This document shows positions 1-48,279 of a stretch of DNA of 48,279 nucleotides, piece after piece. This stretch comes from Verrucomicrobiota bacterium (lineage in GTDB: Bacteria; Verrucomicrobiota; Verrucomicrobiia; Chthoniobacterales; UBA10450): positions 1 through 48,279 of the forward strand of contig QHPU01000054.1 in NCBI GenBank assembly GCA_003219175.1. Direction: 5' to 3'. The notes under the pieces were generated by a model that was given only the letters and a program-made list of their open reading frames with translations, ran no database searches and was not told where the DNA came from. The translations under genes were made by a program, and so were the position numbers. Every line of letters starts with the position of its first letter. Position 1 is the stretch's first letter.

Positions 1-92
1 CAACAGCTCCCTCAAACCTCAATCGATGTACGCTTGACGACAAGACAGTTACTACGGCGTCGCGGAGAGCTCGCCGTTCCTTGAACAGCCCT

Positions 93-647
93 TCACATCA
101 TTCCCAGCTTCATCCGACCCGCATCGCTGATCATGTTTTGATTCCAGGGCGGATCCCATACCAGTTGGACGTCGGCTTCATCGACGCCGTCGATGCTCAA
201 GAGTTTACTCTGGGCATCGTGCGCAATCGCTGGACCCATCCCGCAACCTGGCGCAGTCAACGTCATCTTCACGTCGACGCGTGTGCCGCCATCTTCTTTC
301 TTCGTCAGCTTGCAATCGTAAACTAATCCGAGATCAACAATGTTGACTGGAATTTCCGGGTCATAACACTGGCGCAACTGATTCCAGACATCTTCCTCCG
401 AAACTGCGCCATCTTTTGCGCCATTTCCGGATCGTGCCGGCTGCACTTCTGTCTTTTCTAATCCGAGGGCGTCGCCATCCTTTTCCGCTACACGTGATAA
501 TCCAAAATTCGTCGCAATAGTGTAACTGCCACCCAGTGACTGGGTAATCACGCCGGGGGTCCCCGCGGGGATTGTGATCTTTGTGCCTGCTGGTATTTGA
601 ATTGCCTCAATGTCCCTACGGGTGCTGAATTCAGTGTTCTCGTACAT
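93..647 (-). CDS. sufT: SufT-type Fe-S cluster assembly protein (MIP18/DUF59 family)
   Basis: A 184-residue protein with the two-part layout of the long SufT family. An N-terminal beta-rich part (about residues 1-75) carries a TKITIPAGTPGVITQSLGG stretch. A linker leads to a MIP18/DUF59 domain (about 85-184) with the DPEIPVNIVDLGLVY motif and the conserved APGCGMGP loop that holds the family cysteine. SufT acts in the cytoplasm as an accessory factor that helps load Fe-S clusters on client enzymes; in other bacteria it matters most when demand for aconitase or lipoyl synthase is high. It is the last gene after pdhA-pdhB-pdhC on the same strand, 202 bases after pdhC, with a palindrome between them. 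The link to lipoate-dependent PDH is suggestive but inferred. No other suf gene is visible. Confidence 0.88.
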   Translation of the reverse strand: MYENTEFSTRRDIEAIQIPAGTKITIPAGTPGVITQSLGGSYTIATNFGLSRVAEKDGDALGLEKTEVQPARSGNGAKDGAVSEEDVWNQLRQCYDPEIPVNIVDLGLVYDCKLTKKEDGGTRVDVKMTLTAPGCGMGPAIAHDAQSKLLSIDGVDEADVQLVWDPPWNQNMISDAGRMKLGMM

Positions 648-778
648 AAGCTTTTTTCAGTCCGAGCGAAGCCAAGGAATCTCTACCTATTTCTAGCGCT
701 TCTCGTCTCGGATTCTTTACACATTAGCTGTGAAGTGCTTCGGTTTCAATTAGAGTACCCTCATCCACAGAGAAGTTT

Positions 779-800
779 GGGACGCGCCAGCGCGCGTCCC
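779..800. repeat. Short GC-rich palindrome between pdhC and sufT
   Basis: The arms GGGACGCG (779-786) and CGCGTCCC (793-800) form a perfect 8-bp stem with a 6-base loop. It lies in the 202-base gap between pdhC and sufT. It could act as an attenuator or terminator, but there is no T-tract, so a REP-like repeat is as likely. Confidence 0.5.
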
Positions 801-849
801 TCCAGATTTAAGGCGTCTGTGCCGGAGGCCGGCTGCCGATCGTCGATTC

Positions 850-2097
850 CTATAATTTCGCCGGATCTTCGAGTAGCTCGATGACGCGCTTAAGCAAGCG
901 GCCGGCGCCGCCGCCGTCAAGGCTGCGGTGATCGAAGCTCAAAGTAATTTGCGCCTCGGTAACGGGAATGAAATCCGATTTTGAGTCGTCCCAACGCGGT
1001 GTCTTTTTACCGACGCCGAGACCAAGAATCATGGTTTGATCGGGGAGGGGAATCGGAGTGCCCCATTCCACCCCAAATGTTCCGAAATTCGAAACCGCGG
1101 CGATGCCGCCGGCCTGCATTTCCGGTGAAATCCGTCGCTGACGACCGAGCGCGACAAGTTCGTCATACTTCGTGGCCAGGTCAGCCAGCGAAGTCTTGTC
1201 CGCTTCACGAAGGATCGGGACGATGATTCCATCCTGCGCTTCAATGGCGAGGCCAATGTCAATGCTGTTCGATTGCAGGACACGCGATCCGACGAGTTTT
1301 GCGGCAGCCCCCGGATTTTCCGCTAGCGCTAGCGCGAGTGCGCGCAAGGCATATAGAGCCGGACCGGGTTTCGGGTCCCGCTGTTTACGATCCGTTAGAA
1401 CTGGATCGAGATTGACCGACGAGCCGATTGTCGCCAATGGTCGCGACCAACTTCGTCGCATCGCATCTGCGACCCCCGCTCGGATGGCGGAAGCATCGCT
1501 AGCTGATTGCGACTCAATCTGGCGCAAATAATTTTCGAGGTCTTTGATCGTAACGCGATTGCCACTGCCGGTCCCCGCAATTCCCGCAAGGTCGGCGGCA
1601 GTGAGTTGCAATTCTTGCATCCGCGCTCGCACTCGTGGCGATAGAAAACCGGCCCCTTTGCCTGCCGCGGGTACGGGCAGGGCACCCCCCGGCGTTGCGC
1701 CTTGCGTGCTGATCCGTGAAGTGCGCACTGCGCTTTCGTCGATCTGGAAGTGCGCGCCGTTCCCAGTCTTTTCTTCGCCGCGGCCGGGAATTTCCGCGGT
1801 TACGTCAGGTTGAACTTCGGGTGGCGCTTGTTTCGCAAACCGCGCCGCATCGTCGGCGCTCGCCTCAATGTAACCAAGCACCGCGCCGATCGGATACGTT
1901 TCCTTGACCTGCGCGTCGATCTTCGCGATCTCGCCTGCGCACGGTGTTGTCACGCCCATAACCGCCTTGTTGGTTTCGACCTCCATGATCTCCTGGTCGG
2001 GCATGACCTTTTCGCCTGGCTTGACATTGATCGATACAATCGTGGCCTCGGCGATTGATTCGCCGAGCTGCGGCATGATGATTGGTACTTGGGGCAT
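850..2097 (-). CDS. pdhC: Dihydrolipoamide acetyltransferase, E2 of pyruvate dehydrogenase
   Basis: A 415-residue 2-oxoacid dehydrogenase E2. A single lipoyl domain (about 1-78) has the motif VETNKAVM, with the lipoylated lysine at residue 44. A flexible Ala/Pro/Gly-rich linker follows. The peripheral subunit-binding domain (about 152-193) begins LSPRVRARMQEL. The catalytic acyltransferase core (about 210-415) ends with SFDHRSLDGGGAGRLL, which contains the HxxxDG active site. It transfers the acetyl group from the E1 thiamine intermediate to CoA in the cytosolic complex. It sits directly after E1 alpha and E1 beta, which supports pyruvate as substrate, although a branched-chain 2-oxoacid complex has the same layout. 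No E3 (lpd) gene is in the window. Confidence 0.9.
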   Translation of the reverse strand: MPQVPIIMPQLGESIAEATIVSINVKPGEKVMPDQEIMEVETNKAVMGVTTPCAGEIAKIDAQVKETYPIGAVLGYIEASADDAARFAKQAPPEVQPDVTAEIPGRGEEKTGNGAHFQIDESAVRTSRISTQGATPGGALPVPAAGKGAGFLSPRVRARMQELQLTAADLAGIAGTGSGNRVTIKDLENYLRQIESQSASDASAIRAGVADAMRRSWSRPLATIGSSVNLDPVLTDRKQRDPKPGPALYALRALALALAENPGAAAKLVGSRVLQSNSIDIGLAIEAQDGIIVPILREADKTSLADLATKYDELVALGRQRRISPEMQAGGIAAVSNFGTFGVEWGTPIPLPDQTMILGLGVGKKTPRWDDSKSDFIPVTEAQITLSFDHRSLDGGGAGRLLKRVIELLEDPAKL

Positions 2098-2123
2098 AAA
2101 ATTTTAGGCAAAAGCTTCAAAGT

Positions 2124-2201
2124 CTGTCATCCCGAGCGGACGAGGGATCTCGCAATGGGCTTGAGCGATTGAGAGATCCTTCGCTTCGCTCAGGATGACA
2201 G
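2124..2201. repeat. Long imperfect palindrome, GTCATCC...GGATGAC family, copy 1
   Basis: One arm (2124-2152) begins CTGTCATCCCGAGCGGACG. The other (2171-2201) ends CTTCGCTCAGGATGACAG. The two are near reverse complements around a 19-base loop and fill most of the 124-base gap between pdhB and pdhC. A second, diverged copy lies at 4403-4484. The transcript could form a long hairpin that changes E1:E2 stoichiometry, but the same sequence elsewhere suggests a dispersed repeat. Confidence 0.75.
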
Positions 2202-2221
2202 TTTTGCAAATACATGGCGGA

Positions 2222-3190
2222 TCATTCGCGGAGGAGTTTTCGCGCTTTGGCGGCGATCACTTTGCTATTCGGCCGATGGGTTGACCAGAGATTTGGATGA
2301 TACGGAATGGGAGTGTCTTTGGCGTTGATCCGCGCCGGCGCGGCATCGAGTAAATGAAAACCTTCGGTCGTCACACGCGCGATCACTTCCGCGGTCGCCC
2401 CGCCCCAGGGGAAAGATTCGCCGACCACCAGGAGTCGGCCGGTTCTCGCGACCGACGCAAGGACAGTACCGGTATCGAGTGGTTTGACGGTACGCAGATC
2501 GACCACTTCAATTTCTAATCCTTCCTTCGCAATTTCTTCTGCTGCAATCAAGGATTCCTGCAGCATCGCGCTGTAACTAACGATTGTTAGATCGCGTCCG
2601 GCCCGTGCGATCCGCGCTTGGCCGATCGGCATTCCTTCGCTCGGAAGATCGTCGGCTTTGAGGTGGTAATAAAGATATTTGTGCTCGCAGTAAATCACCG
2701 GGTCATCAATCGCAACCGCATCGATCAGCATGGTGTAGGCGTCTTCCACCGTCGCTGGCGTCATCACGATCAGTCCGGGATAATGCGCGTAAAGTGATTC
2801 CATCGATTGGGAATGAAACGGCCCGCTCCCCTTAGTACCCCCGCTCGGCAATCTGATCGTGATCGGAACTGAAATATTGGTGCGCCAATAATGCGTCCCG
2901 GCGTTATTCAGAATCTGGTTCAATGCGATGCTCGAGAAATCGGCGAATTGCATTTCTACAATCGGCCGCATTCCTTCGAGCGCCGCACCAATAGCCGTGC
3001 CCACCATCGCGTCTTCGCTGATCGGCGTGTTCAGGACCCGACCGGGAAATTCCTTCGCCAATCCCTTTGTGGCCTTGAACGCGCCGCCAAAGGTTCCACC
3101 GACGTCCTGCCCGTAGATGAAGACGCGTTTGTCATCGCGCAAGAGTTTCGCCTGCGCTTCGCGGATAGCCTCGAGATAAGTGACGCTCAT
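2222..3190 (-). CDS. pdhB: Pyruvate dehydrogenase E1 component, beta subunit
   Basis: A 322-residue transketolase-type beta subunit. It opens MSVTYLEAIREAQAKLLRDD, has the pyrimidine-binding region with GQDVGGTFGGAF and the conserved NTPISEDAMVGTAIGAALEG segment, and ends with a transketolase C-terminal domain (about 185-322) containing VVDLRTVKPLDTGTVLASV. With the alpha subunit it decarboxylates the 2-oxoacid on thiamine diphosphate and reductively acylates E2. Length and domain order are normal for the alpha2beta2 E1 type. It lies 103 bases after pdhA and is followed by a long palindrome and pdhC. Substrate choice (pyruvate over branched-chain 2-oxoacids) is inferred from context. Confidence 0.92.
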   Translation of the reverse strand: MSVTYLEAIREAQAKLLRDDKRVFIYGQDVGGTFGGAFKATKGLAKEFPGRVLNTPISEDAMVGTAIGAALEGMRPIVEMQFADFSSIALNQILNNAGTHYWRTNISVPITIRLPSGGTKGSGPFHSQSMESLYAHYPGLIVMTPATVEDAYTMLIDAVAIDDPVIYCEHKYLYYHLKADDLPSEGMPIGQARIARAGRDLTIVSYSAMLQESLIAAEEIAKEGLEIEVVDLRTVKPLDTGTVLASVARTGRLLVVGESFPWGGATAEVIARVTTEGFHLLDAAPARINAKDTPIPYHPNLWSTHRPNSKVIAAKARKLLRE

Positions 3191-3292
3191 GGCTTCGCCA
3201 CGTTAGACTGTTGAAGCGTTGCAGGGCTAACGAGGAAGAGTCGTTGTAACGTTGTAAGGTTTTTAACCATGTAGGAGTTCATTCGAGCGTCG

Positions 3293-4333
3293 TCAGTCAG
3301 CTGCTTCGGCATTGTCCGCGAGATTTCGTGTCGAAATTGCGCACCAATCTTCTTCTTCGCCGCTGGGGAGGGGTTCTTTTTGAGCAATGGCGAAGGCTTC
3401 GTCCACTTGGCGCGCAGCGTCTTCGCGCCAGCCCTTTAATGTGGCGGGATCAACGAGCTCGTGTTCTTTGATAAATTGTTCGGTGCGTTGCAGGCAATCA
3501 CACGCGAATGGCTCGCCGTAGATTTCCTTTGGAACGTAACTAAAATCGTCGTGTTCCCCATGACCGGCCAGGCGCAGAATGGAGGCGACGACGAGCTGCG
3601 GTGGTCGGCCGGCACGGGCGCGTTTCACCGCCTTGCCAATGATGTCGAGACATTGCGCAAGATCGGTTCCATCCAGTTCGTACCCTTCGAAGCCGTAACC
3701 GCGGGCGCGATCGACCAGGTTGTCGCAGGCGAACTCACGGTCGTTGGGCGTGGAATAAGCGTAATGATTGTTTGTCGCGACCACGACCAGCGGGACATGC
3801 TCGACCGCGGCGATGTTCAATCCCTCGTGGCTCGCGCCGGTTTGCATTCCGCCTTCCCCAATTGTCGTTAGCCCGATAAAATTCTTCTCGCCCCGGCCGC
3901 GCTTCGCCATGAGCGACCCGACGAGCACGGAAACCATGGCGCCGAGATGGCTGATCATGGCCAGCTGCCCCTCCCGCGGTTTACCACGGTGAATGTTGCC
4001 ATCGCGACCCCGCATCGGTCCGGTGCGAGTCCCAATATACGTGCGTGCGACATCGACCAGCGGTTCGCCGAAGGCGGAGCGTCCAGCCTGGTCGCGGATC
4101 AGCGGGGCAAAGACGTCGCCCTTTTGCAAAGAAATACCGCAGGCTACGCTGACGGCCTCCTGGCCTTTGCCGACATAAACGCCACCGGTAATGCGACCCC
4201 CGCGATACATGCTGGCGAGTTTTTCCTCAAACGTGCGGGCCAAAAGCATCCAGCGAAACGCCTCGAGGTATTTCTCGTGGACTGGCGCTTCGGTTGGGGC
4301 TTTTTCCTTCTTGGGTCGCGCCGTCTGCAGCAT
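3293..4333 (-). CDS. pdhA: Pyruvate dehydrogenase E1 component, alpha subunit
   Basis: The alpha subunit of a heterotetrameric E1, 346 residues from the ATG at 4333. A longer TTG start at 4369 is possible but overlaps a good promoter. Seen motifs are the phosphate/TPP region GGVYVGKGQEAVS, DGNIHRGK, and the thiamine diphosphate fold running from GEGGMQTGASHEGLNIAA to VVVATNN. It binds TPP and decarboxylates pyruvate with PdhB. First gene of the pdhA-pdhB-pdhC-sufT group. The 5' end carries a -35/-10 pair so close to the ATG that the transcript may be leaderless. Upstream, between this gene and smc, lies copy 2 of the GTCATCC palindrome. Confidence 0.9.
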   Translation of the reverse strand: MLQTARPKKEKAPTEAPVHEKYLEAFRWMLLARTFEEKLASMYRGGRITGGVYVGKGQEAVSVACGISLQKGDVFAPLIRDQAGRSAFGEPLVDVARTYIGTRTGPMRGRDGNIHRGKPREGQLAMISHLGAMVSVLVGSLMAKRGRGEKNFIGLTTIGEGGMQTGASHEGLNIAAVEHVPLVVVATNNHYAYSTPNDREFACDNLVDRARGYGFEGYELDGTDLAQCLDIIGKAVKRARAGRPPQLVVASILRLAGHGEHDDFSYVPKEIYGEPFACDCLQRTEQFIKEHELVDPATLKGWREDAARQVDEAFAIAQKEPLPSGEEEDWCAISTRNLADNAEAAD

Positions 4334-4339
4334 CGAACG

Positions 4340-4369
4340 ATTGTAGCCAACATCAGCGCTGGTGCGCAA
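4340..4369 (-). promoter_or_regulatory. Candidate pdhA promoter, possibly leaderless
   Basis: On the minus strand a -35-like TTGCGC (4364-4369) and a -10-like TACAAT (4340-4345) are separated by 18 bases. The -10 box ends 6 bases before the ATG at 4333, so a start at the normal distance would fall on or next to the start codon. No Shine-Dalgarno sequence is visible before that ATG. This is prediction only. Confidence 0.4.
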
Positions 4370-4402
4370 AAAATTTTCGCTGGCTGGCTGGCCTTGTCAG
4401 CG

Positions 4403-4484
4403 TCATCCCGAGCGAAGGCGAGGGATCCCGTCGCGAAAGATTCAACGTAACGTACCGGGATTCTCGACTCGCGCTCGGGATGGC
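4403..4484. repeat. Long imperfect palindrome, GTCATCC...GGATGGC family, copy 2
   Basis: The arms GTCATCCCGAGCGAAGGCG... (4403-4431) and ...CTCGCGCTCGGGATGGC (4455-4484) are near reverse complements. The first arm matches copy 1 at 2124 in its first 13 bases (GTCATCCCGAGCG) and again at GAGGGATC. It lies upstream of pdhA and downstream of smc, so it could be a terminator for smc or simply a dispersed repeat. Confidence 0.7.
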
Positions 4485-4502
4485 GAGAATTGGCAGCGCG
4501 CG

Positions 4503-7500
4503 CTATCGTGCGGCGACTGACCTGACGCGCGAGTCTTCCTCTGCCATTGGGAAATGCCGTTGCGTCGGCTCATTGGCGGGCTTGCTTGCGCCGTTTGCCT
4601 CCGCCTTTCTAGGCGGGGCCAGCTTCATTCCGACCAGTTTACTCACTCCGCGCTCCTCCATTGTCACGCCGTAGAGAATATCGGCTTTCGCAATGGTGCG
4701 TTTGTTGTGAGTGATGATGATGAACTGGCTTTGCGAGACGAAACGTTCCAGCACCTTGATAAACCGGTTGATGTTGGATTCATCGAGCGGCGCATCCATC
4801 TCGTCGAGGACACAAAATGGGCTCGGCCGCACCATGTAGATCGCGAACAAAAGCGCGACGGCGGTCATGGTTCGCTCGCCGCCGCTCAATAGCGAGATGC
4901 TTTGCAATTGTTTGCCCGGCGGTTTGGCGATGATTTCGATGCCGCAATTGAGAGCATCGGCCTCGTCCATTAACTGGAGATCCGCACGGCCCCCGCCGAA
5001 AAGCTCGGCAAACATCTCCCGAAAATTCGCTCGGACTTGCGAAAACGTCTCCGCGAAAAGTTCCTTTGTGGTCGCATTGATCCGCGCGATCACATCGAGT
5101 AGCTCGCGCCGCGAATTGGTCAGATCGTTGTTCTGGCCTTCGAGAAAACGATATCGTTCTTCCAATTCGTCGTATTCCTGAACGGCCTCGAGATTGACCG
5201 GCCCCATGTTTTCCAGCTGACGCGTGAGATCAGCGATGAGATTCTCGATATCGGAGGTTGTGGCCGGTTTCGCCGGTTCTGTTTCGTCGTCTGGGCTGCG
5301 GCCAACGACCGCGGCTACAGAATCCTTTGCGAGACGTTTGAATTGAGCGTGCAGAACTTTTTCGTGAACCGGTTCGTCCGGCTGGAAGGCGCGGAGATCA
5401 ACCCGATAGCGCTCCATCACGTGTTCAGCCAAATGCTCGATCTGAAGCTGCAACTGCGTTTGCCGGACCGAATGCATCCCGCGTTTCTCCTGTAGTTCGC
5501 TGAGACGGTCGCGGGTGCTGCGCAGCCTAGCTTCATCGGAATTAATCTTTTCCAACCGGCCGGTGCGCTCCGTTACCAGTTTCCCAATCTCAGCCTGGCG
5601 CCGCCTACATTCCCCGGTTTGTTGTTCGATCGCGTTTCGGGCAGACTCATCTTCTGCGGCCTGTGTGACCAGACGAGCTTCATAATTCTGAATGTCCGCG
5701 CGTCGCGTCGAGATCAGTTCCGACAGTTCAGCTTGACGGGCAAGCATCGGCGCGCGCTGCGCCAGCAGATTTTGATGTTTTTGCTCATGCGTTGCGGCGG
5801 TGATTCGCATCTCGGCCAATCGGGCGGTGGCATCTTCCTCCTCCTGCGATGCTTTGTTTCGCTGGGCTTCTATGAGCAAGATATCGGTTCGGGCCTCGGT
5901 GATTTTTTTTTCAAGTTGTGCTGCCTGTTCCCCGAGACTCCGAATCTGGTCGTCGGCCGCGACGATTTGGCGCTCGAGAGTTGAGTAATCGGATTTAAGG
6001 GACTCTAGTTCTCGCTCGGCCGAATACTCTTCGCGCTCTAACTCCGAAATTTTGGAGGCTGAGACGGTTTGGGCAACTTGAGCCTCCTGATGCGAGACGA
6101 TTGCTTTTTCGAGGACGACAGTAGCCGCGCTAATTTGAGACTCGAGCGAGACGCGCTGTTTCTCGATGCTCGTCTGCTTTCGTCTTAATTTCGTTAGCTC
6201 GGTTGCAATTGCTTCGATCCGCGACTTGCGCTCGAGCAAAGAATCTGTCCGAACTTTCCCGCTACCTCCAAAAAGAATTCTCTCATGCGAGATGAACTCG
6301 CCGCCCAGGGTTGCAGCTGCGATTTCTGGATCTTTCCTGATGGCGATCAGCGCGTCTTCGAGATTTTTGAATAACACGACGTGGTCAAGCAAACGCCGCA
6401 CAAGAGGGGTCAGAGACTCCGGCGCCTGCACCTTGTTCGTAGCCCAGTCCACTGCCGTCGGCGGCAAATCTTTCGTCGGGCGATCACGATGTTCAATTTC
6501 TTCAAGAACCAGAGCCGCCTGCCCCATCTGATGTTGATTCAGATGTGAAATGATTTCTGCCGCTCGCCCGCCGTCTCGCAGAACAAGGGCATGCAAGTTT
6601 CGTCCCAATGCAGCTTCGATCGCAGGAACCAGCTCATGCGAGACATTGAGCTGTGCCGCGAGCGCGCCGGCAAATTCAAATTCCTTATTCTTTAATAGAC
6701 CCTGCGAGCCCTGCGCCAGGCCTTCGCCTTCTTCGTTGAGTTGGCGCAAGACTTCGTGACGCGATTCGTTTTCGGCAATGGTGCGATCAATCGCCGCTAG
6801 TTTTTTCTCGAGATCGGCCAGCGTGCTTCGGTTTTCACGCAAGACGTCTTCTTGCGAGCGCGCCCGCGCGAAAAGTTGCTCCACCGCTTGTCGGTCGGCT
6901 TCGGTGGTAGCGCGCGCGTTTTCAACCTGCGCGTTTAATTGTTTGTGATTGGTCTCCGCTGCCGTGATTTTGGTACGAGCCGTTTCGAAGTCGCGCTTGG
7001 TTGTGTCGCGCCGCTCGCGTAAATCACGCAAATCTTCTGTAATCGTGGACAGCCGAAGCTCGTCCTTTGACAAACTCATTTGCGTGTCGCGGAGCTTTTG
7101 ATCGAACACGCGGAAAGCTTCGCGCTGTCTGGCGATGTTTTCGGTCAGTTGCTTCAGTTCTTCATTCTTTTGTTCGAGTAGTCGCGCGGTTTCCTCTACC
7201 AGGGCATTGGCAGACTCGATTTCTGCATTCTGGTCCCGCAATTTTGATTCTGCCGATTCAATCTCGCGCCGGCTTCGTTCGATCCATTGGCGCAACTCCA
7301 CGCCGTGTTTTTCATTGAACTCGATCCGGTGCCGATGCGACGCGATCTCGTTTTCCAATTGCTGTAACTTGCTGCGGCTGTCTGCGATGTTTTCATCGGC
7401 TGCGTCCTGTTCGCGGCGCGCCGCGGCAAGTTTTGCTTCGCGCTCATTGATTTCGTTGCGGGTCGACTGTTCGATTTCTGAGATGCGCCCAATCTCGGCC

Positions 7501-8234
7501 GAGCAGTAGCCCAGTTCACCCTCCAGGCCCTGCAATTTTCGATGTGAGAAATGGGTGTCGAGCACTTGTAAATCCGCGTGCAACGCTTGATAGCGCCGCG
7601 CCTTGCCGGCCTGCCGTTGCAGCGAACCGATCTGACGCTTCACTTCTTTGATGATGTCGCCGATGCGCAACAGATTTGCTTCGGTCGCTTCGAGTTTGCG
7701 CAAGGCTTCTTTCTTGTGGGTCTTGTATTTCGTGATCCCGGCCGCTTCCTCGAAAACGCTGCGGCGATCTTCGGGTCGCGAACTGAGGATCAGGTCGATT
7801 TTGCCTTGCTCCATGATGGAATAGGCGGCGCGGCCAACTCCGGTATCGGCGAACAAACCGTGGATGTCCTTTAGGCGACACAAGGTCTTGTTCAGGAAAT
7901 ATTCGGAGTTGCCGTCGCGATAAATGCGTCTGGTTACACGCACGTCGTGCCAATCGACCCCGAGTTCATGAGAACACTCGGTGAAGTTGAGCGAGACTTC
8001 GGCGAATCCGAGCGGCTTGCGCAATTCGGCTCCGTTAAAAATGACGTCAGCCATCTCGCCGCCGCGCATCGACTTGGCGGATTGCTCGCCCAAGACCCAG
8101 CGGACAGCGTCGCAGACGTTGGATTTGCCGCAGCCATTGGGACCGACGATGGCGGTAACGCCTTCGTGGAAATTAAAGATCGTTTTATCGGCGAACGACT
8201 TAAAGCCGAAGAGCTCAAGCGATTGAAGATGCAT
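4503..8234 (-). CDS. smc: Chromosome segregation ATPase SMC
   Basis: A full-length 1243-residue bacterial SMC. The N-terminal ATPase half has Walker A GPNGCGKS (31-38) and the GVGRAAYSIMEQGKIDLILS region. Long coiled coils (about 170-500 and 680-1000) flank a hinge (about 510-660, including ALVLRDGGRAAEIISHL). The C-terminal half has the ABC signature LSGGE (1116-1120) and Walker B FCVLDEMDAPLD (1140-1151). The dimer loads on DNA with ScpA/ScpB, organises the chromosome and helps separate origins. The C-terminal tail after KLVGMKLAPP is a poorly conserved Ala/Glu/Arg extension. A weak promoter may lie at 8265-8291 (TATATT and TTGCGG, only 15 apart). The gene stands alone; scpA/scpB are not in view. 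Confidence 0.96.
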   Translation of the reverse strand: MHLQSLELFGFKSFADKTIFNFHEGVTAIVGPNGCGKSNVCDAVRWVLGEQSAKSMRGGEMADVIFNGAELRKPLGFAEVSLNFTECSHELGVDWHDVRVTRRIYRDGNSEYFLNKTLCRLKDIHGLFADTGVGRAAYSIMEQGKIDLILSSRPEDRRSVFEEAAGITKYKTHKKEALRKLEATEANLLRIGDIIKEVKRQIGSLQRQAGKARRYQALHADLQVLDTHFSHRKLQGLEGELGYCSAEIGRISEIEQSTRNEINEREAKLAAARREQDAADENIADSRSKLQQLENEIASHRHRIEFNEKHGVELRQWIERSRREIESAESKLRDQNAEIESANALVEETARLLEQKNEELKQLTENIARQREAFRVFDQKLRDTQMSLSKDELRLSTITEDLRDLRERRDTTKRDFETARTKITAAETNHKQLNAQVENARATTEADRQAVEQLFARARSQEDVLRENRSTLADLEKKLAAIDRTIAENESRHEVLRQLNEEGEGLAQGSQGLLKNKEFEFAGALAAQLNVSHELVPAIEAALGRNLHALVLRDGGRAAEIISHLNQHQMGQAALVLEEIEHRDRPTKDLPPTAVDWATNKVQAPESLTPLVRRLLDHVVLFKNLEDALIAIRKDPEIAAATLGGEFISHERILFGGSGKVRTDSLLERKSRIEAIATELTKLRRKQTSIEKQRVSLESQISAATVVLEKAIVSHQEAQVAQTVSASKISELEREEYSAERELESLKSDYSTLERQIVAADDQIRSLGEQAAQLEKKITEARTDILLIEAQRNKASQEEEDATARLAEMRITAATHEQKHQNLLAQRAPMLARQAELSELISTRRADIQNYEARLVTQAAEDESARNAIEQQTGECRRRQAEIGKLVTERTGRLEKINSDEARLRSTRDRLSELQEKRGMHSVRQTQLQLQIEHLAEHVMERYRVDLRAFQPDEPVHEKVLHAQFKRLAKDSVAAVVGRSPDDETEPAKPATTSDIENLIADLTRQLENMGPVNLEAVQEYDELEERYRFLEGQNNDLTNSRRELLDVIARINATTKELFAETFSQVRANFREMFAELFGGGRADLQLMDEADALNCGIEIIAKPPGKQLQSISLLSGGERTMTAVALLFAIYMVRPSPFCVLDEMDAPLDESNINRFIKVLERFVSQSQFIIITHNKRTIAKADILYGVTMEERGVSKLVGMKLAPPRKAEANGASKPANEPTQRHFPMAEEDSRVRSVAAR

Positions 8235-8492
8235 TTAGACTAGTCTGCTGCCTAGGTTGCAGAGAATATAATCGCAAGAATCTGTCCGCAAGCAAATCTA
8301 TACTATTTGAGGTGGTCGGCCATGGCCCAACTACCATATTTTGCGATCGCAACCTGGCTCGTCAAAGCGCGAGAGAACTGGCATGAGAACTGACGCATTC
8401 CAGGCCGCTGGCGGGTTATCGCAGCTTTTGAACGGCAGCAGCCCTTTGCCCGCTTTTCCGAGGATGTAAACCGCGGCACCAAAAAAGCGCGA

Positions 8493-9863
8493 TCACAAGG
8501 CGCGTCCGGCCGAAGCAAATTTCGCGCGCAGGAAATAGAAAGCGGATGCGATGACGATCACAATTGCCCCGATCCGCAAACCGGTGCGCGTGTCGCTTCC
8601 GACTTGGCTGTCGCTGACAGCCGACCCGGCCAAGATCGCGATAATGGCGAGAACAGCGAGTGTTGGAAAGATTTTCGCGCCGGGGAAAGAGAAGGGCGGA
8701 GCGTCTGTACGGACGTCCCGTTCCACCAAAAACCAGCAGGCGGCACAGCAGAGGAGATACATCATGAGAACGGCGACATTGGAAAGCACTGCCAGCCCTT
8801 CAAATGTGCCGGTGATGGAGAGGGCAAAGGCCAACGCGGTATAGGCCACAATAGCGACGTCGGGCGAGCGATATCGTGGATGGACGTGCGCGAACCATGC
8901 CGGCAATACGCCATCACGACCGAAGGCAAAGATCATGCGGGGTGAACTAAGAATGTCGCTCGTGGTGAAACCGAACGCTGAGATCGTCGCACCGGCAAGT
9001 AAGATGGTACGACCGAAATCGCCGAGAAACGTTGCAGCCGCTTCGGCCAGCGGCGACTTGGGATAATTAGCGAGGTTGGGCCCGAGTGTTCCTTGTGCCA
9101 CTAGTTGGATGGTAATGTAGATGATCGTGGTGGTTAGGAGCGCGAAATATGCGGCGCGTGGCACAGTCCGCGCCGGATTCTTTACTTCCCCGCTCGGAAT
9201 CAAGCCGACTTCGATTCCGACGAATGCGAACATCAGAAGAATGACGCTGTCGCCTAATGCCTTGCTATCGGGCCAACCGGGCCACGCGATGTTGACCGGA
9301 CGAATAAAAAAAACGCCGACACAGAGGAAGACCAAGATCGGCAGCAGTTTTGCGATTGTGACGAAGGCAACGGCACTTGCTCCTTCGCGAACGCCGCGAA
9401 TATTAATGGCGACGAGCGCGCCATAAACCAGGAAAATGGCGAGCACGTGCATAAATGGATTGCTTAGGAACGGGATCAAGCCAGCGATCGAATCCACACA
9501 CACATTAACGACACCAGCCACAGCGGAGATCGCGGTGAGGCAATAAAGCGCACCTGCTAAAAATCCGACGTAACGTCCGAAGGCGACTTCGACGTAAGCG
9601 TAGAGTCCTCCCGTCAAAGAGACGCGACTGCCAGCGATGGCGAAGCAGGTCACGAACAGGACCATCGCGATCGCGCAAGCAACAAACGCGAGTGGCGCAG
9701 CCGGGCCCAATCCTTTGGCGACTAGAGCCGGCAAAACAAAAATTCCTGCGCCGATGGTGCTGTTGACGATGTTCGCCGCCAATCCGGGAACCCCAATGGC
9801 CCGGATGAGTTGCTCGTCGGTGTGCTTCGCCTGCTCAGTTATTGTTACCGCTTCGTCAGCCAT
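8493..9863 (-). CDS. APC-superfamily amino-acid permease
   Basis: A 456-residue polytopic membrane protein with about 12 hydrophobic segments. Its N-terminus has the APC hallmark NIVNSTIGAGIFVLPALVA, the unwound TM1 region that binds the amino-acid backbone. TM6 carries FAFVGIEVGLIPSGEVKNPA, a counterpart of the family FxGxE segment, and the cytoplasmic loop SSPRMIFAFGRDGVLP is typical of amino-acid/polyamine transporters. It should import or exchange amino acids across the inner membrane; the substrate cannot be read from sequence. The last 30 residues form a short basic tail. It is followed by a 258-base gap before smc in which I see no gene. No regulator is adjacent. Confidence 0.88.
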   Translation of the reverse strand: MADEAVTITEQAKHTDEQLIRAIGVPGLAANIVNSTIGAGIFVLPALVAKGLGPAAPLAFVACAIAMVLFVTCFAIAGSRVSLTGGLYAYVEVAFGRYVGFLAGALYCLTAISAVAGVVNVCVDSIAGLIPFLSNPFMHVLAIFLVYGALVAINIRGVREGASAVAFVTIAKLLPILVFLCVGVFFIRPVNIAWPGWPDSKALGDSVILLMFAFVGIEVGLIPSGEVKNPARTVPRAAYFALLTTTIIYITIQLVAQGTLGPNLANYPKSPLAEAAATFLGDFGRTILLAGATISAFGFTTSDILSSPRMIFAFGRDGVLPAWFAHVHPRYRSPDVAIVAYTALAFALSITGTFEGLAVLSNVAVLMMYLLCCAACWFLVERDVRTDAPPFSFPGAKIFPTLAVLAIIAILAGSAVSDSQVGSDTRTGLRIGAIVIVIASAFYFLRAKFASAGRAL

Positions 9864-9928
9864 GTCGCGAATGCTGCGCGATCACGCCAAGGGAAACAAG
9901 CGTAAGTCGCCCGGGAGGCAGGCGAGCT

Positions 9929-10264
9929 CTAACAAAAGTTGGGATTTGGTTTCAACCACGACGCGTCGGGTTTCAAGCCCTGAGCGCGGGCTGCATTGTA
10001 AACGCAAAGAAGTTCGTCGACCGCGGCATGAAGAACTTCGCCCTCCTTTGATTCATCCTCACATTTTGCGGCTTGCTGCGCGTTCAACCCGCTAACAGAC
10101 ATATCGTGGCTTCGTCGAACCACGATCTTGGCCGAATGAATCGGGCGATACAGTCGCACCGAGATTTCGGTGGGGATGTCGCGCAGAGAAAACCTAAACT
10201 CCGACAGGAAAATTAATGGCTCCCGTATCGACGGATCGGTCAGCGCTTCTTCTCTGCTCCACAT
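9929..10264 (-). CDS. Hypothetical protein, 111 residues
   Basis: A small soluble protein of unrecognised family. It starts MWSREEALTDPSIREPLIFL, is charged, and has a predicted mixed beta (about 18-55) then alpha (65-95) layout. It has no signal peptide, no membrane segment and no known motif; its two cysteines are not arranged as a metal site. It lies between the permease and the response regulator on the same strand, with gaps of 65 and 109 bases, so it may be its own unit. No Shine-Dalgarno sequence is evident. It is kept because composition looks coding and nothing overlaps it on the other strand. Confidence 0.5.
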   Translation of the reverse strand: MWSREEALTDPSIREPLIFLSEFRFSLRDIPTEISVRLYRPIHSAKIVVRRSHDMSVSGLNAQQAAKCEDESKEGEVLHAAVDELLCVYNAARAQGLKPDASWLKPNPNFC

Positions 10265-10373
10265 ATGGGTTCGATTTTAAGGGACGTAAGATAGTCGCTT
10301 CAACGACAATCCCACAACTTCTTTAAGATTTCACTCAAGCTCGTGAGACGAGAGACGTAGCTCGAAATAAAAA

Positions 10374-10937
10374 TTATTCAGGCGTTGACTTGGCTTTCTC
10401 CAAGACTTGATGAAACTGTTTGGCACATTCGACAAACGCGCCCTTCACATCATGCAATTCTGAGGTGCGCGCATGAACTGCCTCCTCGAGAGCAGCGCGG
10501 CGAGTATCAAGCAGCTGATGAATGCGACGGGTCTCGAGCAAGTTCCGAATGCGCAGAAGCACCTCGATGTGATCGAACGGCTTGTGCAGAAAATCGGTCG
10601 CCCCGCAATGCAAAGCTCTGCGTTTGCTTTCCTCATTAACGTCGGCGGTAAGGACGATGATCGGCAGGTAGACCTCGCTTCGTTCGGCGCGGAGGGATTC
10701 GAGAACAGCGAATCCATCAACATGCGGCATACACAAATCGAGCAGGATTAAATCTGGATCGAACTCGCGGCAAAACTCCGAGACACGGCGGGAATCAGTC
10801 GTCGATTTGAGATTGATGTACCCCTGATCATTTAACATATCCTCCAAAAGGGCGACATTAGCGGGTTCGTCGTCCACGATGAGGATCCTCATTTTCACGT
10901 AGGTGGCGAGGTCGCTTTGCCATTGGGTCGTGTTCAT
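10374..10937 (-). CDS. Response regulator: receiver domain plus short helical tail
   Basis: A receiver domain (about 16-138) with acidic residues D22/D23, the phospho-acceptor D67 in ILLDLCMP, T97 and K119 in the FLHKPF loop. The remaining 50 residues are a charged helix of the type that in RpfG-like proteins joins the receiver to an HD-GYP domain. No output domain follows, so this is a receiver-only protein or a truncated RpfG relative. The reading frame opens at 10937, but MRILIVDDEP at residue 16 is a plausible alternative start. It lies 61 bases downstream of the hybrid kinase on the same strand and is probably its partner. DNA binding is not expected. Confidence 0.85.
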   Translation of the reverse strand: MNTTQWQSDLATYVKMRILIVDDEPANVALLEDMLNDQGYINLKSTTDSRRVSEFCREFDPDLILLDLCMPHVDGFAVLESLRAERSEVYLPIIVLTADVNEESKRRALHCGATDFLHKPFDHIEVLLRIRNLLETRRIHQLLDTRRAALEEAVHARTSELHDVKGAFVECAKQFHQVLEKAKSTPE

Positions 10938-10998
10938 AGGTGATGAGTCAGCTTTTTGTGTTGATTTGGTTCGCCATTCTCCGGCTCAGTTCCATCCG

Positions 10999-13443
10999 TC
11001 AACTGATCACGCTCGCCAACGGATCTTTGTCCGGTTTCTGAATTAAGGTTTTGAAATCGGTTGAGGGCCATGCTGATTCCTCAATCACGCGCGAAAATTT
11101 GGTAACATCCAACGGTTTGGTCAGATAATCCCGTGCACCCGCAGACATAAACTGTTGAACCTGGCGCGGAGTTGCGTCGGCGCTGATAACGATGATCGGG
11201 ATGTTTCGCGTTGTTTCCGCGGCGCGCAATTGCGAAAAGACCTCCCACCCGTTCAGGTCAGGCAGATGCAGGTCAAGCAAGATCAGATCTGGTGAATGTT
11301 TGCGCGCCAAATCCAGCCCGAGCCGGCCCTGCATTGCGCTGAGAAGTTCAACTTGCGGTTGCTGGCGTAGAATTTCCTGAACGAGGTTGAGATTGGAAAG
11401 ATTGTCCTCGATGTAAAGGATGGTGCGCTTGCCTTGAGCACTGTTCAGCTCCGGCACCGGTTCGGCGTTATCGGTCTCAGGCACTTTGGCCGAGGGCGGC
11501 TCAGCGCGGGGAAGATCGACCCAGAAAGTACTGCCGCGTCCCATCTGGCTACTCGCCCCGATACCGCCGCCCATCGCGTGCATGATGCGTGCAGAAAGAG
11601 CAAGGCCGAGGCCAGTTCCCTCGACCGACGATTGCTCCGCGCCCAATCGGTCAAAGGGGGTAAATAGCCGAGACAATTTTTCATTGGCGATGCCCGAACC
11701 CATGTCGGCAACAACAATCCGCATCGTGCCTTCACCGGAAGAGCGGTAGGAGATTATAACTTTACCGTTTTTCGGACTGTATTTGACTGCGTTCGAGAAC
11801 AGATTCAGTAGAACCTGCTTGAATCGTTGGAAATCCGCCTGGACATATGCCGGCGGATCAACACGACCCGGCAGAATAAATTCAATGCCGCGTTCTGTTG
11901 CCAGCGGTCGGATGAGATCGAATGCTTCATCCAGCACATTGGCGAGACAGACCGGTTCGAGAGAAAGCTGCATCGCCCCGGCTTCGATCCGGCTGATATC
12001 GAGGATTTCGTTAATCAAATTGAGAAGGTGGCGGCCGGCGCCGGTGATGTGGCCGGCACGAGTTCGCATCGGCCCGGCTGGGCTTTGTCTTTCGATGAGC
12101 TGGCCAAAGCCTAGGATTGCATTTAGCGGGGTGCGCAACTCGTGACTCATTCGCGAGAGAAACTCGCTTTTCGCTCTGTTCGCCCGTTCCGCCTCTTCTT
12201 TAGCCTCGTTCAACTCGCGCTCGACTCGCTTGCGGTCAGTCGTATCACGGATCGCCGCCATCGCCAGGGTTCCCTCGTCGGTCTCAAGCGGGCTGAGACT
12301 AATCTCCAGTGGAAATTCCTTGCCATCGTTACGCCTTCCAGCCAACTCAAGCCCGGCCCCCATCGGCTTGGCGCGGGGATTCTTAAAAAAGTCGGTTCGA
12401 TGCCCCGGATGCTTGCCTCGGAAGCGTTCCGGAACCAGGATCTCGATGTCTTTCCCGAGTAATTCCTCGCGCGCATAGCCGAAGATCTTCTCCGCCTGCG
12501 AATTCACCAAGATAATCGATCCGTCGCATCTTACGATGATGATGGCATCCGGCGCCGATTCCAGCAGGGCCTTGAATTTTTGATCCGCCTTGTTGCGCTC
12601 GGTGATATCCTGAGAGGTCCCGACAATCCGGACGATTTTGCCGGTGTTATCGAGCACAGTTCGACCAAGCGTATGCAAGAGTCGGGTTTCGCCGTTCGGC
12701 AGAACAATGCGCACTTCTATGCCGGTGGTTTCATTGCCGGTAGCCAGTTCCCTCAGCCACCTGCGCGCTCGCTTGCGATCCTCCTGGTGAACCGACGCCA
12801 TGAAACGCTCATAACTGGGCAGAAATTCGTCCGGCCCAAATCCAAACAACCGATATTGTTCTTCCGACCAAAAGACCTGGCGAATAGCGACGTCCCATTC
12901 CCAGCTTCCGACATGAGCAACGCGTTGTGCTTCGTTCAGTCGCGATTCGCTGAACTTGAGGGCATCCTCGGCTTGCTTGCGCCGTGTGATGTCTCGCAGA
13001 ATTCCGGTGTAAAATTGCCCCTGGTTGGTTTTCCAGCTCGAAAGAGTCAACTCGACCGGAAATTCCGCGCCGTCTTTTCTTCGGCCCTCGAGTTCCACCC
13101 TTTTGCCAACACCACGCGTTTCCCCGGCCGCTTTCAGGCGGGCTATCGTATCGCGGTGTAAGCGATGGTACCGCTGCGGAATAATGGTGGTGAACGGTTT
13201 GCCAAGCGCCTCAGTTTCATTGTAGCCGAAAATTGCCGCCGCGCTGGGATTCCAAAAAACGATATTGCCACTATCATCCGCCGAGACAATCGCATCCCCG
13301 ATAGAGTGCGTGACCGAGCGAAGTTTCGCCTCCGAAATGCGCAGGCCGCTCTCGGCAACGCTGCGTTCAGCAATCTCGCGACGTAGCATGCCGTTGGCCG
13401 CAACCAGCTCCTGGGTTCGTTCCGCAACCAGGACGAACGCTAC
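10999..13443 (-). CDS. Hybrid sensor histidine kinase, C-terminal part of a frame-broken gene
   Basis: Numbering is for the open frame that begins at 13698; its first ~85 residues are out-of-frame noise, and homology-like sequence begins near VLVAERTQEL (13443). Domains in order are PAS 1 (117-245), PAS 2 (250-368), PAS 3 (378-490), HisKA with the phospho-accepting H519 in MSHELRTPLN, HATPase_c with the N box at N636 and G boxes DMGSGI and GTGLGLA, and a receiver (758-880) with D809 and K861. It would autophosphorylate in response to PAS-sensed signals and pass phosphate to its own receiver and perhaps to the regulator downstream. The membrane and CHASE part lies in another frame just upstream (13367-14851). 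The break removes the transmembrane segment expected after CHASE. Confidence 0.85.
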   Translation of the reverse strand, partial: VAFVLVAERTQELVAANGMLRREIAERSVAESGLRISEAKLRSVTHSIGDAIVSADDSGNIVFWNPSAAAIFGYNETEALGKPFTTIIPQRYHRLHRDTIARLKAAGETRGVGKRVELEGRRKDGAEFPVELTLSSWKTNQGQFYTGILRDITRRKQAEDALKFSESRLNEAQRVAHVGSWEWDVAIRQVFWSEEQYRLFGFGPDEFLPSYERFMASVHQEDRKRARRWLRELATGNETTGIEVRIVLPNGETRLLHTLGRTVLDNTGKIVRIVGTSQDITERNKADQKFKALLESAPDAIIIVRCDGSIILVNSQAEKIFGYAREELLGKDIEILVPERFRGKHPGHRTDFFKNPRAKPMGAGLELAGRRNDGKEFPLEISLSPLETDEGTLAMAAIRDTTDRKRVERELNEAKEEAERANRAKSEFLSRMSHELRTPLNAILGFGQLIERQSPAGPMRTRAGHITGAGRHLLNLINEILDISRIEAGAMQLSLEPVCLANVLDEAFDLIRPLATERGIEFILPGRVDPPAYVQADFQRFKQVLLNLFSNAVKYSPKNGKVIISYRSSGEGTMRIVVADMGSGIANEKLSRLFTPFDRLGAEQSSVEGTGLGLALSARIMHAMGGGIGASSQMGRGSTFWVDLPRAEPPSAKVPETDNAEPVPELNSAQGKRTILYIEDNLSNLNLVQEILRQQPQVELLSAMQGRLGLDLARKHSPDLILLDLHLPDLNGWEVFSQLRAAETTRNIPIIVISADATPRQVQQFMSAGARDYLTKPLDVTKFSRVIEESAWPSTDFKTLIQKPDKDPLASVIS

Positions 13444-14851
13444 ACGACTGCCACGAGCGGTGGGCGAGGAAATATTCAGATGAGAGCGAACATTCCAGAG
13501 ACCATTTGCGGCCAGCCATCTCCAAACTGGTATTTCTTTGCAACGCCGCCGGCTTTGCGCGGTCGATCGAATTCCGAAAGAGCGTCTGCCGCGTCGAGGT
13601 GGCGCTGTCATCGAGCAATCGCAATTGCAGCCCTTCTTGGTTAGCTCCGCGAAGCGATTGAGCGATGACGTCGCCGATTCGAAGAACGGAAGCGACATAT
13701 CCTTCCAACCGGTGCTGTCGCTCTTCTAGTGTATCGTGAGAGAGACCGTTGGTGTAGATCGGCATGTAAACGACAACCGCTGGTACCGTTCCTTTTTCGG
13801 AAATGAGTTTGGTCTGTTTGGTCGCGCGAGCTTCTGCTCTGTCTCTCGACCATTCGAAGGCTTCGCGTCGGATTGGATCTGAGGCGATGTTAAATCCTAA
13901 CGCCATGTCATTTCCAAATGCCGGCTCGACGTAACGGCTGACGATGTACTCATCACGGAGGGCGGCCGGAATCAGTTTTAGCTGCGCATCGCGTTCCGTT
14001 AGCTGAAAATTCGTCAAACCGTCGTGGCGGGCCTTCTCAATGAAAGTTGGCACCTTGGCCTTCGGCACGCGTACGTCCCATGATAGCGACTGGATTCCGG
14101 GATGATCGGCGATGTCTCTCGCGACGAATGAACGAAAACTGTCCTGGCTAACAGAAGGCGAACTGGCAAAGAAATTCTGCACCGATCTGAGCACATCGAG
14201 ATAGCTGTTAAAGTCGCTCTGCAATTTTTGAGTCAGGCTTTCGACGCGCTGGTCGAATTCCATCCTTGCCCGCCCTTGTTCCCACCGATCCGTCTCGAAA
14301 AACAATGCCACCACCACTGCCAGAGTGAGGGTCATCGGTAGCGTGATCGAAAGTTTGCGGCGCCAGTCCGCGGCCCGCTGAGTCCAGATCAAAACTAACG
14401 GGGCAAAGATCAGGGTCCCGATGGCGTCCCCGACATACCAGGTGACCCAGTTGGTTAAATAATCAGCCGAATGAATAACGCGGACGATCCAAAGCGCCGT
14501 TACCCCGATCGTGGCGGCAATGACACAAGTTGCCGTTGAGATTAGGGAAAAGCGGACGACTTCTTTTTCCGTGGCCAAGGCAGTTGGCATCCCTACAAAC
14601 CAGCGGATTAGAGACGCACCTGCATAGGCTTGCAGCGTGGTGCCGCTGGCGATGCAGCCAAGGGCAAGACCAGCCGCTGGTGAAACCGCGGTCGCGTACC
14701 CGGGTGAAATTGCCAAAAGGAGCCCCAACTTGCCTGCAATGAAGTAGATGGCTGCGATGACCAGAATGCTGCCAAGCCATCTGATGGTGGAAAATCGGTC
14801 CGGCGGTGCGGGGCCGGAATGGGATTGCTCGGCGATGCGACCGGGTGACAT
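13367..14851 (-). CDS. MASE1-CHASE sensor module, N-terminal part of a frame-broken hybrid kinase
   Basis: A 494-residue reading frame. Residues about 22-190 form a MASE1-type multi-helix membrane domain, with motifs SPAAGLALG and YVGDAIGTLIFAPLVL. A helix (about 172-190) leads to an extracytoplasmic CHASE ligand-binding domain (about 205-450) with SVQNFFASSP, PGIQSLSWDVRVP and EPAFGNDMALGFNIASDP. After LAHRSWQ (about 13450) the sequence turns into GC-rich nonsense (SCSVRPGCGTN...) and stops, while the kinase continues in a different frame from about 13443. A membrane helix normally follows CHASE and is absent. This points to a small deletion plus frame change, either a real inactivating mutation or an assembly error. 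Confidence 0.85.
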   Translation of the reverse strand: MSPGRIAEQSHSGPAPPDRFSTIRWLGSILVIAAIYFIAGKLGLLLAISPGYATAVSPAAGLALGCIASGTTLQAYAGASLIRWFVGMPTALATEKEVVRFSLISTATCVIAATIGVTALWIVRVIHSADYLTNWVTWYVGDAIGTLIFAPLVLIWTQRAADWRRKLSITLPMTLTLAVVVALFFETDRWEQGRARMEFDQRVESLTQKLQSDFNSYLDVLRSVQNFFASSPSVSQDSFRSFVARDIADHPGIQSLSWDVRVPKAKVPTFIEKARHDGLTNFQLTERDAQLKLIPAALRDEYIVSRYVEPAFGNDMALGFNIASDPIRREAFEWSRDRAEARATKQTKLISEKGTVPAVVVYMPIYTNGLSHDTLEERQHRLEGYVASVLRIGDVIAQSLRGANQEGLQLRLLDDSATSTRQTLFRNSIDRAKPAALQRNTSLEMAGRKWSLECSLSSEYFLAHRSWQSCSVRPGCGTNPGAGCGQRHATSRDC

Positions 14852-14930
14852 CGGGTCGTGTGGGCGCAGGAGATATGCCAGACGCCCCGGCTTTTCGTCG
14901 TTTTAACGATCACCGGATTCGCTCGTTAAA

Positions 14931-16748
14931 TCAGTAGCCCGCGGCCTGGCCGTCCTTGCGCGACTCGCTTGCGCCGACGTAAACGCGCTGCCCATCGTGC
15001 ATCTCTACTTTGATTGCCTGGTAACCGCCGTACCCGCCGATATCGGAGCGCATGTCGTGGCCGCGTTTTTCCAACTCGCGGACGACTTCGTACGGAATCC
15101 CGCTCTCGACTTCAACGTAACCTCCTTTTTCCATTTTTTCGCCGGTCGGTTCGTTATCGCCTTCATGTTGCCACCGTGAAGCATCGCCTGCTTCTTGCAC
15201 GTTCAATCCAAAATCGATCTGGTTAATCAGAACTTGGACATGTCCCTGTGGTTGCATCCCGCCGCCCATCACACCAAACGCTTCCCAGGGTTTGCCGTCT
15301 TTCATCACGAAACCGGGAATGATGGTGTGAAATGGACGCTTGCCTGGCGCGTAAACGTTGGCGTGGCCCCGCTCCATTGAAAACAGTTCGCCGCGATCTT
15401 GAAACATGAAACCGAGACCCGGCACGACAACCCCACTACCCATCCCGCGGTAATTGCTCTGGATGAGTGAAACCATGTTGCCCTCGTCATCTGCGGTGCA
15501 CATGTAAATGGTGTCGCCATCGTCCGTAACACGGGCATCTTGCCCGCTGTCTATTTTTGCCACCAAGCCCGAAATTGCCGTCTCCTGGGCCTTCAAACTC
15601 TGCGCCGCATTTGGATTGCCCGGCGCCACTGTTTTCGCAGCATGATTGGGGTCGATCAGCTTCCGTCGTTCTGCTGCATATTGCTTTGAGATCAATTGCG
15701 CTAACGGAATCGTCGCAAACTCCGGATCGGCATAAAATTTTGCCCGATCCGCCCATGCAAGCTTCTTTGCTTCTATCATCGCATGCAATGTTTCCGCCGA
15801 ATTGCAGCCCATCGCTTTTAGATCGAACCCCTCGAGAATGTTTAGGATTTCCAGCGCCGCGATGCCCTGTCCGTTCGGCGGCAGCTCGAAGACATCGTAG
15901 CCGCGGTAGTTTGTCGAAACCGGATCGACCCACGTTGACGTATGTTTTTCGAAATCAGCTTTGCGGAGAAATCCACCGTTCTCTCGCATGAACTTGTCGA
16001 TCCTGTCCGCGATCTCTTCCTTGTAGAAGGCGTCCCGACCTTTTTCTCCAATCAAACGCAGCGTCTTTGCCAGTGCCGGGTTTTTGAAAACTTCGCCTTT
16101 CGCCGGCGTCCGACCTTTGCCATCGACGGTATACGTTTCGAGAAAGGCGCCCGGCGAGTCCTTGTAAATTTCCGGCGCAAAGTGCCAGTAAAAGGCGATC
16201 AACTCGGTGACTGGAAATCCTTCGTCGGCGTATTTCGCCGCCGGCGCCAGATCGTCACTCAGCTTGAGCTTGCCGAATTTCTTATGCAACTCGCTCCAGG
16301 CATCAACGCATCCGGGCACATTGATTGGAAGCATGCCGCGCGGTGGAATCGTTTTGCGGCCCAATTTTTCGAGCTCCGCTTTCATCTGGTCGTAGTTAAG
16401 ATCTAACGGGGAACGGCCGCTGCCGTTGATCCCATAGAGCTTGTTTTCTTTCGCGCTGTAAACGATGGCGAAAAGGTCGCCCCCGATCCCATTCGAAACC
16501 GGCTCCATTAATCCGAGACTAGCGTTGGCCGCGATCGCGGCGTCAACCGCGCTACCGCCGCGTTTTAAAATATCGAGCCCGACCTGCGTCGCCGCTGGCA
16601 CGCTTGTGCAAACCATTCCATGCTGCGCCAAAACTTCCGAGCGTGTGGCAAAAGACTTACCGGTTATGCGATCGATTTGGGCGGGCGCTGAGTCGGAGAG
16701 CGCAACCGAGAGGAAAAACACAGCTTTGAAACGAAATGATTCAAGCAT
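14931..16748 (-). CDS. ggt: Gamma-glutamyltransferase, exported
   Basis: A 605-residue precursor with an N-terminal signal segment (about 1-23, FKAVFFLSVALSDSAPAQ). The large subunit has the conserved GLDILKRGGSAVDAAIAA and EPVSNGIGGDLFAIVY. Autoprocessing should occur before the nucleophile T413 (DDGDTIYMCT), leaving a small subunit with IPGFVMKDGKPWEAFGVMGG and a C-terminal Gly/Ser-rich end. It hydrolyses glutathione and other gamma-glutamyl compounds or transfers the glutamyl group, most likely in the periplasm. The canonical catalytic stretch is often TTH; here it is DTI, so transferase/hydrolase balance may differ. Divergent from the M20 peptidase; the pair could together use peptides, but they share only an 80- to 120-base promoter gap. 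Confidence 0.92.
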   Translation of the reverse strand: MLESFRFKAVFFLSVALSDSAPAQIDRITGKSFATRSEVLAQHGMVCTSVPAATQVGLDILKRGGSAVDAAIAANASLGLMEPVSNGIGGDLFAIVYSAKENKLYGINGSGRSPLDLNYDQMKAELEKLGRKTIPPRGMLPINVPGCVDAWSELHKKFGKLKLSDDLAPAAKYADEGFPVTELIAFYWHFAPEIYKDSPGAFLETYTVDGKGRTPAKGEVFKNPALAKTLRLIGEKGRDAFYKEEIADRIDKFMRENGGFLRKADFEKHTSTWVDPVSTNYRGYDVFELPPNGQGIAALEILNILEGFDLKAMGCNSAETLHAMIEAKKLAWADRAKFYADPEFATIPLAQLISKQYAAERRKLIDPNHAAKTVAPGNPNAAQSLKAQETAISGLVAKIDSGQDARVTDDGDTIYMCTADDEGNMVSLIQSNYRGMGSGVVVPGLGFMFQDRGELFSMERGHANVYAPGKRPFHTIIPGFVMKDGKPWEAFGVMGGGMQPQGHVQVLINQIDFGLNVQEAGDASRWQHEGDNEPTGEKMEKGGYVEVESGIPYEVVRELEKRGHDMRSDIGGYGGYQAIKVEMHDGQRVYVGASESRKDGQAAGY

Positions 16749-16866
16749 GTCGCAATGCTAGCACCGATATGTGGCATCGGCTTCACTTTGAGCCGAAGCT
16801 GCGACGAGCGCCGATGTTCCGTGGCTCCGGATGACAAGTGCAGCATCGTCGCTAACGTCACCAAAT

Positions 16867-18201
16867 ATGCGTGCAAGTCATCTTGAAGATTTTTATCAGT
16901 TCCTCCGCTTTCCCAGTGTCTCGACGGACGATCAATACGCCGAAAAAGTCACCGAGTGCGGACATTGGCTGGTGGAAAAACTCACCAAGATAGGGTTGTC
17001 TGCGAAACTTTGCCCAACGCCTGGTCATCCAGTGGTGTGGGCTCAAAGCGAACACAAACCCGGCCGTCGCACGGTCTTGATCTATGGCCATTACGATGTG
17101 CAGCCGCCCGATCCCGTCCGGCTTTGGGATTCGCCCCCTTTCGAGCCAGTTTTGAAAAATGGTTACGTCTTCGCTCGCGGCGCGACGGATAACAAAGGCC
17201 AGATTCTTTCCCATATCCTCGGCGTGCAGGAGCAACTCGAGGCGAACCGCGATCTTCCGGTCAATTTACATTTCGTCATCGAGGGCGAAGAGGAAATCGG
17301 CAGCGCCAACCTTGGAAATTTCCTCTCGCAGAATCGCGATGCGCTGAAGCCTGAGGTCGTGGTCGTTTCCGATACGGGAATGATTGCCCCGGGCGTTCCA
17401 ACCATGAGTTACGGCTTGCGCGGGGTCACGGCGCTGGAATTGAAAGTCACCGGTCCGAAGATGGATCTGCATTCCGGAATTTATGGCGGTGCCGTCCTGA
17501 ATCCGCTCACGGCGATGGCGCGATTGCTCGCCACTCTACATGATGCCAATGGGCGCATCGCCATTCCTGGTTTTTATGACGATGTTTTGCCGCTGGAAAA
17601 TTGGGAACGGGAAATGTGGCGCCAGATTCCGCTGAGTGTGGATGAGGAAATCGTAAAAGAGACTGGTGTGCCGGAATTGTTTGGCGAAAAGGGTTTTTCG
17701 ACGCTGGAACGGATTTGGGCGCGACCGACAGCGGAGATCAACGGCTTCGGGGGCGGCTACCAGGGGCAGGGAACCAAAACGGTGATCGGGCACGAGGCCA
17801 TGGCGAAGCTTACTTTCCGTCTCGTTCCGAATCAGGATGGCGACAAGATCAATGCCTTGGCCCAGCAACATTTGCAAAAGAGCTGCCCGCCCGGCGTGAA
17901 ACTCGACCTGACGGCCGGGCATGCCGGGCCGTGGTATCTGACCGATCCGCATTCGAAATACGGGGTGGCGGCGCAGCAGGCTCTGAAGAAAGCGTTCGAA
18001 CGCGACCCGGTGCTGATTCGCGAAGGCGGCAGCATCCCTATAGTCTCCGATTTCCGGAACATTCTGGGCGTGGAAACGTTGCTCCTCGGCCTCGCACTCC
18101 CCGACTGTCGCGCGCACTCGCCGAACGAGAATTTCCCACTGGAAAATCTCGATGCCGGAATTCGCATTAACAAAGCAGTGCTGCAAGAATTGGCCGCATA
18201 G
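16867..18201 (+). CDS. M20 family metallodipeptidase
   Basis: A zinc-dependent peptidase of the M20/M25/M40 family, 444 residues from the ATG at 16867. An in-frame ATG at 16831 would add 12 residues. Metal-binding and catalytic motifs are YGHYDVQPPDP (first metal His and catalytic Asp), ARGATDNKGQ (bridging Asp), EGEEEIGSANL (catalytic Glu then metal Glu) and CRAHSPNENF (last metal His). The lid/dimerisation insert lies in the middle (about 190-310). Most relatives cleave dipeptides or acylated amino acids in the cytoplasm; the precise substrate is unknown. No signal peptide. It is divergent from ggt, whose product Cys-Gly would be a suitable substrate, but that is inference. Confidence 0.9.
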   Translation: MRASHLEDFYQFLRFPSVSTDDQYAEKVTECGHWLVEKLTKIGLSAKLCPTPGHPVVWAQSEHKPGRRTVLIYGHYDVQPPDPVRLWDSPPFEPVLKNGYVFARGATDNKGQILSHILGVQEQLEANRDLPVNLHFVIEGEEEIGSANLGNFLSQNRDALKPEVVVVSDTGMIAPGVPTMSYGLRGVTALELKVTGPKMDLHSGIYGGAVLNPLTAMARLLATLHDANGRIAIPGFYDDVLPLENWEREMWRQIPLSVDEEIVKETGVPELFGEKGFSTLERIWARPTAEINGFGGGYQGQGTKTVIGHEAMAKLTFRLVPNQDGDKINALAQQHLQKSCPPGVKLDLTAGHAGPWYLTDPHSKYGVAAQQALKKAFERDPVLIREGGSIPIVSDFRNILGVETLLLGLALPDCRAHSPNENFPLENLDAGIRINKAVLQELAA

Positions 18202-18292
18202 TTGAGCGTATCGAAGCGGATGGACGCCCCTCCGCAGAACCACTTTCACGTCGAGTGCCGATCATGTTAACGTGACATCAGTCGTTAGCCGC

Positions 18293-19204
18293 ATGATCCG
18301 TTTCGCCATCTTTGTCGCCCTCGCATTAGGCGTCGTCGGGCCGGCGCACGCGGCCGAAGAAACTCTGGGCGAGAAAGTCAAAAAAGCTCTCTCCACGCCG
18401 ACACCCACATCGACTCCGCACAAAAAGCGAAAATCAACATCAAAAAAGAAATCGGCGTCGTCTTCGTCCAGCCCCTCGGCGAAAAAGAAACATGCCTCTC
18501 CCTCACCAAGTGCGTCCGCGAAACCGAAAGAGGAATCTTCGCCAACGCCAGAGCCGAGCGAAACGCCATCGGCAACGGCCACGCCTTCACCAACCGCGAC
18601 GGCAAGTCCTGAAAAAGCCAAGCGCGGCGCGCCGAATGCCACCTTGTTGCCGGATTCGCTCAGTGGTTTCGAGAATTATCCGCCGAAAGTGCGGGAGCTT
18701 CTCATTTCAGCGCTCGAACTCACCACCCGCAACCTCGATTACAAATACGGCTCAGCCGACCCGGCAAATGGCGGAATGGATTGCTCCGGCTTTGTTTATT
18801 TCCTGCTCAAACAAAATGGGATCGGCGACGTGCCCCGTGATTCCAGCGAGCAATACATCTGGCTAAGGAAGGCCGGCAGATTTGAGCCGGTTGTCAGCGA
18901 AAAAGAGGATTCATTTGAATTCGATAATTTGAAGCCCGGTGACCTCCTGTTTTGGGCTGGTACCTATGCGATTCAGCGCGATCCACCGATTACGCATGCG
19001 ATGATTTATCTGGGCCGCGAAGAGAAAACCGGGAGGCGCGTAATGGTAGGAGCAAGTGATGGCCGGACCTACCAAAACCAGCAGCGTTTCGGAGTAAGTG
19101 TATTCGATTTCAAAATGCCGCGTGCGGACAAAGCTGAAATCGAGGACGGCAAAACGCGTCCGCGATTTATTGGTTATGCTCATCTCCCAGGGTTGCGCGA
19201 CTGA
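18293..19204 (+). CDS. Secreted NlpC/P60 cell-wall hydrolase with Lys/Ser/Pro/Thr-rich linker
   Basis: The ATG at 18293 gives a clean signal peptide (MIRFAIFVALALGVVGPAHA). A GTG at 18272 would add seven residues before it. After the signal comes a low-complexity linker of about 85 residues made of Lys, Ser, Pro and Thr, which could span or bind the cell wall. The NlpC/P60 domain (about 135-285) has the catalytic Cys164 in GGMDCSGF and the His235 in PPITHAMIYLG. It should cut peptide cross-links of peptidoglycan outside the membrane. Next to it is a bidirectional hairpin shared with the convergent queC. Confidence 0.88.
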   Translation: MIRFAIFVALALGVVGPAHAAEETLGEKVKKALSTPTPTSTPHKKRKSTSKKKSASSSSSPSAKKKHASPSPSASAKPKEESSPTPEPSETPSATATPSPTATASPEKAKRGAPNATLLPDSLSGFENYPPKVRELLISALELTTRNLDYKYGSADPANGGMDCSGFVYFLLKQNGIGDVPRDSSEQYIWLRKAGRFEPVVSEKEDSFEFDNLKPGDLLFWAGTYAIQRDPPITHAMIYLGREEKTGRRVMVGASDGRTYQNQQRFGVSVFDFKMPRADKAEIEDGKTRPRFIGYAHLPGLRD

Positions 19205-19205
19205 T

Positions 19206-19267
19206 TGTAGCGGCGGTCTATGACCGCCAGATTGTTTCGATTTCGACGCTCATACAATGCCGCTACA
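19206..19267. repeat. Nested palindrome between convergent genes
   Basis: An outer perfect 9-bp pair TGTAGCGGC (19206-19214) / GCCGCTACA (19259-19267) encloses an inner 7-bp hairpin GGCGGTC-TAT-GACCGCC (19212-19228). It sits between the ends of the NlpC/P60 gene and queC and overlaps the queC stop codon. It may serve as a bidirectional terminator; the form looks like a dispersed palindrome. Confidence 0.65.
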
Positions 19268-19976
19268 GTGGGCGGTTCCGTGAATCGGCCCTAGCCTTTG
19301 CATACCGTGTCGGATCCGCAATTCCCGCTTCGCGAAAACCTTTCGCCCGCAACAAACACGAATCGCATTCGCCACAGGCGCTACCATCCGGGCCCGGATC
19401 ATAACAACTTGTAGTTAACGAGAATTGGACGTCGAGGTTTGCGCCCTTGGCGATAATTTGTGCCTTTGTCAGGTCGATCAACGGTGCGTGTATGCGGTAA
19501 TGCTTTCCTTCGACCCCGGTTTTCGTCGCCAGCCGCGCCAGTTTTTCGAACTGAAGGATGAATTCCGGCCGGCAGTCAGGATAGCCGCTGTAATCGAGCG
19601 CGTTAATTCCGATGAAAATGTCTTGTGCGCCGATCACTTCAGCCCAGCTCAAAGCGTAGCTCAGAAAGATGGTATTTCGCGCCGGCACATAGGTAATCGG
19701 AATTCCGCTAGAGATCTCGTTTTCGCTGCGATTTTTAGGGACATCGATCGCGTCAGTTAAGGCCGAGCCGCCAATTGCGCGTAAATCAATCTCGATTACC
19801 CGATGCTCTTTCACGCCGAGCGACTTCGCGATCCGCTGAGCGGAGAGAACTTCAATCTGGTGTCGCTGGCCGTAGCGGAAGGAGAGAGCAAAAAGTTCGT
19901 AACCGTCCTCTTTGGCAATCGCCAAAGTCGTCGCTGAGTCAACACCCCCACTCAGCAAAACAAGCGCACGTTTCAC
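19263..19976 (-). CDS. queC: 7-cyano-7-deazaguanine synthase QueC
   Basis: A 237-residue PP-loop ATPase. The ATP pyrophosphatase motif SGGVDS is at residues 9-14, and [15 protein letters not shown] follows. The C-terminal zinc site is formed by the cysteines in [19 protein letters not shown]. It converts 7-carboxy-7-deazaguanine to preQ0 using ammonia and ATP, for queuosine. It overlaps queF by 4 bases (ATGA), so the two are translated together. The queuosine enzyme Tgt is encoded about 15 kb away at 35074-36279; queD and queE are not in the window. Confidence 0.95.
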
Positions 19977-20440
19977 TGACGTGAGCGACGAACATCCGAG
20001 CCATCCCTTAGCTCAGCCGTAGGCTTCGAAGCGTCCGGAAAACTCGCCCGCACTGTCAGGGCAATCCCGCCGCGGGCGGAAAATGAGGCGGTGATGTTTG
20101 CTTCACAGGGCGAGCAGGCGCGAACAAAGTCGTCGAGGATACGATTCGTAACTGCCTCGTTGAAGGCGCGCTCATTGCGATATGACGCCAGATAAAATTT
20201 TAGCGACTTGCTTTCGACGCACCGTTGGTCCGGGATGTAATCAATCTCAATCCGGGCAAAGTCGGCCTGACCTGTGACCGGACAGAGCGAAGTAAAATCC
20301 GATGTTTCAAAATGAATCCGATATTTTCGTTTTGCGGGATTTGGAAACGTTTCCAGCGTCGCATCGGAGGGCGACACGGGCACGCGCGCTTCGCTCCGGC
20401 CGAGCAGAATTAAACGTGCCGATTTCGCTTTTTTTGCCAC
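19973..20440 (-). CDS. queF: NADPH-dependent preQ0 reductase QueF
   Basis: A 155-residue unimodular QueF of the T-fold superfamily. The catalytic cysteine C53 lies in [13 protein letters not shown] with the partner D60, and the QueF motif continues in [15 protein letters not shown]. It reduces the nitrile of preQ0 to the amine of preQ1 in the cytosol, the substrate that Tgt inserts in tRNA. It is the first gene of the queF-queC pair, divergent from a small unknown gene across 48 bases. The length is typical of the single-domain type. Confidence 0.95.
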
Positions 20441-20488
20441 GCGCGATTATCGTGCGAAATCAATGGCGTTCAATGCCGTGACGATCGA

Positions 20489-20881
20489 ATGACAGAAACG
20501 CAAGTTGGTATCGCCAATCCCGCCGTAATTGACCTGTTCGCGGTCGACCAGAAAAGCGGCGATGTGCTGCTGGTAATGAACGAATCGCGCCCATGGACGG
20601 GCGGCGACGAGCAGCTGCACGAATTGCAGGAGAAATTTAACACCTATGCGTCATTTGTTCTGGATGGCGAAATGACGGAAGCGCATCCGGAGCTGAAGGG
20701 TAGGGCGGCACGAATCGAATTGCGTTGCGATCACATGCCGAGTGATGAGGCGGTGGCGCTCTTGCAAGCGATTCACGATCAATTTGAGTTGCAGGCGATC
20801 AAAATGGAAGTGGTGGTGCTTGGTGGGTGTGGCGATCAATGCAGCTGTCATCCCAAACCACCAGAATTGAGCGCCGGTTAG
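20489..20881 (+). CDS. Small DUF6572-like protein of unknown function
   Basis: A 130-residue soluble protein with the pattern ANPAVIDLFAVDQKSGDVLL near the start, followed by an ESRPW segment and a helix that begins QLHELQEKFNTYASFV. This pattern resembles the uncharacterised DUF6572 family, an assignment from memory. The C-terminus has closely spaced cysteines and a His (GGCGDQCSCHPKP) that might bind metal. No signal peptide or membrane segment. Its end overlaps apt on the opposite strand by 4 bases, and its start is divergent from queF. Function unknown. Confidence 0.75.
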   Translation: MTETQVGIANPAVIDLFAVDQKSGDVLLVMNESRPWTGGDEQLHELQEKFNTYASFVLDGEMTEAHPELKGRAARIELRCDHMPSDEAVALLQAIHDQFELQAIKMEVVVLGGCGDQCSCHPKPPELSAG

Positions 20882-21408
20882 TATTTCAGAAACGAAGTCA
20901 CCTGAGTCGGTTCGAGTTTCTTGCGTCCATGGAGAAACTCGAGCTCAATTAAGAAAATTGCCTCGATTAAATCGCCGCCGACTTTCCTGATTAACGTCGC
21001 AGCGGAAGCGCTGGTGCCGCCGGTGGCGAGCAGATCATCGATCAGCACAATTTTTTCGCCGCGCTCAATCGCGTCGATATGCAGCTCCATTTCCGCTTCG
21101 CCGTACTCAAGCGAATATCGCGCGCTTTCGGTCCGATACGGCAGCCGGCCTTTCTTGCGTAACGGGACGAAACCGATCCCAAGCGCATATGCTACGGCCG
21201 AACCAAAAAGAAAGCCACGAGCGTCAATCCCCACGATTTTGTCAATTTTTTTCCCACGGCACTGCTGGAGAAAAACTTCGATCGATGCACGGAACAAAGT
21301 GCCGTCTTTTAAGATTGGCGTGATGTCTTTAAAAATGATGCCGGACTTCGGAAAATCCGGGACATCGCGCACCGCCGCGCGCAGTTTGGAAAGGGTCTCT
21401 TGTAGCAT
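20878..21408 (-). CDS. apt: Adenine phosphoribosyltransferase
   Basis: A 176-residue type I phosphoribosyltransferase. The adenine-side loop is DFPKSGIIFKDITPIL (18-33), and the PRPP-binding motif is VLIDDLLATGGTSASA (121-136). The mid region has GIDARGFLFGSAVAYALGIGF, typical of Apt. It salvages adenine by transfer to PRPP, giving AMP, in the cytosol. Single gene, divergent from the heme operon, with about 90 bases between. Length and motifs are normal. Confidence 0.95.
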   Translation of the reverse strand: MLQETLSKLRAAVRDVPDFPKSGIIFKDITPILKDGTLFRASIEVFLQQCRGKKIDKIVGIDARGFLFGSAVAYALGIGFVPLRKKGRLPYRTESARYSLEYGEAEMELHIDAIERGEKIVLIDDLLATGGTSASAATLIRKVGGDLIEAIFLIELEFLHGRKKLEPTQVTSFLKY

Positions 21409-21501
21409 CGCCGGGCCGATGCTAGCGCCTTACGAATAAAGGTCAACGTCAGGTGGAGTTGGGTTGCGAAGCCTGAGTGTTACTTTTACTCTGCCAACGC
21501 C

Positions 21502-22287
21502 ATGGACCGGCAGCTACTGATTTACGCCACGCTTTGTTATCTCGCGGCGATCATCAGAACCGTTGTTTCGCTGCGGGCGCGCGTGTTCCGACGGAGCCGC
21601 GTGGTTTTCCTATCCATCGCGCTGGGATTCGTCTTGCAAACTGCGTTCCTGTCCCTCCGTGGACACGCCCTCGGCAGTTGCCCGATTACAAACTTGTTCG
21701 AAGTGCTGGTTTTCCTCGCTTGGTCGATTGCGCTTATTTATATGCTGATTGGGACGGCTTATAGGCTGTCGCTGATGGGCGCGTTTACCGCGCCTCTTGT
21801 TTTTCTCCTCCAAATCACCGCTTTGGTCCTGCCGATCGATACATCGCGCGCTTTTCGAGTGTCTCCAAATCCGTGGTTGGAATTTCACGCCTCAATCTCG
21901 ATTATCGCTTACGGGGCCTTCGCCCTCGCCTGCGTCGCCGGTGCGATGTACCTTGTCCAGGAACGGCAACTCAAGACTCACCAGCTGCGCTCGATTTTTT
22001 ATCATCTCCCGCCGTTGCCCAATCTGTTTTCGGCGATGACACGGCTGCTTTGGTTTGGGTTTATTCTCTATAGCGCGGGGTTGATCAGCGGATTTTTCGT
22101 GAGCGAGCCGCTGCCCTGGACGAAAATTGCCCTGGCGATTGCGATTTGGGTTTTGTATGGAGCCATTCTGCAGAGCCGGTATTTACGGTGGGTAGCCCCG
22201 CGGCGTGTCGCCACCCTCTGCATGATTGCGTTTGCGATCGCACTGTCGCTCTTGTGGAGCATTGAATTTGTCGGTCATCGCGCATGA
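21502..22287 (+). CDS. CcsA/HemX-like membrane protein
   Basis: A 261-residue protein with about eight hydrophobic helices, in the cytochrome c assembly (CcsA/CcmC/HemX) family. It has the conserved HASISIIAYGAFALACVAGAMYL-type helix and the LFSAMTRLLWFGFILYSAGL segment, but the tryptophan-rich WWDPK-type heme motif of true CcsA proteins is not evident. In many bacteria a gene of this kind precedes hemA (hemX) and affects HemA level; here it overlaps hemA by 4 bases (ATGA). It is the first gene of a long plus-strand run. A role in heme handling or as HemX is inferred from position. Confidence 0.8.
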   Translation: MDRQLLIYATLCYLAAIIRTVVSLRARVFRRSRVVFLSIALGFVLQTAFLSLRGHALGSCPITNLFEVLVFLAWSIALIYMLIGTAYRLSLMGAFTAPLVFLLQITALVLPIDTSRAFRVSPNPWLEFHASISIIAYGAFALACVAGAMYLVQERQLKTHQLRSIFYHLPPLPNLFSAMTRLLWFGFILYSAGLISGFFVSEPLPWTKIALAIAIWVLYGAILQSRYLRWVAPRRVATLCMIAFAIALSLLWSIEFVGHRA

Positions 22288-23354
22288 ATCTTTTTTGTTT
22301 TGGCCTGAATCATCGAACTGCGCCGATTGAAGCGCGCGAACGTTTCGTCGGTCATGCTCAAACGCAAGTTCTGCTGCGCGATCTGGGCTGCCACGAGGTG
22401 TTGTTGCTGACGACCTGCAATCGGGTGGAGATTTACGCCGCGGCGGATCGAAGCATTCTGAGCGAACATCTCGCGCAGTCTCTGCGAATCGATGGCGGAT
22501 CGAGTTCAAAAGAGGATTTGGACGCGTTCTATCGAATGGAAAATGCGGAATGCGCCCGACATCTCTTTCGCGTCGCCTCAGGCCTCGATTCAATGGTTGT
22601 GGGTGAGACGGAGATCCTCGGACAAGCCAAGCGCGCTTATGAAAGCGCGCGCGCGAGCGGGAGTGCCGGACCCTTGTTGCATAGGCTTTGCCAGCGTGCC
22701 TTTCGGGTGGCGAAACACGTACGTTCAAAGACGCAGGTCACCCGTGGACCAGTATCGGTGGGATCGGTAGCGGTGGATTTGGCAGGAAAAATTTTTGGCG
22801 ATTTGCGAGGTCTCAAGGTTTTGGTACTGGGAGCCGGAGAAACTAGCGAGAAAACGTTGCGTGCGCTCGCTTCCCGGGGCGTTTCAGATTTGCGCGTGAG
22901 CAATCGCACGCCGGCGCGCGCGGAAGAACTGGCAAATCAGATGGAAGGAATTGCGGTGCCCTTCGCAACCTGGCTCGAGCAATGTCGCGAGATCGATATT
23001 CTGATTTCCTCAACCGCAGCGGAGGCGCACCTGCTTACTCCGCCGTTGCTGGTTCCGGTTTTGCGCGATAGAGCCGATCGTCCGCTTTTTATTATCGACA
23101 TTGCAGTGCCGCGCGACGTCGCTCCAGAAGTCAATGAATTAGACGGCGTCTACCTTTACGACATTGATTCGTTGCAAGAGATCGCGAGTGAATCGCTCGA
23201 GCTTCGCCGGCAACAGCTGGTTGCAGCGGAAGCTATCATTGACGAGCACGTCGTGGATTTTCAAAAGTACCTGGTGCGGGTCGACACTGGAACACGACCA
23301 ACAAGCGACTGTCCGACGGGTGTGAGTGGAACATTGCGGACGTCGGAATCATAG
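22284..23354 (+). CDS. hemA: Glutamyl-tRNA reductase, short form
   Basis: A 356-residue enzyme that reduces glutamyl-tRNA(Glu) to glutamate-1-semialdehyde, the first committed step of the C5 heme pathway. The catalytic thiol is C45 in TTCNRVEIYAA, with GLNHRTAPIEARERF and the tRNA/active-site segment GLDSMVVGETEILGQAK. The NADPH Rossmann loop GAGETS is at 183-188. The C-terminal dimerisation domain is nearly absent: after DFQKYL only about 25 residues follow, while many relatives have about 60 to 90 more. A similarly short HemA occurs in chlamydiae. The reading frame ends cleanly 10 bases before hemC. Confidence 0.93.
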   Translation: MNLFCFGLNHRTAPIEARERFVGHAQTQVLLRDLGCHEVLLLTTCNRVEIYAAADRSILSEHLAQSLRIDGGSSSKEDLDAFYRMENAECARHLFRVASGLDSMVVGETEILGQAKRAYESARASGSAGPLLHRLCQRAFRVAKHVRSKTQVTRGPVSVGSVAVDLAGKIFGDLRGLKVLVLGAGETSEKTLRALASRGVSDLRVSNRTPARAEELANQMEGIAVPFATWLEQCREIDILISSTAAEAHLLTPPLLVPVLRDRADRPLFIIDIAVPRDVAPEVNELDGVYLYDIDSLQEIASESLELRRQQLVAAEAIIDEHVVDFQKYLVRVDTGTRPTSDCPTGVSGTLRTSES

Positions 23355-23363
23355 CGACGGTCT

Positions 23364-24326
23364 GTGGTGGTTGAACAATTGTCGACGTTGAATCAGGCAC
23401 CGCCACTACCAAGGATTGTGCTCGGGAGCCGGGCAAGTGATCTGGCTCTGGCGCAGACGCGAATGGCGGAATGCGCGTTGCGCAAAAAATGGGCGATTGA
23501 GGTCCAAATCGAAATTGTTCGGACCAGAGGCGACGAAGGCCAGAACAGGACTGGCGATTCTAATCTCGGTAACGGGAAGTCGGGACGTAAAGGAATTTTC
23601 ACCGCTGAGTTAGAGCGCGCGCTAGTCGAAAAACGGATCGATGTCGCTGTTCACAGCGCAAAAGATATTCCGAGCGAAATGGATGGCGCACTGATGATAG
23701 CGGCCGTTTTGCCACGTGCCGGTGTCGAAGATTTGTTGTTGAGAAAGGGTAATGCGTCTAGGCCGATCACGACCATTGCGACAGGAAGCGTGCGGCGACA
23801 ACGGCAGACGCGCGCCATAAATCCGCAGGCGCGGATCGTCCCGTTGCGAGGGAATGTGCCAACCCGCTTGCGAAAATTTATCGAAAGCGATTGGGACGCG
23901 ATCATTCTCGCTCGGGCAGGTCTGGAGCGACTCGGGTTCTCGCCTCCGGAATTTGAATTCGATGGTCACAGAATTTTTGTGGGAATCCTGCCCACTGAAA
24001 ACTTTGTACCCGCCGGCGGCCAAGGCATCATTGCCCTGCAAACGCGGGAGGCGGATTTTCCGGTGCGTCAGATTGTGTCATCCATTGATGATCGTGATAC
24101 GCACTTGTGTTTGCGGGCCGAGCGCGAGTTCCTGCGATTGTTGCAGGGTGATTGCGATTTGCCTGTAGGCGTGCACGCTCGGTTTGTGAATGGAGAGCTG
24201 GAATTGCGCGCGCAAGTTTTTGGCGATGGAGTGGCCCCTAGAGTCGCAATGGGGCGGGGGAGTGACCCGGAGAAACTGGCAGTGAATATTTTTGAGAAGC
24301 TCGAGCGTGAGCATGAGGATAACTAA
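23364..24326 (+). CDS. hemC: Porphobilinogen deaminase
   Basis: Hydroxymethylbilane synthase, 320 residues from a GTG start. Domain 1 opens PRIVLGSRASDLALAQTRMA; VHSAKDIPSE and GSVRRQRQTR are the active-site and substrate-binding segments. The cysteine that carries the dipyrromethane cofactor is C264 (LLQGDCDLPVGVHA; the usual text is GGC). It joins four porphobilinogens to hydroxymethylbilane. A stretch NRTGDSNLGNGKSG (61-74) in the flexible loop is typical. It overlaps the cobA-hemD start by 14 bases, so translation is probably coupled. Confidence 0.94.
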   Translation: MVVEQLSTLNQAPPLPRIVLGSRASDLALAQTRMAECALRKKWAIEVQIEIVRTRGDEGQNRTGDSNLGNGKSGRKGIFTAELERALVEKRIDVAVHSAKDIPSEMDGALMIAAVLPRAGVEDLLLRKGNASRPITTIATGSVRRQRQTRAINPQARIVPLRGNVPTRLRKFIESDWDAIILARAGLERLGFSPPEFEFDGHRIFVGILPTENFVPAGGQGIIALQTREADFPVRQIVSSIDDRDTHLCLRAEREFLRLLQGDCDLPVGVHARFVNGELELRAQVFGDGVAPRVAMGRGSDPEKLAVNIFEKLEREHEDN

Positions 24327-25830
24327 AAAGGGGAAATGTTTCCTGGTCGGCGCCGGACCAGGCGATCTAGGCTTGGTGACCCTACGCGGCAAGGAGTTAC
24401 TGGAGCAGGCCGACGTCATTGTTTACGACGCGCTTGTCAATCCCGCAATGCTGGGGTGGGCCCGCCCAGACACCGAAATCATTTTTGCCGGAAAGCGCCC
24501 TGGCGAAAAAACGTTTTCGCAGGATGAAATCAACGCATTGCTGGTCGAGAAAGCGCGGCTCGGCAAAAATGTGATTCGCCTCAAGGGCGGCGATCCTTTT
24601 GTGTTTGGCCGGGGCGGGGAGGAAGCCGAAACGTTGGTGGCGGCGGACATTGATTTTGAAGTTGTGCCTGGCATTACATCCGCGATTGCGGCGCCCGCGT
24701 ACGCCGGAATCCCCGTCACACATCGCGCCCAAAATTCACACGTAACATTTTTTACGGGACACGAAGACCCGTCGAAAAGTGAAAGCGCGCTCAACTTCGA
24801 CGCGCTGGCGAAACTGGGTGGCACGCAGGTGATGCTGATGGGCATGGATAAATTGGCTGCGATCACCGCAGAAATGCTCGCGCACGGCACGCGCCAGAAT
24901 CTTCCAGTTGCTCTCATCCGTCTCGGCACCTCTGGACAGCAGCGTACCATTGTCGGCACCCTTGAAAACATCGCGGAGCGAGCGAGTGCGGCCGGCTTGG
25001 AAGCTCCTGCGGTCGCGATTTTCGGCGATGTCGTAGAACTGCGAAAAGATTTAAACTGGTTCGAGAAGCGTCCGCTCTTTGGGAAGCGGGTCGTGGTCAC
25101 GCGCGCGCGCAAGCAAGCTGGCAAACTGAGCTCTCAGTTGCGTGAGCTCGGGGCGGATGTGATCGAGCTGCCGACCATTCGAATTGAACCACCGAGCGAT
25201 CTTCGTGAATTCGCTGAACTGGTGCAGGACTCGCATTCCTACGACTGGATCGTTTTCACAAGCGTGAATGGGGTCGACGCCTTCTTCGAAATGTTCTTCA
25301 AACTTTACGACGACGCCCGGGAGGTTGGCGGAGCGAAAATTGCAGCGATTGGATCCGCAACCGCCCAGCGGGTAAAGGAGTTTCATCTCCATGTCGACCT
25401 GCAGCCGGCGGAATTCGTCGCCGAAGAGGTAGTCAAAGAATTCGAGAAGAAGGGCGGCGTTGAAAACCTGAGTATTCTGATTGCCCGCGCAGAGAAGGCG
25501 CGAGACTTGCTCCCTAAGAAGTTGAGCGGAATGGGTGCCATTGTGGATGAAGCATTTGCTTATCAAACCGTTCCGGAAACGCATGACGTGACCGGCGCTC
25601 AACATCGTTTGTCTAGCGAAGGAGCCGACCTTATCACCTTCACCAGCTCATCAACCGTGGAAAATTTTCTCGATTTAAAACTGCCTTGGCCAGCAGGAAT
25701 GAAAGTAGCCAGCATTGGGCCAATTACGTCGGCGACGGCACGCGCGCGCGGCTTAAGCGTAGATGTGGAAGCGACGCGGCACGATCTTGCGGGATTGATC
25801 GAGGCGATTCGGAAATTTTACGGCGCCTGA
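24313..25830 (+). CDS. Uroporphyrinogen-III methyltransferase / uroporphyrinogen-III synthase fusion
   Basis: A two-domain enzyme of 505 residues from the ATG at 24313 (a TTG at 24292 is less likely). Residues about 1-250 form a SUMT (CobA-type) methyltransferase with VGAGPGDLGLVTLRG, VRLKGGDPFVFGRGGEE and VVPGITSAIAAPAYAGIP, which makes precorrin-2. Residues about 260-500 form HemD, which closes hydroxymethylbilane to uroporphyrinogen III, with VTRARKQAGKLSSQLRELG, WIVFTSVNGVDAFF and LITFTSSSTVENFL. The fusion couples ring closure to siroheme/cobalamin entry. It follows hemC with an overlap and is followed 4 bases later by the grpE-like gene. Confidence 0.93.
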   Translation: MRITKKGKCFLVGAGPGDLGLVTLRGKELLEQADVIVYDALVNPAMLGWARPDTEIIFAGKRPGEKTFSQDEINALLVEKARLGKNVIRLKGGDPFVFGRGGEEAETLVAADIDFEVVPGITSAIAAPAYAGIPVTHRAQNSHVTFFTGHEDPSKSESALNFDALAKLGGTQVMLMGMDKLAAITAEMLAHGTRQNLPVALIRLGTSGQQRTIVGTLENIAERASAAGLEAPAVAIFGDVVELRKDLNWFEKRPLFGKRVVVTRARKQAGKLSSQLRELGADVIELPTIRIEPPSDLREFAELVQDSHSYDWIVFTSVNGVDAFFEMFFKLYDDAREVGGAKIAAIGSATAQRVKEFHLHVDLQPAEFVAEEVVKEFEKKGGVENLSILIARAEKARDLLPKKLSGMGAIVDEAFAYQTVPETHDVTGAQHRLSSEGADLITFTSSSTVENFLDLKLPWPAGMKVASIGPITSATARARGLSVDVEATRHDLAGLIEAIRKFYGA

Positions 25831-25833
25831 TTT

Positions 25834-26514
25834 ATGCCCGATGACTTCGCCAGCACGATGCAGGAACTGAGCACGGCGGCAACGCTGGCCCAGGAACAAA
25901 AGAGCAAAAACGATTTCGCCTCACTCCTGCGCGAGTTCCGCCTCGTTAGTGAGAGCGTGCAAAGCCTGGAGTCGGCATTGACACGTCGCGTCGAAAACAT
26001 CGCGTCGATCATCTTACCAGCGCACGCGACCGAGGCTGCGCACCAATTTCAAAAGATCGAGGAAGACCTCGAATCCATCCGCGCGAGCGAATCGGTGAAC
26101 CATCGCCTGTTCGATTCCCTGCACGAAGAGCTGCTGAAGTATCGCGACAACTTCCTCTACGAATCACTGCAAAAGCCATTCGTTCGTGACCTCATCGGAG
26201 TCTTCGACGACCTCACTACGCTCGCAACCCAGCTTAAGACGGCATCGGAAGAGCGGAAGTCGGAGCGATTGAAGCGGTGGCAAGAGAATCTGGCAAACGC
26301 CATTCATGGCTTGGTCGAGGTGTTTCATCGCTTGGAAGTGACGGAGGTGGAGTCCAAGGAATTCGTCGATCTGGCCATACACCGGGTGGTTACTTACGAG
26401 GCGACGAAGCGTAAGGAAGACGACGGACGGATCGTGAATCGGGTCAAACGTGGTTTTATCTGGCGCGGCAACGTTTTGCGGCCTGAAGAGGTAGTCGCCT
26501 TGCGTTGCCAGTGA
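25834..26514 (+). CDS. GrpE-like nucleotide exchange factor
   Basis: A 226-residue GrpE-family protein. A long coiled-coil part (about 15-120) is followed by a helical and beta-wing end with GFIWRGNVLRPEEVVAL, the GrpE signature region that contacts Hsp70. It should release ADP from the Hsp70 encoded next. It starts 4 bases after cobA-hemD and overlaps the Hsp70 gene by the GTGA at 26511-26514. The sequence is divergent from standard GrpE, lacking the usual acidic N-terminus and the RADFENYRKR-type motif, so it may be a dedicated partner and not the general heat-shock GrpE. Whether the genome has another grpE is unknown. Confidence 0.78.
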   Translation: MPDDFASTMQELSTAATLAQEQKSKNDFASLLREFRLVSESVQSLESALTRRVENIASIILPAHATEAAHQFQKIEEDLESIRASESVNHRLFDSLHEELLKYRDNFLYESLQKPFVRDLIGVFDDLTTLATQLKTASEERKSERLKRWQENLANAIHGLVEVFHRLEVTEVESKEFVDLAIHRVVTYEATKRKEDDGRIVNRVKRGFIWRGNVLRPEEVVALRCQ

Positions 26515-28208
26515 CCTCCGATCCCATCTCCATCTCATTGGCGCCGCTGGTGCCTTACATGGACCCAGACAAATCTGCCGAGGACACGGCACGAAAGTTG
26601 CACCAGAAAGCGGCGGGTGAACCTGCCCAAACGTCTTCTCCAAAAATGAATCAACGCAAAGCAGTCGGCATTGACCTCGGCACAACCTTCTCGGCGGTAG
26701 CCCATATCGATGCTTACGGTAAGCCTCAAATCATCCCGAATGCCGAAAGCGAGCGCATCACGCCCTCCGTCATTCTGTTCGATGGCTCAAATGTGATCGT
26801 GGGCACTACCGCTAAAAATAATGCCGTGGCCGAGCCCGAGAAGATCGTGGATTTCATCAAGCGCGAGATGGGCAAGCCGAAGGAGCAATTCCATCGCGAA
26901 TTCGGCGGCAAAGTTTATTCGGCCGAGGAACTGAGCGCTCTCATTTTAAAGAAGCTCAAACTGGACACTGAAAAATATCTTAAGCAGCCGATCACTGACG
27001 CAGTCATTACGGTGCCGGCTTACTTCAACGACGCGGAACGAACCGCTACCATCACTGCCGGTCAGCTCGCCGGCTTTAATGTTCTGCAAATTATCAATGA
27101 GCCGACGGCTGCGGCACTGGCCTACGGTCTTGACAAACTGAACGAAGACCAAACCGTTTTCGTGTTCGACCTCGGCGGCGGAACGTTCGACGTCACGATC
27201 ATGCGCATCCAGGGCCAGCACATCAACATGATTGCAACCAACGGCGATCACCGGCTGGGCGGCAAGGACTGGGACGATATCATCGTCAATCACATGGCGG
27301 AGGAATTTGATCGCCGGCATGGCGAAAATCCGTTGCTCGATCTGCAAAGTTACCAAGCCTTGCACACGCGAGCGTTGTCAGCCAAAATCCAGCTTTCCAG
27401 CCGCGATCAGTCCGCGGTTGTGCATCATCACAACGGGAAGAGCGTCAAGCTTGAGATTACTCGTAACGAATTCGAGCGCCGCAGCCAGCACCTGGTCGAG
27501 AAGTGCAAAACCATATGTGAAATGGTTATGCAGGAAGCGAACATGACCTGGGACGATATCGACAAGATCTTGCTCGTCGGCGGCATGACTCGTATGCCGA
27601 TGGTGCGGACGCTCGTCTCACAACTGACCAAAGCCCCGGTGATTGATGACGTGAATCCTGACGAAGCCGTGGCCAAGGGCGCATCCATCCAGGCAATTCT
27701 GTCCTTGCTTGAGGAAGAGAAAGTTTCCGGTGAGCAAGTATTGCCGACCGATACACGAGACCAGTTTGTGGGCCGCGAAGGTGGTTTGATTCAGGTCACC
27801 AACATTACCTCCCATACCCTCGGAGTGGTGCTGTGGGATGAAGTGCACCTGGAGGAGTACGTTTTTCCAATGATCCGCAAGATGACCGCGATTCCCGCGC
27901 GGGCGCGCAATTCATTCGGTACCGCCATGTCCAACATGCAACGCGCCGTGGTCCGGGTGGTGGAAGGCGAGAGCACACTGCCGGGTGAATGCACGCCGCT
28001 CGGAATTTGTGACGTGGAACTGCCAGCGTTCTTGCCGAAGGGTTCGCCGGTCGAGCTGACGTACGAATACAACGCCAATCAAGTTCTGGAAGTCTCGGTT
28101 GAGGCGAGCGGTAACCGCGCCAAGGTTTCGATCGAACGAAATACCGGTCTGGCGCCGAACGAAGTCGCACAGGCTGCGGCCAACCTGGGATCTCTGCGAG
28201 TTGCCTGA
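26511..28208 (+). CDS. Lid-less Hsp70 (DnaK-family) chaperone
   Basis: An Hsp70 of about 565 residues. The GTG at 26511, overlapping the grpE-like stop, is the likely start; a TTG at 26505 and an ATG at 26646 are alternatives. A ~45-residue Pro/Ser-rich leader precedes the ATPase domain, which has GIDLGTTFSAVAHID, VITVPAYFNDAERTAT, NEPTAAALAYGLD, FDLGGGTFDVTI and LLVGGMTRMPMVR. The beta substrate-binding domain (about 440-550) contains TSHTLGVVLWDE. The sequence ends soon after ASGNRAKVSIERN, so the C-terminal helical lid and the tail are missing. It should bind peptides with fast on/off rates. Its partners are the GrpE-like protein before it and the J-like/SUMF1 protein after it. Confidence 0.92.
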   Translation: MTSDPISISLAPLVPYMDPDKSAEDTARKLHQKAAGEPAQTSSPKMNQRKAVGIDLGTTFSAVAHIDAYGKPQIIPNAESERITPSVILFDGSNVIVGTTAKNNAVAEPEKIVDFIKREMGKPKEQFHREFGGKVYSAEELSALILKKLKLDTEKYLKQPITDAVITVPAYFNDAERTATITAGQLAGFNVLQIINEPTAAALAYGLDKLNEDQTVFVFDLGGGTFDVTIMRIQGQHINMIATNGDHRLGGKDWDDIIVNHMAEEFDRRHGENPLLDLQSYQALHTRALSAKIQLSSRDQSAVVHHHNGKSVKLEITRNEFERRSQHLVEKCKTICEMVMQEANMTWDDIDKILLVGGMTRMPMVRTLVSQLTKAPVIDDVNPDEAVAKGASIQAILSLLEEEKVSGEQVLPTDTRDQFVGREGGLIQVTNITSHTLGVVLWDEVHLEEYVFPMIRKMTAIPARARNSFGTAMSNMQRAVVRVVEGESTLPGECTPLGICDVELPAFLPKGSPVELTYEYNANQVLEVSVEASGNRAKVSIERNTGLAPNEVAQAAANLGSLRVA

Positions 28209-29875
28209 TGGTGAAATGCGTAGCTGTATTTCCAACCCCCCTTCCCGACGATCCCCAGAAATGGGATGGTTGGAGCAAGTATAAATCTTCCAATCCCTAC
28301 GAGCGTCTCTGTCTTGACTCTCAGCAGAATCCGACCAACGAGCTGATCGAGGAGCATTGCCGCGAGCTGTTGCGGTGGTGGCAGAAAAAGCTTCCGCTGA
28401 AAAATCAGCCGAGCAATCCCGTTGCTCAACTCCTTCGTGCCGGCCTCGATGAGTCCTCCAAATACCTGACCGAAGCGCGCATTGAACTGCTCGATCCAGA
28501 GCGGCGCAAAAAGGTCGATGCGGTTTTGGCTGCGGAAAAGGAGCAAGAGGCGCTCGCCGAATTTAACAAGTTTTTCGCCTTCTCGATTGCTGATGGCGGC
28601 CTCCGGCCCGAGGAGGAGAGAGCCCTCCAGCAATTTGGTGCCGACCACGGCCTGTCCGAAGAGAAAGTCCTTCAGTTCATTGAGGAGAAATTAAAAGAGA
28701 CAGGCGCAAAACGGATAGTTGCTGCACCGGAAGTAAAAACGGAAACGGTGGTGGCAGTCGCTCCTGGTGACGTCAAGTCGGAATTCCTCCGCGTTTTGCA
28801 GCTAAGTGGCCTGGATGGCGAATCGATGACGGACGATCAGCGCGATGCCTTGATCAATATCGCGGAAAACTCGGGGCTCGATCCGGGTGATGCCGAGGAC
28901 ATGGTGGACGATTATCTTGAAGAAATCGATCGAAGGCAGATTGCCGCGATTACAAAAGCGAAGCCGAAAGCCCCGGCACCATTAAAGCCCAAGGGGAACA
29001 ATGCTGTCAAAGTTGTGGCGAAGGGTGCGCCCGATGTCGCGGCGAAGGCTAAGGCAAAGGTCGAAGTTGTCGCTGAACCGGCTCCGGTAGCAGTGGCACG
29101 GGCCCTCGCACTATCACCCGAGCAAGAGCGGAAGCGCTATCCGAACTACACCAATTCACTGGGCGGGCAGATGTTCCTTATTCCGTCGGGAGAATTCATC
29201 ATGGGCAATCCGTTTCCCAGTGCACCGCCGAACGAGACACCGCATTTTCGCGTTACCATTACCCGGTTTTATATGTCGCGGTTTCCGATTACCAATGCTC
29301 ACTTCGAAGCCTTCGATCCCTCCCACAAAAGCAAGCGGGCGCCCGCCACCGGCGATCGCCACCCGGTCGTTTACGTCAGCAGCCTCGACGCGATGAAATT
29401 TTGCCAATGGCTTAGCATGCGCGAGCGCAAGAAATATCGACTGCCGACAGAAGCGGAATGGGAATACGCTGCGAAAGGGACAGACGGGCGTAAATATCCA
29501 TGGGGGAATTTTGATAAACGCGGCGATCTCGCGAATTTCGCAGACAAGAACACCTCTTTTGCCTGGAGCGATCGCCAAATCGACGACGGCTATCCCGAAA
29601 GTTCGCCGGTCGGTTCATTTCCTCGTGGTGCCAGTCCGTTTGGGATCGAAGACATGGCGGGAAATGTCTGGGAATGGTGTAGCGACTTTTTCGAGCCCTA
29701 CAAATCGACCCCGAAGACAGATCCCCGTGGACCGATTAGTAGTGCGAAACGGGTTTATCGCGGCGGAAGTTGGAAGTCACGCTTCGCGAGTTTGCGGACA
29801 ACCGCGCGTAGCGCAAACCTGCCAAACTTCTCTTGCAACGATCTTGGCTTCAGGATCGTCTGTGAATGCGAATAG
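28208..29875 (+). CDS. J-like / TerB-like / SUMF1 (FGE-sulfatase) fusion protein
   Basis: A 555-residue multidomain protein whose ATG overlaps the Hsp70 stop (TGATG). Residues about 25-110 resemble the frame of a J domain as seen in Hsp70-linked proteins (SNPYERLCLD, then EARIELLDPERRKKVDAVL) but have no HPD. Two helical TerB-like or EF-like units follow: 118-163 (IADGGLRPEEERALQQFG) and 190-240 (MTDDQRDALINIAENSGLD). A Lys/Ala/Pro linker (250-300) leads to a SUMF1/EgtB-type domain (318-553) with MFLIPSGEFIMG, RLPTEAEWEYAAKG and DMAGNVWEWCSDFF. The catalytic cysteines of formylglycine-generating enzymes are missing in RGGSWKSRFASLRTTARS, so this domain is probably a binding module. No signal peptide. 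The J and TerB readings are by eye and tentative. Confidence 0.82.
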   Translation: MVKCVAVFPTPLPDDPQKWDGWSKYKSSNPYERLCLDSQQNPTNELIEEHCRELLRWWQKKLPLKNQPSNPVAQLLRAGLDESSKYLTEARIELLDPERRKKVDAVLAAEKEQEALAEFNKFFAFSIADGGLRPEEERALQQFGADHGLSEEKVLQFIEEKLKETGAKRIVAAPEVKTETVVAVAPGDVKSEFLRVLQLSGLDGESMTDDQRDALINIAENSGLDPGDAEDMVDDYLEEIDRRQIAAITKAKPKAPAPLKPKGNNAVKVVAKGAPDVAAKAKAKVEVVAEPAPVAVARALALSPEQERKRYPNYTNSLGGQMFLIPSGEFIMGNPFPSAPPNETPHFRVTITRFYMSRFPITNAHFEAFDPSHKSKRAPATGDRHPVVYVSSLDAMKFCQWLSMRERKKYRLPTEAEWEYAAKGTDGRKYPWGNFDKRGDLANFADKNTSFAWSDRQIDDGYPESSPVGSFPRGASPFGIEDMAGNVWEWCSDFFEPYKSTPKTDPRGPISSAKRVYRGGSWKSRFASLRTTARSANLPNFSCNDLGFRIVCECE

Positions 29876-29970
29876 GACGCATGCGCAGCGTTAAATCGTA
29901 AAACCGTTACAGCGTAAAATCGGAAGAAGCAGACGCCCGTTTTAACAATTTAATCCATCTCGCCGAAGGC

Positions 29971-30165
29971 TCAGGGATTAAATCGAAACTTTGTCCTGCC
30001 GCGCTTCGCGTTAGCTTTGGCTTTGCGCCGACTCTTTTGCGATGGCGTTTCAAACGCTCGCAATCGTCGCACTTCATCGAGGATGCCTTCCGCGTCCAGC
30101 TTGCTTTTCAGCCGCTTGAGCGCGCGATCCACTGGTTCGCCTTTTCGAACAATGACTTCTGGCAT
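29971..30165 (-). CDS. rpsU: 30S ribosomal protein S21
   Basis: A 64-residue bS21 from the ATG at 30165, chosen because GAGGTG lies just before it; an upstream in-frame start at 30219 would add 18 residues unlike S21. Starts MPEVIVRKGEPVDRALKRLK and ends in a basic tail SQKSRRKAKANAKRGRTKF. bS21 sits at the platform of the small subunit near the anti-Shine-Dalgarno end of 16S rRNA and helps initiation. The gene stands alone, convergent with the SUMF1 gene and followed at some distance by secDF on the same strand. Confidence 0.95.
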   Translation of the reverse strand: MPEVIVRKGEPVDRALKRLKSKLDAEGILDEVRRLRAFETPSQKSRRKAKANAKRGRTKFRFNP

Positions 30166-30356
30166 CAATTCACCTCGATTCCGGAGAAATTCGCCCATTC
30201 CACGCCTGGGCAACGCCAATTTACTCCGGCCGTCTACGCCCCGTCAACTCCGGTAGGAATGCCCCAAAATGCTCGGATTATCAGGATTTCACCGGTTTGA
30301 AGTGAGAAGAGTAGTCTCCTTTTGATCCTGTATAATTCTGTCTCGCCTTCAGGAGT

Positions 30357-32699
30357 TTAACTTGCGGTCGCCGGGCCGGTTCGCTTGGTAGTAATCTCGC
30401 GCTGCAGGGTAACCTTGCTCCCGCCCCGGGCTCGGGTCCACCAAAGCACAATCGGTGAGGCAATGAAGATGGAGGAATATGTCCCGACGGCTACACCAAT
30501 GATGATCGCAAGCGAAAAATCCCGCAGCACTGCCCCGCCAAAGAAGAACAAGCACAAAATCGGAATCAACGTGACTGTACTGGTAAGAATCGTGCGGCTG
30601 AGCGTCTGATTGATGCTTTCGTTCATGATTTGTTCGATCGAGCCTTTGCGCCCGCTGGCCAGACCTTCACGAATCCGGTCATAAACCACGATGGTATCGT
30701 TAATGGAATAGCCGGCAATGGTGAGGACGGCGCCCACCATGGTGAGCGTCAGTTCGCGGTGCAACAGCGAGAACACTCCAACCGTGATCAAGACGTCGTG
30801 CAACAGCGCGACGATCGCGCCCACTGCAAACGAAAGCTCGAAACGCAAGGTGACGAAAATCAAGATGCCGAGGATACCAAGTCCTAGCGCAATCAGGGAG
30901 CTGCGTGCCAACTCACCGCCAACAAGTGCTCCGACCCGCTCCGCGCCTTCCACCTTAAACTGCGCCTGCGGCATTAGCGTCATGATCTGTTTTTCGACCT
31001 GATCACTGGTGTGCAACGGCGTGCGCACCGTGATGTAGTTTTTACCGGCTTGGTTGGACTCCTGAATGGATGCATCCGCCAGATTGATCGGTGCCAGCGC
31101 CGCCCGTACCTGGCCAACGTCGATAGTCTGGGGCGAACTCAGAGTGATCAAATCACCGCCGCGAAAGTCCACTCCGAAATTCTTTTCCCCGCGAACGTAA
31201 AACGAAGTTGCGCCTGCAATGATCAAGGCGAGCGAGCACATGCAAGCCAGGAAACCTTTGCCGAGAAAGTCGATATTCTGTGCTGAAATGAGGTGCAGCA
31301 TTGAGATTTTTTTCAATCGCGTATTGTCCACGAGCGCTTCAAAGATGTTGCGTCCGACGATGAGCGCGGTGAAGAGCGAGGCCAGGATTCCAAGTGTGAG
31401 GGAGATGGCAAAACCCTTGACCGGACCAGTTGCTCGCCAGAACAAAATCACCGCCGTGATCAGAGTAGTGACGTTGGCGTCAAAGATCGAACTAAACGCC
31501 TTTTCGTAGGCGGCTTCGATCGCAACCTTGAGCGACTTCCCAAGGGCAAGCTCTTCCCGCAATCGCTCATAGACCAAAACACTGGCATCAACTGCGAGAC
31601 CAATCGTCAAAATAATTCCAGCAATGCCTGGCAAGGTCAGAACAAAATGGAACATGGTGAGAGCGCCCATGAGCAACACGATGTTCACCAGCAGCGCCAG
31701 GCAGGCGATAAAACCGGGAATCCGATAGTAAAGCGCCACGCATACCAGCGTGATCGCCAGCCCGACCAAACCAGCGAGAATGCTCGCGCGAATGGAATCC
31801 GCACCGAGTGTCGGCGAGACGCTTCGTTCTTCCTCGATGCTCACTGGGGTTTGCAGCGGGTTCTCAAGCACGCTGGCGAGCCCGCGCGCTTCTTTTTCGC
31901 TGAAATGACCGGTGATTACGGCATCACCACCGTATATGGCATCGCGAATCACGGGCGCGGACTGAATGATCCCATCCAGGACGATGGCAAAACGGTGACC
32001 TTTGTATTGCTCGGTGATTTGGCCAAATTTTTTTGCGCCCTCGCCATCGAATTTTAACTGTACTGTCCAGCCTTCGTTGCCATAAAATGCGTGCGACTCA
32101 CTCACGCGATCGCCACCGAGGTCTGCCTTCCTTTTTACCAGCAGACGCTCGGTGGTTGCCTGCTCGTTTTCCTCGGCGGCGTGCTTGTAATTCTCGATTT
32201 TGTATTCCGGCGGCACAACTTCAGTGCCCTTGTCGATCGCGGCCAATCGTTCGCCATTGTCGGGATAGACCAGACGGAACTCGAGCTTTGCCACGCGCGA
32301 AAGCTGCCCGCGTGCTTCTTGAATCTTCGCCGTATCCAGTCCCGGGATCTGGACTAAAATTCGATCCTGACCGACAGGACTGATGATTGGTTCGCCTGCA
32401 CCGAAGTAGTCAACGCGTTTGCGGATGACCTCGACCGCCTGATCCAGCAAGCCGGGCGTGATCGGCTTGTCCTTGTCAACCTGCTGGAGCTTGATTAAGA
32501 ACGAAGTGCCGCCTTTGATGTCGAGCCCAAGGGCAATATTCTTCTCCGGGGGCCAGATTGTAGCGATACTGAACGCAACCAGCATCGCCGCCAAGAAAAG
32601 GGCGAGTAGGTGCTTCCGCAGTCCAGAATCAGTCGCGAAATACCAACCGAAAAGGATGAGCAACAGCAGCCCGGCAAAAAACGTGAGGCCCGGATTCAT
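30357..32699 (-). CDS. secDF: SecD-SecF fusion, protein-export membrane protein
   Basis: A single 780-residue protein joins SecD (about 1-460) and SecF (about 470-770). SecD features are GLDIKGGTSFLI, DRILVQIPGLD in the P1 periplasmic domain, and helices with GIAGIILTIGLAVDASVLVYERLREE. SecF repeats the fold with NFGVDFRGGDLITL and VGAVLTIAGYSINDTIVVYDRIREGL, where the paired acidic residues serve proton-driven motion. About 12 helices. It pulls exported chains from SecYEG on the outer side using the proton motive force. Transcribed after yajC (73-base gap), the usual sec pairing. Fused SecDF occurs in several phyla. Confidence 0.95.
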   Translation of the reverse strand: MNPGLTFFAGLLLLILFGWYFATDSGLRKHLLALFLAAMLVAFSIATIWPPEKNIALGLDIKGGTSFLIKLQQVDKDKPITPGLLDQAVEVIRKRVDYFGAGEPIISPVGQDRILVQIPGLDTAKIQEARGQLSRVAKLEFRLVYPDNGERLAAIDKGTEVVPPEYKIENYKHAAEENEQATTERLLVKRKADLGGDRVSESHAFYGNEGWTVQLKFDGEGAKKFGQITEQYKGHRFAIVLDGIIQSAPVIRDAIYGGDAVITGHFSEKEARGLASVLENPLQTPVSIEEERSVSPTLGADSIRASILAGLVGLAITLVCVALYYRIPGFIACLALLVNIVLLMGALTMFHFVLTLPGIAGIILTIGLAVDASVLVYERLREELALGKSLKVAIEAAYEKAFSSIFDANVTTLITAVILFWRATGPVKGFAISLTLGILASLFTALIVGRNIFEALVDNTRLKKISMLHLISAQNIDFLGKGFLACMCSLALIIAGATSFYVRGEKNFGVDFRGGDLITLSSPQTIDVGQVRAALAPINLADASIQESNQAGKNYITVRTPLHTSDQVEKQIMTLMPQAQFKVEGAERVGALVGGELARSSLIALGLGILGILIFVTLRFELSFAVGAIVALLHDVLITVGVFSLLHRELTLTMVGAVLTIAGYSINDTIVVYDRIREGLASGRKGSIEQIMNESINQTLSRTILTSTVTLIPILCLFFFGGAVLRDFSLAIIIGVAVGTYSSIFIASPIVLWWTRARGGSKVTLQREITTKRTGPATAS

Positions 32700-32772
32700 T
32701 TGGATTGCGGATGGGGGATTACGGATTTTGAATGGTTAGCGTTGCTCATTACTTCACGACTCCAACACTCTG

Positions 32773-33105
32773 TTACTCCGCCGATTTAACCACACTCGCG
32801 ATCGCCGATTTTTCCATCTCGATTTTCACGTTATCGGCAACTTTCACAATCACGGTCGAATCCTTTACATTGGCAATGAGACCATGAATGCCGGAGTTGG
32901 TGACCACACGATCACCGGTTTTCAGTGCATGGATTAATTGTTGCTGCTGCTTTTGCCGCTGACTCTGCGGGCGAATCAAAATGAAATAGAAAATGATCAG
33001 GAAAAAGATGAGCGGCACGAAGAGATTGAATCCGCCTCCGGAGCTCGTCGCCCCGCCCCCAGGCGATCCAGTCTGCGCTTGAGCAAGGAGAATGAGCGAT
33101 ATCAT
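32773..33105 (-). CDS. yajC: Preprotein translocase subunit YajC
   Basis: A 110-residue protein from the ATG at 33105 (a TTG codon directly before is less likely). It has an N-terminal Gly/Ser-rich stretch, one transmembrane helix (about 25-45, LFVPLIFFLIIFYFILIRPQ) and the family sequence RPQSQRQKQQQQLIHALKTGDRVVTNSGIHG. The C-terminal SH3-like part ends VKVADNVKIEMEKSAIASVV. YajC associates with SecDF in the inner membrane. It is the first gene of the yajC-secDF pair, divergent from a glycosyltransferase across 278 bases. Confidence 0.95.
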   Translation of the reverse strand: MISLILLAQAQTGSPGGGATSSGGGFNLFVPLIFFLIIFYFILIRPQSQRQKQQQQLIHALKTGDRVVTNSGIHGLIANVKDSTVIVKVADNVKIEMEKSAIASVVKSAE

Positions 33106-33383
33106 CAAAGGAGCCGGAGCTTAAGCCTGCTCTGGTCACCTGCAATTTTTTAGTTGAAAAGCATGTGGTTACTGGACGGGTCGCCAACGGCTGCGGTAGA
33201 CCGCTAGCTGTATATTATTGATTATCACTGCCGGATGATTGGAGGGCGGAGCTCTGCGCGCCGGATACTGTCATTGCTTCAGGCAAATGAATTGGATCGG
33301 GGCGCCTGAATCAACTCCCTCCGCTCGGCGACAAACCGTTCTGGCCTTCGGTGTTTGACATCAGTGTCGCAAACCGCATGTAA

Positions 33384-35009
33384 GTGCCGCATCCGGATTT
33401 GACCGTGCCAGACTCACGAAAAATGCAAGCGCTGCTGGTCGTGGTCACCACTGCTGCGCTGGCTCCATTTCTGAACAAGGCCTTTCACATTGACGATCCG
33501 CTCTTCCTTTGGATGGCGCAGCAAATCGCGAAACATCCGCTCGATCCCTACGGCTTCGAAGTGAATTGGGTTTCGTTCACGCAACCGATGTCAGTCGTCA
33601 TGCAAAATCCGCCTCTGTGTTGCTATTACATCGCGGCGGTGGCGGCCGTTTTCGGCTGGAGCGAGCCCGCCCTGCATCTTGCTTTCTTATTTTGGCCGAT
33701 CATCTCGATTCTCGGAACGTTTGCTGTCGCTCGGCGATTTTGCCACGAGCCGCTGCTGGCAGCGTTGCTGACACTTTTCACACCCGCGTTTCTTCCCTCC
33801 AGCACGAGCATCATGTGCGACGTGACGATGCTCGCATTTTGGATTTGGGCGCTGGAATTCTGGTTGAAGGGTTTGGACCGATCACGCTGGTGGCACTTTC
33901 TTGTGTCGGCCGTGTTAATTTCCCTCGCGGCATTGACCAAATATTTTGCGCTCGCTCTCGTGCCCTTGCTCGCCGTCTACACGTTTGCCCGCGCGCGCCG
34001 CCTGATTCCACAGCTCGCCTGGCTCCTGATCCCAATCGTCGTGATTTCTAACTATGACCTGGTCGCAGACGAAAAATATGGGCACGGTTTGTTTAGTGCG
34101 GCGACGACAGTTTCGGCGGCGATCTCTTCAGCCACAAGGCCATCGCATTTCGCCCAGCTGCTAATGGGTCTGGCCTTTGCCGGCGGTTGTTTCGCCAGCG
34201 CCTTATTTTTTGCACCGCTTCGTAAGGGAGGGTGGGCTCTGCTGGCCGCGGTAGGCCTGGTTCTCTTTGCCGCGGGATTTCGATTTTTGATCGTTTCAAG
34301 GTTTTACCTCGAGACTGACGCCGCTCCTGTCTGGCTGGAAGGGGGCATATTCGCCACCATTGGAGCTGGAATTTTGGCCCTCACCGTCATCAATCTTGTG
34401 CAACAAAGAAACGCGGATGGGCTTTTGTTGTTCCTCTGGATTCTCGGCACCTTTTTGTTCGCGACATTCTTCAATTGGTCCGTTACGGCGCGCACGTTCC
34501 TGCCTTTGGGGCCGGCGGTTGCCATCTTAATCGTCCGGTATCTTGAGCGGCGTCGACGAATCAGCGGGTTAAGATATCTGCCTCTCACGGCGGCCGCGGG
34601 ATTGTCGATCCTGATCACAATCGCGGATTATCAACTGGCTAATTGCGCGCGTCGCGCAGCTCGGATTTATCGAGATCGCTACGGTGCTGAAGCCAACAAC
34701 GTTCGGTTCCTTGGGCACTGGGGCTTTCAATATTACATGCAGCAATGGGGGGCGCAGGCAGTGGACCGTAAACTCGGAAACATTACTCGCGGTAACATCA
34801 TTGTAGGCCCTTTTAGCGATACTAACAGGATCGAGCTATCGGCGGAAGAAATGGTGGCGCGAGATGAATCAACCTGCAGCGTCTTGCCGTTTGTCAGTAC
34901 CCTTGGGATTGGAACAGGTGCGGGCTTTTACACCAGCTTGTACGGTCCCTTACCATGGACGATCAACAGGATCCCGCCGGAGCGCTATTATACGGTGCAG
35001 ACGCGGTGA
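33384..35009 (+). CDS. GT-C family membrane glycosyltransferase (ArnT/PMT-like)
   Basis: A 541-residue integral membrane protein with about 11 to 13 helices. The first periplasmic loop has the acidic pair in FHIDDPLFLWMAQQIAKHP that serves as the catalytic centre in GT39-type enzymes using polyprenyl-phosphate sugars. A conserved LISLAALTKYFALALVPLLA helix follows. The C-terminal 120 residues form a small extracytoplasmic domain. The start is not certain: GTG at 33384 is taken, with GTG at 33405 and ATG at 33423 as options. It probably transfers a sugar to lipid or protein outside the membrane; donor and acceptor are unknown. It is divergent from yajC and convergent with tgt. Confidence 0.78.
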   Translation: MPHPDLTVPDSRKMQALLVVVTTAALAPFLNKAFHIDDPLFLWMAQQIAKHPLDPYGFEVNWVSFTQPMSVVMQNPPLCCYYIAAVAAVFGWSEPALHLAFLFWPIISILGTFAVARRFCHEPLLAALLTLFTPAFLPSSTSIMCDVTMLAFWIWALEFWLKGLDRSRWWHFLVSAVLISLAALTKYFALALVPLLAVYTFARARRLIPQLAWLLIPIVVISNYDLVADEKYGHGLFSAATTVSAAISSATRPSHFAQLLMGLAFAGGCFASALFFAPLRKGGWALLAAVGLVLFAAGFRFLIVSRFYLETDAAPVWLEGGIFATIGAGILALTVINLVQQRNADGLLLFLWILGTFLFATFFNWSVTARTFLPLGPAVAILIVRYLERRRRISGLRYLPLTAAAGLSILITIADYQLANCARRAARIYRDRYGAEANNVRFLGHWGFQYYMQQWGAQAVDRKLGNITRGNIIVGPFSDTNRIELSAEEMVARDESTCSVLPFVSTLGIGTGAGFYTSLYGPLPWTINRIPPERYYTVQTR

Positions 35010-35073
35010 TTAAGATAATGCCGACCTGCCCGCGATTGTGCCAACCGAAAACAGCCATCTCGTTCCAGTTCCG

Positions 35074-36279
35074 TCATCGCCTAATCATTGCATGATCAAG
35101 ACCCCGCGTTGCATATTCCGCCACAAAGTTGCTTCGAAATTTCTCGAAGTCTCCGTTTTCAATCGCATTGCGTGCCTCTCGCATCAGCTCGAGATAAAAA
35201 TGCAGATTGTGCAGGGTGATTAGACGCAATCCTAGAATTTCTTCGGCCTTAAGCAGATGACGGATGTAACCGCGCGCGTACTCTCGACAAGCCGGGCAGG
35301 AGCAGCCCGATTCAATCGGATTCTTGTCGCGCGCGAACTCGGCGTTTTTCAAATTCAGCGTGCCGGCGGCGGTGAAGGCAGTGCCGTTGCGCGCCAGGCG
35401 CGTCGGCAAGACGCAGTCGAACATGTCCATCCCGCGGGCGATCAGCTCGAGTAATTGCGGTGGCGTGCCCAGTCCCATGGCATAGCGGGGTTTATCCTGC
35501 GGTAAAAATGGCGCGCTCGATTCCACCGCCCGCATCATTTCCTCTTCCGGTTCGCCCACGCTGACTCCGCCGATGGCATAACCATCGAAGCCGATTTCGA
35601 CGGTAGCCATCGCACTCTGTTTCCGCAGGTCCGGGAAAGTTGCGCCCTGGACGATGCCGAAGAGAAGAGGGTTGATGGTTGATGTTTGATGGTTGATGGA
35701 CTGCACTTCCCCCATTGGGCGTTGGGCGTTGGGCGTTGGGCCTTCGAGGTTGTCTTCCCGCCATTCCGTGCAGCGTTGCGCCCACCTGATGGTCAATTCC
35801 ATGCTTCGCGCCGCATTTTCATATTCACAAGGCCACGGCGGGCACTCATCCAACACCATCGCGATATCGCTGCCGAGGGTGGCTTGAATTTCCATCGCAA
35901 TTTCCGGCGAAATAAATGCCGGCGTCCCATCAACATGATTTTGAAAATGCACGCCGTCCTCGGTGATCTTGCGCAACTTCGCCAGGGAGAAAATCTGGAA
36001 ACCGCCGCTGTCGGTCAGGATCGGGCCGTTCCAATTCATGAATTGATGTAGTCCGCCAAAATGCCGAATCACATCGAGCCCGGGCCGAACGAACAAATGA
36101 TAAGTGTTTGCCAACACGATTTGGGTGTTGAATTCACGCAACTCGCGCGAGCTGACGGCCTTGACCGTTCCCTGCGTTCCCACCGGCATGAAGGCAGGGG
36201 TCTCAACCACGCCATGAGCAGTTTTGAGCCGCCCGGAGCGCGCTATTCTGTTTTTATCCGTCGCTCTTAGCTCAAACAT
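35074..36279 (-). CDS. tgt: tRNA-guanine transglycosylase
   Basis: Queuine/preQ1 tRNA-ribosyltransferase, 401 residues from the ATG at 36279 (an open frame reaches 36396 but adds non-homologous sequence). Motifs: TPAFMPVGTQGTVKAV, ILTDSGGFQIFSL with the general acid/base Asp, GIVQGATFPDLR, GYAIGGVSVGE and the nucleophile Asp in MFDCVLPTRLARNG. Zinc ligands are in GCSCPACREY and a downstream His. It exchanges guanine-34 of GUN-anticodon tRNAs for preQ1, the product of QueF/QueC encoded at 19263-20440. Odd feature: about 26 extra residues (EGPTPNAQRPMGEVQS...) are encoded by two heptanucleotide tandem repeats at 35671-35740. Confidence 0.94.
   Translation of the reverse strand: MFELRATDKNRIARSGRLKTAHGVVETPAFMPVGTQGTVKAVSSRELREFNTQIVLANTYHLFVRPGLDVIRHFGGLHQFMNWNGPILTDSGGFQIFSLAKLRKITEDGVHFQNHVDGTPAFISPEIAMEIQATLGSDIAMVLDECPPWPCEYENAARSMELTIRWAQRCTEWREDNLEGPTPNAQRPMGEVQSINHQTSTINPLLFGIVQGATFPDLRKQSAMATVEIGFDGYAIGGVSVGEPEEEMMRAVESSAPFLPQDKPRYAMGLGTPPQLLELIARGMDMFDCVLPTRLARNGTAFTAAGTLNLKNAEFARDKNPIESGCSCPACREYARGYIRHLLKAEEILGLRLITLHNLHFYLELMREARNAIENGDFEKFRSNFVAEYATRGLDHAMIRR
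35671..35740. repeat. Two heptanucleotide tandem repeats inside tgt
   Basis: Four units of a 7-mer (GTTGATG, GTTGATG, TTTGATG, GTTGATG) occupy 35671-35698. After 14 bases, four units of another (CATTGGG, CGTTGGG, CGTTGGG, CGTTGGG) occupy 35713-35740. Each array is 28 bases, so a change of one unit would shift the reading frame. Both are read as coding sequence in tgt. Confidence 0.9.
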
Positions 36280-36540
36280 TGGCCGAACCTTGGAAATGAT
36301 CGCACAACCCGCAAGCAATGAATCCTTCTGATCGGGGGCGGGTTGACCGCGCCGAGTTTGCGATTGGGGGTGTAATGGCTCTCGCGTTCCTCGCAACGAT
36401 CAGGCAGCGCCTTGCTTCTCCTCTCGATTCAACCATTGATTCCGAATTCTGAATAGATACGATTGTCCGGCCGGAAGCCGGGAACCATCAATGAAACCAC
36501 CTGGAAGTTCTCACTTCGGAAATCGTTCTCGCCACCGCGC

Positions 36541-38229
36541 GTGATACTGCTTTTACGCTGGGTGACACATAAACCTCGTTTCGATCTCGTGCTTGCGCTG
36601 GCGCTGCTTCTGGCAGTTCTCTTTTGTTTGCACGGAATTCGTTGGGGTCGCGTCGAATGCTGGAACCGCGACCAGATGGCATTGCGGGCCCTGGCTGGAC
36701 TTCGCCCCGGCGACTACAGCAAGCCGCCATTTCACACTTACTTGAATCATCTGCTGATAATAGAGCCGATCAAGCTGCCGCTGCGAATTGCGCATGTTCC
36801 GCGGGAGAGGCAAAATCAGGTCAACGGCACGGTTCTTCTGGGCTCGAGGTTGCTCACGCTCGCGCTTTACCTTGGAACCATTCTCTTTGCTTACGCGATT
36901 AGCTTGCGCTGTTATGGCCAGGTTGCAGCCCAAATCATTGCCTTGCTCTTCGCGACCAGCGCCGGTTTCGTCGCCTTCGCTCATTTCTTAACGGTCGATT
37001 TGCCGGTGCTCTTTTGGATGATGGCGGCGTTTTTCTTCGGAACCCAAGTCGTTTTTCGAGGCAAAACTTTCGATTATGTTTGCTGCGGATATCTCACCGG
37101 CATCGCAACCGCAACAAAATACAACGGGCTCGCCGTTGGTCTGGTCCTGGTTGTTGCTCACGTGCTTGCCTCGAAGCATTCAGGCTGGCAAAAACTAGTT
37201 TTTAGCCGGCAGCTTTTTCTCGGATTGCTGATGGTCCCGATCGGATTCATCGCCGGCAATCCTTATGGTGTCCTTCGCGATTGGAATCGTTTCCGCACTG
37301 ATTTCCTTTTCAATTACATCGTGACGCCGCGTTACGAAGGCCAGCCGGACCGCGTTAATTACGTTGGTTTTCTTCAGCAAATTCCAGAAATCATCGGCTT
37401 CCCGGGCGTCATCGCCGTCGTTCTCTGCATTCTGATTGCGATTATCGTGGTTCTGGGAAGGCGTGATCTGAATGACCCAGCGACTCGCGGCTTCATTCTC
37501 GCCGGTGCAGTTTTCCTCTTTTACTTCCTAAAGATGGGAGCATTCCCTCGTCAGCCGGTACGTTTTGTTCTGCCCGCCGTTCCATTTCTTTTGCTAGCGA
37601 TGGGGCCGGCCTTGCCAAAGGCCGCGTTCAAGAAATGGCCATGGCTTCTGCTGGGGCTGGTGTTGATCTACAACTGCATCTGTGCTTGGACGGTTGGCCA
37701 AAGATTCAACAATGATCCCCGCCTCCCGGCACAACTTTGGCTTTTGCAAAATGTCAGACCAGGCAACGTGATCGAATCAAGTCCGGGCAGTCCGCATTGG
37801 TCGCTGCTGCCGGAATTAGGCGCAAAAGAAGTTGAGGTTAATCAGCCCGATTGGGAACATGCTCTGGGTGCCGCTGTAATCGACCTCCGGATGCCTGTCT
37901 TAACGGGCCGGGCCGACCTGTTCCGCCACATTTTCCCTAACGAGAAATGGGTAGGGAAATTCGCAGCCGAACGTGAGAGCGATTCCGGCGCCTGGGCCTA
38001 CCAGGAGGAGGAGTTAAGCCGGCGCCATCCCGACTTTGTTACATTGTATTCGTCTGACCTGTTCTCGCCCAACCAGGCTCTGCGCAAATACTACAACGAC
38101 CTTCTGGCCCATCGAGATCCCTATGAAATCGCCTTCAACGGCCAATCGCCTGCAGTTTCCCCGTGGATTTACCCACGCTCAATTGACTTTCTTGCCGGGC
38201 GTATGGTTATCTTCCGACGGAAAGGTTGA
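36541..38229 (+). CDS. GT39-like membrane glycosyltransferase
   Basis: A polytopic protein of about 562 residues. The start is uncertain: GTG codons at 36541 and 36562 and a TTG at 36463 are in frame, with no clear ribosome-binding site. The first loop RVECWNRDQMALRALAGL contains the acidic residue expected of GT-C enzymes, followed by GDYSKPPFHTYLNHLLI. About ten helices form the core; later come FPRQPVRFVLPAVPFLLLAM and a soluble C-terminal domain of about 160 residues. It likely moves a sugar from a polyprenyl-phosphate donor. It is similar in plan, but not in sequence, to the glycosyltransferase at 33384. Divergent from tgt. Confidence 0.75.
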   Translation: MILLLRWVTHKPRFDLVLALALLLAVLFCLHGIRWGRVECWNRDQMALRALAGLRPGDYSKPPFHTYLNHLLIIEPIKLPLRIAHVPRERQNQVNGTVLLGSRLLTLALYLGTILFAYAISLRCYGQVAAQIIALLFATSAGFVAFAHFLTVDLPVLFWMMAAFFFGTQVVFRGKTFDYVCCGYLTGIATATKYNGLAVGLVLVVAHVLASKHSGWQKLVFSRQLFLGLLMVPIGFIAGNPYGVLRDWNRFRTDFLFNYIVTPRYEGQPDRVNYVGFLQQIPEIIGFPGVIAVVLCILIAIIVVLGRRDLNDPATRGFILAGAVFLFYFLKMGAFPRQPVRFVLPAVPFLLLAMGPALPKAAFKKWPWLLLGLVLIYNCICAWTVGQRFNNDPRLPAQLWLLQNVRPGNVIESSPGSPHWSLLPELGAKEVEVNQPDWEHALGAAVIDLRMPVLTGRADLFRHIFPNEKWVGKFAAERESDSGAWAYQEEELSRRHPDFVTLYSSDLFSPNQALRKYYNDLLAHRDPYEIAFNGQSPAVSPWIYPRSIDFLAGRMVIFRRKG

Positions 38230-38266
38230 GCGTCCACGGACCTGTGATGTGGAAAATATCGTGTCG

Positions 38267-38662
38267 CTACCCAGCACACGAATACGGGGACGCAAGCATC
38301 CACACCGTGATCGCGCAGGCAATCAGACAAAAATCTTTCACTAGCGCACCGTAGGGATCGGTCAGCATGGAGGGATTTCCACTCGCAACCAGCATAATCA
38401 GGATCAACATCCACGCGGTTGCGACAAGCACCGCAACTCGTTCAGCAATCCCGATGATCAGCCAGACGCCAACCAACATCTGTGCCACTCCGAGAATTTG
38501 CAGCGTCAGTTCCGGCGTTCGCAACATTAGGTGAGAGGTTCGCACAAGCGCGATTTCGTCCGTGCGCAGAAACAAAATCTTTGGCACGAGTCCTTCGTAA
38601 AACCAGACAAGCCCGAGCGCGATGCGGGAGATGAGTTTGATGGCGTGTAATTTTGTAATCAT
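38267..38662 (-). CDS. DoxX-like small membrane protein
   Basis: A 131-residue protein with four hydrophobic helices, in the DoxX-like family. The start LISRIALGLVWFYEGLVPKIL is the typical first helix, and GVAQMLVGVWLIIGIAERVAV the second or third. DoxX-like proteins are inner-membrane components, some tied to quinone or thiol redox chemistry, but this subgroup has no known reaction. It is the last gene of a seven-gene run; its ATG overlaps the stop of the DUF2071 gene by 4 bases (38659-38662). Confidence 0.82.
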   Translation of the reverse strand: MITKLHAIKLISRIALGLVWFYEGLVPKILFLRTDEIALVRTSHLMLRTPELTLQILGVAQMLVGVWLIIGIAERVAVLVATAWMLILIMLVASGNPSMLTDPYGALVKDFCLIACAITVWMLASPYSCAG

Positions 38663-39453
38663 AAAGTGGATTCATGGATATCGCGGATCCTATGCGGCCA
38701 ACCCATCCAGACATTCACCCCCGGGGAAAAATTCGCTCCGACGAAACCCGCCTCCCGCCACCACGCTTCAGTGGCGCGGATTAAATCGTCGGTCACGATT
38801 TCAACTTTCGCCGCAACTTGCTGCCATGGCTCGTGCCAGATGCGAAAGAAACGGCGGCGGTTGCCGGATTGTGTGAACGCGGTATAACGCTCGAGCAAAA
38901 ATTCATCGAGCGTTTCTGGCGCGCAGCTTGCGAGCTCATTTGTCAACGTCGCGCAATAACGGAATGAGCCGTCATTGGTTTCCACGCGGCCGCAACACTC
39001 ATGCTCGAAATCATTTCGGTATTCGATTTTGCCAAACTGATACGGCAATCCGAAACTCCATGGCCCGAGCCACGCTGCTATCTGGTTCGAAAGCCATTCG
39101 CGCATGAAATAAATTGCCGCTTCGCCCTGGTGTCTGACGTAAGTGCGAACGTTCAGGAAATGATGGGTCGCGATTGGTTTGAACAACAGCGCGCCCAATG
39201 TTCCACCAAGCCACGGCCGCATCCCGCACATCGTGAAAGCCACGAGACTGACAAATGCGCGGCCATGGTAAAGATCCAGTGGGTAGGGAATACAGCGCTG
39301 TAATTCGGCCGGCTCGATTTCGTAATGAATGAATAGAACGTTGTCCCAGTTTGCGCAGAAGAGTGGCTCGCCACGCCGGGACAACAAGCGTTCCTTGGCG
39401 GCTCCCGGGTCGTTGAAAATAGGCGCTTCCTGGAGCGGCGGCGCTGTGGTCAT
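38659..39453 (-). CDS. DUF2071 (YqjF-like) protein
   Basis: A 264-residue protein from the ATG at 39453, which overlaps the previous gene's stop as ATGA; an in-frame extension to 39579 would lie wholly inside that gene and is rejected. It has the DUF2071/YqjF pattern: DNVLFIHYEIEPAELQRCIP, YHGRAFVSLVAFTMCGMRPW, LNVRTYVRHQGEAAIYFMREW and LERYTAFTQSG. This beta-rich fold is related to acetoacetate decarboxylase-like proteins; no reaction is known. No signal peptide. Member of the ATGA-linked operon 38267-43171. Confidence 0.85.
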   Translation of the reverse strand: MTTAPPLQEAPIFNDPGAAKERLLSRRGEPLFCANWDNVLFIHYEIEPAELQRCIPYPLDLYHGRAFVSLVAFTMCGMRPWLGGTLGALLFKPIATHHFLNVRTYVRHQGEAAIYFMREWLSNQIAAWLGPWSFGLPYQFGKIEYRNDFEHECCGRVETNDGSFRYCATLTNELASCAPETLDEFLLERYTAFTQSGNRRRFFRIWHEPWQQVAAKVEIVTDDLIRATEAWWREAGFVGANFSPGVNVWMGWPHRIRDIHESTL

Positions 39454-39884
39454 GCATTTCTCCAAAAGGCGGCTGCGAGATAGACGACTCCCATCGCGCC
39501 ATAGCCAAGAAACAGTGTCCAGTGAATCAGAGTTCGCGCTGCGTTTCCGCGCCAATGGCTCGAACTGTAATGCAGCCATTGCATTACCGAGCGAACGATC
39601 CAGAACATTCCGATCGCTGTTGCCAGCCAGATCGCCAGCGGATTGGCGGCGCTGGCAATGTCATGAACGAATCGCCAGGTGAGCAACGCAAAGATCGACA
39701 GGGTGATAGAAATGAAAATGACGTGGATGTAAAAAACTTCTCGAATGAGGAGCGGCGCCCGAGCGAGCTCAGCCTTCCATTTCATGATGCGGATGAGAAA
39801 CAGATTCAAAATCGCAACCGCAAACTGCGCAATTGCGGCTGTGCGTAGTGCGAGATCGAGGGCCGAATTGTTCAGGGTATTCAT
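39450..39884 (-). CDS. Small four-helix membrane protein, operon paralogue B
   Basis: A 144-residue protein with four predicted helices. It resembles the product of 40795-41190 in the same operon: the pairs FYIHVIFISITLSIFALLTW / FWVYGVFIVMVIIAFATLTF, AIGMFWIVRSVMQW / TIFWGARLFVQG, and WTLFLGYGAMGVVYLAAAF / YQIGYHALTVLFAFLVLVY line up. The two probably arose by duplication and may form a heteromer. I do not recognise a named family. Linked by ATGA overlaps to the epimerase gene before and the DUF2071 gene after. Confidence 0.8.
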   Translation of the reverse strand: MNTLNNSALDLALRTAAIAQFAVAILNLFLIRIMKWKAELARAPLLIREVFYIHVIFISITLSIFALLTWRFVHDIASAANPLAIWLATAIGMFWIVRSVMQWLHYSSSHWRGNAARTLIHWTLFLGYGAMGVVYLAAAFWRNA

Positions 39885-40798
39885 TGGTTTGGATAAATAT
39901 TCGCGAGGGCTTCGCGAAGGTTGGGAAATTCGAACTCGAAATTCTTTTCCAGGAATCGTTTCGGAACACAGCGCTGGCTAACGAGAGCTAGACTTGCTTC
40001 TGTCCCCATTAGCCAGGAGCCAGTGCGGGCGGCAAATTCCGGGACGGGCGGGCTCCAGGGCCGATGTAATGCGTGACGTAATTCATGCATCAATTCCGCA
40101 TTCGTCACCGGATTCGGCGCGGTCGCGTTAAAAACACCCGTGAGTTGTTCCTGGTCGATCGCCTGCAAAATCATGCGCGATAGGTCGGCAATATGAATCC
40201 AACTTATGTATTGGCGGCCGTTACCAATTTGCCCGCCGAGAAACCACCGGGTCAGTCTGCTCAGAACATGGAGGAAACCGCCGGTCCGACCAAGGACAAC
40301 GCCCAGTCGCAATAAGACTTTGCGCGTATTCGGCGAATCAACAGAATCGAATGCCGCTTCCCATTTCTTACAGACCTCGCTGACGAAATCATCGCCGGGT
40401 GCGGTAGTCTCATCACAAATGCGTTCGCCTTTGTCGCCGTAGATTCCGACGCCGGCAAGTTGCACGAACACTTTCGGGGGTTGGACACATCGGGGGATCG
40501 CCTCGCCGAGGATGCGGACGGAATCTACGCGCGAATCGACGATCTCGCGCCGGTGTTCAGGCGTGTGCCGGGTGTTGATGCTACGTCCGGTTAAATTCAC
40601 TAGCCCGCGTGCGCCATTCACAAATTGCGTCCACTCGCCGAGCGTTTTGCCGTCCCAATGCGCTTCGCGAATGCTGCCGTGATGATCCGATTTATCGCGT
40701 GTGAGGACGACAACCTCGTAGTTTTTCGAAACCAGAAATGGCGAGAGTGATTGTCCGATAAAGCCGCTGCCGCCGGCCAGGATGATTCGTGGTTTCAT
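39881..40798 (-). CDS. TIGR01777-family NAD(P)-dependent epimerase-like protein (SDR)
   Basis: A 305-residue extended short-chain dehydrogenase. The nucleotide-binding GGSGFIG is at residues 9-15, and the family signature follows: HWDGKTLGEWTQFVNGARGLVNLTGRSI, where the NLTG segment marks TIGR01777. VQLAGVGIYGDKGERICDE carries the catalytic Tyr. The C-terminal DUF1731 part has PVPEFAARTGSWLMGTEASL and ends near NLREAL. Relatives were once called cell-division inhibitors because of the SulA label, without support. The substrate is unknown. Middle gene of the seven-gene operon, flanked by the two small membrane paralogues. Confidence 0.88.
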   Translation of the reverse strand: MKPRIILAGGSGFIGQSLSPFLVSKNYEVVVLTRDKSDHHGSIREAHWDGKTLGEWTQFVNGARGLVNLTGRSINTRHTPEHRREIVDSRVDSVRILGEAIPRCVQPPKVFVQLAGVGIYGDKGERICDETTAPGDDFVSEVCKKWEAAFDSVDSPNTRKVLLRLGVVLGRTGGFLHVLSRLTRWFLGGQIGNGRQYISWIHIADLSRMILQAIDQEQLTGVFNATAPNPVTNAELMHELRHALHRPWSPPVPEFAARTGSWLMGTEASLALVSQRCVPKRFLEKNFEFEFPNLREALANIYPNQ

Positions 40799-41190
40799 AA
40801 CGCTGCCTTTCCGTAGACGAGGACTAAAAACGCGAAGAGAACAGTCAGTGCATGATAACCGATCTGGTAAATCCAGTTCGTTAGAAACGGTCGTGGATCA
40901 AAGATGGCGCCTTGCACGAACAATCGTGCGCCCCAGAAAATCGTGATAAAAGCACAAAGGGAACGCGCGACGGGTTCGCGCGCGGCCATCGCATCGGCGT
41001 GGCGGAAGGTGAGAGTGGCGAACGCGATGATCACCATGACAATGAACACGCCGTAAACCCAGAAGAGCTTCCGCAGGAATGGATGGAGGACCGCCAGATT
41101 TTTTCGCCAATCCAAAACCCGCGGAGTCAACGCGCTCGCGATCAGGATTAATAATTGCACTGCAGCAGCGAGTTGAAGAAGTAGTTTCAT
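40795..41190 (-). CDS. Small four-helix membrane protein, operon paralogue A
   Basis: A 131-residue membrane protein with four hydrophobic segments, starting MKLLLQLAAAVQLLILIASA. It is similar in length, helix spacing and several aligned positions to the product of 39450-39884 (see there). No charged catalytic motif stands out. It joins the DCC-MBOAT gene upstream and the epimerase gene downstream by ATGA overlaps, so its amount is probably set by theirs. Function unknown; a membrane partner for the operon's enzymes is an inference. Confidence 0.8.
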   Translation of the reverse strand: MKLLLQLAAAVQLLILIASALTPRVLDWRKNLAVLHPFLRKLFWVYGVFIVMVIIAFATLTFRHADAMAAREPVARSLCAFITIFWGARLFVQGAIFDPRPFLTNWIYQIGYHALTVLFAFLVLVYGKAAL

Positions 41191-42677
41191 AAGGCCCCAA
41201 TCTCTTTTATGAAGGGCAGAATGACGTTGTGAACGAACGGCGGATGGAAAAGCCAGAATGCGGGGACGCCGGTGATTGAGATAGTGAAGATGCGGCTTCG
41301 AATCTGCGGAAAGGCTCGCTCCAACAAAATTCCGACGCCTTGCAATAAGAAATAGGCAGTCGGCAGTCCGTAACCAGCTCCGGCTGGCAATGAGATTACC
41401 AGCTCATGGATTAAACCCGAGACAAGAAACGCCGTGAGGGTTGCGATCCCTGCTCCAAAATGGAGGGTCGAGCTCCCGCGAGACCTGCGTGCGGTGTCGC
41501 ACGAACTCCGTCCCCCAAGGCGCCGCGTAATCGGCCGAGAAACAAATTCAAACGCGAGCCGGTTAAATGCCGAATTCCAGCGGCGTCCCCAAAATTCGCT
41601 GACTGTCTTCGAACGCAACGGCGCATTCATGATCGGTTCCGTATCTATTCCTGCTTTGCGCCATCCAATCGCGAGAAGCTGAAACAGCCCGAAATGCAAG
41701 ATGAGAATCATACCGATCATTCCAATCCAGCCGGCGATTAGCGGCTGTTGCGCGAAGGGCGCAGCGCCAAACAAAAGAACTCCTCCGAGGAAAGCCTTCG
41801 CCATGGGAACTACGAGCTTCCGTTTATCTCTCGACTTTTCCCAATCGAAGACTTGACGGCTTAAAGCCGTCGAGTTTTGGCGCGGGCGAGTCAGGAATTT
41901 TTCCGCGTCCATGCCCGGCCAGGCGAAGAAATAGCCGAGTGTGGGAGCCAACTTGAGATGTGAGTTTGGTTTTTGGGCGCGCCAGGCAGTAAGCCATTTG
42001 CAGCCAAAGAAAATTGCCCCGGCCATCAGCCACATGAACTGCCAAGGTGCGAGACGATCTCGTAAAGGAAGAACCGAGATCGGTAACGCGATTAGCGCGA
42101 TCCATGCAGGGAATATTTCAAGGAACGGCTCTCTCCAGCCTGCCATTTCGTTAATTCGGCGGATTGGACGCCGCCGCTTCTGGAGATCGCATGCAATATG
42201 ATGGCAGCCTCGATGAGCGGCGACCCAGCGATAACCTCGATTGAGAACCGGGTGTATTCCGGGAAATTGCGCGAGTAGGACAAAGGGCCAGGCCCACCAA
42301 ATCTGTCGCGCCAGAAAGATTACCGCATCCGCGCCGGCGATGTCCTGGTTCTCATTCGTCAAAACATGCATTTCTTCGAGTGGGACACCGGGCTCGAGGC
42401 CGAGCTGCTGCATCACCCATTTTGTTTGCAGGGGGAGAAAGAGAAATCCGCGAGAGCGAAATATTCGATCGAACCGTCTGGCTGAAGCGGTGCAGGACGG
42501 GCAATCGCCATCATAAAGAATCCAGCCGCGAAACGGAGACGCGCTTTCACGATGCTTTGGTCGCGGAAGGGCAGGAGGCGGGCATCTCGGTGGCCTTCTG
42601 GCGTGGCGCCTTGGCGGGGATTCGCTAATATCAGTCTTTTCTGTCAACTCAGAATTCATTGCCAAATTTTTTGTCAT
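41187..42677 (-). CDS. DCC thiol-redox domain fused to an MBOAT-type acyltransferase
   Basis: A 496-residue fusion. A Pro/Arg-rich N-terminus (1-50; MNSELTEKTD at residue 7 is a possible start) precedes a DCC/DUF393 domain (about 50-165) with the redox motif YDGDCPSCTASARRFDRIF. From about 185 the protein is membrane-embedded. Near the end it shows wax synthase/MBOAT_2 hallmarks: VSEFWGRRWNSAFNRLA and FLVSGLIHELVISLPAGAGY, whose His is the MBOAT active-site histidine. The likely reaction is acyl transfer to an alcohol or lipid in the inner membrane, with the DCC part giving redox control; substrates are unknown. About 20 residues near 390-412 (GRSSCDTARRSRGSS) are coded by a palindromic repeat inserted in frame at 41461-41515. 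The start overlaps the regulator stop by ATGA. Confidence 0.85.
   Translation of the reverse strand: MTKNLAMNSELTEKTDISESPPRRHARRPPRCPPPALPRPKHRESASPFRGWILYDGDCPSCTASARRFDRIFRSRGFLFLPLQTKWVMQQLGLEPGVPLEEMHVLTNENQDIAGADAVIFLARQIWWAWPFVLLAQFPGIHPVLNRGYRWVAAHRGCHHIACDLQKRRRPIRRINEMAGWREPFLEIFPAWIALIALPISVLPLRDRLAPWQFMWLMAGAIFFGCKWLTAWRAQKPNSHLKLAPTLGYFFAWPGMDAEKFLTRPRQNSTALSRQVFDWEKSRDKRKLVVPMAKAFLGGVLLFGAAPFAQQPLIAGWIGMIGMILILHFGLFQLLAIGWRKAGIDTEPIMNAPLRSKTVSEFWGRRWNSAFNRLAFEFVSRPITRRLGGRSSCDTARRSRGSSTLHFGAGIATLTAFLVSGLIHELVISLPAGAGYGLPTAYFLLQGVGILLERAFPQIRSRIFTISITGVPAFWLFHPPFVHNVILPFIKEIGAL
41461..41515. repeat. Palindromic element inserted in frame in the DCC-MBOAT gene
   Basis: A 55-base GC-rich element beginning TGGAGGGTCGAGCTCCCGCG and containing a perfect hairpin GTGCG-GTGT-CGCAC (41489-41502). 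A similar start (TTGGAGGGCGGAGCTC) is seen in the intergenic region near 33239. It adds a low-complexity peptide between the MBOAT motifs EFWGRRW and SGLIHEL. Confidence 0.6.
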
Positions 42678-43171
42678 AGTTTTGTCAATCCCAGGAGCCG
42701 CAAGGTTTTATCCCCCGTCTTCGCCAGTTTGAACAACGCCGTCGTCGGCAGTCTCTCCAATTGCAGGTAGGCGGTTTCGGCCAGCTCGAAGAATTGCAAT
42801 AGATCGGTCAGCCGTTCCCGGGTGTAACGGTCGGCTAACTTTGGTTTGTCCGCCGCCGCGATGCATTCGTGTAGGACCTGCAGGGTGGGATCGATCTCCC
42901 TTTTCTTTCGTTCCCTGGTAATGACGCGAAACATCGCGAAGACGTCTTTCATCGACTCGAAATGGTCACGCCGGTCGCCCAGGACATGGACGACGCGAAC
43001 GATGCCCCAGTTTTGCAGTTCGTGGAGACTGTTGCTGACGTTGGAGCGGGCGATGCCAAGGGTGACGGCAATTTGCTCGGCTGGCAGCGGACGGGGGGAA
43101 AGGAAAAGAAGAGCGTGGATTTGGGCGACGGTGCGATTGACACCCCAGCGAAGATTGACGGCTGTGTCAAC
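42674..43171 (-). CDS. GbsR/MarR-family transcriptional regulator without a normal start codon
   Basis: On the minus strand the frame is open from a TGA near 43280 to the stop at 42674. Family-like sequence begins near VDTAVNLRWGVNRTVAQIHA (43171) with a winged helix: LPAEQIAVTLGIARSNVSNS, then LQNWGIVRVVHVLGDRRDHF. The rest is helical, down to GDKTLRLLGLTKL. It should bind DNA as a dimer and control the genes after it. The only in-frame ATG is at 42952, after the DNA-binding domain; no ATG, GTG or TTG occurs between the upstream stop and that point. So either translation uses a rare start (for example ATT) or the start was lost. It overlaps the DCC-MBOAT gene by ATGA. The upper coordinate given is where similarity begins, not a start codon. 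Confidence 0.75.
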   Translation of the reverse strand, partial: VDTAVNLRWGVNRTVAQIHALLFLSPRPLPAEQIAVTLGIARSNVSNSLHELQNWGIVRVVHVLGDRRDHFESMKDVFAMFRVITRERKKREIDPTLQVLHECIAAADKPKLADRYTRERLTDLLQFFELAETAYLQLERLPTTALFKLAKTGDKTLRLLGLTKL

Positions 43172-43279
43172 AGAAAAAGAGTCGTTTCTTTGTAGCCAAG
43201 AATGAGCCTCAGATGATCGCGAGACGCGTGCGCCGTCCGGCGTCCTCTGTGATCGAACGCTGGGAATTGAAACAAAATC

Positions 43280-43477
43280 TCAATTCAATCCGTAGGCTTC
43301 AACCGGCGCATTGCCGGTGGTAATGTTCTTTCCACTCAGAATCGCGGTGTAATTGCCGGGAGCGAGGGGGACGACAATGGCTGATTCCGATGCATTATGG
43401 GCGTATAGCCCGTCGCCTGAATTTCCGGCTGTTCCGGTTTCCGATACTCCCTGCCAGTTGAATCGCGAATCAAGCAA
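43280..43477 (-). pseudogene. Remnant of a secreted repeat protein (C-terminal fragment)
   Basis: Sixty-five codons that read like the C-terminus of large exported proteins common in Verrucomicrobia and Acidobacteria. The hallmark is VVPLAPGNYTAILSGKNITT followed by GNAPVEAYGLN, close to the usual APGNYTAIV-G-NNTTG-ALVEVY pattern. The preceding LLDSRFNWQG resembles the start of the same repeat with an internal deletion. A TGA lies five codons upstream in frame and there is no signal peptide, so this is a decayed fragment between the regulator and the ribosomal operon. The family assignment is from memory. Confidence 0.55.
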
Positions 43478-43645
43478 CGTGTTAATTCCGCTTCAATCCG
43501 GATCTTAATATTTAACGACCAATGCGGCAATGGATTTGGCCTGAGTCTGAATCCGCCGCAATCAAATAGTGCCGATAATTTCTGAGGCGAATTTACCGGA
43601 TTCGCCGAATCGGATTTCGCGTGGAATTTGCGCGTAAAATATTCT

Positions 43646-43673
43646 TTGCGGCCCCGTTTTTCCCCTCTATATT
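43646..43673 (+). promoter_or_regulatory. Candidate promoter of the ribosomal protein operon
   Basis: TTGCGG (43646-43651) and TATATT (43668-43673) are 16 bases apart, about 100 bases before the rpsL ATG. A GGCCCCG...CGGGGCT pairing spans the -10 region. It is the best sigma-70-like match in this gap. Prediction only. Confidence 0.4.
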
Positions 43674-43775
43674 CGGGGCTCACCGCATCAGGCGCGTGAC
43701 CGTTATGTGCGCGGCCTGGGCGGATTTTTTGTCGCCCGCAAAATCCCCACGGCGTGGCGGCGTTTGTTAACAGGC

Positions 43776-44213
43776 ATGCCAACAATTAATCAACTTGTGC
43801 GAAAAGGACGCCGGAAGGTGTCGGTGAAGTCGAAATCACCGGCCCTGACCGATTGTCCGCAGCGGCGTGGAGTCTGCGTTCAGGTCATGACGCGGACGCC
43901 GAAGAAGCCGAATTCCGCCCTGCGCAAGGTGGCCAAAGTGCGGCTGACCAACGGCCAGGAGGTGATCGCTTACATTCCGGGCGAGGGGCACAATTTGCAG
44001 GAACACTCGATCGTGCTGGTCCGCGGTGGCCGGGTGAAGGATTTGCCGGGCGTGCGTTATCATATCGTCCGCGGCACGCTCGATTCCCTCGGCGTCGACG
44101 GGCGGCGCCGGAGCCGTTCAAAATATGGTGCGAAACGCCCCAAGGGCGGAGGTGGGGCTGAAGCCAAGACGGCAGCGCCCAAAGCGGCGGCACCCAAGGC
44201 GGAGGCGAAGTAA
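43776..44213 (+). CDS. rpsL: 30S ribosomal protein S12
   Basis: A 145-residue uS12 from the ATG at 43776 ([15 protein letters not shown]); the longer open frame from 43707 is not S12-like. The decoding-centre loop [15 protein letters not shown] contains K43, a known streptomycin-resistance position, here the sensitive Lys. [19 protein letters not shown] is the second conserved loop. After the usual end (KYGAKRPK) there is an unusual tail of about 20 residues rich in Gly, Ala and Lys ([16 protein letters not shown]). First gene of the ribosomal cluster, 2 bases before rpsG. Confidence 0.97.
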
Positions 44214-44215
44214 TC

Positions 44216-44689
44216 ATGTCGCGCCGGCGCAAAGTTTACAAAAAAGCAGAGAAAGTGGATTCTCGCTACGGCAGTCCGGCGGTGGCGCGTTTGATTTCCA
44301 CGGTAATGAAGCGTGGCAAGAAGTCGCTGGCGGAACGGATTGTTTACGCGGCGATCGATAAATCGCGCCAAGGCTCCGACTCAGTTGATCCGCTCGAAGT
44401 TTTGAACAAAGCCTTGGAGAACGTTCGACCGCGTCTGGAAGTGAAATCACGTCGTGTTGGTGGCGCTACCTATCAGGTGCCGATGGAAGTTGCGCCGGCA
44501 CGACAAATTTCGTTGGCGATGCGCTGGATCGTGCAATATGCGGACGGTCGCCGCGGCCAGACCATGGCCGATTCACTCGCACACGAAATCAAAGACGCCG
44601 CTGCGGGTCAGGGCAACGCGATCAAAAAACGCGAGGACACGCATAAGATGGCGCAGGCAAACCGCGCTTTTGCGCATTTCCGCTGGTAA
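44216..44689 (+). CDS. rpsG: 30S ribosomal protein S7
   Basis: A 157-residue uS7 with the normal length. It starts [20 protein letters not shown], has the rRNA-binding [11 protein letters not shown] and [19 protein letters not shown], and ends [12 protein letters not shown]. It nucleates the head of the small subunit on 16S rRNA and in other bacteria can repress its own operon. Two bases separate it from rpsL and four from fusA. Confidence 0.97.
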
Positions 44690-44693
44690 TTTT

Positions 44694-46871
44694 ATGGCAA
44701 CGGCGACGATGGAACAAAAAAAGGCTCCCGCGAATCCGAACTCGCCGGACCGCAAGTTTCCGCTTGAGCGGACGCGCAACATTGGGATCGCTGCGCACAT
44801 TGACGCTGGCAAGACTACTATCACTGAGCGCGTGCTGTTTTACACCGGCATGATCCACAAAATGGGGGAGGTGCACGAAGGGACGACCGTGACCGACTGG
44901 ATGGAGCAGGAACGCGAGCGCGGGATCACGATCACCTCCGCCGCGACAACGTGTAGTTGGGCGCAACGCAAAGAAGAAGGTGTTTACAAAATTTTTGAAG
45001 GAATCAAACAGCGCATCAACATCATCGATACCCCGGGTCACGTTGATTTTACGGCGGAAGTCGAGCGCTCGCTGCGCGTGCTCGACGGTGCCATCGCGGT
45101 CTTCGACGGCGTTGCCGGGGTGCAACCGCAATCCGAAACCGTCTGGCGGCAGGCGACCAAATACAACGTGCCACGGCTGGCCTTCATCAACAAGATGGAC
45201 CGCGTCGGCGCCAACTTTGAAATGTCGGTGGAGAGCATTCACAAAAAACTCGGCGCGAATGCCTGGCCGGTCTTGTTGCCGCTCGGCAGAGAAGATCAAC
45301 TTAGGGGTCAGCTCGACGTCATTAACAAGAAAGCGATCATTTATTCGGAGAGCGACCAGCTTGGATCGACGTATGAAGTTACCGATGTTCCCAAGGAATA
45401 TGTCGACGTTGTAAACAAGGCTTATGACAATCTGGTCCAGCAAATCTCGAACATCGACGACGAGGTGGCCGAGGTCGTAATCCACGAAAAGCCCGTCACG
45501 CGGGAGTTGTTAAAGGCGGGCATTCGTCGCCAAACCATCGCCAACAAATTTGTGCCGGTGATCGGCGGTTCGGCCTTGAAGAACATCGGCGTGCAGTACC
45601 TGGTCGATGCCGTCGTCGATTACCTGCCGAGCCCGCTCGAGATCCCGCCGGCGAAAGGGATGGATCCGGACACGCGTGAGCCGATGGAAGCGCCGACAGA
45701 TGACAATGGAAAATTCTGTTCGCTCGCGTTCAAACTGTGGAGCGATCCGTTTGTCGGCAAACTTGTCTTCTTCCGCGTTTACTCTGGCACTCTTTCCAAA
45801 GGCGATACTGTTTACAATCCGCGCACGAACAAGCGCGAGCGCATTTCGCGATTGATCCAGATTCAAGCAGACAAACGCGAAGACATCGAAACCTGTTATT
45901 CCGGCGACATCGCGGCAATCGTCGGGATCAAGAATATCACGACGGGCGACACGCTTTGCGACGAAGATTATCCGATCCTGCTTGAGCCTCCGACATTTCC
46001 AGATCCGGTTATCTCAATGGCGATCGAGCCGAAGACGAAGCTGGATCAGGAAAAAATGGGGGTGGCGTTGCAACGGCTTGCGGAAGAGGATCCAACCTTC
46101 CGCGTCTACACCCATGAAGACACCGGCCAGACCATCATCGCCGGAATGGGCGAACTGCATTTGGAAATCATTCGCGATCGCATGTTTCGCGAGTTCAAGG
46201 TGGATGCGAATGCGGGTAAACCGCAGATTGCATATCGCGAAACCATCACCGGTGGTGCGCACGGTGTCGGCAAGTTAATCAAGCAATCCGGCGGTCGCGG
46301 TCAGTACGGGCACGTTGAAGTGGATGTGCGGCCAGCTGGGCGCGGGAAAGGATTGACGGTCGAGAACAAGATCGTTGGCGGTATCATTCCGCGCGAGTAC
46401 ATCCCGGCGGTCAAGAAAGGAGTCGAAGAGGCCGTGCTTAACGGTGTGCTCGGCGGTTATCCGGTCATCGATGTTGAAGTCGACATCGTTTATGGCAGTT
46501 ATCATGAAGTCGATTCCAGCGAACTAGCTTTCAAAATGGCGGCGATTTTTGCCATGAAAGATGGCTTCAAACAGGGTAAACCAATCCTGCTCGAGCCGAT
46601 CATGAAAGTAGAAAACATCACGCCGGAAGAATTTCAGGGGGACATTATTGGCGACTTGAATCGACGCCGCGCCCATATCAGCAATATCGAAGCGCGTGGG
46701 AATCTAACCATCGTGCATGCCGAGGTCCCGCTCGCGGAAATGTTCGGTTATGCTACCGCCATTCGTTCGCTTTCCAAAGGCCGCTCCAGCTACTCGATGG
46801 AGCCGTCGCATTTCGAACAGGTCCCGCAGAACCTGGTCAGCGCGATTCTGGACCAGAAGGAGACGAAATGA
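44694..46871 (+). CDS. fusA: Elongation factor G
   Basis: A 725-residue EF-G from the ATG at 44694; the longer open frame runs through rpsG and is rejected. GTPase motifs are AHIDAGKTT (G1), [12 protein letters not shown] (G2), [20 protein letters not shown] (G3), [10 protein letters not shown] (G4) and [10 protein letters not shown] (G5 area). Domains II to V follow, with [10 protein letters not shown] and the C-terminal [18 protein letters not shown]. It drives tRNA-mRNA translocation and, with RRF, ribosome recycling. A short N-terminal leader of about 27 residues ([12 protein letters not shown]...) precedes the usual start. It overlaps rpsJ by ATGA; the tuf gene often found here is absent. 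Confidence 0.97.
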
Positions 46872-47179
46872 CGAACGGCCAGCGCATTCGCATTCGTTTG
46901 AAGGCATTCGATCATCGCATGCTTGATCAATCTGCCATCGAGATTGTCGAGACCGCGAAACGAACCGGTGCACGTGTGGCCGGCCCAATTCCGCTGCCGA
47001 CATTGATTGAAAAATTTACCGTCAATCGTTCTCCCCACGTCGATAAAAAATCGATGGACCAATTTGAAATCCGCACCCACAAACGTCTGCTCGACATTAT
47101 CGAGCCGACCGCGAAAACGGTGGATGAATTAAAGAAATTAAATTTGCCTGCGGGCGTGGATATTACGATTAAGATCTAA
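46868..47179 (+). CDS. rpsJ: 30S ribosomal protein S10
   Basis: A 103-residue uS10 of standard size. It starts [20 protein letters not shown], with the family segment [20 protein letters not shown] and [20 protein letters not shown]. It is a head protein of the small subunit and, as NusE, joins antitermination complexes with NusB. It overlaps the end of fusA by ATGA, so the str and S10 operons are joined here. Confidence 0.97.
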
Positions 47180-47208
47180 TCGCTTGAGAATTTTCGCTGA
47201 ACTTCAAG

Positions 47209-47850
47209 ATGAGCATCGGGTTACTTGGACAAAAAATCGGCATGACCAGCGTCTACGACGCCAGCGGCAAGCTACGTCCAGTGACCGTGATCGCAGCGGG
47301 CGATAACGTTTTGGTCCGCCGGATAACGGCGGAGCGCGATGGCTATTCGGCGGTGCAGATCGGGTTCGGTGCGCAAAAGGAATCGCGCCTGAACAAATCC
47401 GAGCTCGGTGCATTCAAGAAAGCCGGCGTCCAAGCAAAAAGATTCTCACGCGAATTTCGTCTCGAGACTGATCTGCCGGAGGGCGAAGTGAATTTGAACG
47501 TCACGCAATTTCAGGCGGGCGATTTTGTCGATGTCATCGGTCGCTCCAAAGGCAAAGGATTTCAGGGCGTGATGAAGAAGCATAACATGCATGGGCAGGG
47601 TGCGGCCCACGGCTCCAAGACGCATCGGCGGAATGGTGCCATTGGAAATCGTTCTACTCCCGGCCGGATCTGGAAAAACATGGGTATGCCCGGGCATCTC
47701 GGGGACGAGCGGGTGACGGTGCAAAATTTGCAGGTCATGCAGGTGCGCGAATCGGAAAAAATAATTCTCGTTAGCGGTGCGGTGCCGGGATCAAATGGAT
47801 CCTTTGTGGTGGTGCGCCCCGCGATCAAGAAGCCGGCCCAAAAATCGTGA
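47209..47850 (+). CDS. rplC: 50S ribosomal protein L3
   Basis: A 213-residue uL3. It starts MSIGLLGQKIGMTSVYDASG and has the peptidyl-transferase-side extension GVMKKHNMHGQGAAHGSKTH, with the GRIWKNMGMPGHLGDERVTVQNL segment typical of the family. It assembles early on 23S rRNA. Its stop overlaps the GTG start of rplD (GTGA). Length and motifs are normal. Confidence 0.97.
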   Translation: MSIGLLGQKIGMTSVYDASGKLRPVTVIAAGDNVLVRRITAERDGYSAVQIGFGAQKESRLNKSELGAFKKAGVQAKRFSREFRLETDLPEGEVNLNVTQFQAGDFVDVIGRSKGKGFQGVMKKHNMHGQGAAHGSKTHRRNGAIGNRSTPGRIWKNMGMPGHLGDERVTVQNLQVMQVRESEKIILVSGAVPGSNGSFVVVRPAIKKPAQKS

Positions 47851-48279
47851 GCGCGAAAGCTTTGACCAAAGCAGCGGCGAAAGAAGCGAAGATCGAGCTG
47901 ATCGATGGCGGACGCGGGACGCAGGCGGTGCATGACGTGGTGGTCGCGATGCGAGCAGCACGGCGATCGGGGACGGCGAACACGAAAACGAAAGCTGACG
48001 TGGATTTATCCGGAGCCAAACCATGGCGGCAAAAAGGCACGGGTCGTGCGCGTGCGGGCTACAAATCATCGGTCATCTGGCGTGGTGGTGGCGTGGTTTT
48101 CGGGCCGAAGCCGCACGATTATTCAAAGAAGATCTCAAAATCGGTCCGCCGGCTGGCGTTTCAAAAGGCACTGAGCGAGCGGATCAATGCCGGCGACGTG
48201 CTGACGATCGGCGAGTTGGCGTTGAAGGAGATTAAGACCAAGGCGTTCGTTCAGTTGGTCAAAAAACAGACCAACGCGA
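47847..48279 (+). CDS. rplD: 50S ribosomal protein L4, cut by the window end
   Basis: An open frame from the GTG at 47847, overlapping the rplC stop, to the end of the window (144 codons seen; uL4 usually has about 200 to 210). It has AVHDVVVAMRAARRSGTANT, then KPWRQKGTGRARAGYKSSVI and WRGGGVVFGPKPHDYSKKIS, the loop that lines the exit tunnel, then a helix with RRLAFQKALSERI. In other bacteria L4 can repress the S10 operon. The remainder lies beyond the window. Confidence 0.95.
   Translation, partial: MSAKALTKAAAKEAKIELIDGGRGTQAVHDVVVAMRAARRSGTANTKTKADVDLSGAKPWRQKGTGRARAGYKSSVIWRGGGVVFGPKPHDYSKKISKSVRRLAFQKALSERINAGDVLTIGELALKEIKTKAFVQLVKKQTNA

Follow-up and report, generated by a model that had tools for sequence, protein, structure and literature searches.

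A GbsR/MarR-like regulator, a second predicted operator and an upstream T-run in a conserved bacterial gene cluster with a probable role in membrane-lipid modification

Introduction

GbsR of Bacillus subtilis has been argued to work by roadblock, at an operator in which 4 bp separate the half-sites (PMC7396694), and four classes of gene neighbourhood have been named for its family: transporters, cydAB, betaine synthesis and Opu uptake (PMC6207618). The sequence just upstream of a roadblock has been named as a factor that may matter and was not yet tested (PMC4132739). Yeast RNA polymerase II, once paused, can be released by coding-strand T-runs with no hairpin involved (PMC7615648). Among enzyme families that concern us here, DUF2071 has been described as lacking the Schiff-base lysine of the decarboxylase (PMC4520260).

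Here we analyse a stretch of 48,279 nt from a Verrucomicrobiota bacterium (contig QHPU01000054.1; hereafter, the window), which contains a regulator of the GbsR/MarR type followed by six genes on the same strand. In the literature that we searched, we found no description of this gene set as such. Roadblock repression is already known, and a natural element that combines a T-run with an operator at a fixed spacing makes the effect of upstream sequence on termination directly testable.

Results

A conserved cluster of seven genes

The genes and the evidence used to assign them are as follows.

42674..43171, minus strand: gene 1, GbsR/MarR-like regulator, 5'-truncated (Pfam MarR_2; comparison with intact homologues and their upstream DNA; dN/dS)
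41187..42659, minus strand: gene 2, fusion of a DCC thiol-disulfide oxidoreductase domain to a wax-synthase/DGAT1-like MBOAT (Pfam, start comparison, DGAT1 profile match, motifs)
40795..41190, minus strand: gene 3, smA, four long predicted helices (AlphaFold2, pLDDT 93)
39881..40798, minus strand: gene 4, NAD(P)-dependent SDR of the TIGR01777 family (curated-model score; SDR39U1 and SulA structures)
39450..39884, minus strand: gene 5, smB, a paralogue of smA (smA/smB cross-hits)
38659..39453, minus strand: gene 6, DUF2071 with an acetoacetate-decarboxylase-like fold (Pfam; AlphaFold2 model against acetoacetate decarboxylase (ADC) structures)
38267..38662, minus strand: gene 7, DoxX_3 membrane protein (Pfam)

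The family labels of a preliminary description, made from the window's sequence, hold in profile searches with Pfam and other models: MarR_2 in gene 1, DCC1-like and MBOAT_2 in gene 2, Epimerase/DUF1731 (equivalent to TIGR01777) in gene 4, DUF2071 in gene 6 and DoxX_3 in gene 7. Gene 4 scores 296 bits against the TIGR01777 model, above its cut-off of 207. Pfam gave no hit on smA or smB, which find each other at 24-35% identity in cross-hits within the window and at other loci. The regulator is of the MarR winged-helix type (MarR_2, 39.3 bits against a cut-off of 27), and its 40.4 bits against the CudC model (NF047500), under the cut-off of 218, mark it as a relative of CudC and not as CudC.

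The ordered set also recurs, fully or partly, in the Verrucomicrobiota, Planctomycetota and Acidobacteriota, the phyla in which the same description had proposed to look. In searches with tblastn and iterated profiles, many Verrucomicrobiota have the same gene order, and partial sets occur in one Phycisphaeraceae genome and in Acidobacteriota; an sm homologue is present in 17 of 289 sampled genomes of the phylum. Clustering of all neighbouring ORFs was dominated by antisense frames and was not used. As judged from these comparisons, the cluster is real and widely conserved in bacteria. At one locus (L110, 8909-10285, minus strand) the MBOAT and the four-helix sm protein form a single frame of 459 aa, which argues that MBOAT and sm are partners.

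The window's regulator has lost its 5' end

The frame of gene 1 opens with GTT at 43171, and no in-frame ATG, GTG or TTG occurs from the upstream stop (~43280) down to an ATG at 42952 that falls beyond the HTH. Intact relatives of the same genus have ~22 additional N-terminal residues and, upstream, a TTGAC promoter box and the palindrome TTTCTGTTTAGACAGAAA; the homology of the window's protein to them begins only at RWGVNRT. By this comparison, the start codon, the first ~22 codons and the promoter operator (O1, below) of the window's regulator have been lost, with the second operator (O2) and the enzyme genes kept. Comparison with relatives gives the remaining frame a dN/dS of about 0.06-0.09, a sign of purifying selection, so the 5' loss, if real, is recent. 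Since the DNA further upstream aligns in parts with three related loci (L041, L044 and L047), a chimera in the contig is not what one would think of first; the truncation could be an error of the draft assembly.

Predicted operators flank the regulator gene

A palindrome of ~20 bp with the core TTTC-N10-GAAA is found at the regulator promoter (O1) and again just past the regulator stop (O2). The operator predicted from its conservation is the inverted repeat TTTCTGT-N4-ACAGAAA, with half-sites 4 bp apart. The corresponding features of the window are:

42637..42656, minus strand: O2, AATTCTGAGTTGACAGAAAA, which follows closely on the regulator stop and extends into the first codons of gene 2 (PWM score 19.2)
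43158..43177, minus strand: possible remnant of O1, TTTTCTGTTGACACAGCCGT, with the left half and ACAG kept (PWM score 7.1)
42664..42666, minus strand: short T-run, AAAAAATTT (T3), 7 nt before O2, a degenerate form of the T3-T8 runs with 8-nt spacing seen in relatives

O1 lies upstream of the regulator at a PWM score of at least 15 in 23 of 27 loci; Verrucomicrobiota, Phycisphaeraceae and Terriglobia are all represented. Rarity is a mark of strict sites of the O1 type: of 58 related genomes searched, each that matched had a single one, and those with strong scores are at the regulator. The matrix used to scan for O2 was built from O1-type sites of other genomes only, scoring 19.5-31.6, and had no O2 in its training set; it finds O2 at a score of at least 15 in 16 of the 27 loci, where about 0.33 such sites are expected per 857 kb of shuffled sequence. 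O2 is mostly 18-27 nt past the regulator stop, and its position 3' of the regulator gene places it downstream of the regulator promoter. Several regulator loci have no O2 (L043, L067, L107 and L139). Additional operator candidates inside coding regions (e.g. L130, L131, L133, L140 and L150) were set aside as chance matches.

We also note that beyond O2, at +20 to +35 from the start of the operator, GAAA-like half-sites repeat in steps of ~9 bp (+15, +24, +33), a spacing that suggests binding of more than one regulator dimer.

A T-run precedes O2 at a preferred distance

In 16 of 24 O2 loci, counted with one representative for the window's genus and the window itself left out, the longest T-run ends exactly 8 nt upstream of O2; random placement of the T-run end gave a mean of 0.98 loci and never more than 5 over 2000 trials, the loci not being phylogenetically independent. 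The spacing had been noticed by eye before it was counted, and some of the loci in the count are those on which it was noticed; further loci, retrieved later through their similar regulators (L190, L204, L207 and L210), have the same arrangement. Across the 24 loci, the fraction of T is 0.75-0.96 at positions -15 to -9 and drops to 0.08 and 0.04 at -8 and -7. About a third of the O2 loci depart from the exact 8-nt spacing (e.g. L063 with 11 nt, L099 with 7, L205, L209 and L112), and the sequence of the spacer differs between lineages. The four regulator loci named above as having no O2 do not show the T-run arrangement. A scan of 388 genomes with T5-N9-TTTC-N10-GAAA was unspecific, with matches in 193 genomes and many control hits, and in genomes G079 and G242 the sole match is the O2 locus.

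What might such an element do? A conventional intrinsic terminator for the regulator gene, with O2 nearby by chance, would account for T on the coding strand (weakly in the window, with its T3), and at some loci there are stable upstream folds (L102, z -2.7) or, in L063, a GC-rich hairpin ahead of T6. At most loci, however, no hairpin consistently precedes the T-run beyond what shuffled sequence gives (most z values fall from -2 to +1.5), the precise spacing from O2 would lack an explanation, and there is no other evident promoter for the downstream genes, so that we consider this explanation quite improbable. Only slightly better placed, and still improbable, is a T-run that acts as an A-tract, bending the DNA in aid of repressor binding and having no role in elongation: an effect on DNA shape would also fit a fixed operator spacing, yet the O1 sites of the same regulators lack the T-run, and the T orientation on the coding strand is invariable.

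Somewhat less unlikely, though still doubtful, is an internal promoter of the enzyme genes, in which the TTGA that ends several T-runs would be a -35 box and the repressor would sit between -35 and -10. Three loci (L101, L046 and L204) even have TTGACA. TTGA is missing in many lineages, though; 17 bp past the T-run lies half of the operator (C..GAAA) and not a -10-like hexamer; and, for the genus of the window, such a transcript would begin downstream of the gene 2 start codon.

In intact relatives, we tentatively read the operator and a T-run at RNA polymerase stalling distance as a repressor-dependent, hairpin-less and switchable terminator between the regulator and its targets, because GbsR is argued to act by roadblock, T-runs can bring about release of yeast RNA polymerase II with no hairpin, and sequence upstream of a roadblock has been named as a factor. 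If so, the terminator would have been kept in many lineages while the sequences of the operator and the 8-nt spacer drifted.

The predicted operator marks unlinked genes of the same families

The same predicted operator is found ahead of genes away from the cluster: DUF2071 together with a methyltransferase in G342 (L173/L181), DUF2071 in G242 (L183), orthologous methyltransferases in G079 (L164) and G242 (L184), and homologous small membrane proteins in G079 (L163) and G342 (L182). Some of these families return within clusters, since L110 encodes a relative of the G079/G342 small membrane protein in the interval from regulator to MBOAT, and the L060 cluster contains relatives of the operator-linked DUF2071 and methyltransferase. 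By motif occurrence, and whatever the gene order, the shared operator connects these unlinked genes with the operon. DUF2071, TIGR01777, DCC, MBOAT and the small membrane proteins, all unstudied families, are thereby joined in one predicted regulon, which can guide functional work.

Separately, two genomes of family f42 (L198 and L199) encode homologues of the regulator, and about 170 nt ahead of these a strong operator is present; the other families of the operon were not found in the ~3.5 kb around them.

Junctions between the genes

The preliminary description held that every junction is coupled by ATGA and that this implies a fixed stoichiometry. All six minus-strand tetranucleotides are present (42674, 41187, 40795, 39881, 39450 and 38659), and five are plausible stop/start overlaps. 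The first, at 42674, is the stop context of the regulator and not the start of gene 2: in four relatives (L039, L040, L041 and L044) gene 2 starts at an ATG 15-16 nt past the regulator stop, which corresponds to 42659 in the window, and we moved the start there from 42677. In L039 the earlier ATG opens an out-of-frame reading of 9 codons that ends in TGA; because the upstream ATG is in frame in the window only through a small difference in spacer length, five and not six candidate overlaps remain. Among close co-directional pairs, a 4-nt overlap could be formed by 2 of 12 in the rest of the window, 11 of 31 in close relatives and 35 of 167 overall (a range of 17-35%), so that a run of five is notable and not exceptional.

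Most loci that have both MBOAT and sm join them through ATGA, or GTGA in L040, acidobacterial loci included, and the sm/epimerase junction is ATGA in most loci that have that pair. The epimerase/smB, smB/DUF2071 and DUF2071/DoxX junctions vary. In five close relatives (L039, L040, L041, L044 and L045) a larger dispersed palindromic repeat, TCATCCTGAGCGAAG...GGGATGACG, is present where epimerase and smB would overlap by ATGA, with the start of smB about 115-150 nt downstream; the window and L069 keep the overlap.

Strict co-translation of seven genes at a fixed stoichiometry would draw on the five plausible overlaps of the window and on the conservation of the MBOAT/sm overlap and, often, of the sm/epimerase overlap. 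We regard it as highly improbable, because the first junction holds the predicted operator, several others differ between loci, and in some genomes genes of the same families have been relocated to separate transcription units behind that operator.

Enzyme families point to lipid chemistry

The MBOAT profile matches solved DGAT1, with the FWG.RWN and SG.IHE motifs kept, and in our alignment (A3) the catalytic histidine and the FW..WN motif are invariant (H254, F192, W193, W197 and N198). DUF2071 gave no useful match to the PDB by sequence, whether single or profile; in a fold comparison of its AlphaFold2 model, ADC structures were matched (best E 9e-13, TM about 0.6), and no lysine is invariant or nearly so in the DUF2071 alignment (A2). 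The smA model has no fold match in the PDB at E<=0.001. One related cluster (L043) includes a fatty-acid desaturase. Taken together, the MBOAT/DGAT1 match, the ADC fold of DUF2071, the sm proteins, the methyltransferase and the L043 desaturase make modification of membrane lipids the most likely, and probable, function of the cluster, in keeping with the lipid or envelope chemistry at which the preliminary description had hinted from the families. From the families alone, we infer a role in lipid O-acylation.

Two stretches of gene 2 (41450-41526 and 42540-42630, minus strand) resemble inserted sequence of low conservation, and the former is missing from distant MBOAT homologues. The MBOAT-coding part also contains a repeat:

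41854..41872, minus strand: dispersed palindrome, in frame inside the MBOAT-coding part of gene 2

Palindromes close to AAACTTGACGGCTTTAAGCCGTCAAGTTT occur in about 11 copies in the genome (loci L115, L117-L120 and L122-L126), also within long frames elsewhere and in different reading frames (e.g. L115, L119 and L126), reminiscent of Rickettsia palindromic elements.

Discussion

We favour, with some reserve, a model in which a lipid-modification operon and its regulon are controlled by a dedicated GbsR/MarR-like repressor. Where it is intact, as in relatives, this repressor would bind O1 at its own promoter, giving autoregulation, and also O2 just behind its own gene, which transcripts from the regulator promoter would have to pass to get to the enzyme genes. 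Bound at O2, it would stall RNA polymerase, and in most lineages the T-run 8 nt before O2 would mean that the stalled complex holds U-rich RNA, which would help polymerase to come off. Some inducer would free O2 so that the enzymes are made, and the same operator at the promoters of unlinked DUF2071, methyltransferase and small membrane protein genes would bring these into the regulon. The substrate of the enzymes would probably be a lipid alcohol, which undergoes reduction, methylation and O-acylation, with contributions from the TIGR01777 SDR, DUF2071 as a binding protein or a non-Schiff-base enzyme, the DCC redox domain, and MBOAT with the four-helix sm protein.

The enzymes have known relatives from which they differ. 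Gene 2 shares FWG.RWN, SG.IHE and the DGAT1 profile match with the plant-type wax synthase/DGAT1 branch of MBOAT (PF13813); unlike in that branch, the MBOAT here carries a fused DCC domain, a feature of the genus of the window and of some relatives, and is translationally linked or fused to a four-helix protein that has no known fold match. DUF2071 resembles acetoacetate decarboxylase in fold but not in its Schiff-base lysine, which is not conserved (PMC4520260).

As in roadblock repression by LacI, CcpA, CodY and the Kpn2I C protein, a DNA-bound protein past the promoter would limit readthrough; a T-run at a constant distance before the block sets the present loci apart, and is not described in the consulted parts of those accounts (PMC10310618, PMC4132739). 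The closest likeness is to GbsR, OpcR and OpuAR of Bacillus, members of the MarR superfamily: both they and the present regulators are winged-helix proteins of the MarR type, and an operator in the path of the elongating polymerase, as in Bacillus, is predicted here in O2 (PMC7396694, PMC6207618); the predicted operator is, as for GbsR, an inverted repeat with half-sites 4 bp apart. The lipid-type cluster matches none of the four neighbourhood classes of PMC6207618. In contrast to GbsR, OpcR and OpuAR, the genes predicted to be under control here are of lipid type and not osmoprotectant genes, and two predicted operators flank the regulator gene, with a T-run at a fixed distance.
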